Source: Bacillota bacterium (lineage in GTDB: Bacteria; Bacillota; JADQBR01). From it: DNA of 46,983 bases. A program made the position numbers and the translations under genes. A model generated the notes under the pieces. It was given only the letters and a program-made list of their open reading frames with translations, ran no database searches and had not been told where the DNA came from. The stretch lies in assembly GCA_016278515.1 (NCBI GenBank), contig JADQBR010000061.1:1-46983 (forward strand), written 5' to 3'. The stretch's first letter is position 1; every line of letters begins with the position of its first letter. Of this stretch, positions 1-46,983 are shown piece by piece.

Positions 1-68
1 TCGATCTTAATGCCCTTGGGTGCAAAAGCATTACCTTTAAGTGCCGGAAGGCATGAAATGTTTTTGTT
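1..68 (+). repeat. 3' end of a structured repeat element (cut by window start)
   Basis: This segment is nearly identical to 27994-28063. It folds into an outer 10-bp stem (23-32 with 57-66) enclosing a 5-bp hairpin (41-45 with 50-54) capped by a GGAA tetraloop, followed by a T-rich stretch, so it may also terminate transcription. Differences from the other copy keep the pairing (G-C to G-U and A-U to G-U) and the GNRA-type loop. The element probably continues upstream of base 1. It lies just before the response regulator gene. Confidence 0.7.
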
Positions 69-107
69 CTTTTTTAATAATGATTTCAACTTAGGAAGGG
101 GTGATTA

Positions 108-797
108 TTGTTGGACGGAAAGATATTATTTGCAGACGATGAGAAGCAGATGCGGAATTTAGTAAAAATGTATTTGGAAAAAGAAGGCTTCGGGGTAGAC
201 GAAGCGTCAGACGGCGAATTAGCCATAAACCTTGCTAAAGCAAACAACTATGATTTGATTATTTTAGATGTGATGATGCCTGTACAGGACGGTTTAAGCG
301 TTTGCAAGAGCATCAGGCAGTTTTCTAAGGTACCAATTATTATGCTGACTGCTCGAGGAGATGAAATTGATAGAGTGTTAGGCTTTGAGTTGGGTGCAGA
401 TGATTACGTTATCAAACCTTTTAGCCCAAGAGAGTTAGTTGCCAGGGTGAAAGCACTTTTGAGAAGGACAAAAGAATTTAGTGCTCTGGACAATACTGGG
501 GATGCGTTGGCATTTAAGGATGTGCTTATTGATATTTCAGCGAGAAAAGTCCTATTTAAAGGTAGGGAAATCAGCTTAACGCCAAAGGAATTCGATTTGC
601 TGCTATTCCTAGGGAAAAACCAAAGAAAAGTCTTTACGAGAGAAGCTATTTTGGAACGGGTCTGGGGCTATGATTATTTTGGGGACCTACGTACTGTGGA
701 CACTCATATCAAAAACTTGCGGGAGAAGTTGTGTACCGGTTCTGACAAGTATATTCATACTGTCTGGGGTGTAGGCTACAAGTTTGAGGTGACTTAA
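108..797 (+). CDS. OmpR/PhoB-family DNA-binding response regulator
   Basis: Cytoplasmic transcription factor of a two-component system, phosphorylated by the kinase encoded next. Receiver domain at about residues 4-118 with acidic pair D10-D11, phospho-acceptor D54 in LDVMMP, T81 and K103 in IKPF. A winged-helix effector domain follows, at about 130-227, ending in the usual RTVDTHIKNLREKL and GVGYKF motifs. 229 residues is normal for the family. The TTG start is chosen because AGGAAGGGG lies 6-7 bases upstream. The stop and the kinase ATG are one base apart, so the two are co-transcribed. It resembles PhoP/ResD/WalR-type regulators; the target genes cannot be inferred. Confidence 0.95.
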   Translation: MLDGKILFADDEKQMRNLVKMYLEKEGFGVDEASDGELAINLAKANNYDLIILDVMMPVQDGLSVCKSIRQFSKVPIIMLTARGDEIDRVLGFELGADDYVIKPFSPRELVARVKALLRRTKEFSALDNTGDALAFKDVLIDISARKVLFKGREISLTPKEFDLLLFLGKNQRKVFTREAILERVWGYDYFGDLRTVDTHIKNLREKLCTGSDKYIHTVWGVGYKFEVT

Positions 798-798
798 A

Positions 799-2592
799 AT
801 GAATTTCATACGTAGTATTGTAGGAAAAATGTGGTTGGCTACAGTGATATTGGTAGTAGTTACATTTATAGTATTGGGCGGTTTTTTGACGCAACTGATG
901 GAAAATTTTTATTATAATCTAAAGCAGCAAGAAATGGTTCAGGACGGGCGCCGCTTGGCCCAATCAATTTCTCAAGGTGACAATTATGCGGTTGATCAGC
1001 TAAAGATTTTAGAGGATATCATAGGTTCTTCAGTGATGGTGGTTAATAGGGACGGACTGGTCAAGTCCTGCGGCGGTATGATGGGGATGCAGCCCGGCAC
1101 TAAGTTAAATACTGATGACGTAAAAAGAGTTCTGGACGGTGAAACCGTTACGACCCGGGGATTTAACGCTCAGTTTGACATGGCTATGTTAAATACTGCC
1201 GTACCAATAAAGCATCAGGATAAAGTAATAGGTGCTGTGCTAATTTACACCCCCGTACAGCCTATAAGTCAGACTATAGCGGACATGCGTAGAATTATTT
1301 TGTTTGCTGGCTTTGGCGCGTTAATGCTGGCAACGGTACTTGGATTTTTTATGACTAAGCGATTATCATTGCCTTTGTTACAGATGAAAGATATTGCCCA
1401 CAGGATGGCCAGTGGCGATTTTAAAGGACGGATGCCGATTAAAGGTGATGATGAGATAGGGTTGCTGGGTAACTCCTTGAATTTTTTGGCGGGGGAATTA
1501 GAAAATCATACGGAAGCATTATCCCAAGAAAAAGAAAAATTTGCTAATATTGTCAGCAGCATGTCAGATGGTGTGATAACTTTTGACAGTTCCGGTAATA
1601 CTATTTTCCTAAATGACCAGGCTAAAGAACTGCTTCATCTAAGCGATGAAAAGCTTGGTCAAGAACAATCAGTTAAGTTTAATCAGTGGATGACCAGGAT
1701 AATGGATGATGGGTCAAGTATTAAAGGCGAATTAATAACCTCTAATAAGATAATTGCTGTTCGCATGGCCCCGCTTTGGGATAAGGAACAACCAGTAGGT
1801 GCAGTGGCTCTATTACAGGATGTTACCAAGGAAAGAGAGTTGGAAAGGTTAAGAAAGGAATTTTTGGCTAGTGTTTCGCATGAGTTGCGCACTCCGTTAA
1901 CGTATTTGCAAGGCTACGCTGAAGCGATGCAGGACGGAATGGCGGAACGACCCGAGGATAGAGAACAGTATATTAAGATTTTTCTAGATGAAACTCTACG
2001 TCTCAGACGCCTGGTAAACGATTTAATGGATTTAACACAAATGGAAAATGGAAAAATGGCTATGAATATGGACATGCTGGATCTGGGCGCTTTGGCCCAA
2101 CAGGTTACAGAAAAAATGTTTCCTTTCTCGGTTGAAAAAAATGTCAGACTCTTGTGCACTGCAGCAGAAGGGATCTTAGTATACGGTGATGCCGATAGAT
2201 TGCATCAGGTACTAGTTAATTTGATTGATAATGCGTTAAGGCATACTAAAGCAGGGGAGAAAATAACAATAAGCGTTACGAAAAATGAAGCTGCTGAGAT
2301 AAAAATTAAAGATACTGGCTCCGGCATACCGGAGAAAGAATTGGATTATGTCTGGGAACGCTTTTATAAAGTAGATAAAGCTAGGACTAGGAAAGACAGT
2401 GGGACAGGGTTAGGTCTGGCCATAGTTAAAAATATTATTGACGGGCATGACGGTAAGGTTTTTGTAACAAGTGAGGTTGGGATAGGTACGGAATTCACCT
2501 GTATTTTGCCATTGGCAGACAGTGGCAAAATACAGAAAAAAGCAGTGCCCCATATTGACAGCGAAAACGAAAGAAAGTATAATAGAAGCTAG
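799..2592 (+). CDS. Membrane sensor histidine kinase (HAMP-PAS-HisKA-HATPase)
   Basis: Partner kinase of the preceding regulator. Two membrane segments (about residues 9-31 and 165-186) flank an extracytoplasmic sensor domain. Then come HAMP (about 187-238), PAS (about 248-345), HisKA with phospho-acceptor H361 in SHELRTPL, and HATPase with N box (NLIDNALRHT), G1 (DTGSGIP) and G2 (GTGLGLAIV). 597 residues and this domain order match PhoR/WalK/ResE-type kinases. The signal is unknown. The next gene starts 22 bases downstream, so a MerT-like transporter or membrane redox protein could belong to the same transcript; that link is inference. Confidence 0.95.
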   Translation: MNFIRSIVGKMWLATVILVVVTFIVLGGFLTQLMENFYYNLKQQEMVQDGRRLAQSISQGDNYAVDQLKILEDIIGSSVMVVNRDGLVKSCGGMMGMQPGTKLNTDDVKRVLDGETVTTRGFNAQFDMAMLNTAVPIKHQDKVIGAVLIYTPVQPISQTIADMRRIILFAGFGALMLATVLGFFMTKRLSLPLLQMKDIAHRMASGDFKGRMPIKGDDEIGLLGNSLNFLAGELENHTEALSQEKEKFANIVSSMSDGVITFDSSGNTIFLNDQAKELLHLSDEKLGQEQSVKFNQWMTRIMDDGSSIKGELITSNKIIAVRMAPLWDKEQPVGAVALLQDVTKERELERLRKEFLASVSHELRTPLTYLQGYAEAMQDGMAERPEDREQYIKIFLDETLRLRRLVNDLMDLTQMENGKMAMNMDMLDLGALAQQVTEKMFPFSVEKNVRLLCTAAEGILVYGDADRLHQVLVNLIDNALRHTKAGEKITISVTKNEAAEIKIKDTGSGIPEKELDYVWERFYKVDKARTRKDSGTGLGLAIVKNIIDGHDGKVFVTSEVGIGTEFTCILPLADSGKIQKKAVPHIDSENERKYNRS

Positions 2593-2614
2593 CTTGTTGG
2601 GAGGGGTCATTGCT

Positions 2615-2926
2615 ATGAAGGAAAAGATTGCTAGTGCAGGAGCAGTTGTGGCGGCGTTTTTCTCTTGTGTTACTTGACTGATGCCGCTGGTATTAGCTGC
2701 CCTCGGTCTGAGCGGTGTCGGGTTAGGTTCCTTGGCGGTATTTGTCAAGTATAAGCCGTTATTTGTTACAATTACATTTATATTGCTGGGTTTTTCCTAT
2801 TATCTGATTTATTATAAATCCAAGGGCAGTCGATGGAATAAAATTGTCTTTTGGTTTTCAGTTTCTTTAATAATATTAATGGAAATTTATACAAGCCGTT
2901 ACCTGTTTTTATCTTTATTTACCTAA
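2615..2926 (+). CDS. MerT-like small membrane protein, predicted selenoprotein (in-frame TGA as Sec)
   Basis: Read from ATG 2615 (GGGAGGGG about 8 bases upstream) the frame runs to TAA at 2924-2926, interrupted only by TGA at 2675-2677. With the TGA read as an amino acid the product has 103 residues and three predicted membrane segments. The stretch after it (LMPLVLAALGLSG) matches MerT mercuric-ion transporters after their Cys-Cys pair (CLGPLVLIALGFSG in Tn501 MerT), so TGA falls on the second conserved Cys. It also forms C18-V-T-U21, a CxxU redox motif, and C18 is the only Cys. A SECIS-like hairpin follows. The downstream ATG at 2681 has no ribosome site, which argues against a separate short gene. 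The alternative is a point-mutated pseudogene. The substrate need not be mercury; a rhodanese gene follows. Confidence 0.75.
2678..2719 (+). promoter_or_regulatory. Candidate bacterial SECIS element
   Basis: Directly after the TGA, 2680-2688 can pair with 2711-2719 (nine pairs, two of them G-U). Alternatively a compact hairpin forms from CTC 2702-2704 and GAG 2710-2712 with loop GGTCT at 2705-2709. The loop GG is about 28 bases past the TGA, inside the range known for bacterial SECIS hairpins, and GGUCU also occurs in the loop of the E. coli fdhF element. The fold was made by eye; no energy calculation was done. Confidence 0.5.
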
Positions 2927-2964
2927 ACTAAATTGGTAGGGGATTTGTCAGAGGTGATACTCTA

Positions 2965-3336
2965 ATGAAAAAGCAAAGTTATTTTTTAATTATACTGTTA
3001 ATTATGTTGACTGTATCTGCTGGTTGTTCAAACAACGGTTACAAGTCGGCTGACTCAGAGCAAGCGAAAGAGTTGGTAGATCAAGGAGTTACCGTAATTG
3101 ATGTGCGTACTGAACTGGAGTACCAGCAGGGTCATATAGAAAGCTCTCAACTTATTTCTTTTAGTGAACTGGCAGAAAAAGCAGAAAAGTGGTCAAAAGA
3201 TAAAAAAATTCTCATTGTTTGTGCTTCTGGTTCGCGTAGTGGAGCGGCAGCACAAATGCTAGCAGAGAAAGGTTATACTGAGGTGTATAATTTAATCGGC
3301 GGGCTTTATCAATGGCCCTATGGCTTAGTTAAATAA
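2965..3336 (+). CDS. Rhodanese-domain lipoprotein
   Basis: Extracytoplasmic, membrane-anchored rhodanese. The N-terminus is a lipoprotein signal peptide ending in the lipobox LTVSAGC (Cys about residue 21). A single rhodanese domain follows with the VIDVRTELEYQQGHI motif and the active-site loop around the Cys of VCASGSRS, ending in GGLYQW. Single-domain rhodaneses carry persulfide sulfur or handle other thiol chemistry. It lies 38 bases after the predicted MerT-like selenoprotein, so a joint role in extracytoplasmic thiol, selenol or metal chemistry is plausible but inferred. ATG start. Confidence 0.9.
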   Translation: MKKQSYFLIILLIMLTVSAGCSNNGYKSADSEQAKELVDQGVTVIDVRTELEYQQGHIESSQLISFSELAEKAEKWSKDKKILIVCASGSRSGAAAQMLAEKGYTEVYNLIGGLYQWPYGLVK

Positions 3337-3352
3337 ATCGGAGGTGATTTTC

Positions 3353-3553
3353 ATGCCTAATTATGATTTTAGATGTAAAGATTGTGGGGAAGCTTTCTCC
3401 AAGAGGGTATCCTGGAGTGAAAAAGAAAAAGTTGTTTGTCCAAAATGTGAAGGTAAGACTAAACAGTTGTTTACTGGCTTTGGCATGATAAAAGGTGCCG
3501 GCTCGGGAAGTACTGGCAGCGACTGCGGCCCTGTCGGAAGCCCTTTTGGGTGA
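3353..3553 (+). CDS. FmdB-type zinc ribbon protein
   Basis: A 66-residue protein starting MPNYDFRCKDCG with a CxxC...CxxC zinc ribbon (CKDC and CPKC) in the first 40 residues, then a Gly/Ser-rich tail. This is the FmdB/CxxC putative regulatory family, whose biochemical role is poorly known. ATG 3353 is preferred over the in-frame GTG at 3344 because that GTG lies inside the Shine-Dalgarno GGAGGTG (3340-3346). It follows the rhodanese gene by 16 bases and is probably co-transcribed; a terminator follows. Confidence 0.85.
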   Translation: MPNYDFRCKDCGEAFSKRVSWSEKEKVVCPKCEGKTKQLFTGFGMIKGAGSGSTGSDCGPVGSPFG

Positions 3554-3589
3554 GGTTAATACACAAAAGCAGTTTGCTTTTGATAGGAG

Positions 3590-3622
3590 GCGGTGCGGGA
3601 TAATGTGCCGCTTTTCTTATTT
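3590..3622 (+). terminator. Rho-independent terminator after the FmdB-type gene
   Basis: A 7-bp stem (3590-3596 with 3605-3611, two G-U pairs) with an 8-base loop is followed by TTTTCTTATTTT. A smaller AAAAGCA/TGCTTTT hairpin lies just upstream. Confidence 0.7.
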
Positions 3623-3683
3623 TGGTTGTTGGTTGTTTTTCTAAAATTCACCATATTTACCGCAAATATTATTTCAACCTACA

Positions 3684-3712
3684 TTGACAGTTAGTATTTG
3701 TTATAATATCAT
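3684..3712 (+). promoter_or_regulatory. Sigma-A-type promoter for the TPR gene
   Basis: TTGACA at 3684-3689 and TATCAT at 3707-3712 with a 17-base spacer. A better-looking TATAAT at 3702 would give a spacer of only 12. It lies about 55 bases before the TPR gene and after a terminator. Confidence 0.6.
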
Positions 3713-3767
3713 AACCGTGTGAGTAATAATCGGAGTTAATTTTGGGTATGGAGAGGGGTAGTTTCTT

Positions 3768-4397
3768 ATGATGAAATTTTTGCGGAAAAATAATAAAATT
3801 ATTTTCCTAGTTTTTACACCTATTTTAGCTGTTGGCCTTGTACTATCTTTTACAATATGGTCAAGCCCTCAGGCTAGTGGTGGCGCAACAGGCAGTAACC
3901 AAACTCAAGCTCCTCAAGGAGGCGATGCCGTGAAGGGTATGTTAACCGATATTAGGCAATTTGAACAAGCGTTAAAGGCAGCACCGGACAACCCAACTAT
4001 GTTAGTGAATTTAGGCAATAAATCATATGATTTGGGAGTTCAGTACTTCGGACTGCAGCAGGTTGAGGACGGTGTAAAATACCTGACTAAAGCAACGGAA
4101 GCATATAAAAAAGCTTTAGAAATCGGTGAACCGGATGCAAACGTGGCCACCGACTTGGCAACAGCAGCGTTTTATAGCAATCAATATGATTTAGCAGATG
4201 AATATTTTAATAAGGCCCTCGAGATAGATCCAGAACATCTCACGGCCAAACGAAACTATGGTGTGTTCTTAATGGAAGCCATGCAGAATTATGATAAAGC
4301 AATCCAACAATGGGAAGCAGTTTTAGCATTAAACCCAGACCCGACTACTAAGAGTTCGCTGGAACAATTAATTCAGGATGCTAAAAGTCGCAAATAA
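3768..4397 (+). CDS. Membrane-anchored TPR protein
   Basis: 209 residues: an N-terminal membrane anchor (about residues 10-29), a Gly/Ser/Gln-rich linker, then tetratricopeptide repeats to the end (for example ANVATDLATAAFYSNQYDLADEYFNKALEIDP). Such repeats are protein-docking modules. Next to a CcmH homologue it may act like the TPR domain of CcmI/NrfG, which presents apocytochrome c; this rests on context alone. Two adjacent ATG codons (3768 and 3771) follow GGAGAGGGG. It has its own promoter and terminator, so it is a separate transcript from the next gene. Confidence 0.8.
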   Translation: MMKFLRKNNKIIFLVFTPILAVGLVLSFTIWSSPQASGGATGSNQTQAPQGGDAVKGMLTDIRQFEQALKAAPDNPTMLVNLGNKSYDLGVQYFGLQQVEDGVKYLTKATEAYKKALEIGEPDANVATDLATAAFYSNQYDLADEYFNKALEIDPEHLTAKRNYGVFLMEAMQNYDKAIQQWEAVLALNPDPTTKSSLEQLIQDAKSRK

Positions 4398-4418
4398 AAT
4401 AGCTAGATTATAGTGTTT

Positions 4419-4453
4419 AAGCCCTGTATTTTATGAAATACAGGGCTTTCTTT
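4419..4453 (+). terminator. Rho-independent terminator after the TPR gene
   Basis: Perfect 13-bp stem (4419-4431 with 4436-4448) with loop TATG, followed by TTCTTT. Confidence 0.9.
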
Positions 4454-4497
4454 ATATAGAAAATGGCCATTAATTGTTCTCAGTTGTTTAGATTTAC

Positions 4498-4526
4498 TTG
4501 ACTAGAGAGATTTTTCGTTATATTTT
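4498..4526 (+). promoter_or_regulatory. Possible promoter of the ccmH-like gene
   Basis: TTGACT at 4498-4503 and TATTTT at 4521-4526, spacer 17; TATATT at 4519 would give spacer 15. The match is only fair, but it is the best candidate between the preceding terminator and the gene. Confidence 0.4.
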
Positions 4527-4598
4527 ATAGAAGGAGATAAGTATAGACATAGCGAAAAGATTTAATACTGGGGTTAAATTGGTAAGGGGGTTAATAAG

Positions 4599-5060
4599 TT
4601 GAAAGTCCTACGTCTATTAGTTGTCACATTAGTTTTATTTAGTTTGTCAGGTTCCGTAGCTTGGGCCGGGGAATTAACTTCTCAGGCGGGAATAAATCTT
4701 TTTATGGCACCAGATTTCTGTGGTAAGACGTTAGCCGCCTGTGAGGGAGGGCTTTCGGAGCAGATGCGCCAAGAAGTAGCCGCTATGGCAGAATCCGGTA
4801 AGACAAAAGACGAAGTCATTAATCATTATGTGGGTATTTATGGGCAGCAGATATTGGCAGCACCGCCCAAGGAAGGATTTTATCTAACCGCGTGGCTAAT
4901 GCCTATTATAGGTCTTGGGGCCGGATTAGCAGCGGTTGTAGTATACCTCCAACGTACAAAAGGCAGTGGCAAAGCGAGAAGTAATAAACAGATTGCCAAG
5001 GATGATGAAAGTGGTTTATATGACGATGAAGTGGATGAAGAAATAAAAAAATATCTGTAA
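4599..5060 (+). CDS. CcmH-family cytochrome c maturation protein
   Basis: 153 residues: a signal peptide (to about AWA, residue 23), a CcmH-like helical domain with FCGKTLAAC, EQMRQEV and the typical INHYVGIYGQQILAAPPKEGF stretch, then one C-terminal membrane segment (about 98-116) and an acidic tail. CcmH proteins reduce or present the CxxCH of apocytochrome c for heme attachment. The usual compact CxxC of CcmH is here two Cys seven residues apart. TTG 4599 follows AAGGGGG. No other ccm genes are in the window, so they must lie elsewhere. The presence of a CcmH protein implies c-type cytochromes. Confidence 0.75.
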   Translation: MKVLRLLVVTLVLFSLSGSVAWAGELTSQAGINLFMAPDFCGKTLAACEGGLSEQMRQEVAAMAESGKTKDEVINHYVGIYGQQILAAPPKEGFYLTAWLMPIIGLGAGLAAVVVYLQRTKGSGKARSNKQIAKDDESGLYDDEVDEEIKKYL

Positions 5061-5138
5061 CTTAATTATGATTTAGGGATACACTAAAACCGTAGATTCT
5101 GATTTCTTCTGTGGTTCTATTTCTATCTCGCAATTCCC

Positions 5139-5173
5139 CAATAGCTATAGCAAAAAGATTGCTATAGCTATTG
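5139..5173. repeat. Perfect 14-bp inverted repeat, likely operator
   Basis: Bases 5139-5152 are the exact reverse complement of 5160-5173, with a 7-base spacer. The right arm overlaps the first three bases of the TTGACA box at 5171, so a bound dimer would block polymerase. No T-run follows, so it is not an ordinary terminator of the upstream gene. The cognate regulator is unknown. Confidence 0.75.
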
Positions 5174-5199
5174 ACAGCGTAAAAACACTATACTATAAT
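5171..5199 (+). promoter_or_regulatory. Consensus sigma-A promoter of the ferredoxin operon
   Basis: TTGACA (5171-5176), 17-base spacer, TATAAT (5194-5199): a full consensus match. Transcription would start near 5206, about 55 bases before the first gene. A promoter this strong fits control by the overlapping inverted repeat. Confidence 0.85.
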
Positions 5200-5261
5200 A
5201 ATAAATAGATACCCTGAAGGGGTATATAGTAGATAATATGGCGTAACTGTGGGGGATGCAA

Positions 5262-5429
5262 ATGAATATTGAAGAAGAAATTAATGACGTATCATCCAAA
5301 TTGGAGGACTTGAGGAAGCGACTGCCTGCTCATTCACTTAAACCCAGCATGTGGGAACAAGTGGAGGAGTTGGAAGAGCGACTGGAGTACCTGCTCGGGT
5401 TAGTCGGCAAGAAAGAGGGCGGTAGTTAA
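5262..5429 (+). CDS. Small coiled-coil protein of unknown function
   Basis: A 55-residue frame beginning MNIEEEINDVSSKLEDLRKR and ending GLVGKKEGGS, mostly charged amphipathic helix with a Pro-containing break (RLPAHSLKPSMW), so it is probably a two-helix coiled coil. ATG 5262 follows GGGGG, and the stop overlaps the start of the ferredoxin gene (TAATG), showing translational coupling. It is too short for many gene finders. Function not recognised; it may be a partner of the ferredoxin-like protein. Confidence 0.7.
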   Translation: MNIEEEINDVSSKLEDLRKRLPAHSLKPSMWEQVEELEERLEYLLGLVGKKEGGS

Positions 5430-5614
5430 TGCCCATTTTAAGAGCAGTAATTGACGGAGATAAGTGCCTTAAGGAAGATTATTGCCCGCCAATGGAACAG
5501 TGCCCGACAGGAGCGATTCTCGATGATGAAGGTTTTCGATTTGTAACCAATGATTGTCGTGGCTGTAAGAAGTGTGTGATTTTATGTACCCACCGCGCAA
5601 TTAGTTTAATTTAG
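5429..5614 (+). CDS. Small ferredoxin-like 4Fe-4S protein
   Basis: 61 residues. The C-terminal half carries a full CxxCxxCxxxC cluster motif (CRGCKKCVILC). The N-terminal half has three widely spaced Cys (CLKEDYCPPMEQCP), close to but not matching a second cluster motif; the Cys before PTGAI could serve as the fourth ligand of the C-terminal cluster, as in 2x4Fe-4S ferredoxins. Likely a soluble electron carrier or a subunit-like protein with one cluster. Start overlaps the stop of the upstream coiled-coil gene. Confidence 0.85.
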   Translation: MPILRAVIDGDKCLKEDYCPPMEQCPTGAILDDEGFRFVTNDCRGCKKCVILCTHRAISLI

Positions 5615-5674
5615 CTAGGATTTTTGAAAGATGTGACAATTTTAAATAATTTTAATTAGAAGGAGTGATTATTA

Positions 5675-5986
5675 ATGGCAGGTATAGTTCAGTTAACCGA
5701 TGCTAATTTTGACCAATCAGTGAAAGAAGGTAAAGTCTTGGTAGATTTTTGGGCACCGTGGTGTGGACCTTGTAAAATGATGGCGCCGGTTCTAGAGGAA
5801 TTAGCCAAAGAAAATAATGAGATTACTATTGCGAAATTAAACGTTGATGAAAACCCGCAAGTCGCCGCTAAGTACGGAATTATGAGTATTCCTACGCTGG
5901 CACTTCTGGAGAATGGTCAGGAAAAAGATAGAATTATTGGCTTTACTGATAAGCAAGGCATAAAGAATAAGCTTAAGATGGCTTAA
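5675..5986 (+). CDS. trxA: Thioredoxin
   Basis: 103 residues with one thioredoxin fold, active site WAPWCGPCK at about residues 28-36 and the cis-proline loop SIPTLAL near residue 72. Cytoplasmic dithiol reductant. AGAAGGAG lies about 9 bases before the ATG. It follows the ferredoxin gene by 60 bases without an obvious terminator, so it could be read from the same promoter. A strong terminator follows. Confidence 0.95.
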   Translation: MAGIVQLTDANFDQSVKEGKVLVDFWAPWCGPCKMMAPVLEELAKENNEITIAKLNVDENPQVAAKYGIMSIPTLALLENGQEKDRIIGFTDKQGIKNKLKMA

Positions 5987-5996
5987 GCAGCAATAT

Positions 5997-6032
5997 AAAA
6001 AGTTCCAAGGAAATTTCCTTGGAACTTTTTAT
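5997..6032 (+). terminator. Rho-independent terminator after trxA
   Basis: Two perfect 17-base arms (5997-6013 and 6014-6030) with A-rich and T-rich outer ends; it could terminate in both directions. Confidence 0.9.
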
Positions 6033-6137
6033 ATTAACTTGCCGCTTAACTTAGCATATCTGTTAAAATGTTAGTAAATAGGTTAAACTTATGTAAACAA
6101 TACTTAGATGCACTACTGAAAAAGGGGTGTTTATCTC

Positions 6138-7106
6138 ATGTGCGTTATAGCCTCAGTGGACTTAGGCGGGACCAATATTAAAGCGGCACTATTTAGTGTC
6201 GATGGGGAGTTATTGGTGAAAAACAGTTGGCCAACTGAAGCAGAGAAAGGCTATCAACATGTTTTAGAAAATATTGTTAGTATCATCCGACAACTGTCTG
6301 ATGAACGGCAAGTTTCCTTTGAGGATATTCAAGGGGTAGGCATTGGTGTTCCTGCACTAATGTCTGAAAGGGGACGATATGTAGTGATGGCTCCTAACTT
6401 GCGTTGGTCCAATAAGGAACTAGTCAAGGATTTACGGGCTTTGCTGACAAAGCCTGTTTATGCCCACAATGATGCAAATTTAGCCGCATTAGGTGAATGG
6501 TGGCAGGGTAGTGGTAAGGGAATGGAGAACCTGCTAATGGTAACTATTGGCACCGGTATCGGGTCCGGGTTGATACTAGATGGGAAATTATATACAGGAG
6601 CCAGCGGTATGGGTGTAGAAATTGGTCATATGGTTGTTGATATTAGTGAAACTAATTTGTGCTCATGCGGCAGGCGGGGCTGCTTAGAGACTTATACTGC
6701 TGCGCCGGCTGTCATTGATGAGGCTCTCAGGTTATTGGGTAAAGGTGAGCAGTCAAGCTTGCTTTCTACTAGTAGAATTACGGCAAAGGATATCTATCAG
6801 GCTGCAAGTTCTAAAGACCCCATTGCTGAGAAGGTTGTTAACAGAGCAGCCTTTTATCTAGGTACTGCGTTGGCTAATGTTTTAAACTTGTTGGATTTGA
6901 ATGCTGTTATTATTGGCGGTGGAGTTTCTAATGCAGGCGACACTCTTTTAAATCCTCTCAAAGAAGTAATTAAAGAAGAAGTATTGTTTTTTGACAGGAG
7001 ACCGACTAAAATTATTAGAAGTCTATTAGGTAATGAAGCCGGAATGTACGGTGCCGCACTGTGGGTTCTTAGTGAAGGAGGGGTTGAGCTTGAAGGTCAC
7101 TTATAA
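6138..7106 (+). CDS. ROK-family sugar kinase, probably glucokinase
   Basis: 322 residues. N-terminal ATP motif DLGGTNIKAALF (residues 8-19), sugar-binding/catalytic region around AHNDANLAALGE, ATP-binding VTIGTGIGSGLIL, and the ROK zinc motif CSCGRRGCLE with the preceding GHM. The length and motifs fit ROK glucokinases, which phosphorylate glucose to glucose-6-phosphate in the cytosol; N-acetyl-sugar kinases of the same family cannot be excluded. ATG follows AAAGGGGTG. Its last bases overlap the start of the MoaD-like gene. Confidence 0.9.
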   Translation: MCVIASVDLGGTNIKAALFSVDGELLVKNSWPTEAEKGYQHVLENIVSIIRQLSDERQVSFEDIQGVGIGVPALMSERGRYVVMAPNLRWSNKELVKDLRALLTKPVYAHNDANLAALGEWWQGSGKGMENLLMVTIGTGIGSGLILDGKLYTGASGMGVEIGHMVVDISETNLCSCGRRGCLETYTAAPAVIDEALRLLGKGEQSSLLSTSRITAKDIYQAASSKDPIAEKVVNRAAFYLGTALANVLNLLDLNAVIIGGGVSNAGDTLLNPLKEVIKEEVLFFDRRPTKIIRSLLGNEAGMYGAALWVLSEGGVELEGHL

Positions 7107-7335
7107 ATTGTTTGCAAATTTCCGTGACTTGGTTCCCGAAGCTGCCGCCAATGGCCGATTGGAAATGGAGCTTCCGAACAATTGCGACATAAAAATGGCA
7201 TTGGAAAAAATAGGTGTGGAGACAGACGGGGGAAAAGCCGCTCTAATTATTATTAACGGTAGAGTAGTACAAGAAGATAATCCGGTCAGAGACGGTGATG
7301 AAATAAGTGTTTTTCCACCTTTGGTGGGAGGGTAA
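7090..7335 (+). CDS. MoaD/ThiS-like sulfur carrier protein
   Basis: 81 residues from TTG 7090, chosen because AAGGAGGGG at 7075-7083 sits at the right distance; a longer frame from ATG 7033 would lie mostly inside the kinase gene. It starts MKVTYKLFANFRDL, contains NGRVVQEDNPVRDGDEISVFPPLVGG and ends in Gly-Gly, the C-terminus that is adenylated and thiocarboxylated in MoaD/ThiS proteins. No MoaE, MoeB or ThiG gene is in the window, so it may serve molybdopterin, tungstopterin (aldehyde oxidoreductase-type enzymes) or another sulfur-transfer path. Confidence 0.85.
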   Translation: MKVTYKLFANFRDLVPEAAANGRLEMELPNNCDIKMALEKIGVETDGGKAALIIINGRVVQEDNPVRDGDEISVFPPLVGG

Positions 7336-7348
7336 GGGGGAAACGTGG

Positions 7349-7897
7349 ATGAATGAAATTTTTAAGGAAATAGGGCGTGATTTATTTGTATCCGGCTTAA
7401 TTTCCTCTCACGGCGGCAATCTTAGTGTTCGCCAAAATGACAGAATATTTATTACGTGCACTGGTGCAATGTTAGGACGCACCAAGGATAGTGATATTGT
7501 GGAAACAGGTCTGGATGTTAATGACGGTGATTATGAGATTGCGTCCTCTGAATTGATTGTACATAGAGCTATTTACAAGCAGACTAATGCTAAAGCAATA
7601 TTACACGCCCATCCTGCATACGCTGTAGTGTTATCATTTTTCAACGATCGAATAATTCCGATGGATTCTGAAGGTTCAATGCTAATAGACAATGCGCCCG
7701 TAGTTACTGCCAAAGAAACTATAGGTTCTCAGGAAGTAGCGGAAAAAATCCCCAAGGTTTTAAAAACCTGCCCGATAGCCGTGTTAAAAGGACATGGCAC
7801 ATTTGCGGTGGGCGAATCGTTAGATCAAGCACTGCAGGTGACAACGGCACTGGAATTGGCGGCTAAGATTATCTGGCTATATCGCTATTCAAAATGA
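7349..7897 (+). CDS. Class II aldolase/adducin-family protein
   Basis: 182 residues from ATG 7349 (AAGGGGG at 7334-7340). Family motifs: SSHGGNLSVR near the N-terminus, SSELIVHRAIYK with the catalytic Glu, metal ligands in HAHPAYAV and the third His in KGHGTFAVG. Zinc-dependent enzymes of this type cleave sugar phosphates such as fuculose-1-phosphate; some act as methylthioribulose-1-phosphate dehydratases. The true substrate is unknown. It starts 13 bases after the MoaD-like gene and probably shares its transcript. Confidence 0.85.
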   Translation: MNEIFKEIGRDLFVSGLISSHGGNLSVRQNDRIFITCTGAMLGRTKDSDIVETGLDVNDGDYEIASSELIVHRAIYKQTNAKAILHAHPAYAVVLSFFNDRIIPMDSEGSMLIDNAPVVTAKETIGSQEVAEKIPKVLKTCPIAVLKGHGTFAVGESLDQALQVTTALELAAKIIWLYRYSK

Positions 7898-7961
7898 TAG
7901 TTTTTCAGGGCGCGCTTAACTGCAGTTCAAATAAATGTTGAAGCACGGGAGGAGAAGCATA

Positions 7962-9026
7962 ATGACTATAAGGCCATACACTGCCACAGCAATCGGCAGT
8001 TTACCATATCTAGAACCAGAAAAAGCCATCGACTTAATTTGGAAGTATTTACCGAATATTCCCCATTGGCCCCAGCTGCCCAAACGGGGAAATAAGGAAC
8101 ACTTTGTCTATCAATACTTGTATCCTTTAGTGGAATTGGACCTATTGGAACAACTGGATGATGGAAAGATGAGACTAAACAGTGGGTCGCCAAAATGGGA
8201 AGAGAGGCTGACTGAGTTTTACAGCAACTTTCTTGAGGCTGAGAAGACTAATAATGTGGAAAGATTTTCCACGCCGCCGGATTCTGCTCTGGGATTTTAT
8301 CGGTTTCTCGAGGATATTGATAAGCATGGTACGAGGCAGGCAACCATGCTGAAGGGACAAATAAGCGGTCCGTTGACAGTTGCGTTATATCTTTATGATC
8401 AAGACGGCAAACCGGCTTATTATCAACCTCAAATGCGCGACATTTTGGTAAAAACTTTAGCGTTGCAAGCCCGTTGGCAGGCTAAGGAACTAACAGCCAG
8501 AGGGGTGCCGGCAGTCATATTTATAGATGATCCTAGTGTCTATGCTGTGGGATCTTCTACCTTTGTTTCAGTTAGCCGGCAGGATGTGGTAAGTCTAATG
8601 AAAGAAATGGTTCAGGAAATCAAAAAGGATGCTAGACTAGTGGGAGTACATTCTTGTGCCGGAGTAGACTGGTCTATTTTTACTGAAGCAGGTTTCGATA
8701 TTATCAGTTTCGACGCTGATTATTATTTTGACTCTTTGTTCGTGGCCTTAGATGAATTAAAGCATTTCTTAGGAAACGGTGGTATGCTGGCCTGGGGAGG
8801 AATTCCGACCAGCGATAAAATTCAATCTACAAACCAAACAGAATTACTAGATTTATGGAAAAGACACTACAATAAACTTGTTCATAACGGCATTTCGCCA
8901 AATCTACTGAAACAAGTACTGGTAACTCCCAGTTGCGGCGCGGGAACCTTATCGGAACAGGTAGCAGAAAAGATCTACTCCTTAAATCTAGCCGTATCTC
9001 AACAGCTTCAAGCCGAATGGATATAA
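7962..9026 (+). CDS. MetE C-terminal-like (cobalamin-independent methionine synthase II family) methyltransferase
   Basis: 354 residues from ATG 7962 (GGGAGGAG 7 bases upstream; a longer frame from 7935 lacks a ribosome site). It begins TATAIGSLPYLEPEKAIDLIWKY and has the zinc site pattern of MetE/UroD-fold methyltransferases: His-x-Cys in GVHSCAGVDW and a later Cys in TPSCGAG. Only the catalytic C-terminal half of MetE is present, as in the short core MetE proteins of anaerobes and archaea that take methyl groups from corrinoids. Substrate not proven; methionine synthesis or another thiol methylation is likely. Confidence 0.8.
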   Translation: MTIRPYTATAIGSLPYLEPEKAIDLIWKYLPNIPHWPQLPKRGNKEHFVYQYLYPLVELDLLEQLDDGKMRLNSGSPKWEERLTEFYSNFLEAEKTNNVERFSTPPDSALGFYRFLEDIDKHGTRQATMLKGQISGPLTVALYLYDQDGKPAYYQPQMRDILVKTLALQARWQAKELTARGVPAVIFIDDPSVYAVGSSTFVSVSRQDVVSLMKEMVQEIKKDARLVGVHSCAGVDWSIFTEAGFDIISFDADYYFDSLFVALDELKHFLGNGGMLAWGGIPTSDKIQSTNQTELLDLWKRHYNKLVHNGISPNLLKQVLVTPSCGAGTLSEQVAEKIYSLNLAVSQQLQAEWI

Positions 9027-9047
9027 TGCAATACTGGGGGGGAGCAC

Positions 9048-9611
9048 GTGACTGAGTGGTTGGTGGACAGTTTAAATAATATTCCAGTGGTTTGGCAGGT
9101 GTTTTTATTATCCATGCTGCCGGTGACCGAATTAAGGGCGGCGGTACCTATAGGCATTGCACAAGGCTTGTCGCCCTTTACAGCAATGTTTTTTGGCATA
9201 GCGGGGAATATGGTTCCCGTCGTGCCCTTGCTGGTGCTATTGGAACCGGTTAGTAAAATACTGACCAAGGTTAAACCACTAGGACTAATCATGGATAAGA
9301 TATTTACTCGAACAAGAACTAAAAGTAGCAGGGTGGAAAAATTCGGCGCTCTGGGTTTGCTTTTGTTTGTAGGTATCCCTGTACCCGGTACAGGGGTATG
9401 GAGCGGCAGTTTACTGGCCTTTCTTTTGGGGATTCCTTTTTGGAATGCCCTTTGGCCCATAGTTGGCGGTGCAGCGTTGGCCGGAGTCATAGTGACCTTA
9501 ATTAGTCTGGGGGTCATCACACTGTTTGCCAAGGGTTTGGGGCTTCTTTTTGTAGGCGGCATATTGGTTTACATTTTATATAGGCTAAAGTTTTCACGAA
9601 AAGGAGGGTGA
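9048..9611 (+). CDS. Small multidrug-export family (COG2426) membrane protein
   Basis: 187 residues, GTG start after GGGGGGAG. Strongly hydrophobic, about five membrane segments, with the family hallmark LPVTELRAAVPIGIAQGLSPF near residue 25 and the conserved GIPVPGTGVWSGSLLAFLLGIP in the middle. The family is named small multi-drug export protein, but its transport function has little direct support. The PHP-domain gene follows after six bases. Confidence 0.85.
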   Translation: MTEWLVDSLNNIPVVWQVFLLSMLPVTELRAAVPIGIAQGLSPFTAMFFGIAGNMVPVVPLLVLLEPVSKILTKVKPLGLIMDKIFTRTRTKSSRVEKFGALGLLLFVGIPVPGTGVWSGSLLAFLLGIPFWNALWPIVGGAALAGVIVTLISLGVITLFAKGLGLLFVGGILVYILYRLKFSRKGG

Positions 9612-9617
9612 CATAGC

Positions 9618-10667
9618 TTGCTAAACTGCGAATACGTTGGAAACCTACATGTGCATTCTTATTATTCGGATGGCACGGGGAGCATAAACCAGATTGCGCA
9701 GGCGGCAAGAGATGCCTCTATTGATTTTGTAGGGATCAATGATCATCATACCCTGGGTGCCAAACAGGATGGGTTGGAAGGCTGGCATGAAGATGTTCTT
9801 ATTTTGGTGGGTATGGAAAATAATCACAAACACAACCATTACATATCCTATGCTGTAGAGTTAGTAGTACCTGATAATACGGAACATCCGCAAGAAGTTA
9901 TTGATGCGGTTAATGATCAGGGGGGAATAGGTTTTTTGGCACATCCTTTTGAAAAAGGCAGTAGGTTTGTTTTTGGAGGACACGCTTACACATGGGAGGA
10001 TTGGCAGGTAACCGGTTTTACCGGCATTTCAATTTGGAATTACAGTTCCCAGTGGCGGGATGGTATTTCAAATATTCCCATTGCTCTATGGCAGGCTTAT
10101 GTTGCTCCGCACCGTGCGATAACTGGCCCGTGCCCCTTAGCATTGGCTAAGTTGGACCAACTGGCTCAGCAACGAAAAGTGGTGGCAATTGGTGCATCAG
10201 ATGCCCATGCGGTTAATGTGCAGTACGGCCCGTTTAAGAGATGTATTTCCCCTTACGAATTTTTATTTCGTACCGTCAATACCCATATACTATTAGACGG
10301 TGAGTTAGAGCAAAAATTAGTTTTAGATAAGGACCGCATTTACACGGCATTGGGCAACGGCCAATGTTTTGTGGCTTTTGACTATTATCGGTCTGCCCGC
10401 GGGTTTCGATTTTGGGCAGAGAAGGGTAGAGAGTTGGCCAATATGGGCGAGGAACGTTCTTATGAACCAGGTTGGTGGCTAAAGGCGGTGTTGCCTTTCG
10501 AAGGTCGGATCAGCTTAATTAGAAATGGTGAAAAATTATTTCAAGATTATGGGAAAGAACTAAATTACCGGGTTCAAAAGAGTGGTGCTTACCGAGTAGA
10601 AGTTACAATGAGAAATAAATGTATGACAAAACCTTGGATTTTCAGCAATTATATTTATTTTCGATAA
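9618..10667 (+). CDS. PHP-domain metal-dependent phosphoesterase
   Basis: 349 residues with an N-terminal PHP domain: NLHVHSYYSDGTG (first HxH), GINDHHTLG, the central GFLAHPFEKG and the C-terminal GASDAHAVN, all metal-ligand positions. The last third (about 265-349) looks like a beta-rich accessory domain. PHP proteins hydrolyse phosphoesters such as histidinol phosphate, 3',5'-nucleoside bisphosphates or nucleic acids; the substrate is not recognisable. TTG 9618 is chosen from AAGGAGG at 9601-9607. Confidence 0.85.
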   Translation: MLNCEYVGNLHVHSYYSDGTGSINQIAQAARDASIDFVGINDHHTLGAKQDGLEGWHEDVLILVGMENNHKHNHYISYAVELVVPDNTEHPQEVIDAVNDQGGIGFLAHPFEKGSRFVFGGHAYTWEDWQVTGFTGISIWNYSSQWRDGISNIPIALWQAYVAPHRAITGPCPLALAKLDQLAQQRKVVAIGASDAHAVNVQYGPFKRCISPYEFLFRTVNTHILLDGELEQKLVLDKDRIYTALGNGQCFVAFDYYRSARGFRFWAEKGRELANMGEERSYEPGWWLKAVLPFEGRISLIRNGEKLFQDYGKELNYRVQKSGAYRVEVTMRNKCMTKPWIFSNYIYFR

Positions 10668-10673
10668 TAAATG

Positions 10674-10713
10674 AACCCCTGCATTTTTGGGCATGCTATG
10701 CATGAAAGGGGTT
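10674..10713 (+). other. Hairpin covering the ribosome site of the next gene
   Basis: AACCCCT (10674-10680) can pair with AGGGGTT (10707-10713) and TGCAT (10680-10684) with ATGCA (10698-10702). The Shine-Dalgarno AAAGGGG (10705-10711) is thereby hidden. No T-run follows, so translational control is as likely as termination of the PHP gene. Confidence 0.45.
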
Positions 10714-10720
10714 GATTAAA

Positions 10721-10909
10721 TTGATTAACCGAAGAGCGGTTAAAATCAACAGACGGCAACTAGGTGGGGACAAGATTTCGCAAGTAGCTCAAAGAAAGAA
10801 ACGTTCTATGGAAATGGCTCATGCTATTTCAACCGATTTAAGAAAAATAAACCAGCCGGATTTTTCCTTCAATGAAAGCGGCGGCGCTGATTATTTCGGA
10901 GGAGTTTAA
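10721..10909 (+). CDS. Small basic protein of unknown function
   Basis: 62 residues from TTG 10721, nine bases after AAAGGGG; another TTG at 10712 touches the ribosome site and is less likely. The N-terminal half is very basic (INRRAVKINRRQLGG, AQRKKRS); the C-terminus is Gly/Asp-rich (FNESGGADYFGGV). No family recognised. A terminator follows directly, which supports a real transcript. Confidence 0.5.
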   Translation: MINRRAVKINRRQLGGDKISQVAQRKKRSMEMAHAISTDLRKINQPDFSFNESGGADYFGGV

Positions 10910-10912
10910 ACT

Positions 10913-10937
10913 GCAGGCATTAGCCCTGCTTTTTTTT
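10913..10937 (+). terminator. Rho-independent terminator
   Basis: GCAGGC (10913-10918) pairs with GCCCTGC (10923-10929, one bulge), followed by eight T. It ends the plus-strand small gene and overlaps the 3' end of the convergent minus-strand gene. Confidence 0.75.
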
Positions 10938-11156
10938 GTGTCTTCTTTCTGGTTCATCTGTCAGGTCTTTTTGTTCTTCCCTTTCTTCAGCAGCTTTTTC
11001 CACTTCAGTCAATATTTCAGCCTCTGTTTCATCCATTATTTCGAATATGCTCGGTTTTGGCAGGGTTGGTTGTTTTTGCCAGAAATATAACCCAGCAAAA
11101 AAAACCAAGAATAATACGCCGATGACCCACCGAAATACCTGCATCTCTAGAACCAT
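10920..11156 (-). CDS. Small membrane-anchored protein with charged tail
   Basis: 78 residues on the minus strand. One membrane segment near the N-terminus (FRWVIGVLFLVFFAGLYFW), then an acidic, Glu-rich helix (ETEAEILTEVEKAAEEREEQKD) and a basic end (RRHKKKQG). GAGGTGAG lies just before the ATG on this strand. It is divergent from mraZ and opposite to every neighbour. No family recognised. The long plus-strand frames over it are composition artefacts. Confidence 0.6.
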   Translation of the reverse strand: MVLEMQVFRWVIGVLFLVFFAGLYFWQKQPTLPKPSIFEIMDETEAEILTEVEKAAEEREEQKDLTDEPERRHKKKQG

Positions 11157-11277
11157 AATCTCACCTCTTTGGTTATTATCCTTTTCCTTATTAGGGTAAA
11201 CTACCCTTGTGAAAACTATTTTTCCAAAAAAAAAAAAAAAAAATTATAAATATTTTCCAGGTGAATGCAGGAATTTA

Positions 11278-11343
11278 GTGGCGGGAGCAGAATATAAGGT
11301 GGTAGTAAGTGGTATAAAGTGGAGTAAATTACCCACAAAGTGG
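11278..11343 (+). promoter_or_regulatory. MraZ operator (five phased GTGG boxes)
   Basis: GTGG occurs at 11278, 11299, 11309, 11319 and 11340, all on the same strand. The central three form direct repeats of exactly 10 bp; the outer two are 21 bp away, so all lie on one helix face. MraZ is known to bind short tandem GTG(G)-type direct repeats ahead of its own operon and repress it. No clear -35/-10 pair was found; an 18-A tract at 11226-11243 upstream could act as an UP element. Confidence 0.75.
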
Positions 11344-11354
11344 AGTGAAGATCT

Positions 11355-11792
11355 ATGCTAATGGGAGAATATCTACATACGGTAGATAGTAAAGGTCGTT
11401 TGATAATCCCTGCCAAGTTCCGAGAAGGCTTAGGAGAAAGCTTTGTGGTTACCAAGGGTCTGGATAATTGTTTATTTGTATATCCATCTGATGAATGGGA
11501 TGGGTTAGAAAAAAAACTAAAATCTTTACCATTTACCAATAAAGATGCAAGAGCTTTTGTGAGATTTTTTTTCTCAGGGGCTACTGAGTGTGATTTGGAC
11601 AAACAAGGAAGAGTAGTGTTACCCGCTACTTTGCGCAATTATGCTAAGTTGGAAAAAGAAGTAGTTGTTATTGGGGTTTCTTCCAGAGTAGAGATTTGGA
11701 GCAAGGATGTTTGGGAACAATACAGCATGGAGGCGGAGAGCGATTACGAAGAGATTGCGGAAAAAATTGTTGATTTCGATCTTAATCTATAA
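11355..11792 (+). CDS. mraZ: Transcriptional regulator MraZ
   Basis: 145 residues with two SpoVT/AbrB-like halves: [22 protein letters not shown] at the N-terminus and [20 protein letters not shown] in the second half, both carrying the DxxGR...P signature. It forms a ring-shaped oligomer that binds GTGG repeats and represses the dcw operon. The first ATG (11355) gives the usual M-x-MGEY start. First gene of the dcw cluster, 37 bases before rsmH. Confidence 0.95.
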
Positions 11793-11829
11793 ATGATAAC
11801 ATTTCTGTCAGAAGAAAGGCGTGCCTTCA

Positions 11830-12765
11830 ATGGACTTTAATCACAAACCGATTATGCTGGATGAATGCATTGATTTCCTGGACATTAAGCCGTCAGGAAC
11901 CTATATGGACTGTACATTGGGCGGTGGGGGTCATAGTATGGCCATAGCTGAAAGGCTAAACACAGAAGGCCTGTTAATTGGCATTGACCAAGATCCCAAT
12001 GCAATTAAAGCGGCAGGTGACAGACTAAAAACCTACGGCAGCAGAGTTACCTTGGTGAGAGATAATTTTGTTAATTTAGATAAAGTCGTACAAGAATTAG
12101 ACATTAAAAGGATAGACGGATTTCTTTTTGATTTAGGTATTTCCTCACCGCAAGTAGATCAGGCGGAACGGGGCTTCAGTTACCAACATGACGCTGAATT
12201 AGACATGCGTATGAATCCGGACCAAACTCCTTCTGCAAAAGATTTGGTTAATGAATTAAGTGAAGAAGAGCTTGCCCGTGTCATTAAAAAATTTGGTGAA
12301 GAGAATTGGGCGGCTAGAATTGCCAAGTTTATAGTGGAGTTTAGGCAAGAAGAAAGGATTACCACTACCGGACAATTGGTTGATATTATTAAAAAGGCAA
12401 TACCCGCACGGGCTCGGAAAGCCGGTCCCCATCCCGCCAAACGGACTTTTCAAGCCCTGCGGATTGCAGTTAACAACGAACTTGAAATTCTTCCACAAGC
12501 TATTAAGCAGGCAGTGGATTTATTAAATATTAACGGCAGAATTGTTATAATATCTTTTCATTCATTAGAGGATCGAATTGTTAAACAAACATTTAAGGAA
12601 ATGAACCAAACGTGCACTTGTCCCCCGGGTTTTCCTATTTGTATATGTAGCGCTGAACAGCGTCTTAAAATTATCACAAAGAAACCGGTTACAGCTCGCA
12701 TACAGGAACTGGAGGATAACCCCAGAGCGCGCAGCGCAAAGGTTCGAGCAGCAGAGAGACTCTAG
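11830..12765 (+). CDS. rsmH: 16S rRNA (cytosine-1402-N4)-methyltransferase
   Basis: 311 residues. SAM-binding motif YMDCTLGGGGHS near residue 25, then DGFLFDLGISSPQVDQAERGFSY and MRMNPDQ, typical of RsmH (MraW), and the C-terminal SFHSLEDRIVKQTFKE. It methylates N4 of C1402 in the ribosomal decoding site. The start is set at ATG 11830, 10 bases after AAGAAAGG; GTG 11821 is too close to that site. Conserved second position of the dcw cluster. Confidence 0.95.
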   Translation: MDFNHKPIMLDECIDFLDIKPSGTYMDCTLGGGGHSMAIAERLNTEGLLIGIDQDPNAIKAAGDRLKTYGSRVTLVRDNFVNLDKVVQELDIKRIDGFLFDLGISSPQVDQAERGFSYQHDAELDMRMNPDQTPSAKDLVNELSEEELARVIKKFGEENWAARIAKFIVEFRQEERITTTGQLVDIIKKAIPARARKAGPHPAKRTFQALRIAVNNELEILPQAIKQAVDLLNINGRIVIISFHSLEDRIVKQTFKEMNQTCTCPPGFPICICSAEQRLKIITKKPVTARIQELEDNPRARSAKVRAAERL

Positions 12766-12860
12766 ATGAGAGCGACTAGGTATGCCAGGAGAGAAACATA
12801 AAAGCAACTAATCGGTGATTGGCGTTAATCTGTTCTAAAGCGGAGAGAAGGTGAATAAGG

Positions 12861-13373
12861 TTGTTATTAGCACCAGAACGAGTTAAATATGAAGAAAATA
12901 TTTCATACACTCCACGGCCTCGCGTTGAGAATCGAACTAAAGCAAAGTCTCTACCTAAGCCTTTATTAGTATTTATGGTCCTGGTTGCTTTCGCAACCGG
13001 ATTATTCATCACTGCGAAACATGCACAACTATCGGTTTTGGGAAATGAAATTAATCAAATGCAGCAACAAATTCAGTCAGTGAGTAAACAGAATGAAAGA
13101 TTGCAGTTAGAAATTGCCAAATTAAGTTCTCCTGAAAGAATTGAAGTTATCGCAATTACCAAATTAGGAATGCAGGAACCTAATGTTCATCAAATTCAGT
13201 TGGTAACTCCATTTCCCGATAATGTCTCAGATGCATTTGTCATTGCCGAAAATAATCAGAAAATAAGTCCAATCAACAATAACCAACACGAAAAGGGAGT
13301 AGTAAGCTCCATTGCCAGGTTGGTTAGTGATATAATAGGCGGTATCAATCAGGTTGAAGCATCTGAATTTTAA
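12861..13373 (+). CDS. ftsL: FtsL-like cell division protein
   Basis: 170 residues: basic cytoplasmic N-terminus, one membrane segment (about residues 33-52, LLVFMVLVAFATGLFITAKH) and an outside coiled coil with EINQMQQQIQSVSKQNERLQ. This is the bitopic FtsL/DivIC architecture, needed with DivIB for septal peptidoglycan synthesis. The C-terminal tail makes it longer than Bacillus FtsL (about 117). TTG 12861 follows GAGAAGGTG. FtsL proteins diverge strongly, so identity rests on topology and on its place between rsmH and the PBP gene. Confidence 0.85.
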   Translation: MLLAPERVKYEENISYTPRPRVENRTKAKSLPKPLLVFMVLVAFATGLFITAKHAQLSVLGNEINQMQQQIQSVSKQNERLQLEIAKLSSPERIEVIAITKLGMQEPNVHQIQLVTPFPDNVSDAFVIAENNQKISPINNNQHEKGVVSSIARLVSDIIGGINQVEASEF

Positions 13374-13478
13374 GAAGGTGTTGGAATAGGTTTAACCGAT
13401 AGCTAAGCAGATTCAGCCACGCTTAATTGATGTGCACGCCTCTGGTGTAAAAATAATGTCCTGGGGTGAGATATAATT

Positions 13479-15614
13479 ATGAACACAAGGTTAGTAATTC
13501 GAAAGCGCACAACGCAGCTTTTCCTAATTTTTGCTTGTGTGCTTTTTTTATTGGGCATAAGGTTAGTATGGATACAGTTTGTAGACGGTGACAGCTTACG
13601 TGAAAAGGCACTGCAAGCACGTCTGCGAGAGATACCTGTGGAGGCCAAGCGTGGGACAATATATGATAGAGGCGGAAACAAGCTAGCTATTAGTGTATCG
13701 GTCGACTCTATTTATGCTTTGCCGCCTGAGGTCAATAGAGTGGAAAATCCTCAGGAAATAGCGAGAAAGCTGGCAGACATTCTTGATTTGTCCGAGGGTA
13801 AGGTTTACGATACCATTACTAAAAATAGGTCCTTTATGTGGGTAAAGAGAAAGGTTACGTTTGAGCAGGCTGAACTCATAAAAAAAGCAGACCTACCAGG
13901 AATAAGAACTGTGGAAGAGAGTCAAAGATTTTACCCCAAGGGAACGCTGGCTTCTCATCTTTTGGGCTTTGCTGGTATAGATAATCAGGGTTTAGAAGGA
14001 ATCGAGGTAATGTATGACAAAGAGTTGAAAGGAAGCTCGGGCAGAATTGTTGTAGAATATGATGCTGGAGGAAGGCAGATTCCCCAAGCATTGCACCAAT
14101 ATTACCCACCGGAAGATGGAAGGAGTATCGTGCTAACAATCGATCAAACTATTCAATATATTGCGGAAAGAGAGTTGGATGCGCTAATGGCCAGTCCAAC
14201 CAATCCTAAAAGTGCAACAATCATTGTAATGGAGCCGGAAACCGGTCATATTTTAGCTTTGGCCAGCCGACCCAACTATGACCCTAACTTGTTTGGTCAA
14301 TATCCGTCTCAAACGTGGCGTAATATTGCCATTTCCAATTCCTATGAGCCAGGCTCTACTTTTAAGATAATTACTACGGCTACGGCCTTGGAAGAGGGAG
14401 TAGTGGAACCGGATGATAGATTCTACAGTCCTGGCTACATAAAGGTGGGTTCAGAACGCATAGGATGTTGGTCTAATACTCCGCATGGCAGTCAATCCTT
14501 TGCTGAAGGGGTGCAAAATTCTTGTAACCCGGTTTTCGTAGAGGTCGGATTGAACGTAGAAGAGAAAGAGAAAGGCTTGTTTTACAAATACATTAATGGA
14601 TTTGGCTTCGGCAACAAAACAGGCATAGACTTGCCGGGTGAGGCTAGAGGTATTATGATTCCGCAAGATGAATTAAGAGATATCAACATCGCAACTATTT
14701 CCATTGGGCAATCTATTGCCGTGACGCCTATTCAGCTAATAACTGCAGTTTCGGCAGTTGCCAATGGAGGTAAGTTAATGAAGCCCCAGTTGGTAGAGGC
14801 TGTTGTTGATAAGGAAGGGAAGACAATTGAAAAAATTGAGCCGTCTATCGTGAGACAAGTGGTATCTGAGGATACTGCCCAACAGGAAGCATTGATTTTA
14901 GAAAGCGTTGTCAGTGAGGGAACAGGAAGAAATGCATACATAGAGGGTTATCGGGTGGCTGGAAAAACGGGCACGGGGCAAAAAGCAGGTAAAGGAGGCT
15001 ACCAGGAAGGCAAATATGTAGCTTCGTTTATCGGATTTGCCCCAGCAAACGACCCTAAACTTGTAACATTAGTAGTAGTGGATGAACCTCAAGGCTATCC
15101 TTACTACGGTGGTACGGTAGCTGCACCTAGGTTTAAGAGAGTGATGGAAGACAGCTTGAGGTATCTGGGAGTGCCGCGACAGTACAGCCAGACAGAGAAG
15201 GAAGCGGATAACGAAATTAAAGAGATACATGTGCCAGATGTTATATCATTAAATTCTGACAAGGCATCCCGAGTTATTAGGGCAGCAGGATTAAAGCCAA
15301 AACTTTCGGGTGAAGGCTCAGTTGTGTTAGAGCAAGTACCTGCCGCCCACAGTGTGACAAAGGAAGGAAGTCAAGTACTGCTTAAACTGGGGGATAAGGA
15401 TATTAATGAGGGTAACGTGACTGTTCCGGATTTGACTGGAAAAAGGATACCCGCGTCGGCTCGCTTACTGGAAGCACTAGGTTTAATGCTGAAACCGCAA
15501 GGATCCGGTATGGCTGTTGAACAACGCCCAATTCCTGGCACTGTTGTTAAGGCGGGCACGTCAGTATACACCACATTTAGAGATACCACCGGTCCGGCTA
15601 TGGCAGGACCATGA
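13479..15614 (+). CDS. spoVD: SpoVD/FtsI-type penicillin-binding protein with two PASTA domains
   Basis: 711-residue class B transpeptidase: N-terminal membrane anchor (about 12-31), dimerisation domain starting RGTIYDRGGNKLA, and a transpeptidase domain with active-site S293 in STFK, SCN in VQNSCNPVF and KTG in VAGKTGTG. Two C-terminal PASTA domains follow (about 586-642 and 647-703). It crosslinks septal or spore-cortex peptidoglycan. Bacilli have both pbpB and spoVD here; only one gene is present in this cluster, so it may serve both division and sporulation. The symbol is by position and architecture. Confidence 0.9.
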   Translation: MNTRLVIRKRTTQLFLIFACVLFLLGIRLVWIQFVDGDSLREKALQARLREIPVEAKRGTIYDRGGNKLAISVSVDSIYALPPEVNRVENPQEIARKLADILDLSEGKVYDTITKNRSFMWVKRKVTFEQAELIKKADLPGIRTVEESQRFYPKGTLASHLLGFAGIDNQGLEGIEVMYDKELKGSSGRIVVEYDAGGRQIPQALHQYYPPEDGRSIVLTIDQTIQYIAERELDALMASPTNPKSATIIVMEPETGHILALASRPNYDPNLFGQYPSQTWRNIAISNSYEPGSTFKIITTATALEEGVVEPDDRFYSPGYIKVGSERIGCWSNTPHGSQSFAEGVQNSCNPVFVEVGLNVEEKEKGLFYKYINGFGFGNKTGIDLPGEARGIMIPQDELRDINIATISIGQSIAVTPIQLITAVSAVANGGKLMKPQLVEAVVDKEGKTIEKIEPSIVRQVVSEDTAQQEALILESVVSEGTGRNAYIEGYRVAGKTGTGQKAGKGGYQEGKYVASFIGFAPANDPKLVTLVVVDEPQGYPYYGGTVAAPRFKRVMEDSLRYLGVPRQYSQTEKEADNEIKEIHVPDVISLNSDKASRVIRAAGLKPKLSGEGSVVLEQVPAAHSVTKEGSQVLLKLGDKDINEGNVTVPDLTGKRIPASARLLEALGLMLKPQGSGMAVEQRPIPGTVVKAGTSVYTTFRDTTGPAMAGP

Positions 15615-15686
15615 TATGGATATTATTACTAAATATAGGAGAAAATATTATTATAGTGCAACTGGGAGCTGAAAGGAGAGAAATCA

Positions 15687-17141
15687 GTGCTGCTGAGAGA
15701 AGTAGTTGACGGCTTGGATGCAACAATTAAAGGGACTACGGATATCGACATAAAAGGGATAGCATATGATTCGCGTCTTGTGAAAAAGGGATATTTATTT
15801 GTAGCAATAGTTGGGTTCAAAACAGACGGCCATGAATTTGTGCAGCAAGCAATAGAAAAAGGTGCGGCAGCTGTTTTAGTCAATAAGCCGATTGCAACCG
15901 GTCAAGTTACAGTTATTGAGGTGGCCCATTCCAGGCAGGCCTTAGCCAAAGTTGCTGCAAATTATTATCATCATCCGTCCCGCCAACTTAAATTGTTTGG
16001 AATTACGGGTACTAATGGAAAAACTACTACCTGCCATTTGACGGCAGCCATATTTAATGAAATGGGCTATAGGGTTGGTATCTTAGGGACTATCGGAAAT
16101 TGGATTGACAATAAAAAACTGGAGACTGGCAGAACAACGCCGGAATCCTTGGATTTGCAGCAATTATTAAGGGATATGGTTGAAGCAGGTGTCACTCATG
16201 TAGTGATGGAGGTATCGTCCCATGCATTAGAACTTTGTCGGGTGGATGAAGTGTTCTTCCGAGGGGCGGTATTTACCAACCTCAGTCAGGACCACTTAGA
16301 TTTCCATTCATCGTTAACCGACTATCTGCAAGCAAAAGGGAAGCTATTTCAACAGTTAAGTAGAGAAGTGGCTAACTCCTACGGAATCGCTAATGCTGAT
16401 GATGACAGTCTAGAATACTTGCAAAGCGTTACAGAGGTACCGTTAATTACTTGCGGCCAAGCAGCGAGGGCGCAAGTTAGGGTAGAGAATATTTCTCTCG
16501 ACTTGAGAGGGGTTAAATTTAGTATTAAACATGGCCAAGACACTTTTGAACTCTCATTAAGAATGCCCGGCTTGTTTAGTGTTTATAATGCTACAGCAGC
16601 AGCAGCAGTGGCTTTGCAAGAGGGAGTACCACCGCATGTGATAATAAAAGCTTTAGAAAGAGTAAAAGGTGTTAGTGGTAGGTTTGAACAGGTCGAAGCC
16701 GGACAAAATTATACTGTTATCGTTGATTATGCACATACTCCCGATAGCTTGGAAAACGTTCTGCAGGCGGCCCGGCAGTTTGTATCTAACAGATTGATTA
16801 CCGTATTTGGTTGTGGTGGAGACAGAGACAGAAGCAAACGTCCGCTAATGGGGACTGTGGCTGGAAAACTCAGTGATTATACCATAGTAACCTCTGATAA
16901 CCCCAGAAGTGAGGAACCGGTAGCGATAATTGAAGACATTCTAGCAGGAATCAAACAATGTACGGCAGATTATAAAGTTGTAATTAATAGACGAGATGCT
17001 ATCGCCTACGCTTTGGACTATGCCAAAGAAGGAGATACCGTTATAATTGCAGGGAAGGGACATGAAACATATCAAGAAATTAAAGGGAAAACTTTTGATT
17101 TTGATGATAAAGCGGTAGTTAGAGAATTATTGCGGGGGTAA
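15687..17141 (+). CDS. murE: UDP-MurNAc-L-Ala-D-Glu--meso-diaminopimelate ligase
   Basis: 484 residues with the Mur-ligase ATP loop GITGTNGKTTTC, the carbamylated-lysine region around YLQAKGKLF, and DNPRSEEP in the C-terminal domain. DNPR is the mark of meso-diaminopimelate-adding enzymes, so the stem peptide is of the DAP type. Acts in the cytoplasm on UDP-MurNAc-dipeptide. GTG 15687 follows AAAGGAGAG by six bases. The gap to murF is five bases. Confidence 0.97.
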   Translation: MLLREVVDGLDATIKGTTDIDIKGIAYDSRLVKKGYLFVAIVGFKTDGHEFVQQAIEKGAAAVLVNKPIATGQVTVIEVAHSRQALAKVAANYYHHPSRQLKLFGITGTNGKTTTCHLTAAIFNEMGYRVGILGTIGNWIDNKKLETGRTTPESLDLQQLLRDMVEAGVTHVVMEVSSHALELCRVDEVFFRGAVFTNLSQDHLDFHSSLTDYLQAKGKLFQQLSREVANSYGIANADDDSLEYLQSVTEVPLITCGQAARAQVRVENISLDLRGVKFSIKHGQDTFELSLRMPGLFSVYNATAAAAVALQEGVPPHVIIKALERVKGVSGRFEQVEAGQNYTVIVDYAHTPDSLENVLQAARQFVSNRLITVFGCGGDRDRSKRPLMGTVAGKLSDYTIVTSDNPRSEEPVAIIEDILAGIKQCTADYKVVINRRDAIAYALDYAKEGDTVIIAGKGHETYQEIKGKTFDFDDKAVVRELLRG

Positions 17142-17146
17142 TAGTA

Positions 17147-18526
17147 ATGAAGTTGTTTGATGTAGCTAATGAGTTGAATGGCAGTTTATATGGGAACGGG
17201 GAAACTTACGCTGCTGGAATATCTATAGATACCCGAAAGCTTGAAAAAGGAAATTTATTTTTTGCCTTGCAGGGGGAACGGGACGGACATCAGTTTTTGT
17301 TTCAAGCAGCTGAAAAAGGTGCCGCCGGGGCCGTGGTTAGTGCTTATACACCTGAACTATCTCTGCCGCAGATTGTCGTTAAGGATACGCTGCAGGCTAT
17401 TCAGACTTTGGCTGCTAAACATAGACTGAAATTCAACGTTCCCGTTATCGCTATTACAGGCAGTAATGGGAAAACTACTACCAAGGATATGGTGTCTGCT
17501 GTATTAAGTACTAAGCTGCAGACTTTAAAAAATCAAGGAAACCTTAACAATGAACTGGGAGTTCCTTTAACGCTCCTAAGATTGGACGCTTTACATCAAG
17601 CAGCTGTAGTGGAGATGGCAATGCGGGGAAGGCATCAAATAGCAGAGCTGGCCCGTATTGCAAAGCCGCAAATTGGTATTATTACTAATATCGGTTCTAC
17701 ACATATTGAACTGTTAGGCTCCGTAGACAATATTGCCCTAGCTAAAGGAGAACTATTGCAGGAACTCCCTGATGACGGCATAGCAATATTAAACGGAGAT
17801 GATGATAGGTGTCGGTCATTGGGAGACAGATTTGGCGGTCGGGTAATTTACTATGGATTAGCTGAGAAAAACCATGTACGGGCAGTAAATATAAAACAGC
17901 AGCACTGGCAGACGGCTTTTGAGGTTGATGGGCTGCTGGAAGACGGCAGAATGCTGTGTAATCTGCCTTTGCCCGGCTTACATAACGTACAAAATGCGCT
18001 GGTAGCATTAATAGTGGGACATTATCTCGGTCTGGAGCCGGAACTGCTGAGGCGAGGCCTGGAAAATGTATCATTATCTGCTATGCGATTAGAAATTGCC
18101 AAAGGTATCAACCAAAGCATAATCATTAACGATGCATATAATGCAAATCCGATTTCAATGATAGCTTCACTGCAAATATTGGCGGAAATACCTTCTGGAA
18201 GAACTATAGCTTTACTTGGAGATATGGGTGAACTGGGCGATTATGCCGAGAACGGGCACCGAGAAGTTGGAGCTAAAGTTGTAGAACTCGGAGTGGATTA
18301 CTTAATTACCGTCGGTGATCTGGCTGGCTATATTGGACAAGAGGCATCGATAAGAGGCATGGACGCAACCAGAATTAATCATTGCAAAGATGGGCAACAA
18401 GTTTCTCAAGTCTTAAAGAAACTAATTAAACCTCAGGATACGGTGCTAATTAAAGGGTCCCGCAGCATGCATATGGAAACAATAGCCAAAGAACTTGTTG
18501 AGACGGAGGAACATAATGAGTACTAA
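17147..18526 (+). CDS. murF: UDP-MurNAc-tripeptide--D-Ala-D-Ala ligase
   Basis: 459 residues. ATP loop AITGSNGKTTTKDMV, NQGNLNNELGVPLTLL and the MurF-typical NDAYNANPISM in the C-terminal half. It adds D-Ala-D-Ala to complete the cytoplasmic pentapeptide precursor. ATG lies five bases after murE; the 3' end overlaps the start of mraY by 11 bases. Confidence 0.97.
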   Translation: MKLFDVANELNGSLYGNGETYAAGISIDTRKLEKGNLFFALQGERDGHQFLFQAAEKGAAGAVVSAYTPELSLPQIVVKDTLQAIQTLAAKHRLKFNVPVIAITGSNGKTTTKDMVSAVLSTKLQTLKNQGNLNNELGVPLTLLRLDALHQAAVVEMAMRGRHQIAELARIAKPQIGIITNIGSTHIELLGSVDNIALAKGELLQELPDDGIAILNGDDDRCRSLGDRFGGRVIYYGLAEKNHVRAVNIKQQHWQTAFEVDGLLEDGRMLCNLPLPGLHNVQNALVALIVGHYLGLEPELLRRGLENVSLSAMRLEIAKGINQSIIINDAYNANPISMIASLQILAEIPSGRTIALLGDMGELGDYAENGHREVGAKVVELGVDYLITVGDLAGYIGQEASIRGMDATRINHCKDGQQVSQVLKKLIKPQDTVLIKGSRSMHMETIAKELVETEEHNEY

Positions 18527-19484
18527 TGATTTATTGTTGGTTTTTGCTGGTTCACTATTCATAACTTTATTATCCGGACCATTATTGATACCTATTTTTA
18601 AGAAATTAAAGTTTGGCCAGACCATTCGTTCGGATGGACCAAGCGCCCACTTAAGCAAGGCGGGGACTCCCACAATGGGCGGTGCTATGTTTCTTTTGGG
18701 AATAGTAATATCTGTTTTGGCTTTTGTGCCGGTGAATGCTGAAATTATAACCATATTGATTGTCACTCTGGGGCACGGACTTATTGGCTTTGCTGACGAC
18801 TTTATTAAAATTGTTAAAAGACGTTCCTTAGGATTAAGGGCAAGGGACAAACTAACAGCTCAAATTTTACTTAGTCTCTTTCTAGGGTTTATGACAACCC
18901 AATATTTAGGACAAGATACTTCGATAAACCTACCTTTGACTAAGGGCAGCATTCATTTGGGGATTGTGTATTACATATTCATAGTAGTTGTCGTAACAGG
19001 AACAACTAATGCCGTTAACCTAACGGACGGATTGGATGGTTTAGCAGCTGGATCCATGATTTTTGCCGGTTTTGCTTATTTTATCATATCTTTAATGATT
19101 GATAATTTATATTTAGCTGCAAGTGCATTGGCGGTTGTTGGAAGTTATATCGGATTTTTATTTTATAACAAGCATCCTGCCAAAATATTTATGGGGGATA
19201 CGGGTTCCCTTGCGTTGGGCGCCATCTTGGCTTCTCTTGCCGTACTAACCGGTACCGAATTAGTGCTGCCTATAATTGGCGGTTTATTTGTTATTGAAAC
19301 TTTATCAGTTATTATCCAAGTTATATCTTTTAGGCTGACGGGTAAGCGAATTTTTCGCATGAGTCCATTGCATCATCATTTTGAGTTAAAGGGTTGGCCA
19401 GAAGTTAAGGTTGTTGGTTCTTTTTGGCTCGTGGCATTTGTTTCGGCACTGCTAGGCGTTGTGCTGATGTATAACTTTGCGTAA
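18516..19484 (+). CDS. mraY: Phospho-N-acetylmuramoyl-pentapeptide transferase
   Basis: 322-residue polytopic membrane enzyme (about ten segments). Contains GPSAHLSKAGTPTMGG, the DDF motif in FADDFIKI, NAVNLTDGLDGLAAG and the His-rich MSPLHHHFELKGW. It transfers phospho-MurNAc-pentapeptide to undecaprenyl phosphate, forming lipid I. Start at ATG 18516 with GGAGGA five bases upstream; a longer in-frame start at 18495 lacks a ribosome site. Confidence 0.97.
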   Translation: MSTNDLLLVFAGSLFITLLSGPLLIPIFKKLKFGQTIRSDGPSAHLSKAGTPTMGGAMFLLGIVISVLAFVPVNAEIITILIVTLGHGLIGFADDFIKIVKRRSLGLRARDKLTAQILLSLFLGFMTTQYLGQDTSINLPLTKGSIHLGIVYYIFIVVVVTGTTNAVNLTDGLDGLAAGSMIFAGFAYFIISLMIDNLYLAASALAVVGSYIGFLFYNKHPAKIFMGDTGSLALGAILASLAVLTGTELVLPIIGGLFVIETLSVIIQVISFRLTGKRIFRMSPLHHHFELKGWPEVKVVGSFWLVAFVSALLGVVLMYNFA

Positions 19485-19504
19485 GAGCAAAATAGGAGTT
19501 GGGG

Positions 19505-20863
19505 GTGTGTAAATTGGAATGGAATGGATTAAGAATTTTAATAGTAGGAATGGCACGCAGTGGTGTGGCGGCGGCTTTAACATTGGCAAAATTGGGCGCT
19601 GCTGTGACAGTCTGTGATTTAAAAGAAAAAAAAGAACTAAACGAAATAGCGGCGAGACTTGAAACGGCAGGAATTTCCATTGTTGCTGGCGGTTATCCTA
19701 AAATTAAAGATAATTTTGATTTAGTCATACCAAGTCCCGGTGTGCCGGCGACTATTACTCCCCTCATGGAAGCTGCCAGTCACGGAATTCGCATTTGGAG
19801 CGAGCTGGAAGCAGCTTGCCGGTTGGTGCAGGGACAAATGATTGCAGTAACAGGCACTAATGGAAAAACAACCACTACTAGCTTAATCGGGCAAATGTTT
19901 CAGGATGTTAATTTACCGTTGATTGTAGCAGGTAATATCGGAGTACCGCTTATTGGCGAAGCGGTACAGTCCACTGAGCAGCATACATTGGTTGTTGAAG
20001 TTAGTAGTTTTCAATTGGAATGGGTTGAACAATTTAGACCAAAAGTTGCAGTTATGCTAAATATTACTCCTGACCATTTAGATCGGCATAAAACGCTAGA
20101 TAATTACATCAAAACCAAGGCTAATATCTTTTCGAACCAAACGGCGATAGATTATACGGTTTTAAACTTTGATGACCCTAATATAAAAAAAATGGCTTCC
20201 CTAACTAATGCTCAAGTGATATTTTTCAGTCATAAGCATAATTTAGAAGCAGGAGTATTTGTCCGCGACGGAATAATTACTATCAAACACGAAGAAGAAC
20301 TTCCGGTGGTGGCAGTGGAAGAAATTGCTATCAAGGGTGATCATAATTTGGAGAATGCATTGGCGGCCACTGCAGCAGCGTGGGTTATGGGTTTAGCACC
20401 TGAAGAGATTAAACAAACACTAAAGAGTTTTCCTGGTGTGGAACATAGGCTTGAACCTGTCAGAACCTTAAATGGAGTTCAATATATTAATGACTCTAAG
20501 GGAACAAACCCGGACGCTTCTATTAAGGCTTTGGAGGCCTACCAAAATCCGATTGTGCTAATCGCTGGGGGGATGAGTAAGGGGAGCGACTTTAATGATT
20601 TCGCTGAAAGTATTAAAGAGAAGGCCCGTGTGGTTATTCTTTTAGGGGAAGAAGCAGGAAAGTTGGAAGATACCTTAAGACTGAAACAGTTCACAGCCAT
20701 TTATCATGTTAAGGACTATGAGGAGGCTGTGCCCTTAGCGCAGGAACTGGCCCATCCGGGCGATGTTGTTTTATTATCTCCGGCTTGTGCAAGCTGGGAT
20801 ATGTTCAGTAGTTATGAGGAACGGGGAAAATTGTTTAAGCATTTAGTGAAAGAACTAGCATAA
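19505..20863 (+). CDS. murD: UDP-MurNAc-L-alanine--D-glutamate ligase
   Basis: 452 residues with an N-terminal Rossmann-like domain (ILIVGMARSGVAAA), ATP loop AVTGTNGKTTTTSL, NITPDHLDRH and, near the end, LLSPACASWDMF with the F-x-x-Y/R-GxxF tail (YEERGKLFKHLV), all typical of MurD. Adds D-glutamate to UDP-MurNAc-L-alanine. GTG 19505 is preferred, six bases from AGGAG (19494-19498); TTG codons at 19499 and 19514 are alternatives. Confidence 0.96.
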   Translation: MCKLEWNGLRILIVGMARSGVAAALTLAKLGAAVTVCDLKEKKELNEIAARLETAGISIVAGGYPKIKDNFDLVIPSPGVPATITPLMEAASHGIRIWSELEAACRLVQGQMIAVTGTNGKTTTTSLIGQMFQDVNLPLIVAGNIGVPLIGEAVQSTEQHTLVVEVSSFQLEWVEQFRPKVAVMLNITPDHLDRHKTLDNYIKTKANIFSNQTAIDYTVLNFDDPNIKKMASLTNAQVIFFSHKHNLEAGVFVRDGIITIKHEEELPVVAVEEIAIKGDHNLENALAATAAAWVMGLAPEEIKQTLKSFPGVEHRLEPVRTLNGVQYINDSKGTNPDASIKALEAYQNPIVLIAGGMSKGSDFNDFAESIKEKARVVILLGEEAGKLEDTLRLKQFTAIYHVKDYEEAVPLAQELAHPGDVVLLSPACASWDMFSSYEERGKLFKHLVKELA

Positions 20864-20889
20864 GATACGCAGAATGTAAGGTTAGCCAG

Positions 20890-21993
20890 ATGGGGGGGGC
20901 ACACTTGCAGGCCAGACGCAAATCGCCGGATTTCTTAATATTTTTCTCTACAATTTTATTACTTTGCATAGGGATTATTATGGTTTTTAGCGCCAGTGCA
21001 TATTCCTCCTTTCTTACCTTTGGAGATTCCTACTATTATTTGAAAAGGCAGCTGTTATGGGCCTTTCTAGGCGTAATTGCAATGATAACGACCATGAATA
21101 TAGATTATAAAAAGCTCAAACGTTATGTGGGACTAATATTTTTGTTGTCATTGATATTACTTATTGTAGTTTTGTTAATGGGCCAAATAAGTCACGGCTC
21201 ACGACGCTGGATCGGTTTGGGAATGATAGGCTTTCAACCATCTGAGATTATGAAGCTATCTATGGTGATGTATATGGCCAGAAGTCTGGCTAAATGCGGG
21301 GAACGCATACAAGATTTTCGGAAAGGGTTATTTCCCCAGTTGGCCGTGGTGGGTCTTGTCTGTGCGCTTATCTTGGCGCAACCAGACTTAGGAACGGCGG
21401 TTGCCATAGCGGGAACAATTTACTTCTTACTGATGGTTTCGGGTGCTCGTTTTAGCCATTTAGCAATGTTGGCCCTGCTGGGGGTTGGCTTGGTGGCGGT
21501 AGCAATATATTTTGAACCCTATCGTATGGAACGGTTTGTGGCCTTTATGAACCCATGGGAAAGTCCTAGCGATTCCGGTTGGCAAACCATACAATCACTC
21601 CTTGCATTGGGATCTGGCGGATTTTTTGGTATGGGGCTGGGGCGAAGCAGACAGAAATTATTTTACCTGCCCGAAAGACATACGGATTTCATTTACGCCA
21701 TTTTAGGGGAAGAATTGGGATTCATTGGTGCTATAATTGTACTGTTGCTCTTTTTTGTATTTATTTGGCGGGGATTTCGGGTTGCCGTATCAAGTAAGGA
21801 TAACTACGGAAGCTTGTTAGCTGCGGGAATTACTTTAATGGTTACCTTACAAGCAGTCATTAACATTGGTGTGGTCACCGGGTCTCTACCGGTAACCGGA
21901 ATCACATTGCCTTTTATTAGCTATGGGGGTTCTTCTTTACTGCTTAGTTTAATTGGCGTTGGAATGCTGTTGAATATCTCTAGACATGTCTGA
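20890..21993 (+). CDS. spoVE: SEDS-family glycosyltransferase (SpoVE/FtsW)
   Basis: 367 residues, about ten membrane segments. SEDS motifs: VFSASAYSS early, GSRRWIGLGMIGFQPSEIMKL, QPDLGTA, and near the end LPVTGITLPFISYGGSSLL. Polymerises lipid II at the septum or spore cortex, working with the class B PBP encoded upstream. FtsW and SpoVE are not separable from sequence; this is the only SEDS gene in the cluster. Start is uncertain: ATG 20890 is given, but TTG 20905 just after a run of G is possible. Confidence 0.92.
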   Translation: MGGAHLQARRKSPDFLIFFSTILLLCIGIIMVFSASAYSSFLTFGDSYYYLKRQLLWAFLGVIAMITTMNIDYKKLKRYVGLIFLLSLILLIVVLLMGQISHGSRRWIGLGMIGFQPSEIMKLSMVMYMARSLAKCGERIQDFRKGLFPQLAVVGLVCALILAQPDLGTAVAIAGTIYFLLMVSGARFSHLAMLALLGVGLVAVAIYFEPYRMERFVAFMNPWESPSDSGWQTIQSLLALGSGGFFGMGLGRSRQKLFYLPERHTDFIYAILGEELGFIGAIIVLLLFFVFIWRGFRVAVSSKDNYGSLLAAGITLMVTLQAVINIGVVTGSLPVTGITLPFISYGGSSLLLSLIGVGMLLNISRHV

Positions 21994-22006
21994 CATGTCT
22001 ATTTTT
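21982..22006 (+). terminator. Possible terminator overlapping the spoVE stop
   Basis: AGACATGTC (21982-21990) is the exact complement of GACATGTCT (21992-22000), folding with a short loop, followed by ATTTTT. It is weak and inside an otherwise continuous cluster, so it may only attenuate expression of murG. Confidence 0.5.
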
Positions 22007-22039
22007 CGTAGTTGTAATTATCAAATATATTACTATGGT

Positions 22040-22075
22040 GGTGTTTGAAAACAAGCTGTGAACTATTCAAACACC
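22040..22075 (+). other. Leader inverted repeat before murG
   Basis: Perfect 10-bp arms (GGTGTTTGAA 22040-22049 and TTCAAACACC 22066-22075) separated by 16 bases, ending about 26 bases before murG. No T-run follows. It could be a transcript stability or attenuation hairpin, or an operator. Confidence 0.5.
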
Positions 22076-22101
22076 CTCTTAAACAAAGGTGTGGTATGAT
22101 A

Positions 22102-23208
22102 ATGAAAATAGTATTATCGGGTGGAGGTACGGGTGGTCATATCTACCCCGCTTTAGCAGTGGCAGGCGGACTTAGACAAAGTAATCCTGAAATTGAAATA
22201 CTTTACATTGGGACAAGCAGGGGATTGGAAGCAGATATTGTTCCCAAAGAAGGCGTGGATTTTATTACCATCAACGTATCGGGGATGAAACGTAAGCTAT
22301 CTTTGGAAACGATTATTTGGGCAGGCAGAACCGGCAAATCCGTTTTGGAGGCATTGAGGATTTTAAGGAAGTTTAAACCTTCAGTCGTTATTGGGACAGG
22401 CGGTTACGTTTGCGGGCCCGTTTTGTTGGCGGCTCGTTTGCTAAATATTCCTATTTTGTTACACGAACAAAATGCTTTTCCTGGGAAAACTAATCGATGG
22501 CTTGCCCCCATGGCAAAAAAAGTTATGATTACCTTTAAAGAATCCGATAAGTATTTTAAAAATCCTACTAAAATCGTGCATACCGGATTGCCGGTAAGAC
22601 AAGAAATATTCCACACATCAAGGGAGCAAGGCGCAAGAACATTGGGTCTATCGCCAAACATGCGTACATTATTGGTGGTTGGGGGCAGTCAAGGTGCCCA
22701 CAGCATTAATGAGGCTATACTACCGATAATAAATTATATTGCTAAACAGCAAAATTTTCAATTAATTTGGGCCACCGGACCCAAAGATTATCAATGGGTG
22801 TTGAATTGCTTAAAGGAAAAGGGAATAAATAGCGAAATTATGGGGAATATTACCATAAAACCATATATACACCAGATGGCCGCGGCCCTAGCCGTTGCAG
22901 ATTTAGTCGTTTCAAGGGCCGGAGCCACGTTTTTAACAGAAGTTATGGCTAAAGGGGTTGCATCTATACTAATACCGTTTCCCTATGCAACGGACAACCA
23001 TCAGGAATATAATGCCGGCAGCTTAAGTAAAAATGGTGCAGCAGTGAAGCTGTCCCATCTCCAGTTTTCTCCAGATGCACTGCAGAAAGAGGTTTTTAAT
23101 TTGTTAAATAATCCCCAGCGGTTGGAGGAAATGGCAAAAGCCGCGTTGGCCTTGAGCAAGCCTGATGCATTAAACAATATTTTGGAACAAATTAAAAAAT
23201 GGATTTAG
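22102..23208 (+). CDS. murG: Lipid I N-acetylglucosaminyltransferase MurG
   Basis: 368 residues from ATG 22102. Begins MKIVLSGGGTGGHIYPALAV, the glycine-rich lipid-I site, with LLHEQNAFPGKTNRWLA, VVGGSQGAHSIN and the donor-binding VVSRAGATFLTEVMAKG, all typical of GT28 MurG. Membrane-associated on the cytoplasmic side; adds GlcNAc to lipid I to make lipid II. ATG 22096 is an equally readable start two codons earlier; the longer frame from 22045 would run through the inverted repeat. Confidence 0.96.
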   Translation: MKIVLSGGGTGGHIYPALAVAGGLRQSNPEIEILYIGTSRGLEADIVPKEGVDFITINVSGMKRKLSLETIIWAGRTGKSVLEALRILRKFKPSVVIGTGGYVCGPVLLAARLLNIPILLHEQNAFPGKTNRWLAPMAKKVMITFKESDKYFKNPTKIVHTGLPVRQEIFHTSREQGARTLGLSPNMRTLLVVGGSQGAHSINEAILPIINYIAKQQNFQLIWATGPKDYQWVLNCLKEKGINSEIMGNITIKPYIHQMAAALAVADLVVSRAGATFLTEVMAKGVASILIPFPYATDNHQEYNAGSLSKNGAAVKLSHLQFSPDALQKEVFNLLNNPQRLEEMAKAALALSKPDALNNILEQIKKWI

Positions 23209-23292
23209 CTATGTCACAAGATTATTGTCACTGCATACTATATGGATGTATCTAATTAGATGTGTCCTTTCTAGAGTAAGGGGTTGAAATAA

Positions 23293-24678
23293 ATGGTAAT
23301 AGAGGAATTGACTGCAATTCATTTTATTGGTATTGGCGGAGCTGGCATGAGCGGGCTGGCAACTATTCTTTTACAGTTGGGGCGACGGGTATCCGGTTCT
23401 GACCTTAAGGAATCTACCACCACTGCACTTTTAGAGGATATAGGGGCAAAAATTTCCATTGGTCACAAACGGGAGTATATGCCGCAAGAAACAAAATTAG
23501 TTGTAGTATCTACTGCCATACCAAAGAATAACCCGGAAATACTGGCTGCTCAGCAGTTAGGTGTTCCCATAGTACATAGAGGGGAAATGCTAGGCAGGTT
23601 GATGTCCAGACAAAAAGGCATAGCAGTATCAGGGGCCCATGGTAAGACTACGACTACTGCCATGATTTGCTTAATTCTCAGTGAACTTGATAGAGACCCA
23701 ACCATTTACGTCGGGGGTCATGTAGCTGCCTTTGGCAGTAATGCTAGGCTGGGGAAAGGTGAATATTTTGTTGCTGAAGCAGATGAAAGTGACGGTTCAT
23801 TTTTGAAACTAAATCCGCATATTGCAATAGTCACCAATGTGGAGAATGATCACTTAGACCATTATGGTTCGGAGGATAAAATAAAAGAAGCATTTATACA
23901 ATTCATCAGGAGAGTCCCTGGAAATGGTTTGGTTGTTGTTTGTAATGATGACCCCTTTTTAAGAAACATAGATCAGGCAATTACTGCTACTGTGATAAGT
24001 TATGCAATAGATAATGAAGCTGATTTAAGGGCAGACAGGATAAGTTTCGAAGGTGGGGTGTCAGCTGAAATACGGTATGAGGGTGAATTACTGGGAATGT
24101 TGAAGCTCTCAGTACCCGGTCGTCATAACTTATCTAATGCATTAGCTGCAGTGGCGGTTGCCTTAAAAATGGGGCTGCCTTTTGATAAGATAGCTGAGGC
24201 CCTAGGCAAATACCAAGGAGTCAACAGACGCTTTCAAACTATTGGCCGGCAGCAAGGGATATGGGTAGTGGATGATTATGCTCACCACCCAACAGAAATT
24301 GAGGCAACACTAAATGCGGCGCAAAGTACAACTGCAGAAAGAGTGGTCGCTGTTTTTCAACCACATAGGTACTCCCGAACCAGACAACTCTACAAAGAAT
24401 TCAGTCAAGCCTTTGGGCAGGCTGACATAGTTGTTTTAGATGAAATTTACTCCGCGGGAGAAGCACCTGTCTCTGGTGTATCCAGCGATTTAATCTACCA
24501 GAATCTTGCGGAAAAACAAAACGTTTATTTTGTTAAAGGGAAAGAAGCCATCGTTGATTTTTTGGAAAAAAATTGTCGGCCGGGAGACTTAGTATTAACT
24601 TTGGGGGCCGGAGACATTTGGCAAGTTGCCCAAAGATTTGTAGATCGCTTACAGACGAAAGAAAGAGTAGCTAAATAA
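23293..24678 (+). CDS. murC: UDP-N-acetylmuramate--L-alanine ligase
   Basis: 461 residues. N-terminal HFIGIGGAGMSGLA, ATP loop SGAHGKTTTTAM, VTNVENDHLDHYG and the C-terminal VVDDYAHHPTEIEATL and FQPHRYSRT motifs characteristic of MurC. Performs the first amino-acid addition to UDP-MurNAc. Its place after murG is the clostridial order; in Bacillus subtilis murC lies outside the dcw cluster. Confidence 0.97.
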   Translation: MVIEELTAIHFIGIGGAGMSGLATILLQLGRRVSGSDLKESTTTALLEDIGAKISIGHKREYMPQETKLVVVSTAIPKNNPEILAAQQLGVPIVHRGEMLGRLMSRQKGIAVSGAHGKTTTTAMICLILSELDRDPTIYVGGHVAAFGSNARLGKGEYFVAEADESDGSFLKLNPHIAIVTNVENDHLDHYGSEDKIKEAFIQFIRRVPGNGLVVVCNDDPFLRNIDQAITATVISYAIDNEADLRADRISFEGGVSAEIRYEGELLGMLKLSVPGRHNLSNALAAVAVALKMGLPFDKIAEALGKYQGVNRRFQTIGRQQGIWVVDDYAHHPTEIEATLNAAQSTTAERVVAVFQPHRYSRTRQLYKEFSQAFGQADIVVLDEIYSAGEAPVSGVSSDLIYQNLAEKQNVYFVKGKEAIVDFLEKNCRPGDLVLTLGAGDIWQVAQRFVDRLQTKERVAK

Positions 24679-24708
24679 TATCTAATGGCAGTTTAGTGGG
24701 GGAAAAAT

Positions 24709-25623
24709 ATGTTGGATAAAAAAGAAATTCATGATTTGACTTCCAGAATATCAGGACTCTGGGTTCTCAATGCTCCCATGGCTTCTTACACCACATTGAA
24801 GGTGGGAGGGCCCGCTGAAATATTAATAGAGGCCGAAAATGAACATGATGTGTTTTTGGTTATAGACTATGCCAAGAAGACTAATACTCCATTAACTATT
24901 TTGGGTAACGGTTCTAATTTACTGGTGTTGGATGGTGGCTTAAAAGGCATAGTCTTGCGATTAGGAGGCCACTTTAAAAAAATAAAGGTGTTAGATAATA
25001 AAATCACGGCCGGGGCTGCAGCATTACTGCCAAAGGTTGCAAGAACTGCCGCCAGCCATGGACTTACCGGATTAGAATTTGTTATTGGAATTCCTGCTAG
25101 CCTTGGAGGAGCAGTGGCCATGAATGCGGGTGTTCCTGAACAGGTGCTCAGTGATGTAATATCTTCTGTTCAGATAATTAATCAGCAGGGCCATACCCGA
25201 TCTTTTGCAAATGGCGAATTAGACTTTAGCTACAGACATTCAAATATAAATTCGCAGCAAGAAATTGTTTTGTCGGCTGAGCTTACTATGGAACACGGGG
25301 ATGAAGCAGAAATACGACTAAAGATGGAAGAGTATCTGAATAAACGAAAAGCGTCACAACCCATGGGTATGCCAAACGCTGGCAGTATCTTTAAGAACCC
25401 AGCAGGATACGCTGCAGGATGCCTTATTGACCAGGCCGGCCTAAAAGGTTTAACCAATGGTGGCGCTCAGATATCCACTAGACACGCAAACTTTATTATA
25501 AATGGGGGTCATGCATCAGCCAAGGACGTTTTAAATTTAATTCTACTTGCACAGAAAAGTGTCCTCAATCAATTTGGTGTTGAATTAGTTCCAGAAATAA
25601 AGATAGTGGGAGAGGAGAATTGA
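24709..25623 (+). CDS. murB: UDP-N-acetylenolpyruvoylglucosamine reductase
   Basis: 304 residues, FAD-dependent. TTLKVGGPAEILIEAE at the N-terminus, LGNGSNLLVLDGGLKG, GLEFVIGIPASLGGAVAMNAG and the catalytic-serine region MGMPNAGSIFKNP. The absence of the inserted Tyr loop of the E. coli enzyme and the length point to type II MurB. It reduces the enolpyruvyl group made by MurA, the next gene, using NADPH. Confidence 0.96.
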   Translation: MLDKKEIHDLTSRISGLWVLNAPMASYTTLKVGGPAEILIEAENEHDVFLVIDYAKKTNTPLTILGNGSNLLVLDGGLKGIVLRLGGHFKKIKVLDNKITAGAAALLPKVARTAASHGLTGLEFVIGIPASLGGAVAMNAGVPEQVLSDVISSVQIINQQGHTRSFANGELDFSYRHSNINSQQEIVLSAELTMEHGDEAEIRLKMEEYLNKRKASQPMGMPNAGSIFKNPAGYAAGCLIDQAGLKGLTNGGAQISTRHANFIINGGHASAKDVLNLILLAQKSVLNQFGVELVPEIKIVGEEN

Positions 25624-25641
25624 CAGCAGGAGGGAATGTAT

Positions 25642-26907
25642 ATGGAAAAGTTAATTATAGTAGGCGGATCAAAGCTGGAGGGTCAGATTACGGTCAGTGG
25701 ATCAAAAAACGCTATCTTACCCATTATGGCAGCAACTTTGTTGTGTGAGGGCGAAGCGGTAATACATGAAGTTCCGCGTCTAAAAGACGTAATGGTGATG
25801 ATACAGGTCCTAAGATTCCTTGGCGCAAAGGTCAAACTGGAAGGAAGCAACTTGGTAATTAATTCTGCATCCATTCAACCCCAGAAAATTAATGAAGTAT
25901 TAATGCGGAAACTAAGGGCTTCTAACCTAGTAATAGGATCTTTATTGGCACGTTTTGGTGAAGCTCAGGTTGCCTATCCTGGGGGATGTGCTATTGGGTC
26001 GCGACCCATGGATCTTCATATTAAAGGTTTCCAGAAAATGGGAGCGGTTGTGTCGGAGAAATATGGATATATTGAAGCTAAGGCTGATAAATTGGTCGGC
26101 ACAGATATTCATTTGGATTTTCCGAGTGTCGGAGCTACTGAAAATTTAATGATGGCGGCGGCCCTTAGTTCAGGAACAACTATATTGCGCAATGTTGCCA
26201 GAGAACCGGAAATCGTAGATCTACAAAATTTTCTCAATTTAATGGGCGGTAAGGTGGCAGGAGCAGGATTGGACATGATACGTATTACTGGTGTTCCTAG
26301 TTTGTCTTCTGCTGAACATGAAGTAATACCCGATAGGATAGAAACCGGGACTCATATGATTGCTGCGGCAGTTTCAAATGGCAGAGTTAAAATAAACAAT
26401 GTCATACCGGAACATGTAGGGCCCATAACGGCTAAGCTGCGGGAGGCAGGAATTGTAGTAAATGAAGGGAGCGATTATGTAGAAGTTTTTGCCAAACAGA
26501 GGCCGGGGCCAATAGATATTAAAACTCTCCCTTACCCCGGATTCCCAACAGACATGCAGGCGCAGATGATGGTGCTGATGGCAGTCGCAAATGGCACCGG
26601 TATAGTTTCGGAAAGTATTTTTGAAAATAGATATAAACATGTTGACGAGCTGCGGCGCTTGGGAGCTAAAATTAAACTAGAAGGAAAAGTGAGTGTAGTA
26701 AATGGAGTTCCACGGTTGAACGGAGCGTTGGTGGAGGCAACGGATCTTCGTGCAGGAGCAGCACTTATTATAGCCGGTCTGATAGCAGATGATATAACGG
26801 TAATAGAACAGGTTCATTATCTCGATCGGGGATACGAAAACATTGAACAAAAATATTCACAATTAGGTGCTCGCATAGTGCGGGTGAACAATGGGGTACA
26901 CAGCTGA
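25642..26907 (+). CDS. murA: UDP-N-acetylglucosamine 1-carboxyvinyltransferase
   Basis: 421 residues from ATG 25642, seven bases after GGAGGG; ATG 25636 sits one base from that site and is rejected. EPSP-synthase fold with VSGSKNAILPIMAATLL and the active-site Cys (about residue 116) in PGGCAIGSRPMDLH, the fosfomycin-reactive residue. First committed step of peptidoglycan synthesis. Ends in a terminator that overlaps the stop codon. Confidence 0.97.
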   Translation: MEKLIIVGGSKLEGQITVSGSKNAILPIMAATLLCEGEAVIHEVPRLKDVMVMIQVLRFLGAKVKLEGSNLVINSASIQPQKINEVLMRKLRASNLVIGSLLARFGEAQVAYPGGCAIGSRPMDLHIKGFQKMGAVVSEKYGYIEAKADKLVGTDIHLDFPSVGATENLMMAAALSSGTTILRNVAREPEIVDLQNFLNLMGGKVAGAGLDMIRITGVPSLSSAEHEVIPDRIETGTHMIAAAVSNGRVKINNVIPEHVGPITAKLREAGIVVNEGSDYVEVFAKQRPGPIDIKTLPYPGFPTDMQAQMMVLMAVANGTGIVSESIFENRYKHVDELRRLGAKIKLEGKVSVVNGVPRLNGALVEATDLRAGAALIIAGLIADDITVIEQVHYLDRGYENIEQKYSQLGARIVRVNNGVHS

Positions 26908-26925
26908 TAGATTGGCTGTTTTTTT
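26900..26925 (+). terminator. Rho-independent terminator at the murA end
   Basis: ACAGC (26900-26904) pairs with GCTGT (26915-26919) and is followed by T to 26925. The stem is short, so some readthrough to divIB is likely. Confidence 0.6.
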
Positions 26926-26989
26926 AATGTTTGTTTGGACAGGTTATTGGCATCCTGATATAATGTTTAGCAGGCGGAGGGGATAAGCG

Positions 26990-27742
26990 GTGAGTGTAAA
27001 AGTTGTAAGAAAAGTGAGGAATAGTACGAGTTCACTGTTTCTCCAAGGCAGTTTGTTTTTTTTGCTTTTATTGGTAGCAATTTTTTTCTTTATTAATTCT
27101 TCGTTTTTTAGTATCAGGGAAATAACTATTAATGGTACCAAAGAACTGCAAAAAGCAACTGTTTTAGATTTGGCAGGTGTCTCTGTGGGCGAAAACTTAA
27201 TAAAACTGGATATTGGTCAAATAAAAGCCCAAGTAGAATTAAGTTCTATGGTAGAGTTTATCACAGTTGAGAGAAAACTTCCCGACCAACTTATAATTAA
27301 TATCCGGGAACGCCAAGGAGCTGCCTTAGTAAGTTATCGCGACGGTTTTATTTTGTTAGATGAACAAGGTTATTACATACGGTTAGTCAATCGTTTAACT
27401 GATTCTAATTACCCTTTGATTAACGGGGCGCAGTTGCCAATAGATTTAGTTCCTGGCACGAAAGTAGAAGGAAAAGGTTTGAAGGAAGCCCTGAACATTG
27501 TATCTCATGTTCCCCCGGGAAAACTACTGACATTTACTGAAATACACGTTAAACCCGATAACAATTTAGAACTGTACACAGAAGAAGGAATAAGAGTTTT
27601 GGTAGGCGATAGCAGCAATATTGGGCGTAAGCTCCAATGGTTTTTTGAAATATACCGTCAGTTGTTAAAAGGAACGAACAAGGATAATATTGAATATGTT
27701 GATTTAAGTTTTGACGGGCCGCCAATAGTTAAATACCGTTAA
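26990..27742 (+). CDS. divIB: Cell division protein DivIB/FtsQ
   Basis: 250 residues: short basic cytoplasmic N-terminus, one membrane segment (about 19-39), then an outside POTRA domain beginning FFSIREITINGTKELQKATVLDLAGV and a DivIB/FtsQ beta domain (ERKLPDQLIINIRERQGAALV, FILLDEQGYYI). Bitopic divisome protein that stabilises the FtsL/DivIC complex. GTG start after GGCGGAGGGG. A terminator and a structured element separate it from ftsA, which in most relatives follows closely. Confidence 0.92.
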   Translation: MSVKVVRKVRNSTSSLFLQGSLFFLLLLVAIFFFINSSFFSIREITINGTKELQKATVLDLAGVSVGENLIKLDIGQIKAQVELSSMVEFITVERKLPDQLIINIRERQGAALVSYRDGFILLDEQGYYIRLVNRLTDSNYPLINGAQLPIDLVPGTKVEGKGLKEALNIVSHVPPGKLLTFTEIHVKPDNNLELYTEEGIRVLVGDSSNIGRKLQWFFEIYRQLLKGTNKDNIEYVDLSFDGPPIVKYR

Positions 27743-27749
27743 ATTATCT

Positions 27750-27773
27750 AAACACCTGTTGCTGGGTGTTTTT
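27750..27773 (+). terminator. Rho-independent terminator after divIB
   Basis: AAACACC (27750-27756) pairs with GGTGTTT (27765-27771), followed by T; the loop is 8 bases. Confidence 0.75.
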
Positions 27774-27775
27774 AA

Positions 27776-28065
27776 TGTATAGGAAATTATGGGTTGTGGA
27801 TAATTTTCTATACATGGGGGTTGTTAAGGGGGCAAGGCCCCCTTATGTTAATTAAGGAGGGTCTACCCGCAAGGGGCATGCCAAAACTCTAGAGCAACAA
27901 ATTGCTAAGAGTTTTGCTAACAGCGAAGCGACCTAGGGAACCAGGGTTCCCTCTGGGTAAGGATATAGAAGACTTGGCAACTTGTTGCCTTAGTCGCACT
28001 TAATGCCCCTTGGGTGCAAAAGCATTACCTATTAATGCCGAAAGGCATGAAATGCTTTTGTTTTT
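27776..28065 (+). ncRNA. Structured repeat element, probable ncRNA or non-autonomous mobile element
   Basis: This 290-base stretch has no credible gene but is dense with nested hairpins: 27776-27790/27800-27814 (15 pairs, one G-U); 27825-27832/27838-27845 (8); 27882-27890/27908-27916 (9) enclosing 27893-27897/27902-27906; 27971-27974/27992-27995 enclosing 27976-27980/27985-27989; and a terminal 28017-28026/28051-28060 stem (10) enclosing 28035-28039/28044-28048 with a GAAA tetraloop, then TTTTT. The last 70 bases recur at 1-68 with structure-preserving changes. Different hairpins at the two ends resemble IS200/IS605-type elements and their omega-RNA or HEARO derivatives, but I cannot confirm a family. 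Confidence 0.6.
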
Positions 28066-28214
28066 AGTCAATATGTGCTAAAAAAAGAGGAAAAAAACGA
28101 TTTTTAAAAAGAGGGAAAACTAAAAGTTTTGTTGAAATGACCCTGTATAGAGGTAGGAATCATTAAATTTTTATGTACGACGCAATCAACCAGTATCACT
28201 GGAGGTGCAGTTTT

Positions 28215-29450
28215 TTGACCTTGGGTAATGTCATTGTTGGTCTAGATATAGGAACATCTAAAGTTGTCGCAACAGTCGCGGAAGTTAACGAATATGGGCA
28301 AATCAATATTATTGGTATGGGTCGGACGGCATCTACAGGCTTGAAAAAAGGGTTAATAGTAGATATTGATCGAACAGTAAAAGGAATTAAAGAAGCCGTG
28401 GAAGCGGCTGAGCGCATGAGCGGTGTTGAGATTTCCGGCGTTACTGTCGGGATAGGAGGCCAACACATAAGCTCTTTAAAAAGTAGAGGGGTTGTAGGAA
28501 TTTCTAATGCCGAAAAAGAAGTAACCCCCAATGATGTTCAACGCGTGCTGCAAGCTTCTAAAGTAGTTACTTTGCCTCCGGACAGAAGGATTATTCACTG
28601 CTTACCTAGACAATATTTTATGGATGGCAACGATGGCATTATAGACCCGGTGGGTATGTCCGGCGAACGTCTTGAAGTAGAAACCATAATAGTTACAGGG
28701 TTGGCTACTGCCATTCAAAACATTATAAAAAGCGTGGCATTGGCCGATCTCCAGGTAGTAGAACTTGTGCTAAACCCATTGGCATCCGCTAACGCGGTAT
28801 TGCAGCCTGCAGAAAAAGACTTGGGGTGTGTATTAGTTGATATTGGCGGCGGGACCACGGAGATTACTATTTTTGATGAAGGCAGTTTATGGTGGACGGG
28901 TATAGTGCCAATTGGTGGTGATCACATTACCAGCGATTTAGCTATAGGGCTTCGTGCCCCCATCGATTTGGCTGAAAAAGTAAAGATGGAACACGGGTGT
29001 GTTTTAACGGAATTAGTACCTGATGACGAGTATATATCAGTGGTTGGGGTGGATAAACAAGAAGTCAAGCAAGTTTCCAAAAAATTTGTGTCCTCAATCA
29101 TTAAGCCTAGGATACAGGAAATACTTGGCATGGTTAAAGATCAGGTCGCTAGGTCAAATTACGCTGGAATGTTGCCAGGCGGCATTATCATTAGCGGCGG
29201 CGTCGCAGGGTTAGAGGGTTTGTCACAATTGGCGTCGCAGGAGTTAGGTCTACCTGTTCGAATTGGACGGCCTGACGGGGTAGGCGGACTGTTTGATATG
29301 GCAGAAGACCCAAGTTATGCAACTTCAATTGGCTTACTTATTCACGGCAGTAATCAATTGGCTTATCAGGAAACTGCTGCGGATGGCCAAGCGCTGAGTA
29401 GGGTTTGGGGAAAAATATCCGGGTGGCTAAAAGATTTTTTAGGATTATAA
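28215..29450 (+). CDS. ftsA: Cell division protein FtsA
   Basis: 411 residues from TTG 28215, seven bases after GGAGGTG (28201-28207); the longer frame from ATG 28173 runs through that site. Actin-fold: VIVGLDIGTSKVVATVAEV (phosphate 1), CVLVDIGGGTTEITIF (phosphate 2), PGGIIISGGVAGLEGL (adenosine motif), and a C-terminal amphipathic helix (VWGKISGWLKDFLGL) for membrane binding. Tethers FtsZ filaments to the membrane. Confidence 0.96.
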   Translation: MTLGNVIVGLDIGTSKVVATVAEVNEYGQINIIGMGRTASTGLKKGLIVDIDRTVKGIKEAVEAAERMSGVEISGVTVGIGGQHISSLKSRGVVGISNAEKEVTPNDVQRVLQASKVVTLPPDRRIIHCLPRQYFMDGNDGIIDPVGMSGERLEVETIIVTGLATAIQNIIKSVALADLQVVELVLNPLASANAVLQPAEKDLGCVLVDIGGGTTEITIFDEGSLWWTGIVPIGGDHITSDLAIGLRAPIDLAEKVKMEHGCVLTELVPDDEYISVVGVDKQEVKQVSKKFVSSIIKPRIQEILGMVKDQVARSNYAGMLPGGIIISGGVAGLEGLSQLASQELGLPVRIGRPDGVGGLFDMAEDPSYATSIGLLIHGSNQLAYQETAADGQALSRVWGKISGWLKDFLGL

Positions 29451-29474
29451 AGGGTAGTAAAGGGGGATATATTT

Positions 29475-30530
29475 GTGCTTGAGTTTGAAGAAATGGAAAA
29501 TACACAATTAGCAAAAATTAAAGTAATAGGAGTAGGAGGGGGAGGCAATAACGCTGTAAACAGAATGGTTATTGCCGGCCTTCAAGGAGTAGATTTTATT
29601 GCCATTAATACGGATTTCCAGTCGTTAAGATTATCAAAAGCAGAACATAAACTACAAATGGGTGAAAAGCTTACAAAGGGTTTGGGTGCCGGTGCGGATC
29701 CCGATATTGGGAAAAAGGCGGCTGAAGAAAGCAAAGAAGAACTTGTTCAGGCGTTAAAAGGTGCTGATATGGTTTTTGTTACTGCAGGAATGGGTGGAGG
29801 AACCGGGACAGGAGCAGCTCCTGTGGTAGCTGAGGTAGCAAGACAAGCCGGTGCACTAACAGTAGGAGTAGTTACTCGTCCTTTTACCTTTGAAGGAAGA
29901 AAACGGCAGCAACAAGCAGATATCGGTATTGAGGAATTACGTTCGCAAGTAGATACATTAATTACTATTCCTAATGACAAGCTGCTTCAAGTAGTAGACA
30001 AGAAAACTTCCATTACCGAAGCTTTTCGTGTTGCTGATGACGTATTGCGTCAAGGTGTACAGGGCATATCAGATTTAATAGCTGTTCCTGGGCTAATAAA
30101 CTTGGACTTTGCTGATGTCAAAACAATTATGGTTAATACCGGCTCTGCTTTGATGGGAATTGGTCGTGCAGCCGGTGATAAGAGGGCGACTGAAGCGGCT
30201 AAAATGGCCATTTCCAGCCCGTTGTTGGAAACATCTATAGAAGGAGCCAAAGGCGTATTGCTAAACATCACTGGTGGCAACAATCTGGGGCTATTTGAGG
30301 TTAATGAGGCGGCTGAAATTATAGCTAATGCCGCAGACCCCGAGGCTAACATAATCTTTGGTGCTGTAATTGATGAAGAGCTGGAGGATGAAGTCCTTAT
30401 AACTGTAATCGCTACAGGGTTTAATCAGGAAAGGCGCAGCTCCGCTTCAAAAGTATTGGACGATTTAACCACTATAAAACCTTTTAATGATGACGATTTA
30501 GAAATTCCTGCTTTTTTACGTAGAAAGTAG
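29475..30530 (+). CDS. ftsZ: Cell division GTPase FtsZ
   Basis: 351 residues. [16 protein letters not shown] near the N-terminus, tubulin signature [13 protein letters not shown] near residue 110, the T7-type loop [11 protein letters not shown], and the conserved C-terminal peptide [12 protein letters not shown] that binds FtsA and SepF. GTP-dependent polymer that forms the Z ring. GTG 29475 lies eight bases after AAGGGGG, 24 bases from ftsA; the pair is one transcript. Confidence 0.98.
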
Positions 30531-30561
30531 GTATTATCTTAACTGCTGAAAGCATATAATT

Positions 30562-30617
30562 AGTTGGAAAGTTGGAAAGTTGGAAAGTTGGAAAGTTAGA
30601 AAGTTGGTATGTTGGAA
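30562..30617. repeat. 8-bp tandem repeat downstream of ftsZ
   Basis: Seven consecutive 8-base units based on AGTTGGAA; the first four are identical and the last three have one or two changes. The rest of the gap before the next gene (30618-30782) shows no gene, only a short AACCT/AGGTT hairpin with a T-run on the minus strand near 30690-30716, and a TATAAT at 30757-30762. Confidence 0.85.
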
Positions 30618-30782
30618 AGACTCGATTTCGATGCGCCTGGGTAGGTTCAACCGTAGGGCACGTACACAACTAACTTTTAGTTTGGAGATGAAAAAACCTC
30701 CACTCCAGAGAAGGTTCAATTTATAACCGCGAGGCAAATGAGCACCTTTATCTCTCTATAATAGACTGGAGGTTGGTGCAAG

Positions 30783-30986
30783 TTGTATTTGTATTCTGTC
30801 TTTGCTTTGGTGTTAAGCGTAGTATTTAGTACCAGTATTAGTTTATATCTTGTAAATTATAGGATGTTCATTAAAAGTAAATATATTAAGGTCATATTGT
30901 TTTTTCTTTTCAGTATAATAATCTTTGTACTTGTATCTTCTTTAATTATTTTCTTAGTTTGGCCTCCGTATTTATTCTATAGCTAA
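30783..30986 (+). CDS. Small two-segment membrane protein of unknown function
   Basis: 67 residues, TTG start nine bases after GGAGG. Two hydrophobic segments (about residues 3-24 and 36-61) joined by a short basic loop (NYRMFIKSKYIK). A TATAAT lies 20 bases upstream and a strong terminator directly follows, so it looks like a single-gene unit between ftsZ and spoIIGA. No family recognised; sporulation or division function is only suggested by position. Confidence 0.5.
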   Translation: MYLYSVFALVLSVVFSTSISLYLVNYRMFIKSKYIKVILFFLFSIIIFVLVSSLIIFLVWPPYLFYS

Positions 30987-30994
30987 CCGCCACT

Positions 30995-31024
30995 AATACC
31001 CACAGTTTTTGTGGGTATTTTTGT
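30995..31024 (+). terminator. Rho-independent terminator
   Basis: Perfect 10-bp stem (30995-31004 with 31010-31019), loop GTTTT, then a T-rich tail. It isolates spoIIGA from upstream transcription. Confidence 0.9.
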
Positions 31025-31042
31025 TTTCCCAGCATCCATAAA

Positions 31043-31075
31043 ATGACAAACTTTTGAATTTAGTTGCGTTATAAT
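31043..31075 (+). promoter_or_regulatory. Possible spoIIG promoter with long spacer
   Basis: ATGACA (31043-31048) and TATAAT (31070-31075) are 21 bases apart. The Bacillus spoIIG promoter is known for a 22-base spacer and dependence on Spo0A~P. The sequence across the -35 reads TTTGTCATT on the minus strand, a partial 0A box. This is suggestive only. Confidence 0.4.
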
Positions 31076-31158
31076 TATGTTGGTAGTAATGTTTCAGGTT
31101 ATGAGCTCATATAATTTGTAGCAATGGGGGACAATGCAGACAGCCAGGGGGGAAGCCT

Positions 31159-32100
31159 GTGCACCAAGGAGATATTGTTTATTTAGACGTGATTTTTCTG
31201 ATTAACCTGATTATGGATTATGTTATTCTTTGGGCTGCGGGCAAGTTCGCAGAAAATAGATCCTCCATAACGAGGTTGGCCATTGGTGCTTTGACTGGGG
31301 CCATATGGTCATTGGTGATATTTTATCTATTATATTTCGGGTCAGATAACATAAGTAGTCTAAAGCTACTGTTTGTTAAATTGATTGCTTCTGTGACAAT
31401 GGTTATTATTTCATTTCCTAGCAAGAATCTCAAAAAGTTTTTCCATACGTTAGTCTACTTGTATTTAGTAGCGTTTGCTATGGGCGGCGCAATGTTGGGT
31501 TCTATTTATTTGTTTCAAAATAACCCCTCAACCTATACTACTATGAACGGTTTAATGCTTTTTTTAATTAATGTACGATACACATGGCTAATGACTGCTA
31601 TCGCTATTGCAATTATTGCGGCTATTTGGGGCAGGAAATTCATAAAACGAAATATAATGCGTTCCATGATGCAAGTTCCAGTAGTAATAAAATTTGGCGA
31701 GCAACGATTGGCTGTGAAAGCACTGGTAGACACAGGTAACAACTTGAGAGACCCTTTGACTAACAAACCTGTCATGATAGCCGAATATAATGCCTTACAT
31801 ATGCTCTTCCCAGAAAAATTCAGGGTTCTCTTTGAAAAAGATAGTAGTAATATTGAAGCAATAATCAAATGTATGGAAAATGAACCGGAATGGAGCTTTA
31901 GAGTCAGGTTGATACCGTTTTCATCTATTGGGAAGACCAACGGCATGTTATTGGGACTTCGTCCTGATAATGTAGTTATTGTAACCGACGATCGGACGGT
32001 AAAAGTGAAAGAAGTAATTATTGCACTTTATGACAAAAGGCTGTCGGCTAAGGGAGAATATCGTGCATTGCTTCATCCGGATATTTTAAATGCGGCCTAG
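31159..32100 (+). CDS. spoIIGA: Sporulation sigma-E processing peptidase SpoIIGA
   Basis: 313 residues. Five membrane segments in the first half (about residues 8-155), then a cytoplasmic aspartic-protease domain with catalytic D191 in VKALVDTGNNLRDPLTNKPV and the later PFSSIGKTNGMLLGLRPD stretch. It cleaves pro-sigma-E in the mother cell after the SpoIIR signal from the forespore. GTG start after AGGGGGGAAG. sigE follows after 42 bases, as in Bacillus. Confidence 0.95.
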   Translation: MHQGDIVYLDVIFLINLIMDYVILWAAGKFAENRSSITRLAIGALTGAIWSLVIFYLLYFGSDNISSLKLLFVKLIASVTMVIISFPSKNLKKFFHTLVYLYLVAFAMGGAMLGSIYLFQNNPSTYTTMNGLMLFLINVRYTWLMTAIAIAIIAAIWGRKFIKRNIMRSMMQVPVVIKFGEQRLAVKALVDTGNNLRDPLTNKPVMIAEYNALHMLFPEKFRVLFEKDSSNIEAIIKCMENEPEWSFRVRLIPFSSIGKTNGMLLGLRPDNVVIVTDDRTVKVKEVIIALYDKRLSAKGEYRALLHPDILNAA

Positions 32101-32142
32101 TCGGGGCTTGGAGTTAAAACAACGAAGATTAGGGGTGATAGT

Positions 32143-32874
32143 TTGCTGGTAAACCTGAAAAATATTAAAGTCAGGTTACTTATCTTCAAAAGAAAGATAT
32201 TATTACTGTTTGGGGACTCGGACACTATATATTATGTTGGTAGCAGTGAAGCGTTACCCCCACCATTGTCCGGTGATGAGGAAAGACTACTGTTGGAAAA
32301 GCTGGAGCGAAATGACCAAGCGGCTAAAAGCATCTTAATTGAAAGGAACCTTAGATTGGTGGTTTACATTGCGAGAAAATTTGAAAACACCAATGTTGGA
32401 ATTGAAGACCTGGTATCAATAGGGACCATAGGTTTGATCAAGGCAGTAGATACTTTTAAGCCGTATAAGAAGGTAAAGTTGGCTACCTATGCCAGCCGCT
32501 GTATTGAAAACGAGATATTAATGCATTTAAGACGTAACAGTAAAACTCGAGTGGAAGTGTCATTTGACGAACCATTAAATGTAGATTGGGATGGTAATGA
32601 GTTATTATTATCTGATGTTTTAGGAACTGATAATGATATTATATATAAAGAAATTGAAGAAGAAGTAGATAAGAAGCTTTTAAGAATGGCCATTACAAAA
32701 TTATCAGCGAGAGAGAAAAAGATAATGGAGTCCAGATTTGGTTTAATTGGGGACGGGCAGGAAAAGACTCAGAAAGAGGTAGCCGACTTACTTGGCATTT
32801 CTCAATCATACATTTCCCGTTTGGAAAAAAGAATAATAAAACGACTACAGAAAGAGATTAGTCGTATGGAATAA
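32143..32874 (+). CDS. sigE: Sporulation sigma factor E (pro-sigma-E)
   Basis: 243 residues. The N-terminal 30 or so residues form the amphipathic pro-sequence; [20 protein letters not shown] matches the Bacillus processing site, so cleavage is expected between Y30 and Y31. Sigma regions 2 ([23 protein letters not shown]), 3 and 4 ([20 protein letters not shown]) follow. Early mother-cell sigma factor. TTG start after AGGGGTGATAG; a terminator follows 6 bases after the stop. Confidence 0.97.
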
Positions 32875-32880
32875 ACCATT

Positions 32881-32908
32881 AACTTCGGCCAACCGCCGAA
32901 GTTTTTTT
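32881..32908 (+). terminator. Rho-independent terminator after sigE
   Basis: Perfect 9-bp stem (32881-32889 with 32895-32903), loop CAACC, T-run to 32908. Confidence 0.95.
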
Positions 32909-32953
32909 AATACAGTTTTTCCCTAATTTTGAGAATCCTCTTTAACTATGTCA

Positions 32954-32983
32954 GTATAAAAGGTCAATACCTTGGCAATACTT
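32954..32983 (+). promoter_or_regulatory. Sigma-F-type promoter for sigG
   Basis: GTATA (32954-32958), 15-base spacer, then GGCAATACTT (32974-32983). This fits every defined base of the sigma-F pattern GYWTA-N15-GGNNANANT. sigG is a forespore, sigma-F-dependent gene in Bacillus. It lies between the sigE terminator and sigG, about 50 bases before the ATG. Confidence 0.7.
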
Positions 32984-33031
32984 TGAAATGTAGTTAAAGT
33001 AGCGGCGGTACAAAAGGAGGCATTCTTTTAG

Positions 33032-33808
33032 ATGGCCAATAAGGTGGAAATTTGCGGCGTTAATACATCAAAATTACCGGTTTTAAAAAATACTGAAATG
33101 CGCAAATTATTTAAAGCTATGCATAAAGGGGAAGAAGAGGCTAGAGAAAAACTGGTTAATGGCAATTTGCGATTAGTACTTAGTGTCATTCAGCGCTTCA
33201 CTAATAGGGGAGAATATGTGGATGACTTGTTTCAAGTAGGATGCATCGGATTGCTGAAAGCCATAGATAATTTTGACCTTGAACAAAATGTTAAGTTTTC
33301 CACCTATGCGGTTCCGATGATCATTGGAGAAATTAGAAGATATTTAAGAGATAACAACCCTATCAGGGTTAGCCGTTCATTAAGAGATACAGCATATAAA
33401 GCTTTGCAAGTGAGAGATAGCTTGGTTAATAAACATTCTCGTGAACCGTCCATAAATGAGATAGCCAAACAATTGGATATGCCTCAGGAAGATATAATTT
33501 TTGCTCTAGACGCTATACAAGAACCGATCTCTCTTTTTGAACCAATATATCATGACGGAGGCGATCCAATCTTTGTTATGGACCAAATTGGTGACGATAA
33601 GCACATTGATACTAACTGGTTAGAAGATATTTCGGTTCGAGAGGCTCTAAGAAGATTAAATGACAGAGAAAAACTAATACTGACCTTGCGGTTTTTTGAG
33701 GGCAAAACTCAAATGGAAGTAGCTGATGAAATTGGAATTTCGCAAGCACAGGTATCTCGTTTGGAAAAAGCAGCTTTAATGCATATGAAGAAATATGTTG
33801 ATTTATAG
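33032..33808 (+). CDS. sigG: Sporulation sigma factor G
   Basis: 258 residues. N-terminus KVEICGVNTSKLPVLKN is typical of sigma-G. Region 2 around NLRLVLSVIQRFTNRGEYVDDLFQVGCIGLLKAIDNFD, region 3 around NKHSREPSINEIAKQLDM and region 4 with VADEIGISQAQVSRLEK. Late forespore sigma factor controlling spore protection genes. AAAGGAGG lies 12 bases before the ATG. The gap to spoIIR (65 bases) has no terminator, so both may share the sigma-F-type promoter. Confidence 0.97.
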   Translation: MANKVEICGVNTSKLPVLKNTEMRKLFKAMHKGEEEAREKLVNGNLRLVLSVIQRFTNRGEYVDDLFQVGCIGLLKAIDNFDLEQNVKFSTYAVPMIIGEIRRYLRDNNPIRVSRSLRDTAYKALQVRDSLVNKHSREPSINEIAKQLDMPQEDIIFALDAIQEPISLFEPIYHDGGDPIFVMDQIGDDKHIDTNWLEDISVREALRRLNDREKLILTLRFFEGKTQMEVADEIGISQAQVSRLEKAALMHMKKYVDL

Positions 33809-33873
33809 AAATTATAATTACGCATGTAATATGAGAAGAAAAGAAACGGTTAAAAAATTTGGGGGAAGTGGCT

Positions 33874-34527
33874 ATGAGAAAATTATTGATTATTTGTTTG
33901 GGGTTATTTGTAATTTTGAGTTTTATTTTAACAGGCTATCAGGGTGAGGGAATTGTTACAGACAAACCAGGAACATATAACAACTTGTTGCGTTTCCACG
34001 TTATTGCAAATAGTGACTCGGAAATGGATCAAAATCTTAAAAGAGATGTAAGAGATAGAATCCTGGAAGAGTTTGGCCACATTTTAGCGGAATCAGACAA
34101 TTTCTCTCAAACGAAGACTATGGTATTAGAGAATTTGGCTGAAATAGAGGAAACGGCAAGACGTGAAGTGGTGAGACAAGGATTTAGTTATTCTGTTAGG
34201 GCTATGCTTGGTGAGTTTGATTTTCCCGTAAAATCTTATGGAAGCTTAGTACTTCCTGCCGGTCAATATGAAGCCCTCAGGATAGTGATTGGTGCGGGGA
34301 CAGGACAAAATTGGTGGTGCGTACTTTTTCCACCCCTTTGTTTCGTAGATATTTCTAGCAGTGTGGTCAACGAGCTGCCCAGGACTGTCCTGCCGACAAT
34401 TACCGGGCAGAAACAGAGTCAGAAACTAAGAGTAAAGTTTAAGGTGCTTGAGTTACTTTACGGTAACAAGGAAAATTCGCGGCTGGGGGAAAATAATAAT
34501 AAAAGTCTTAAGAAACAGGCCAATTAA
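33874..34527 (+). CDS. spoIIR: Stage II sporulation protein R
   Basis: 217 residues from ATG 33874; GTG/ATG codons further upstream overlap the ribosome site GGGGGAAGTG. Signal peptide (about residues 2-22), then the SpoIIR domain: LLRFHVIANSDSEMDQNLKRDVRDRIL, PAGQYEALRIVIGAGTGQNWWCVLFPPLCFVD. Secreted from the forespore to trigger SpoIIGA processing of pro-sigma-E. The WWCVLFPPLCF core is the family hallmark. The gene lies one gene away from its targets spoIIGA and sigE. Confidence 0.95.
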   Translation: MRKLLIICLGLFVILSFILTGYQGEGIVTDKPGTYNNLLRFHVIANSDSEMDQNLKRDVRDRILEEFGHILAESDNFSQTKTMVLENLAEIEETARREVVRQGFSYSVRAMLGEFDFPVKSYGSLVLPAGQYEALRIVIGAGTGQNWWCVLFPPLCFVDISSSVVNELPRTVLPTITGQKQSQKLRVKFKVLELLYGNKENSRLGENNNKSLKKQAN

Positions 34528-34542
34528 TTGGTCTGTTTTTTT
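34514..34542 (+). terminator. Rho-independent terminator overlapping the spoIIR stop
   Basis: 12-base arms (34514-34525 and 34526-34537) with one G-U pair, followed by T to 34542. Confidence 0.85.
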
Positions 34543-34633
34543 GGGCCGTAATCTAATTAGTCTTTGAAAAAATTATGCACATAATATTTATATTATCATA
34601 TAGATATGTTAGAGGGACGAGGAGGTGACCGGT

Positions 34634-34912
34634 GTGGTTAAGTATTCTGATTTAAAAATAAGAGAAATTGTCAATGTCGTGGATGGAAAGAGTTTGGGAT
34701 ATATTAAGGATATTGAATTGGATTTGGAAAGCGGCAGGGTGAAGGCACTTGTTCTACCGCCGGATCAAAGTAAGGTGAAGTCATTTTTCAGACGGAGCGA
34801 AGAAACGGTGATTGATTGGAGGAATATAGTCAAAGTGGGTATTGATGTCATCTTAGTTGAAATGCAGCACTTTACTAATCCTAATCATGATTCTAGGGAT
34901 TACTTGGATTGA
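34634..34912 (+). CDS. ymxH: YlmC/YmxH-family PRC-barrel sporulation protein
   Basis: 92 residues from GTG 34634; an in-frame GTG at 34625 is part of the Shine-Dalgarno GGAGGTGA and is not used. PRC-barrel-like fold: KYSDLKIREIVNVVDGKSLGYIKDIELDLESGRVKALVL and the later IDWRNIVKVGIDVILVE. The family is almost confined to endospore formers and sits near sigG in many of them; its role is unknown. Confidence 0.9.
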   Translation: MVKYSDLKIREIVNVVDGKSLGYIKDIELDLESGRVKALVLPPDQSKVKSFFRRSEETVIDWRNIVKVGIDVILVEMQHFTNPNHDSRDYLD

Positions 34913-34976
34913 GGGTATTACGACATATGTTGTAAAAATCCAGGTTGCCTCAAGAGCATGCAATGTCAAAGATAGT

Positions 34977-35006
34977 TAAATTATGACAATTTTTTGTCTT
35001 AATTTA
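34977..35006. repeat. Imperfect 13-bp inverted repeat
   Basis: 34977-34989 is complementary to 34994-35006 with one mismatch, loop TTTT. No T-run follows on the plus strand. The rest of the gap 34913-35078 shows nothing gene-like. It could be a terminator remnant, an operator or part of a small RNA ending at the terminator at 35079. Confidence 0.45.
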
Positions 35007-35078
35007 GAGCATTGTGGTTAAGTTATGCAGTATTTGCCGGATGCGTTTAAGAATAGACTTAATTATTATAATTAATAG

Positions 35079-35104
35079 TTAGCACTGAGAAGTGCTAATT
35101 TTTT
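35079..35104 (+). terminator. Orphan Rho-independent terminator
   Basis: Perfect 8-bp stem (TTAGCACT 35079-35086 with AGTGCTAA 35091-35098), loop GAGA, six T. The nearest upstream gene ends 167 bases earlier, so it ends either the ymxH transcript or a separate short RNA. It lies just ahead of the nrdR promoter. Confidence 0.8.
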
Positions 35105-35106
35105 GG

Positions 35107-35159
35107 TTGACATACTATATATGGTGCCATATAATTACTAGTAGCACAATATTTAGTAA
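35107..35159 (+). promoter_or_regulatory. nrdR promoter with two NrdR boxes
   Basis: Consensus promoter: TTGACA (35107-35112), 17-base spacer, TATAAT (35130-35135). Two 16-base sites similar to the NrdR box ACACWATATATWGTGT lie at 35112-35127 (13 of 16 match) and 35144-35159 (12 of 16). Their starts are 32 bp apart, three helical turns, the spacing typical of NrdR box pairs. Box 1 fills the -35/-10 spacer and box 2 covers the start site, so NrdR should repress its own operon. Confidence 0.85.
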
Positions 35160-35171
35160 TTTTCGGTAGTT

Positions 35172-35233
35172 GAAGTAAAATATACTTAACACATTATGTT
35201 CTGCTTTCCGGTTGTGAATCCTCCTTTTACTTC
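35172..35233 (+). other. Long-range inverted repeat in the nrdR leader
   Basis: GAAGTAAAA (35172-35180) is the exact complement of TTTTACTTC (35225-35233), enclosing 44 bases that include CCTCC at 35220-35224. The leader from the predicted start site to nrdR is about 170 bases, long enough for a control element, but no known riboswitch class is recognised. Confidence 0.4.
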
Positions 35234-35311
35234 GAAGCTTTCTTACATAAAAAAATCCTAGTAGACGACAAAATATGCATCTTGTGACAAATTTTTAGCG
35301 GGGGCGATAGA

Positions 35312-35767
35312 ATGAATTGTCCGTTTTGTGGATGTCCGGATTCAAAAGTACTAGATTCTCGTCCTGTGGAAGAAGGCGGTTCCATTCGGCGGCGACGCGA
35401 ATGCTTAGAATGTGCTAAGCGATTTACAACTTATGAACGGATAGAGGCAGTACCATTAGTAGTAGTTAAAAAGGACGGGCGCCGTGAAATGTTTGATCGG
35501 GGCAAGCTGCTAGCTGGAATTATTAAGGCATGCGAGAAGAGGTCCATACCTACCAGCCAATTAGAGAAAGCAGTAGATGATATAGAGCGCGAAGTAGTTA
35601 ACAACATGGAAAGGGAAGTTTCCAGTGAAGAAATAGGGGAGCAGGTAATGTCTAAATTGAAAAGTTTGGATGAGGTTGCGTACGTACGTTTTGCATCCGT
35701 ATATAGACAGTTTAAGGATATACATACATTCTTGCAAGAGCTGGAATCCTTGCTGACTAAGAAATAA
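35312..35767 (+). CDS. nrdR: Ribonucleotide reductase repressor NrdR
   Basis: 151 residues: an N-terminal zinc ribbon ([23 protein letters not shown]...[13 protein letters not shown]) that binds DNA, then an ATP-cone ([20 protein letters not shown]) that senses ATP/dATP. Represses ribonucleotide reductase genes when dATP is high. It heads the nrdR-nrdD-nrdG operon, with matching boxes in the promoter, so autoregulation is expected. Confidence 0.97.
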
Positions 35768-35790
35768 TTATTATACTGGGAGGGGTTAGA

Positions 35791-37803
35791 GTGTTTAATC
35801 GTATTATGAAAAGAGATGGAAGGGTGGCAGGATTTCACGAGGGAAAGATTACCGAGGCCATTTTTAAAGCCGCCACGGCGGTTGGTGGAGAAGATAAGGA
35901 ACTTGCAATGGAACTAACTCTAAAAGTTCTTAAGAGCTTAAAAAATAGGTTTAATGGAGATATATTTTCCGTAGAGGATGTTCAGGATACAGTTGAAAAA
36001 GTATTGATAGAAGAAGGACATGCTAAAACATCTAAGGCATATATACTGCACAGGGACAAGCGTACGCGTATTAGGGATGCGAGGTCCGAACTAATGGATG
36101 CCGTTGAGGAAATATTGATAGAGACAAGCCGCGAAAACGCTAATGTTAGTAATTCACCGTCAGCAAAGATGTTGCAGATAGCCAGTGCTGCCAGTAAGTC
36201 TTATTATTTGAGTCGTTTAATTCCGGAAGAATTTTCTTCTGCGCACATTGGAGGGGATATGCATATCCATGACCTGGATTTTTACGGTAAAACCTTAACT
36301 TGTGTTCAGATTCCCCTTGGAGAGTTATTAGCAAAAGGTTTTAATAATGGGCATGGTTATATCCGCCCGCCTAAACGTCCAGCTTCGGCTACAGCTTTGG
36401 CAGCGATAATTTTACAAAGTTCCCAGAACGATATGCATGGTGGACAATCATTCCCTTATTTTGACCGCGATATGGCACCGTTTGTTGCTGACGCTTCAGA
36501 AGAGGAAACTTATCAAGCCATGGAAGCCTTGATTTATAATCTCAATTCTATGCACAGTCGTGCCGGGGCGCAGGTGCCGTTTAGCAGTATAAACCTTGGA
36601 ACGGATATAACAGAAGCCGGGCGCAAAGTTACAAGGAACCTACTTTTGGCGTATGATAAAGGCTTAGGACGTGGGGAAAACCCTATATTTCCCAATATAA
36701 TATTTAGGTTAAAAAAAGGCATTAATTTTGATAATGGTGATCCAAACTATGATCTTTTTCAACTTGCTGTTAGAGTTGCTTCTAAACGAATGAATCCAAC
36801 CTTTAGTTTTATGGATTCTTCCTTTAATAATTCGTATGGGGACCAGGTGAGTTACATGGGATGCCGTACTAGGGTTCAATCCAACCAAGTTGGGCCGGAC
36901 GTATCGGAAAAGCGTGGTAATCTCTCCTTTACTTCTATTAATCTTCCAAGATTGGCAATAAGGGCAAATGGAGATATAGACAAGTTTTATTCCGGTCTAG
37001 ACCAAATAATTGAATTGGTTGTACGCCAGCTTTACCAACGATACCGGGTTCAGGCAAACTTAAAAGTAAAGGATATGCCATTTTTAATGGGGCAGAACTT
37101 GTATTTGGATTCTGAAGGTCTAGGGCCCAATGATACAATAGAGCCTGCCATCAAACACGGTACCCTTTCCGTGGGTTTCATCGGGCTGGCGGAAACTCTC
37201 GTTAGACTAGTAGAAAAACACCATGGCGAGTCTCCGGAAGCTCAGCAATTAGGTTTGGAAATCGTTGAACATATGCGAGAAAAAGTCGACGAAGCGGTAG
37301 AGAACTATCAATTGAATTATAGTTTAGTTGCGACTCCCGCTGAAGGATTGTCCGGTCGCTTCATAGCTATGGATAGGGAAGAGTTTGGCATTATTGATGG
37401 GGTAACGGATAGAGAGTATTATACCAACTCATTCCACGTACCTGTTTATCACCCTATCAGCATGTATGATAAGGTTTCTCTTGAAGGTCCCTATCATAAA
37501 TACACGACGGCAGGACATATTAGCTACGTTGAAATGGAAGCACCTCCAGTTCATAACCCCGAGGCAATTGAGTCCATACTAAGGCACATGGCTGAAAGTG
37601 ATATGGGCTATGCCGGTATTAACTTCCCAATAGATTTCTGTTTGAGCTGTAATCACCTAGGGGTCATTAATGAGGATATCTGTCCAGTGTGTGGATCATC
37701 ATCCATAAAGCGTGTGAGACGTATTACGGGTTATTTCAGTGTGGTTGAAAACTTTAATGATGCTAAGCTGGCTGAACTAAACGACAGAGTGTCACATATT
37801 TAG
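35791..37803 (+). CDS. nrdD: Anaerobic ribonucleoside-triphosphate reductase
   Basis: 670 residues. N-terminal ATP-cone (MKRDGRVAGFHEGKITEAIFKAA), the catalytic ten-stranded barrel with DMHGGQSFPYFD and MGCRTRV, a zinc site near the C-terminus (CLSCNHLG...CPVCGSS) and the glycyl-radical loop RRITGYFSV with G647. Class III enzyme reducing ribonucleoside triphosphates, strictly anaerobic. GTG 35791 follows GGGAGGGG; ATG 35806 is possible. Needs NrdG, encoded next. Confidence 0.97.
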   Translation: MFNRIMKRDGRVAGFHEGKITEAIFKAATAVGGEDKELAMELTLKVLKSLKNRFNGDIFSVEDVQDTVEKVLIEEGHAKTSKAYILHRDKRTRIRDARSELMDAVEEILIETSRENANVSNSPSAKMLQIASAASKSYYLSRLIPEEFSSAHIGGDMHIHDLDFYGKTLTCVQIPLGELLAKGFNNGHGYIRPPKRPASATALAAIILQSSQNDMHGGQSFPYFDRDMAPFVADASEEETYQAMEALIYNLNSMHSRAGAQVPFSSINLGTDITEAGRKVTRNLLLAYDKGLGRGENPIFPNIIFRLKKGINFDNGDPNYDLFQLAVRVASKRMNPTFSFMDSSFNNSYGDQVSYMGCRTRVQSNQVGPDVSEKRGNLSFTSINLPRLAIRANGDIDKFYSGLDQIIELVVRQLYQRYRVQANLKVKDMPFLMGQNLYLDSEGLGPNDTIEPAIKHGTLSVGFIGLAETLVRLVEKHHGESPEAQQLGLEIVEHMREKVDEAVENYQLNYSLVATPAEGLSGRFIAMDREEFGIIDGVTDREYYTNSFHVPVYHPISMYDKVSLEGPYHKYTTAGHISYVEMEAPPVHNPEAIESILRHMAESDMGYAGINFPIDFCLSCNHLGVINEDICPVCGSSSIKRVRRITGYFSVVENFNDAKLAELNDRVSHI

Positions 37804-37815
37804 GGGGCTGCGCGA

Positions 37816-38322
37816 GTGAATTTACGCATAGCAGGTACGGTTCGGGAAAGTGTAGTGGATGGCCCTGGTGTTCGCCTAGTAATATTTGGACAAGGATGCC
37901 CGCATCAATGCCCTGAGTGTCACAACCCTGAGACACATGATCCTAATGGTGGTAGGGAAGAAACTATTGAAGATCTTCTTAACATCTTGAAGTCTACCTT
38001 GTTAATAAAAGGCATCACTTTTTCCGGTGGGGAACCATTTTATCAGGTAGATGCTTTTGCAACCTTAGGTGAGAAAGTGAAAGCAATGGGGAAAGGCTAT
38101 GACATTGTCACATACACTGGATATTTGTTTGAAGAACTGTTGGCTTTAAGTGAAATTAATAAAGATTACTATCGCTTACTAGAGATAACTGATTTGTTGG
38201 TGGACGGGCCTTATTTAAGAGAGGATAAAGATTTAGCATTAGCCTTCCGGGGTTCTCGTAACCAGCGGGTAATAAATGTAAAAGCATCTCTAAAAGTAGG
38301 AGAAGCAGTGCTCGTTTCATGA
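37816..38322 (+). CDS. nrdG: Anaerobic ribonucleotide reductase activating enzyme
   Basis: 168-residue radical SAM protein. IAGTVRESVVDGPGVRLVIFGQGC leads into the cluster motif CPHQCPEC (CxxxCxxC), then TFSGGEPFYQ. It uses a 4Fe-4S cluster and SAM to install the glycyl radical on NrdD. GTG 37816, 12 bases after nrdD. A strong terminator overlaps the stop. Confidence 0.96.
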   Translation: MNLRIAGTVRESVVDGPGVRLVIFGQGCPHQCPECHNPETHDPNGGREETIEDLLNILKSTLLIKGITFSGGEPFYQVDAFATLGEKVKAMGKGYDIVTYTGYLFEELLALSEINKDYYRLLEITDLLVDGPYLREDKDLALAFRGSRNQRVINVKASLKVGEAVLVS

Positions 38323-38340
38323 GCACTGCTTCTCTCTTTT
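38300..38340 (+). terminator. Rho-independent terminator after nrdG
   Basis: Perfect 14-bp stem (38300-38313 with 38321-38334), 7-base loop, followed by TCTTTT. It spans the nrdG stop codon. Confidence 0.9.
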
Positions 38341-38437
38341 CGTGGAGGGTGACATTCCTGTCTCCTCTTTATGATTCGTCGGATAAAAGCTAACTTTAGA
38401 AATATTCTGTAAAAGAAGTGACTCAAGACCCTAAGAG

Positions 38438-38482
38438 TTGGGACATATGTCCTGTTTTGTTTTGCTGTATTGCTAGTATAAT
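38438..38482 (+). promoter_or_regulatory. Activator-type promoter with DosR-like palindrome
   Basis: TATAAT at 38477-38482 has no good -35 box. Instead GGGAC-ATAT-GTCCT (38440-38453, perfect 12-bp palindrome 38441-38452) is centred about 42 bases before the expected start site, the place for an activator replacing the -35. The site closely matches the mycobacterial DosR box (TTSGGGAC-N4-GTCCC). The NarL-family regulator encoded at 38792-39442 has a DosR-like recognition helix and is the obvious candidate. Confidence 0.6.
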
Positions 38483-38488
38483 AAAAGT

Positions 38489-38641
38489 AGAAGCCTTCCC
38501 AGAAGGCCAAAAGTCCTAAGAGGCAAAAGCCCTAGAGAATAGAGGAACGCTAGAGGACAAAACCTTAAAGGTTTAGAGCCCAAAGCCAAATTCCTGCGGT
38601 AGCCTAGAGGCAGAGTCTATAAGACCAAGGAGGTGCACAGA
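38489..38641 (+). other. Purine-rich leader with imperfect repeats
   Basis: The roughly 150-base leader of the 49-residue gene contains scattered variants of CCTAGAGG (38516, 38531, 38549, 38570 and 38603), a GCCTT/AAGGC hairpin near 38492-38508 and AAACCTT/AAGGTTT near 38560. No known riboswitch class or tRNA is recognised. The preceding stretch 38341-38437 shows no gene. Confidence 0.4.
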
Positions 38642-38791
38642 TTGGATGTGTTCGCTATCATGTTAGGTATGGCTACCGGCGAAAAATTGTATGGGATGAG
38701 AAAAGTGGTTTATTTCGGATTAATAACAGCCAGTCTATTTTATTTGGGTGTTATGGTGGTTTTCGCAAAAGCAATATTTGTTTATATGTAA
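38642..38791 (+). CDS. 49-residue single-pass membrane protein
   Basis: TTG 38642 lies six bases after a near-perfect AAGGAGGTG, and the frame encodes MDVFAIMLGMATGEKLYG, a basic turn, and one membrane segment (about residues 22-47, YFGLITASLFYLGVMVVFAK). Stop TAA at 38789-38791. It has its own TATAAT, an operator-like palindrome and a long leader. The stop abuts the stop of the minus-strand response regulator without a gap. Too small for routine gene calling; no family recognised. A small effector or modulator of the neighbouring kinase is possible but inferred. Confidence 0.65.
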   Translation: MDVFAIMLGMATGEKLYGMRKVVYFGLITASLFYLGVMVVFAKAIFVYM

Positions 38792-39442
38792 TTAGTTGTC
38801 AGTCCATTTTTTTGCATAGAGGGCTGCTTGAGCCCGGTTTTTTAAATTAAGTTTACGATAAATGTTACTGACATAGTTCCGAACCGTTTTTTCACTTAAA
38901 TACAAATTGTTTGCTATTTCTCGATTGGTTTTGGCTTCTGCAAGAAGGTTCAAAACCTTTTTTTCTTGTGTGGTCAGCAGGGCAAACTCTTCTATTGGAG
39001 CCTCTTTATTGTTTGCCAAATCTTTAAATTTTGCTAGGACTTTATTGGTTATCTGTGGATCCAGCAAGGACTCGCCTTCGCTCACTTTTTTTATTGTATT
39101 AATTAATTCTTTGCTCCAGATTTTTTTCAAAACATAGCCTTCCGCTCCCGCCAAAATGGATCCAAATAGAGCTTCGTCATCGTCAAAAGAAGTAAGCATC
39201 ACCACTTTAATATCAGGATTAGTTTGCCGGATTTGTCTGCAGGCGTCAATACCTGTGCCATCGGGCAACCGGACATCCATTATGATGATTTCTGGTGATA
39301 GCTTTTGGGCCAACGAAACCGCCTCTAAAACAGATCCTGCTTCTCCTACGACCGTAAAATCTGCATGGCTGTCGAAAAGGGTTTTTAACCCGAGTCTAAC
39401 TACCTGATGATCATCCACTATCAACAAACGTGTTTGCTTCAT
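38792..39442 (-). CDS. NarL/DosR-family response regulator
   Basis: 216 residues on the minus strand. Receiver with D10-D11 and phospho-acceptor D56 (IIIMDVRLPDGTG), then a LuxR-type helix-turn-helix (about 150-210). The C-terminal half, LTTQEKKVLNLLAEAKTNREIANN and SEKTVRNYVSNIYRKLNL, is close to DosR of Mycobacterium ([23 protein letters not shown] and AEKTVKNYVSRLLAKL), including the Lys/Arg and Asn positions of the recognition helix. AGGAGGGAAGG precedes the ATG. Its kinase is encoded 11 bases upstream. Confidence 0.93.
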   Translation of the reverse strand: MKQTRLLIVDDHQVVRLGLKTLFDSHADFTVVGEAGSVLEAVSLAQKLSPEIIIMDVRLPDGTGIDACRQIRQTNPDIKVVMLTSFDDDEALFGSILAGAEGYVLKKIWSKELINTIKKVSEGESLLDPQITNKVLAKFKDLANNKEAPIEEFALLTTQEKKVLNLLAEAKTNREIANNLYLSEKTVRNYVSNIYRKLNLKNRAQAALYAKKWTDN

Positions 39443-39453
39443 AGCCTTCCCTC

Positions 39454-40848
39454 CTACGGTACTGATATTTTAATAGACGTGCCCGCTCCCTCCTTGCTTC
39501 CCACAGTAATTGTACCACCTAGTTGTTCAACTCTTTCGTAAATATTGCGTAAACCCCTTTGTGACGAACTAATCTTCGATTTATTCTTAATACCAATACC
39601 GTTATCAACCAAATAGAAAACTAACTGGTTTTTGCGTGTCTCAAAAGTCATGTTAGCTTCCGTGGCTTGAGAATGTTTTGCAACATTGTAAAGAGACTCT
39701 CTGACAATATGGTAGATATGATCCACTTGATCGGAAGTTAATTGGTGCTGGTCTTGGTCATGCCAGTCAACGTTAATAATTAGATTAGAATGGGAAGATA
39801 GTTCCCTTATTAATGCACTTATTGCCTCGCGTAGAGTATAAGTATGTTTTTCCACTGGGTTAAGTCCTTGTATGTAATTCCTGATGGATGCAATAGTCTC
39901 ATTGAGGCCGTTCATTACATACTCTAATTGATTAGCACATGGATTGGGGTTTATTTTGTTAATTGCAATTTCCATACTCAGTCCGATGCCATATAAAGAT
40001 TGAATAACTCCATCGTGCAAATCCCTGCTTATTCTGTCCCTTTCTTCCAAAACAGCTTGGCTAGTCTTAGCTAATTCTAATTTTTTATTGTTTTCTAGGT
40101 TAAATATCTCCATAATTAATAGTATAAAGTAAGCCATGCCAATGCCGCACAAGCCCCTGAAAAACTGTAAAGCCGGAGTTGACTCTGGAAAGACCGCGGT
40201 ACCATTTGGTATTGCAGAGAAGAAATTGTTCCAATTTGGAAGCAGCATTCCGGTGGATAAGCCGTAGAGCATAAATGAAGCAGTAGCACCATAAATGGCT
40301 TTAGATAGTTTAGGGATTTGCAGTTTAGAAAAGTCTGTAATCTGCGTAATTAACGCCAATGAAACCAAAATCGCTCCGGGAAAGGCTAGTAAGAAATATG
40401 ACCAGGCGAGCCCTTCATCCAACCAAACGTTTAACTCTTTGGGGTATGACAGCAGAAAGATTGACAACCAAAGTAAGGTAACTACTACTGCAGTAATTCT
40501 TAGATAATAATATTTTTTGAAAGTACTTACTAATAGCTCAACACCAAATAAGTAAAGACATATAAAAGATAGTGCAGTAAAAATTACTGCGGTCATCTTA
40601 AGGAAATAAAAGGTATCCCCTGGCAAGTCGTTAAATACAAATGAAAGAAAAAAGTTAAACCATTTTGCAGTCCCATGCAGTAAACCGAATAAAGAGAGAA
40701 GCCAAACAGAAGAAACCAGCTTAAGGTTACTTTTCTGGTAGTACTGGAGAAATTGGAGTATAATAACAAAACCCATTAAAAAAAATACTAATCCACCGAA
40801 AAAATCTACCATAGCCAGGCTATATTTTGTAAACAATATTTGAAACAC
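39454..40848 (-). CDS. NarX/DegS-type membrane histidine kinase
   Basis: 464 residues, minus strand. About seven membrane segments fill the first 250 residues, with little extracytoplasmic domain, so the signal is probably sensed in or at the membrane. Then a HisKA_3 dimerisation domain with the phospho-acceptor His in ERDRISRDLHDGVIQSLYGIGL and a HATPase with LVDNGIGIKNKS and RGLRNIYERVEQLGG. GTG start after AGGATG. Pairs with the regulator downstream. The sensor type is not a recognised named domain. Confidence 0.92.
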   Translation of the reverse strand: MFQILFTKYSLAMVDFFGGLVFFLMGFVIILQFLQYYQKSNLKLVSSVWLLSLFGLLHGTAKWFNFFLSFVFNDLPGDTFYFLKMTAVIFTALSFICLYLFGVELLVSTFKKYYYLRITAVVVTLLWLSIFLLSYPKELNVWLDEGLAWSYFLLAFPGAILVSLALITQITDFSKLQIPKLSKAIYGATASFMLYGLSTGMLLPNWNNFFSAIPNGTAVFPESTPALQFFRGLCGIGMAYFILLIMEIFNLENNKKLELAKTSQAVLEERDRISRDLHDGVIQSLYGIGLSMEIAINKINPNPCANQLEYVMNGLNETIASIRNYIQGLNPVEKHTYTLREAISALIRELSSHSNLIINVDWHDQDQHQLTSDQVDHIYHIVRESLYNVAKHSQATEANMTFETRKNQLVFYLVDNGIGIKNKSKISSSQRGLRNIYERVEQLGGTITVGSKEGAGTSIKISVP

Positions 40849-40968
40849 ATTAAATCATCCTAACTAACAGTGGTTTATTACTCATTAATTGAAGATTTTG
40901 AAACACCTGTCTTAATATTAATAGCAGCGACGGATACCAGTCAAGATATATTAATTAGGAGGGATTAA

Positions 40969-41790
40969 ATGATTAGTCATATAATTCATGAGGCAGATGG
41001 GGTAAAGTACGTTGACTATCATGGAATATCCGGTATTAAAGCGAGTTTTTCCACTAGAATAGGAGGAGTCAGTAACTCGCCTTATGACAGCTTAAATTTG
41101 GGTTTGCACACTGACGACCAATCTAAATCAGTACTAAAAAACAGAGAAATTTTTGGTAAGACTATTGGGATGCCTTATCAAAGATGGATTACCGTACAAC
41201 AGGTTCATGGAATGGAGATAGTATCCGTAGATCGTGATTTCGCCGGGAAAGGCGTAACTAACTTGGATAATGTTATTCCTTGTGCAGATGGCATCTTGAC
41301 TAATGAAGAAGTGATTCCGTTGGTTACATTTTATGCAGATTGTGTCCCCATATATCTCTTTGACGAAATAGAGAGAGTCATAAGTCTAGTACATTCGGGA
41401 TGGAAAGGCACGGTGGGGAGAATTAGCGCTAATGCTGTAAAAATGCTGCTTCAAGAGGGTTGTAAATTAAATAATATTAAGGCAATTATTGGGCCGTCAA
41501 TTGGCCAGTGCTGTTATGAAGTCGATAGACCAGTCATTGGCAAGTTCAAGGAATCTTTTTCCAGTTGGGAAAAACTATTTAAACCTATTGATGAAAAACA
41601 TGCTTTATTGGATCTTTGGTCTGCAAACTTTACTGTGCTAAGGGAGAGTGGTATAGAACCCCCTAATATATATTCTACTAACTTATGTACCTGCTGCCAC
41701 GAGGAGTTATTTTATTCGTATCGAAGAGATAAGGGTAAGACTGGGCGAATGGCTGCCGCAATAATGCTTGAACCGGGTGATCCTAAATAA
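40969..41790 (+). CDS. pgeF: Peptidoglycan editing factor PgeF / YlmD (multicopper-like purine nucleoside phosphorylase)
   Basis: 273 residues. Contains FSTRIGGVSNSPYDSLNLGLHTDD, VQQVHGMEI, PLVTFYADCVPIYLFD and VHSGWKGTVGRIS, with the His/Cys zinc ligands of the YfiH/YlmD (laccase-like) family, and the C-terminal NLCTCCHEELFYSYRRDKGKTGRMAA. Family members act on purine nucleosides or edit muropeptide precursors. ATG after AGGAGGG. This begins the ylm block that follows sigG in Bacillus. Confidence 0.92.
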   Translation: MISHIIHEADGVKYVDYHGISGIKASFSTRIGGVSNSPYDSLNLGLHTDDQSKSVLKNREIFGKTIGMPYQRWITVQQVHGMEIVSVDRDFAGKGVTNLDNVIPCADGILTNEEVIPLVTFYADCVPIYLFDEIERVISLVHSGWKGTVGRISANAVKMLLQEGCKLNNIKAIIGPSIGQCCYEVDRPVIGKFKESFSSWEKLFKPIDEKHALLDLWSANFTVLRESGIEPPNIYSTNLCTCCHEELFYSYRRDKGKTGRMAAAIMLEPGDPK

Positions 41791-41817
41791 TTCACTTTAT
41801 ACTTCAGGGGTGATTGA

Positions 41818-42252
41818 GTGAAATATACGTTGCAACATATCTTTTTAATGAATTGGTTAATTTTGTACAAACATATAAAAGAAGAACAACAGCTTCATAA
41901 TCTTTTGTTTCTACTGCAGTTAGCGGCTTTGTCTTGTTTAAATGAAATAACTAAGGCTGGGTTTAGCGATTTCATGCGGGTAAACAAAGGAGTGAGAAGT
42001 TCCGTTCTGAATGATGTATTAAAAGAATTGCGAGATAATGAATTAACCCAAAACTTTACAATAACTCCACGTGGTAAAGAAGTATTTAGGGAGATGTCTT
42101 CTTTGCTTTTATATGATAAACTGTATAAAGGATGCCTGCCAATTTCTGAACGATATCAAAACAATATGGCATTAATTGAAGAAGATATATTTAATGTAAT
42201 CCCAGTTAAGAGAGCTAAAATAGGCCAAACAATTTTTCCGGAGTGGTTGTAA
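41818..42252 (+). CDS. Winged-helix-like protein of unknown function
   Basis: 144 residues, GTG start after AGGGGTGATT. Sequence such as NEITKAGFSDFMRVNKGVRSS, VLNDVLKELRDNELTQNFTITPRGKEVFREM resembles a winged helix-turn-helix with a wing, as in DUF4364-type or PadR-like regulators, but has no firm match. No membrane segment. The stop overlaps the start of the next gene (TAATG), suggesting coupled translation with the HlyD-like protein. Confidence 0.65.
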   Translation: MKYTLQHIFLMNWLILYKHIKEEQQLHNLLFLLQLAALSCLNEITKAGFSDFMRVNKGVRSSVLNDVLKELRDNELTQNFTITPRGKEVFREMSSLLLYDKLYKGCLPISERYQNNMALIEEDIFNVIPVKRAKIGQTIFPEWL

Positions 42253-43169
42253 TGTATGTAAAGAAAAGAAGATATACTAAGCGTAATACCGGAGTATTTT
42301 TAGTAACGCTTTTTTTAGTATTCACAGGGCTATATTTTTCTGCGCGCATTGTTGCCGGACATACGATTAATTCTAAACCGGTCAGTGAGGATGTCTTGGA
42401 AGAAAGTGTTTATGTACCAGCAGTGATTTTTGCTAATGGGCAGAACGTAGTAAGTCCCGCAGGAGGAAAAATCGAGTATTTAGTGGATGATAACACCCGA
42501 GTCCCGGTGGGAAAAGAGATTGCGCGGGTGAAATCTTTTGCGGCGGATAATAGTGGTGATAAACCTATCTTTACTATAGAATCTCAGACGGCAGGCTTGG
42601 TGGATCTAAGTAATTTGTCCTTATCCCTACCTTTAAATAGAGACTTGGTTTCTCAAATGAGTTTGGATAAGTTGTATTCATTGGTATCCCAGACAAAAAA
42701 TACTGATACCACGGTAGCAAATGGACAAACTGTCGTCCGCATTATTAATAATCTTGAACCCGCTGTGGTCGTGCTTCAACTTAATCCGGATTTTTTCCCG
42801 ACGCTAAAGACGGGTCAAAAACTTGAAATTGTTTCTAAAGATATTGCGAAAGTTGCTACCGTGCTCCGTCTCGAAAAACAAGAAGACGGCAGCAGATTGG
42901 TATCAATAGAAGTTCCATCGACATTTGTTAGAGGAGAATTGAAAACCAACCTTATTGTTAAAGGCCGAAGCTACCACGGATTCATACTTCCGCAAGAGGC
43001 ATTGAAAAGTACGCTTGATGGGCCAGGGGTATATGTTATTCGTGAAGGGGCTCCTCTATGGCAGCCTGTAGAGATAATGGGGGAAATAGGTGATAGGGTA
43101 GCTGTTCAAGGACTGAGCGAAAAAGAAGAAGTGGTCCAAAATGCCGCTGCCATTGACAACAAGAAATAG
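42252..43169 (+). CDS. HlyD-like membrane fusion / periplasmic adaptor protein
   Basis: 305 residues from ATG 42252. Basic N-terminus, one membrane anchor (about residues 14-31), then lipoyl/barrel-sandwich-like stretches (VVSPAGGKIEYLVDDNTRVPVGKEIARVKS) and a C-terminal GVYVIREGAPLWQPVEIMGEIGDRVAVQGLSEKEEVV typical of adaptor beta-barrels. No transporter gene is adjacent. It occurs at this place, before yggS-sepF, in some clostridia (from memory, not checked); it may be a cell-envelope protein rather than an exporter part. Confidence 0.7.
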   Translation: MYVKKRRYTKRNTGVFLVTLFLVFTGLYFSARIVAGHTINSKPVSEDVLEESVYVPAVIFANGQNVVSPAGGKIEYLVDDNTRVPVGKEIARVKSFAADNSGDKPIFTIESQTAGLVDLSNLSLSLPLNRDLVSQMSLDKLYSLVSQTKNTDTTVANGQTVVRIINNLEPAVVVLQLNPDFFPTLKTGQKLEIVSKDIAKVATVLRLEKQEDGSRLVSIEVPSTFVRGELKTNLIVKGRSYHGFILPQEALKSTLDGPGVYVIREGAPLWQPVEIMGEIGDRVAVQGLSEKEEVVQNAAAIDNKK

Positions 43170-43220
43170 TATTTTTGCAGGAAAAGCAAGGGTAACATAG
43201 AATATTATACTAGAGTGTAT

Positions 43221-43244
43221 GTTCGAAAAGGTAACTTTTCGAAC
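43221..43244 (+). other. Leader hairpin before yggS
   Basis: Perfect 10-bp arms (GTTCGAAAAG 43221-43230 and CTTTTCGAAC 43235-43244) with loop GTAA. No T-run follows; it lies 15 bases before the ribosome site of the next gene. Possible operator or 5' stability hairpin. Confidence 0.5.
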
Positions 43245-43274
43245 GGCCTCTGGAATTTGGAGGTAATTTATTTC

Positions 43275-43967
43275 ATGTCCTTGGAAACATCATTGCAACA
43301 AGTGTACGAAAACATACGGTTGGCAGCGGCTCGGGCCGGAAGGAATGTTGACGATATCCAGTTGATAGCTGTGACAAAGACCATGCCTGTTTATGTTATC
43401 AACGAAGCTATCGCTTCAAACGTAACCCGTCTTGGTGAGAATAAGGTACAAGAAATTTGTGATAAGTATGATAAGGTTTCTCACCCAGTTGAATGGCACA
43501 TGATTGGACATTTGCAGTCAAATAAAGCAAGAGACATTCTGGATAAGGTCTCCTTAATTCATTCTCTTGACAGAATGTCGTTGGCAAAAGAGCTGGAAAA
43601 AAGGGCCTCCGGGCTAGACCGCAAAGTTAAAGTTTTAGTGCAGGTAAACGTAGCTGAAGAAGATAGCAAACACGGCTTGCAGCTTTCAGAAGTGATACCA
43701 TTTTTAGAAAAGATGGCTGATTTCCCACACATCAGCATTAATGGATTGATGACTATGGCACCTTACGTCGAGGACCCAAACCAAGCTAGACCCGTTTTCC
43801 GACAATTGAGAGAACTACGGGATAAAGTTGTGGATCGTAATTTTAGTCATCTTACCATGGATGTATTATCCATGGGTATGACCAATGATTATCAGGTGGC
43901 AGTTGAAGAAGGTGCGACGATGGTTCGTATTGGTAGTGCGATTTTTGGAGAACGTCGGTATAATTAA
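43275..43967 (+). CDS. ylmE: PLP homeostasis protein YggS/YlmE
   Basis: 230 residues from ATG 43275 (GGAGG at 43259-43263). PLP-binding Lys in the LIAVTKTMPVYVINEA motif, GENKVQEI, EWHMIGHLQSNKARDI, LVQVNVAEEDSKHGL and the C-terminal LSMGMTNDYQVAVEEGATMVRIGSAIFGER. Single-domain alanine-racemase-like fold without known catalysis; it buffers pyridoxal phosphate. Conserved neighbour of sepF. Longer in-frame starts upstream would run through the hairpin at 43221. Confidence 0.95.
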   Translation: MSLETSLQQVYENIRLAAARAGRNVDDIQLIAVTKTMPVYVINEAIASNVTRLGENKVQEICDKYDKVSHPVEWHMIGHLQSNKARDILDKVSLIHSLDRMSLAKELEKRASGLDRKVKVLVQVNVAEEDSKHGLQLSEVIPFLEKMADFPHISINGLMTMAPYVEDPNQARPVFRQLRELRDKVVDRNFSHLTMDVLSMGMTNDYQVAVEEGATMVRIGSAIFGERRYN

Positions 43968-43979
43968 GGAGGAAGGCGC

Positions 43980-44438
43980 ATGGGTAACAAGGTGATGGAT
44001 AAGTTTTTGTCTTTTTTGGGCTTTGAAGTTGAAGAAATTGAAGATTCTCAGCACATGGATGAGGGGCTTGAAGGGCCGCAAGATTGGCAGGAGCTAAGAA
44101 AAAAACGTAAATCTAATGTCATCAGCTTGCAAAGTGCTCAGCATCAGACAAAAATGGTTCTTTTGAGACCGGAGAGCTTTGAACAGGTTCAAGAAGTGGC
44201 GGATCACCTGAAAAATAGGCGTCCCGTAATTATAAATTTAGAACAAGCCGAAAAGGAAGTTGCAAGACGTATTGTAGATTTCCTCAGTGGTACAACTTAT
44301 GCATTGGGAGGAAGTATGCAAAAAATTTCTGCAGCAATTGTGCTTTTTGTCCCAAGTAATGTTGACGTAATGGGGCAGATATATGAGGAGTTATCGGACA
44401 ATAATGTTTTTTCATTTATAAATAGTTTTTCTGGTTAG
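43980..44438 (+). CDS. sepF: Cell division protein SepF
   Basis: 152 residues. N-terminal amphipathic helix (MDKFLSFLGF) for membrane binding, acidic linker, and the SepF domain MVLLRPESFEQVQEVADHLKNRRPVIINLE...VDFLSGTTYALGGSMQKIS. Membrane anchor and bundler of FtsZ that overlaps in function with FtsA. ATG after AGGAGGAAGG. Confidence 0.96.
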   Translation: MGNKVMDKFLSFLGFEVEEIEDSQHMDEGLEGPQDWQELRKKRKSNVISLQSAQHQTKMVLLRPESFEQVQEVADHLKNRRPVIINLEQAEKEVARRIVDFLSGTTYALGGSMQKISAAIVLFVPSNVDVMGQIYEELSDNNVFSFINSFSG

Positions 44439-44451
44439 GAGGTTAAAATCT

Positions 44452-45255
44452 TTGTCCTACTGCATAGGAATTATTGGGGGAGGAAACATGGCTGAGGCCA
44501 TGGTAAGCGGTTTGATTTCTGACGGATATGATGCTGCAAGAATAATGGTTGGTGATATAAACGAAGATCGATTGGGTTACTTGCGAAAAAATTATCAGGT
44601 TAAAGTGACCGTTGATAACAGGCAGATAGTTTCTTCTTCAGATGTCGTCATTTTGGCACTTAAGCCAAGTGTCTTGGAAGCTGTTTTAGAACCTTTGCAG
44701 GAAATGTTTTCGAAACAATTAGTAATATCTATTGCAGCGGGAATTACTATAGGTAAGCTTACTGAATGCTTAGTGGGTAAGCTGCCCATTGTACGTGTCA
44801 TGCCTAACACACCCTGTTTGATCAGGGAGGGTATTTCTGCTCTTGCTTATAACGACCTGGTTTCCAGCGAGCAGGTATGTATAGCTAAAGATATCTTTTC
44901 ATCCGTTGGTCAAGTTATCGTTACTGAAGAAAAGTATTTAAACGCAATTACGGGGTTAAGTGGTAGCGGACCTGCATATGTATACTTAATAATAGAGGCT
45001 TTAGCAGATGCCGGAGTGCAAGTTGGCCTGGATCGAAGTAGTTCACTATTATTGGCCACCCAGACCGTTATAGGCGCAGGAAAGATGGTAATTGAAACTG
45101 GTAGGCATCCTGCCCAGCTGAAAGACGCAGTTACTTCTCCGGGCGGTACTACTATTGCCGCTCTGCATGTTTTGGAACAAGGGAAACTGCGGGGTACTCT
45201 AATGGAAGCAGTTAAAGTGGCTACGAAACGAGCTGAAGAATTAAACGGGGAGTGA
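44452..45255 (+). CDS. proC: Pyrroline-5-carboxylate reductase
   Basis: 267 residues. Rossmann motif IGIIGGGNMAEAMVSGLI, VRVMPNTPCLIREGISAL, AITGLSGSGPAYVYLIIEALADAG and DAVTSPGGTTIAALHVLE, the family signature. Last step of proline synthesis. TTG start after AGGAGG. Lying inside the sepF-ylmG-ylmH block is common in clostridia and Cyanobacteria-like ylm clusters and gives no clue to a division role. Confidence 0.96.
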   Translation: MSYCIGIIGGGNMAEAMVSGLISDGYDAARIMVGDINEDRLGYLRKNYQVKVTVDNRQIVSSSDVVILALKPSVLEAVLEPLQEMFSKQLVISIAAGITIGKLTECLVGKLPIVRVMPNTPCLIREGISALAYNDLVSSEQVCIAKDIFSSVGQVIVTEEKYLNAITGLSGSGPAYVYLIIEALADAGVQVGLDRSSSLLLATQTVIGAGKMVIETGRHPAQLKDAVTSPGGTTIAALHVLEQGKLRGTLMEAVKVATKRAEELNGE

Positions 45256-45259
45256 TTCC

Positions 45260-45520
45260 ATGTTAACTGATACGCTTGAACAGGTAGTAAGAATAGCATT
45301 TGAAGTATTAAGGTGGTTAATAATTGCAAGAATATTATTATCCTGGGTGCGTACTGATCCATATCATCCTATAGTGCGTTTTATTCATGAAATTACGGAA
45401 CCAGTGTTGGCGCCTTTCAGACGCATAATCCCTAGAGGGACTATGCCAATTGATTTTTCACCTATCATTGCAATCCTGGCCCTGGAATTACTGGAATCAC
45501 TATTATTGAAATTGCTCTAA
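45260..45520 (+). CDS. ylmG: YggT/YlmG-family membrane protein
   Basis: 86 residues, two membrane segments (about 7-28 and 60-82) around the conserved RILLSWVRTDPYHPIVRFIHEITEPVLAPFRRIIP. Family members affect envelope or osmotic tolerance and nucleoid/division distribution in plastids; the molecular function is unknown. Begins four bases after proC. Confidence 0.92.
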   Translation: MLTDTLEQVVRIAFEVLRWLIIARILLSWVRTDPYHPIVRFIHEITEPVLAPFRRIIPRGTMPIDFSPIIAILALELLESLLLKLL

Positions 45521-45562
45521 AGTACTCTATAAAAAGTTGGTCAGAAAAGAAAAGGTGATCTT

Positions 45563-46348
45563 ATGGTAATAAAGAGTTCTCTTTTAGCTCACATCAACGA
45601 TAGAACTGCGTTTGAAGAACTTAGCAGACTGTTGGATTTGGTGGATATTGCTATGGAACAAAATAAAACAAGAACGTCACATTTTTTAGACCCCTATCAT
45701 GCCACCTTGGCTGAAGGGGTTTTACGTGGTATTGCCGGTATAAGCTATTTTTTTTCAGGCGGCTATCCCGATGCGGAACGGAAACGGTTGGTAGTTGGTC
45801 CTGATTATCTGGCTGACAGCCAGTTAAACCCGGAAATAGTTTATTTGCGGGTGACCGGTCAATCATTAAATACTTTAAGCCATAGGGACTATTTAGGGGC
45901 CATCTTAGCGCTGGGCATTAAGAGAGAGGTATTAGGAGATATCTTAGTGCTGCCGGAAGGCTGCCAGGTGATTTTGGACCAAGAAGTGGCTAAGTTTGTT
46001 GATATTCATCTACAGAAAGTCCATAAAAGTCCTGTATCCGTAGAAATGTGCCAATTGGATAATATAGAAATACCGGCTGTGAAAACGAAGCAAATAAAAT
46101 CGACCATAGCGTCACTTCGTCTGGATAGTATTGCTGCTACCGGCTTTGGCGTTTCGCGTAGCAAAATATCAAAGGAGATTATGGGTCAAAGGGTTAGACT
46201 TAACTGGAAGCCTGAAACCAACACTTCGGCACTGGTTTCGGAAGGAGATTTGGTTTCCTGCAGGGGCAGAGGTAGAGTAATAGTTAAAGAAGTTGGCAAG
46301 AAGAGTAAGAAGGGACGATCACACGTAATTTTGGAAAGGATTATATAA
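45563..46348 (+). CDS. ylmH: YlmH-family RNA-binding S4-domain protein
   Basis: 261 residues. Central YlmH domain (RLVVGPDYLADSQLNPEIVYLRVTG, SHRDYLGAILALGIKREVLGDIL) and a C-terminal S4 domain (RLDSIAATGFGVSRSKISKEIMGQRVRLN). In Bacillus YlmH binds stalled 50S subunits as part of ribosome-quality control. ATG after AAAAGGTGATC. Standard place before divIVA. Confidence 0.94.
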   Translation: MVIKSSLLAHINDRTAFEELSRLLDLVDIAMEQNKTRTSHFLDPYHATLAEGVLRGIAGISYFFSGGYPDAERKRLVVGPDYLADSQLNPEIVYLRVTGQSLNTLSHRDYLGAILALGIKREVLGDILVLPEGCQVILDQEVAKFVDIHLQKVHKSPVSVEMCQLDNIEIPAVKTKQIKSTIASLRLDSIAATGFGVSRSKISKEIMGQRVRLNWKPETNTSALVSEGDLVSCRGRGRVIVKEVGKKSKKGRSHVILERII

Positions 46349-46444
46349 TAATAGTCAAGTAGGGGCTACTCAAAGCATCATAAGCAGGAAATTGCGCTTA
46401 AAGCGTCGAAAATAATGGAAAATAGAAGAGGGAGGAAATAGAGA

Positions 46445-46912
46445 ATGCTAACCCCACTTGATATTAGCGATAAGGAGTTTGGACGGTCTCTGCGAGGTTA
46501 CAGTCCCGAAGAGGTAGATGGATTCCTAGATAAAGTTATCCAAGATTATCAGAGATTGTATAAGGAAAATATGCAGTTTAAGGAACAACTGCAAGATCTG
46601 GGAGATAAGCTTGACCAGTATCAAAAACTGGAGGATGTTTTAAACAAAACATTAGTAACCGCTCAGGAAACGGCTGATTACGTTAAAAAAAATGCAGATA
46701 AGGAAGCAGAAATAGTCTGCCGGGAGGCAAAACTTGAGGCTGATAAACTAATCGACCAAGCAAAGGAAGAAGTAAAGAAAATTCAAGAAGAAAAAAGACA
46801 ACTGGAAAGACAAGCTCAAGAATTTACCGCTCAACTAAGGGCGCAATTATTAAGCCATTTACACCTTTTAGACGGACAGGTTCAAGAGCAAAGCAATGGC
46901 CTGGATGATTAA
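46445..46912 (+). CDS. divIVA: Cell division/polarity protein DivIVA
   Basis: 155 residues. N-terminal lipid-binding domain MLTPLDISDKEFGRSLRGYSPEEVDGFLDKVIQDY, then a long coiled coil rich in Glu, Lys and Gln to the end. Binds negatively curved membrane at poles and septa. ATG after GGGAGGAAATAG. In Bacillus ileS follows; the last 71 bases of this window after divIVA show no recognisable gene start or T-box. Confidence 0.95.
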   Translation: MLTPLDISDKEFGRSLRGYSPEEVDGFLDKVIQDYQRLYKENMQFKEQLQDLGDKLDQYQKLEDVLNKTLVTAQETADYVKKNADKEAEIVCREAKLEADKLIDQAKEEVKKIQEEKRQLERQAQEFTAQLRAQLLSHLHLLDGQVQEQSNGLDD

Positions 46913-46983
46913 CCTTAGCCTAAGCCACGGGTGCAATTTCTTTTCATGTACCAATAAATGGGATTTTTCTGGACAACTGCGGC

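Follow-up and report, generated by a model that had tools for sequence, protein, structure and literature searches.

In the window, as we call the whole stretch of 46,983 nucleotides analysed here, a non-coding element lies between divIB and ftsA, within a gene cluster composed of a Mur-ligase gene, murB, a gene of the EPSP-synthase family (murA-like), divIB, ftsA and, next after ftsA, ftsZ (assigned by Pfam). The borders of the element were set at the positions at which its copies in its own genome (G000) and in the complete relative G001 cease to align. The earlier note had described a multi-hairpin insert at 27776-28065; all of the hairpin features that it listed are present, and the borders fall at 27775-28063 instead. 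The features discussed below are the following.

Positions 1 to about 69, plus strand: right-end fragment of another copy of the element, cut by the contig start and ending in GTTC.
Positions 26990 to 27742, plus strand: divIB (ftsQ), the upstream neighbour, whose terminator is the target (Pfam FtsQ_DivIB_C and POTRA_1).
Positions 27750 to 27773, plus strand: intrinsic terminator of divIB, read directly as an AAACACC..GGTGTTT stem-loop with a T-tract, the insertion target.
Positions 27775 to 28063, plus strand: whole element in its long form, 289 nt from left to right end, non-coding, with the limits given by the alignment of copies in G000 and G001.
Positions 27775 to 27815, plus strand: left-end hairpin with a stem of 15-16 bp and a 9-nt loop, based on the fold, covariation and a tip match to IS91-family elements of G006 and G052.
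Positions 27825 to 27845, plus strand: second hairpin, TAAGGGGGCAAGGCCCCCTTA, found in most related families.
Positions 27864 to 27919, plus strand: internal module 1, a palindromic unit of 56-57 nt, missing in short-form copies.
Positions 27920 to 27961, plus strand: conserved core hairpin, ACAGCGAAGCGACCTAGGGAACC..GGTAAG, the loop of which takes a third module in the G001 and PH28_bin88 copies.
Positions 27962 to 28016, plus strand: internal module 2, 55 nt, present or absent independently and pairing with module 1 in the predicted fold.
Positions 28017 to 28063, plus strand: right-end hairpin, CAAAAGCATT..AATGCTTTTG, with an inner GAAA-capped stem and the tip GTTT, which is GTTC in most copies.
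Positions 28173 to 29450, plus strand: ftsA, the downstream neighbour (Pfam FtsA and SHS2_FTSA).

Folded as RNA, the element had an energy of -114.1 kcal/mol compared with -83.2 +/- 5.4 in dinucleotide shuffles (z -5.7), and none of the 200 shuffles folded as well; folded as DNA, it gave a z of -8.3. The left tip reads ATGTATAGGAAATTATG..TGTGGATAA, its stem is A+T-rich, and TTGTGGATAA lies within the loop and 3' arm of the left-end hairpin. At window 27794-27803, and at the homologous positions, this stretch reads as the DnaA-box consensus TTATCCACA in reverse complement. At the other end, the right hairpin proper spans 28017-28060 and is followed by GTTTTT. The two end hairpins differ from each other, classical terminal inverted repeats are absent, and the copies bear out that the insert is discrete and multi-copy, as had been proposed from the window. 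Like MITEs in general, the element is small, gene-less, present in many copies and precisely inserted. A sequence search of the PDB returned no relative. Scanning the window against Rfam gave no family at the gathering score; up to an E of 5 there were only sub-threshold matches, such as Hairpin ribozyme and Clostridiales-2, with HEARO and other omega-RNAs absent, and scans of the element itself gave no match to a group II intron, be it domain V/VI or another part. The checks for HEARO, omega-RNAs and group II intron fragments that the earlier note had called for thus came back empty.

At least 16 left ends of the element are spread over many contigs of its own genome, one copy (G000:C68) being 93% identical to that in the window. 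About 18 contig ends of this genome fall within element copies, as is to be expected since repeats break short-read assembly. A second copy within the window had also been implied; related sequence does lie at its start, as a right-end fragment only. In G001 about 19 copies were found. The short form measures about 178 nt, and longer forms carry up to three extra internal modules, namely module 1 (27864-27919), module 2 (27962-28016) and the loop insert of the copies in G001 and Clostridiales bacterium PH28_bin88, each gained or lost independently of the others. The idea that modules 1 and 2 co-vary as one stem was rejected, as some copies have module 2 and lack module 1. Module 1 was also seen in a different host repeat, where one to three units stand in tandem between TTGAATTTGGGG and TAACGGTTCTCAAGTTGAATT (G000 C95, C59, C33, C166, C73 and C83; L021-L030, L078, L079), and looks like a small palindromic unit housed in two kinds of repeat. 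On G001 C1 plus-strand copies are found only between about 1.06 and 2.40 Mb and minus-strand copies in the remainder, a split perhaps due to the way in which genes are oriented on the replication arms.

Using a pattern built on the left hairpin, we found families with the same plan and a different sequence in PH28_bin88, a Thermincola ferriacetica MAG (G013), Peptococcaceae bacterium BRH_c4b and others. When 17 copies from several families were aligned, the left hairpin showed 24 double-change cells over 8 pairs, compared with 6.1 in shuffles. In some rows the search pattern had preset the inner nine pairs, which therefore carry little weight; the outer six were free of this constraint, and it is this outer stem that changes on both sides together, the signal being abolished when the partner is slid. 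The dozens of copies and the covarying left stem answer the objection, raised beforehand, that the element might have neither further copies nor a conserved structure.

The copies share a characteristic landing site. Stem-loops ending no more than 12 nt from the left junction were scored, with the junction as the counting unit, given that the elements are related by descent and their flanks mostly independent. Such a stem-loop was found at 63 of 97 left junctions, compared with 9.1% of control positions 10-60 nt downstream of long ORFs (Fisher p about 8e-37) and 16% of T-rich control positions downstream of ORFs; about a third of the left junctions have none by the same scoring. One pattern match, L149 (ISd), was judged to be due to chance and was excluded from the final statistic. 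The right flanks carried a stem-loop in 3 of 33 cases, and in 60 of 71 left flanks four or more of the last eight bases are T. At the window locus the stem of the divIB terminator was scored as ending 3 nt upstream of the left junction. We found no report of such a landing rule for the IS91 family in the open-access literature.

Orthologous sites show what an insertion does to its target. Three insertions of the Thermincola sister family (G013) have uninterrupted counterparts in G097 or G130, and with the element taken as TTATTAAGG...TTTTCTTG the flanks join inside the T-tract with neither loss nor duplication, point differences between the species being allowed for. The joins are CT/TT, TT/TA and TA/TT, with the border ambiguous by one or two T. 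The empty sites read CTCTTTAGG, GTTTTATTT and TTTATTTATC, and the tetranucleotide GTTC/CTTG (GAAC/CAAG) does not occur in them. CTTG was therefore rejected as a target sequence, since it arrives with the element. Inverted repeats and target site duplication, both wanting in IS91, are also missing here, the latter as judged on the Thermincola sister family.

A possible source of mobility was found at the left tip. In other Firmicutes the tip ATGTTTAGGAAATTATG..TGTGGATAA belongs to IS91-family elements with the transposase gene directly downstream. At three different sites in G006, each behind a terminator, the same left tip leads directly into an ORF with an IS91-type zinc-binding start; there and in G052 it reads ATGTtTAGGAAATTATG..TGTGGATAA, and the IS91-family ORF begins about 50 nt further in. 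The match between the element and the G006 tip is a short one, 90% over 30 nt (E 2e-4). With the G006 protein as query, elements were found in G052, G342, G117, G146, G154, G168 and G257, and a relic in G400. Their left tips are of several types, namely ATGTTTAGGAAATTATGC (G006, G052), TTGCTTAGGAAAGTATA (G342, G257), TTGCCTAGGAAATTATA (G117), TCAGAAAGTATA (G146, G154, G400) and GATAAGAAAGTATA (G168), with TGTGGATAA retained in some of them (G006, G052, G257). In G257, G342, G146, G154 and G400, too, the IS91-family ORF lies about 50 nt inside the tip. Three full-length transposases pass Pfam Y2_Tnp and Zn_Tnp_IS91 (PF04986, PF14319), and the two tested with NF033538 transpos_IS91 scored 308 and 316 bits against a cut-off of 125. 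They have the two tyrosines in the motif YIGRY, together with PHVH (L168, L169) or PHIQ (L167). The tip-matched transposases form a separate clade (support 1.000), with 24-28% identity to the other IS91 transposases of these genomes. In L167, L168, L169, L170, L173 and L198 the transposase gene is followed by another ORF, about 85 codons long and containing two cysteine pairs. Transposase-bearing copies, too, lie behind terminators: all 14 of their junctions among those scored above had a stem-loop, and two more were read by eye.

The left tip is thus common to the element and an autonomous IS91-family element; the likeness of the right tips, a hairpin and GTTC, is weaker. The G006 C30 relic (L098) had suggested an assignment of the right end, which was abandoned because the stretch in question is coding. 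Beyond the tips nothing evident is common to the element and the autonomous elements, and the element is therefore not a simple deletion derivative of an autonomous IS91. Nor was a transposase of the tip-matched clade found in G000 or G001. The only IS91 genes seen in these two genomes were rejected as partners, being of another subgroup, broken and devoid of the tip motif. A transposase and a small element do occur together in G146, where an IS91 of the tip-matched clade is accompanied by a 96-bp hairpin element in at least 43 copies (L224-L253). The two share TATCAGAAAGTATA at the left (14 nt) and, at the right, a hairpin followed by GTTTTCTT; their tips differ outside the shared parts, so that this IS91 is not the exact parent. 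Several of the 96-bp copies follow one another head to tail at a spacing of 3-4 nt, a layout that insertion behind the element's own right hairpin would produce, and the G146 IS91 itself sits behind a 96-bp copy.

It could be argued that the element is moved by some other transposase and that its left-tip likeness to IS91 is coincidence or convergence. The searches of G000 and G001 gave no partner gene, and TGTGGATAA, as the reverse complement of the DnaA-box consensus, could recur for other reasons. Yet ATGTnTAGGAAATTATG and the placement behind terminators are also common to both, and in G146 similar tips come together in a single genome, which makes this explanation improbable. In our view the stretch probably belongs to a rolling-circle transposon akin to a distinct IS91 subgroup, as a non-autonomous, MITE-like copy that a Y2/HUH transposase would have mobilised in trans into a terminator T-tract. 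The assignment to IS91 is read from the sequences, the tip, context and architecture jointly pointing to it.

Classical IS91 elements have a G+C-rich left stem-loop and use GTTC/CTTG as a target. Here the left stem is A+T-rich, the insertion is into a terminator T-tract and the tetranucleotide is on the element and not on the target; the tip-matched elements further differ by the small cysteine-pair ORF after the transposase. As the empty sites lack the tetranucleotide, what we claim is a variant and not a classical member of the family. The likeness to IS91, IS801 and ISCR lies in the family of the tip-matched transposase and in the lack of inverted repeats and target duplication, and the G+C-rich left stem may be dispensable (PMC3189936). 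The tetranucleotides at the left end of IS801 and in its target are GAAC, GGAC and CAAG, and the right tips found here (GTTC, CTTG, GTCC) are the reverse complements of these target tetranucleotides (PMC3189936); since the arrangement differs, with the left end and target concerned in IS801 and the right tip here, this is not counted as proof. Small IS801 derivatives are mobilised as well, the IS801 transposase acting in trans.

The earlier note had likened the stretch to IS200/IS605 units and to the omega-RNA/HEARO RNAs. As a non-autonomous element of HUH Y1 enzymes (IS200/IS605 or RAYT/REP-like), with or without a guide RNA, it would have the asymmetric end hairpins without inverted repeats, the intergenic copies and, as in the sister family, the lack of target duplication; IS200/IS605 MITEs and REP/RAYT are likewise hairpin-ended, intergenic and served by HUH enzymes. 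However, the element's hairpins are flush with both ends, no HEARO or omega-RNA was matched in Rfam, and no IscB, IsrB, TnpB or TnpA-Y1 gene was noticed on reading the copy loci, so that neither a matching transposase nor a guide RNA was found at the element. Matching left tips instead run, repeatedly, straight into genes for IS91-family transposases of the Y2 type, and we regard a Y1 origin as highly improbable.

Group IIC introns are inserted just behind terminator stem-loops (PMC7923331), and this shared target preference could suggest a retroelement-type insertion, a relic with the target choice of such introns. In one G001 copy (L054, G001:C1:277600-278700) the left part is replaced by sequence reading like a group II intron 3' end (domains V/VI), both kinds of element favouring terminators. 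The intron-like piece abuts this left-truncated copy only, however, and group IIC introns are ribozyme retroelements, whereas the element has neither such an RNA nor a reverse transcriptase. An intron-like catalytic core was found in no form, Rfam scans of the element matched no group II intron, and the tips match IS91-family DNA transposons, leaving this origin very little probability. That the element is a host-beneficial structured RNA (a 3'-UTR or ftsA leader element) that happens to be repeated is just as hard to credit, in spite of the strong RNA fold, the compensatory changes in conserved hairpins and the constant sense orientation behind terminators, as copies lie behind unrelated genes and differ by whole modules, sister species lack the sister family's insertions at the orthologous sites, and DNA hairpins required for transposition account for the covariation equally well.

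On the best explanation, rolling-circle transposition, the hairpins would be recognition sites in single-stranded DNA. Transposition of IS91 runs from the right end (ori91) to the left (ter91), via single-stranded DNA and with no target duplication (PMC5714925, PMC3189936). By analogy, we propose the right-end hairpin as the ori-side and the left-end hairpin as the ter-side recognition structure, presumably the origin and the terminus. A Y2/HUH transposase acting in trans would cut one of the two strands at the right-end hairpin, from where a single strand would be peeled off as far as the left-end hairpin, and this strand would be inserted in the T-tract behind an intrinsic terminator with no target duplication. 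The right end, a hairpin with a T-run and GTTC or CTTG, resembles a terminator, and a likely reason for the choice of target is that terminators mimic the element's own cleavage site. The copies would then lie in sense orientation just downstream of the terminator's gene because the terminator sets the strand. We think it rather likely that the whole IS91-type clade, together with its gene-less followers, homes to intrinsic terminators because these, with their hairpin and T-tract, mimic the origin hairpin of the transposon itself. DNA transposons would thus find in terminators the safe harbour that group IIC introns have there.

Eukaryotic non-autonomous Helitrons are also gene-less and amplified in trans by a rolling-circle transposase, with a terminal hairpin that acts in transposition (PMC4778049); they differ in inserting between A and T and in having the hairpin near one end only. 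The element would be a bacterial counterpart to them. It would also account for one type of structured repeat between genes, liable to be taken for non-coding RNA and a cause of breaks in draft assemblies. Resistance and virulence genes are spread by IS91-type elements, whose choice of target has, to our knowledge, been described in terms of four-base motifs only. A clade of such elements that apparently reads a DNA structure, the terminator, would provide a testable model of how rolling-circle transposases choose their sites.
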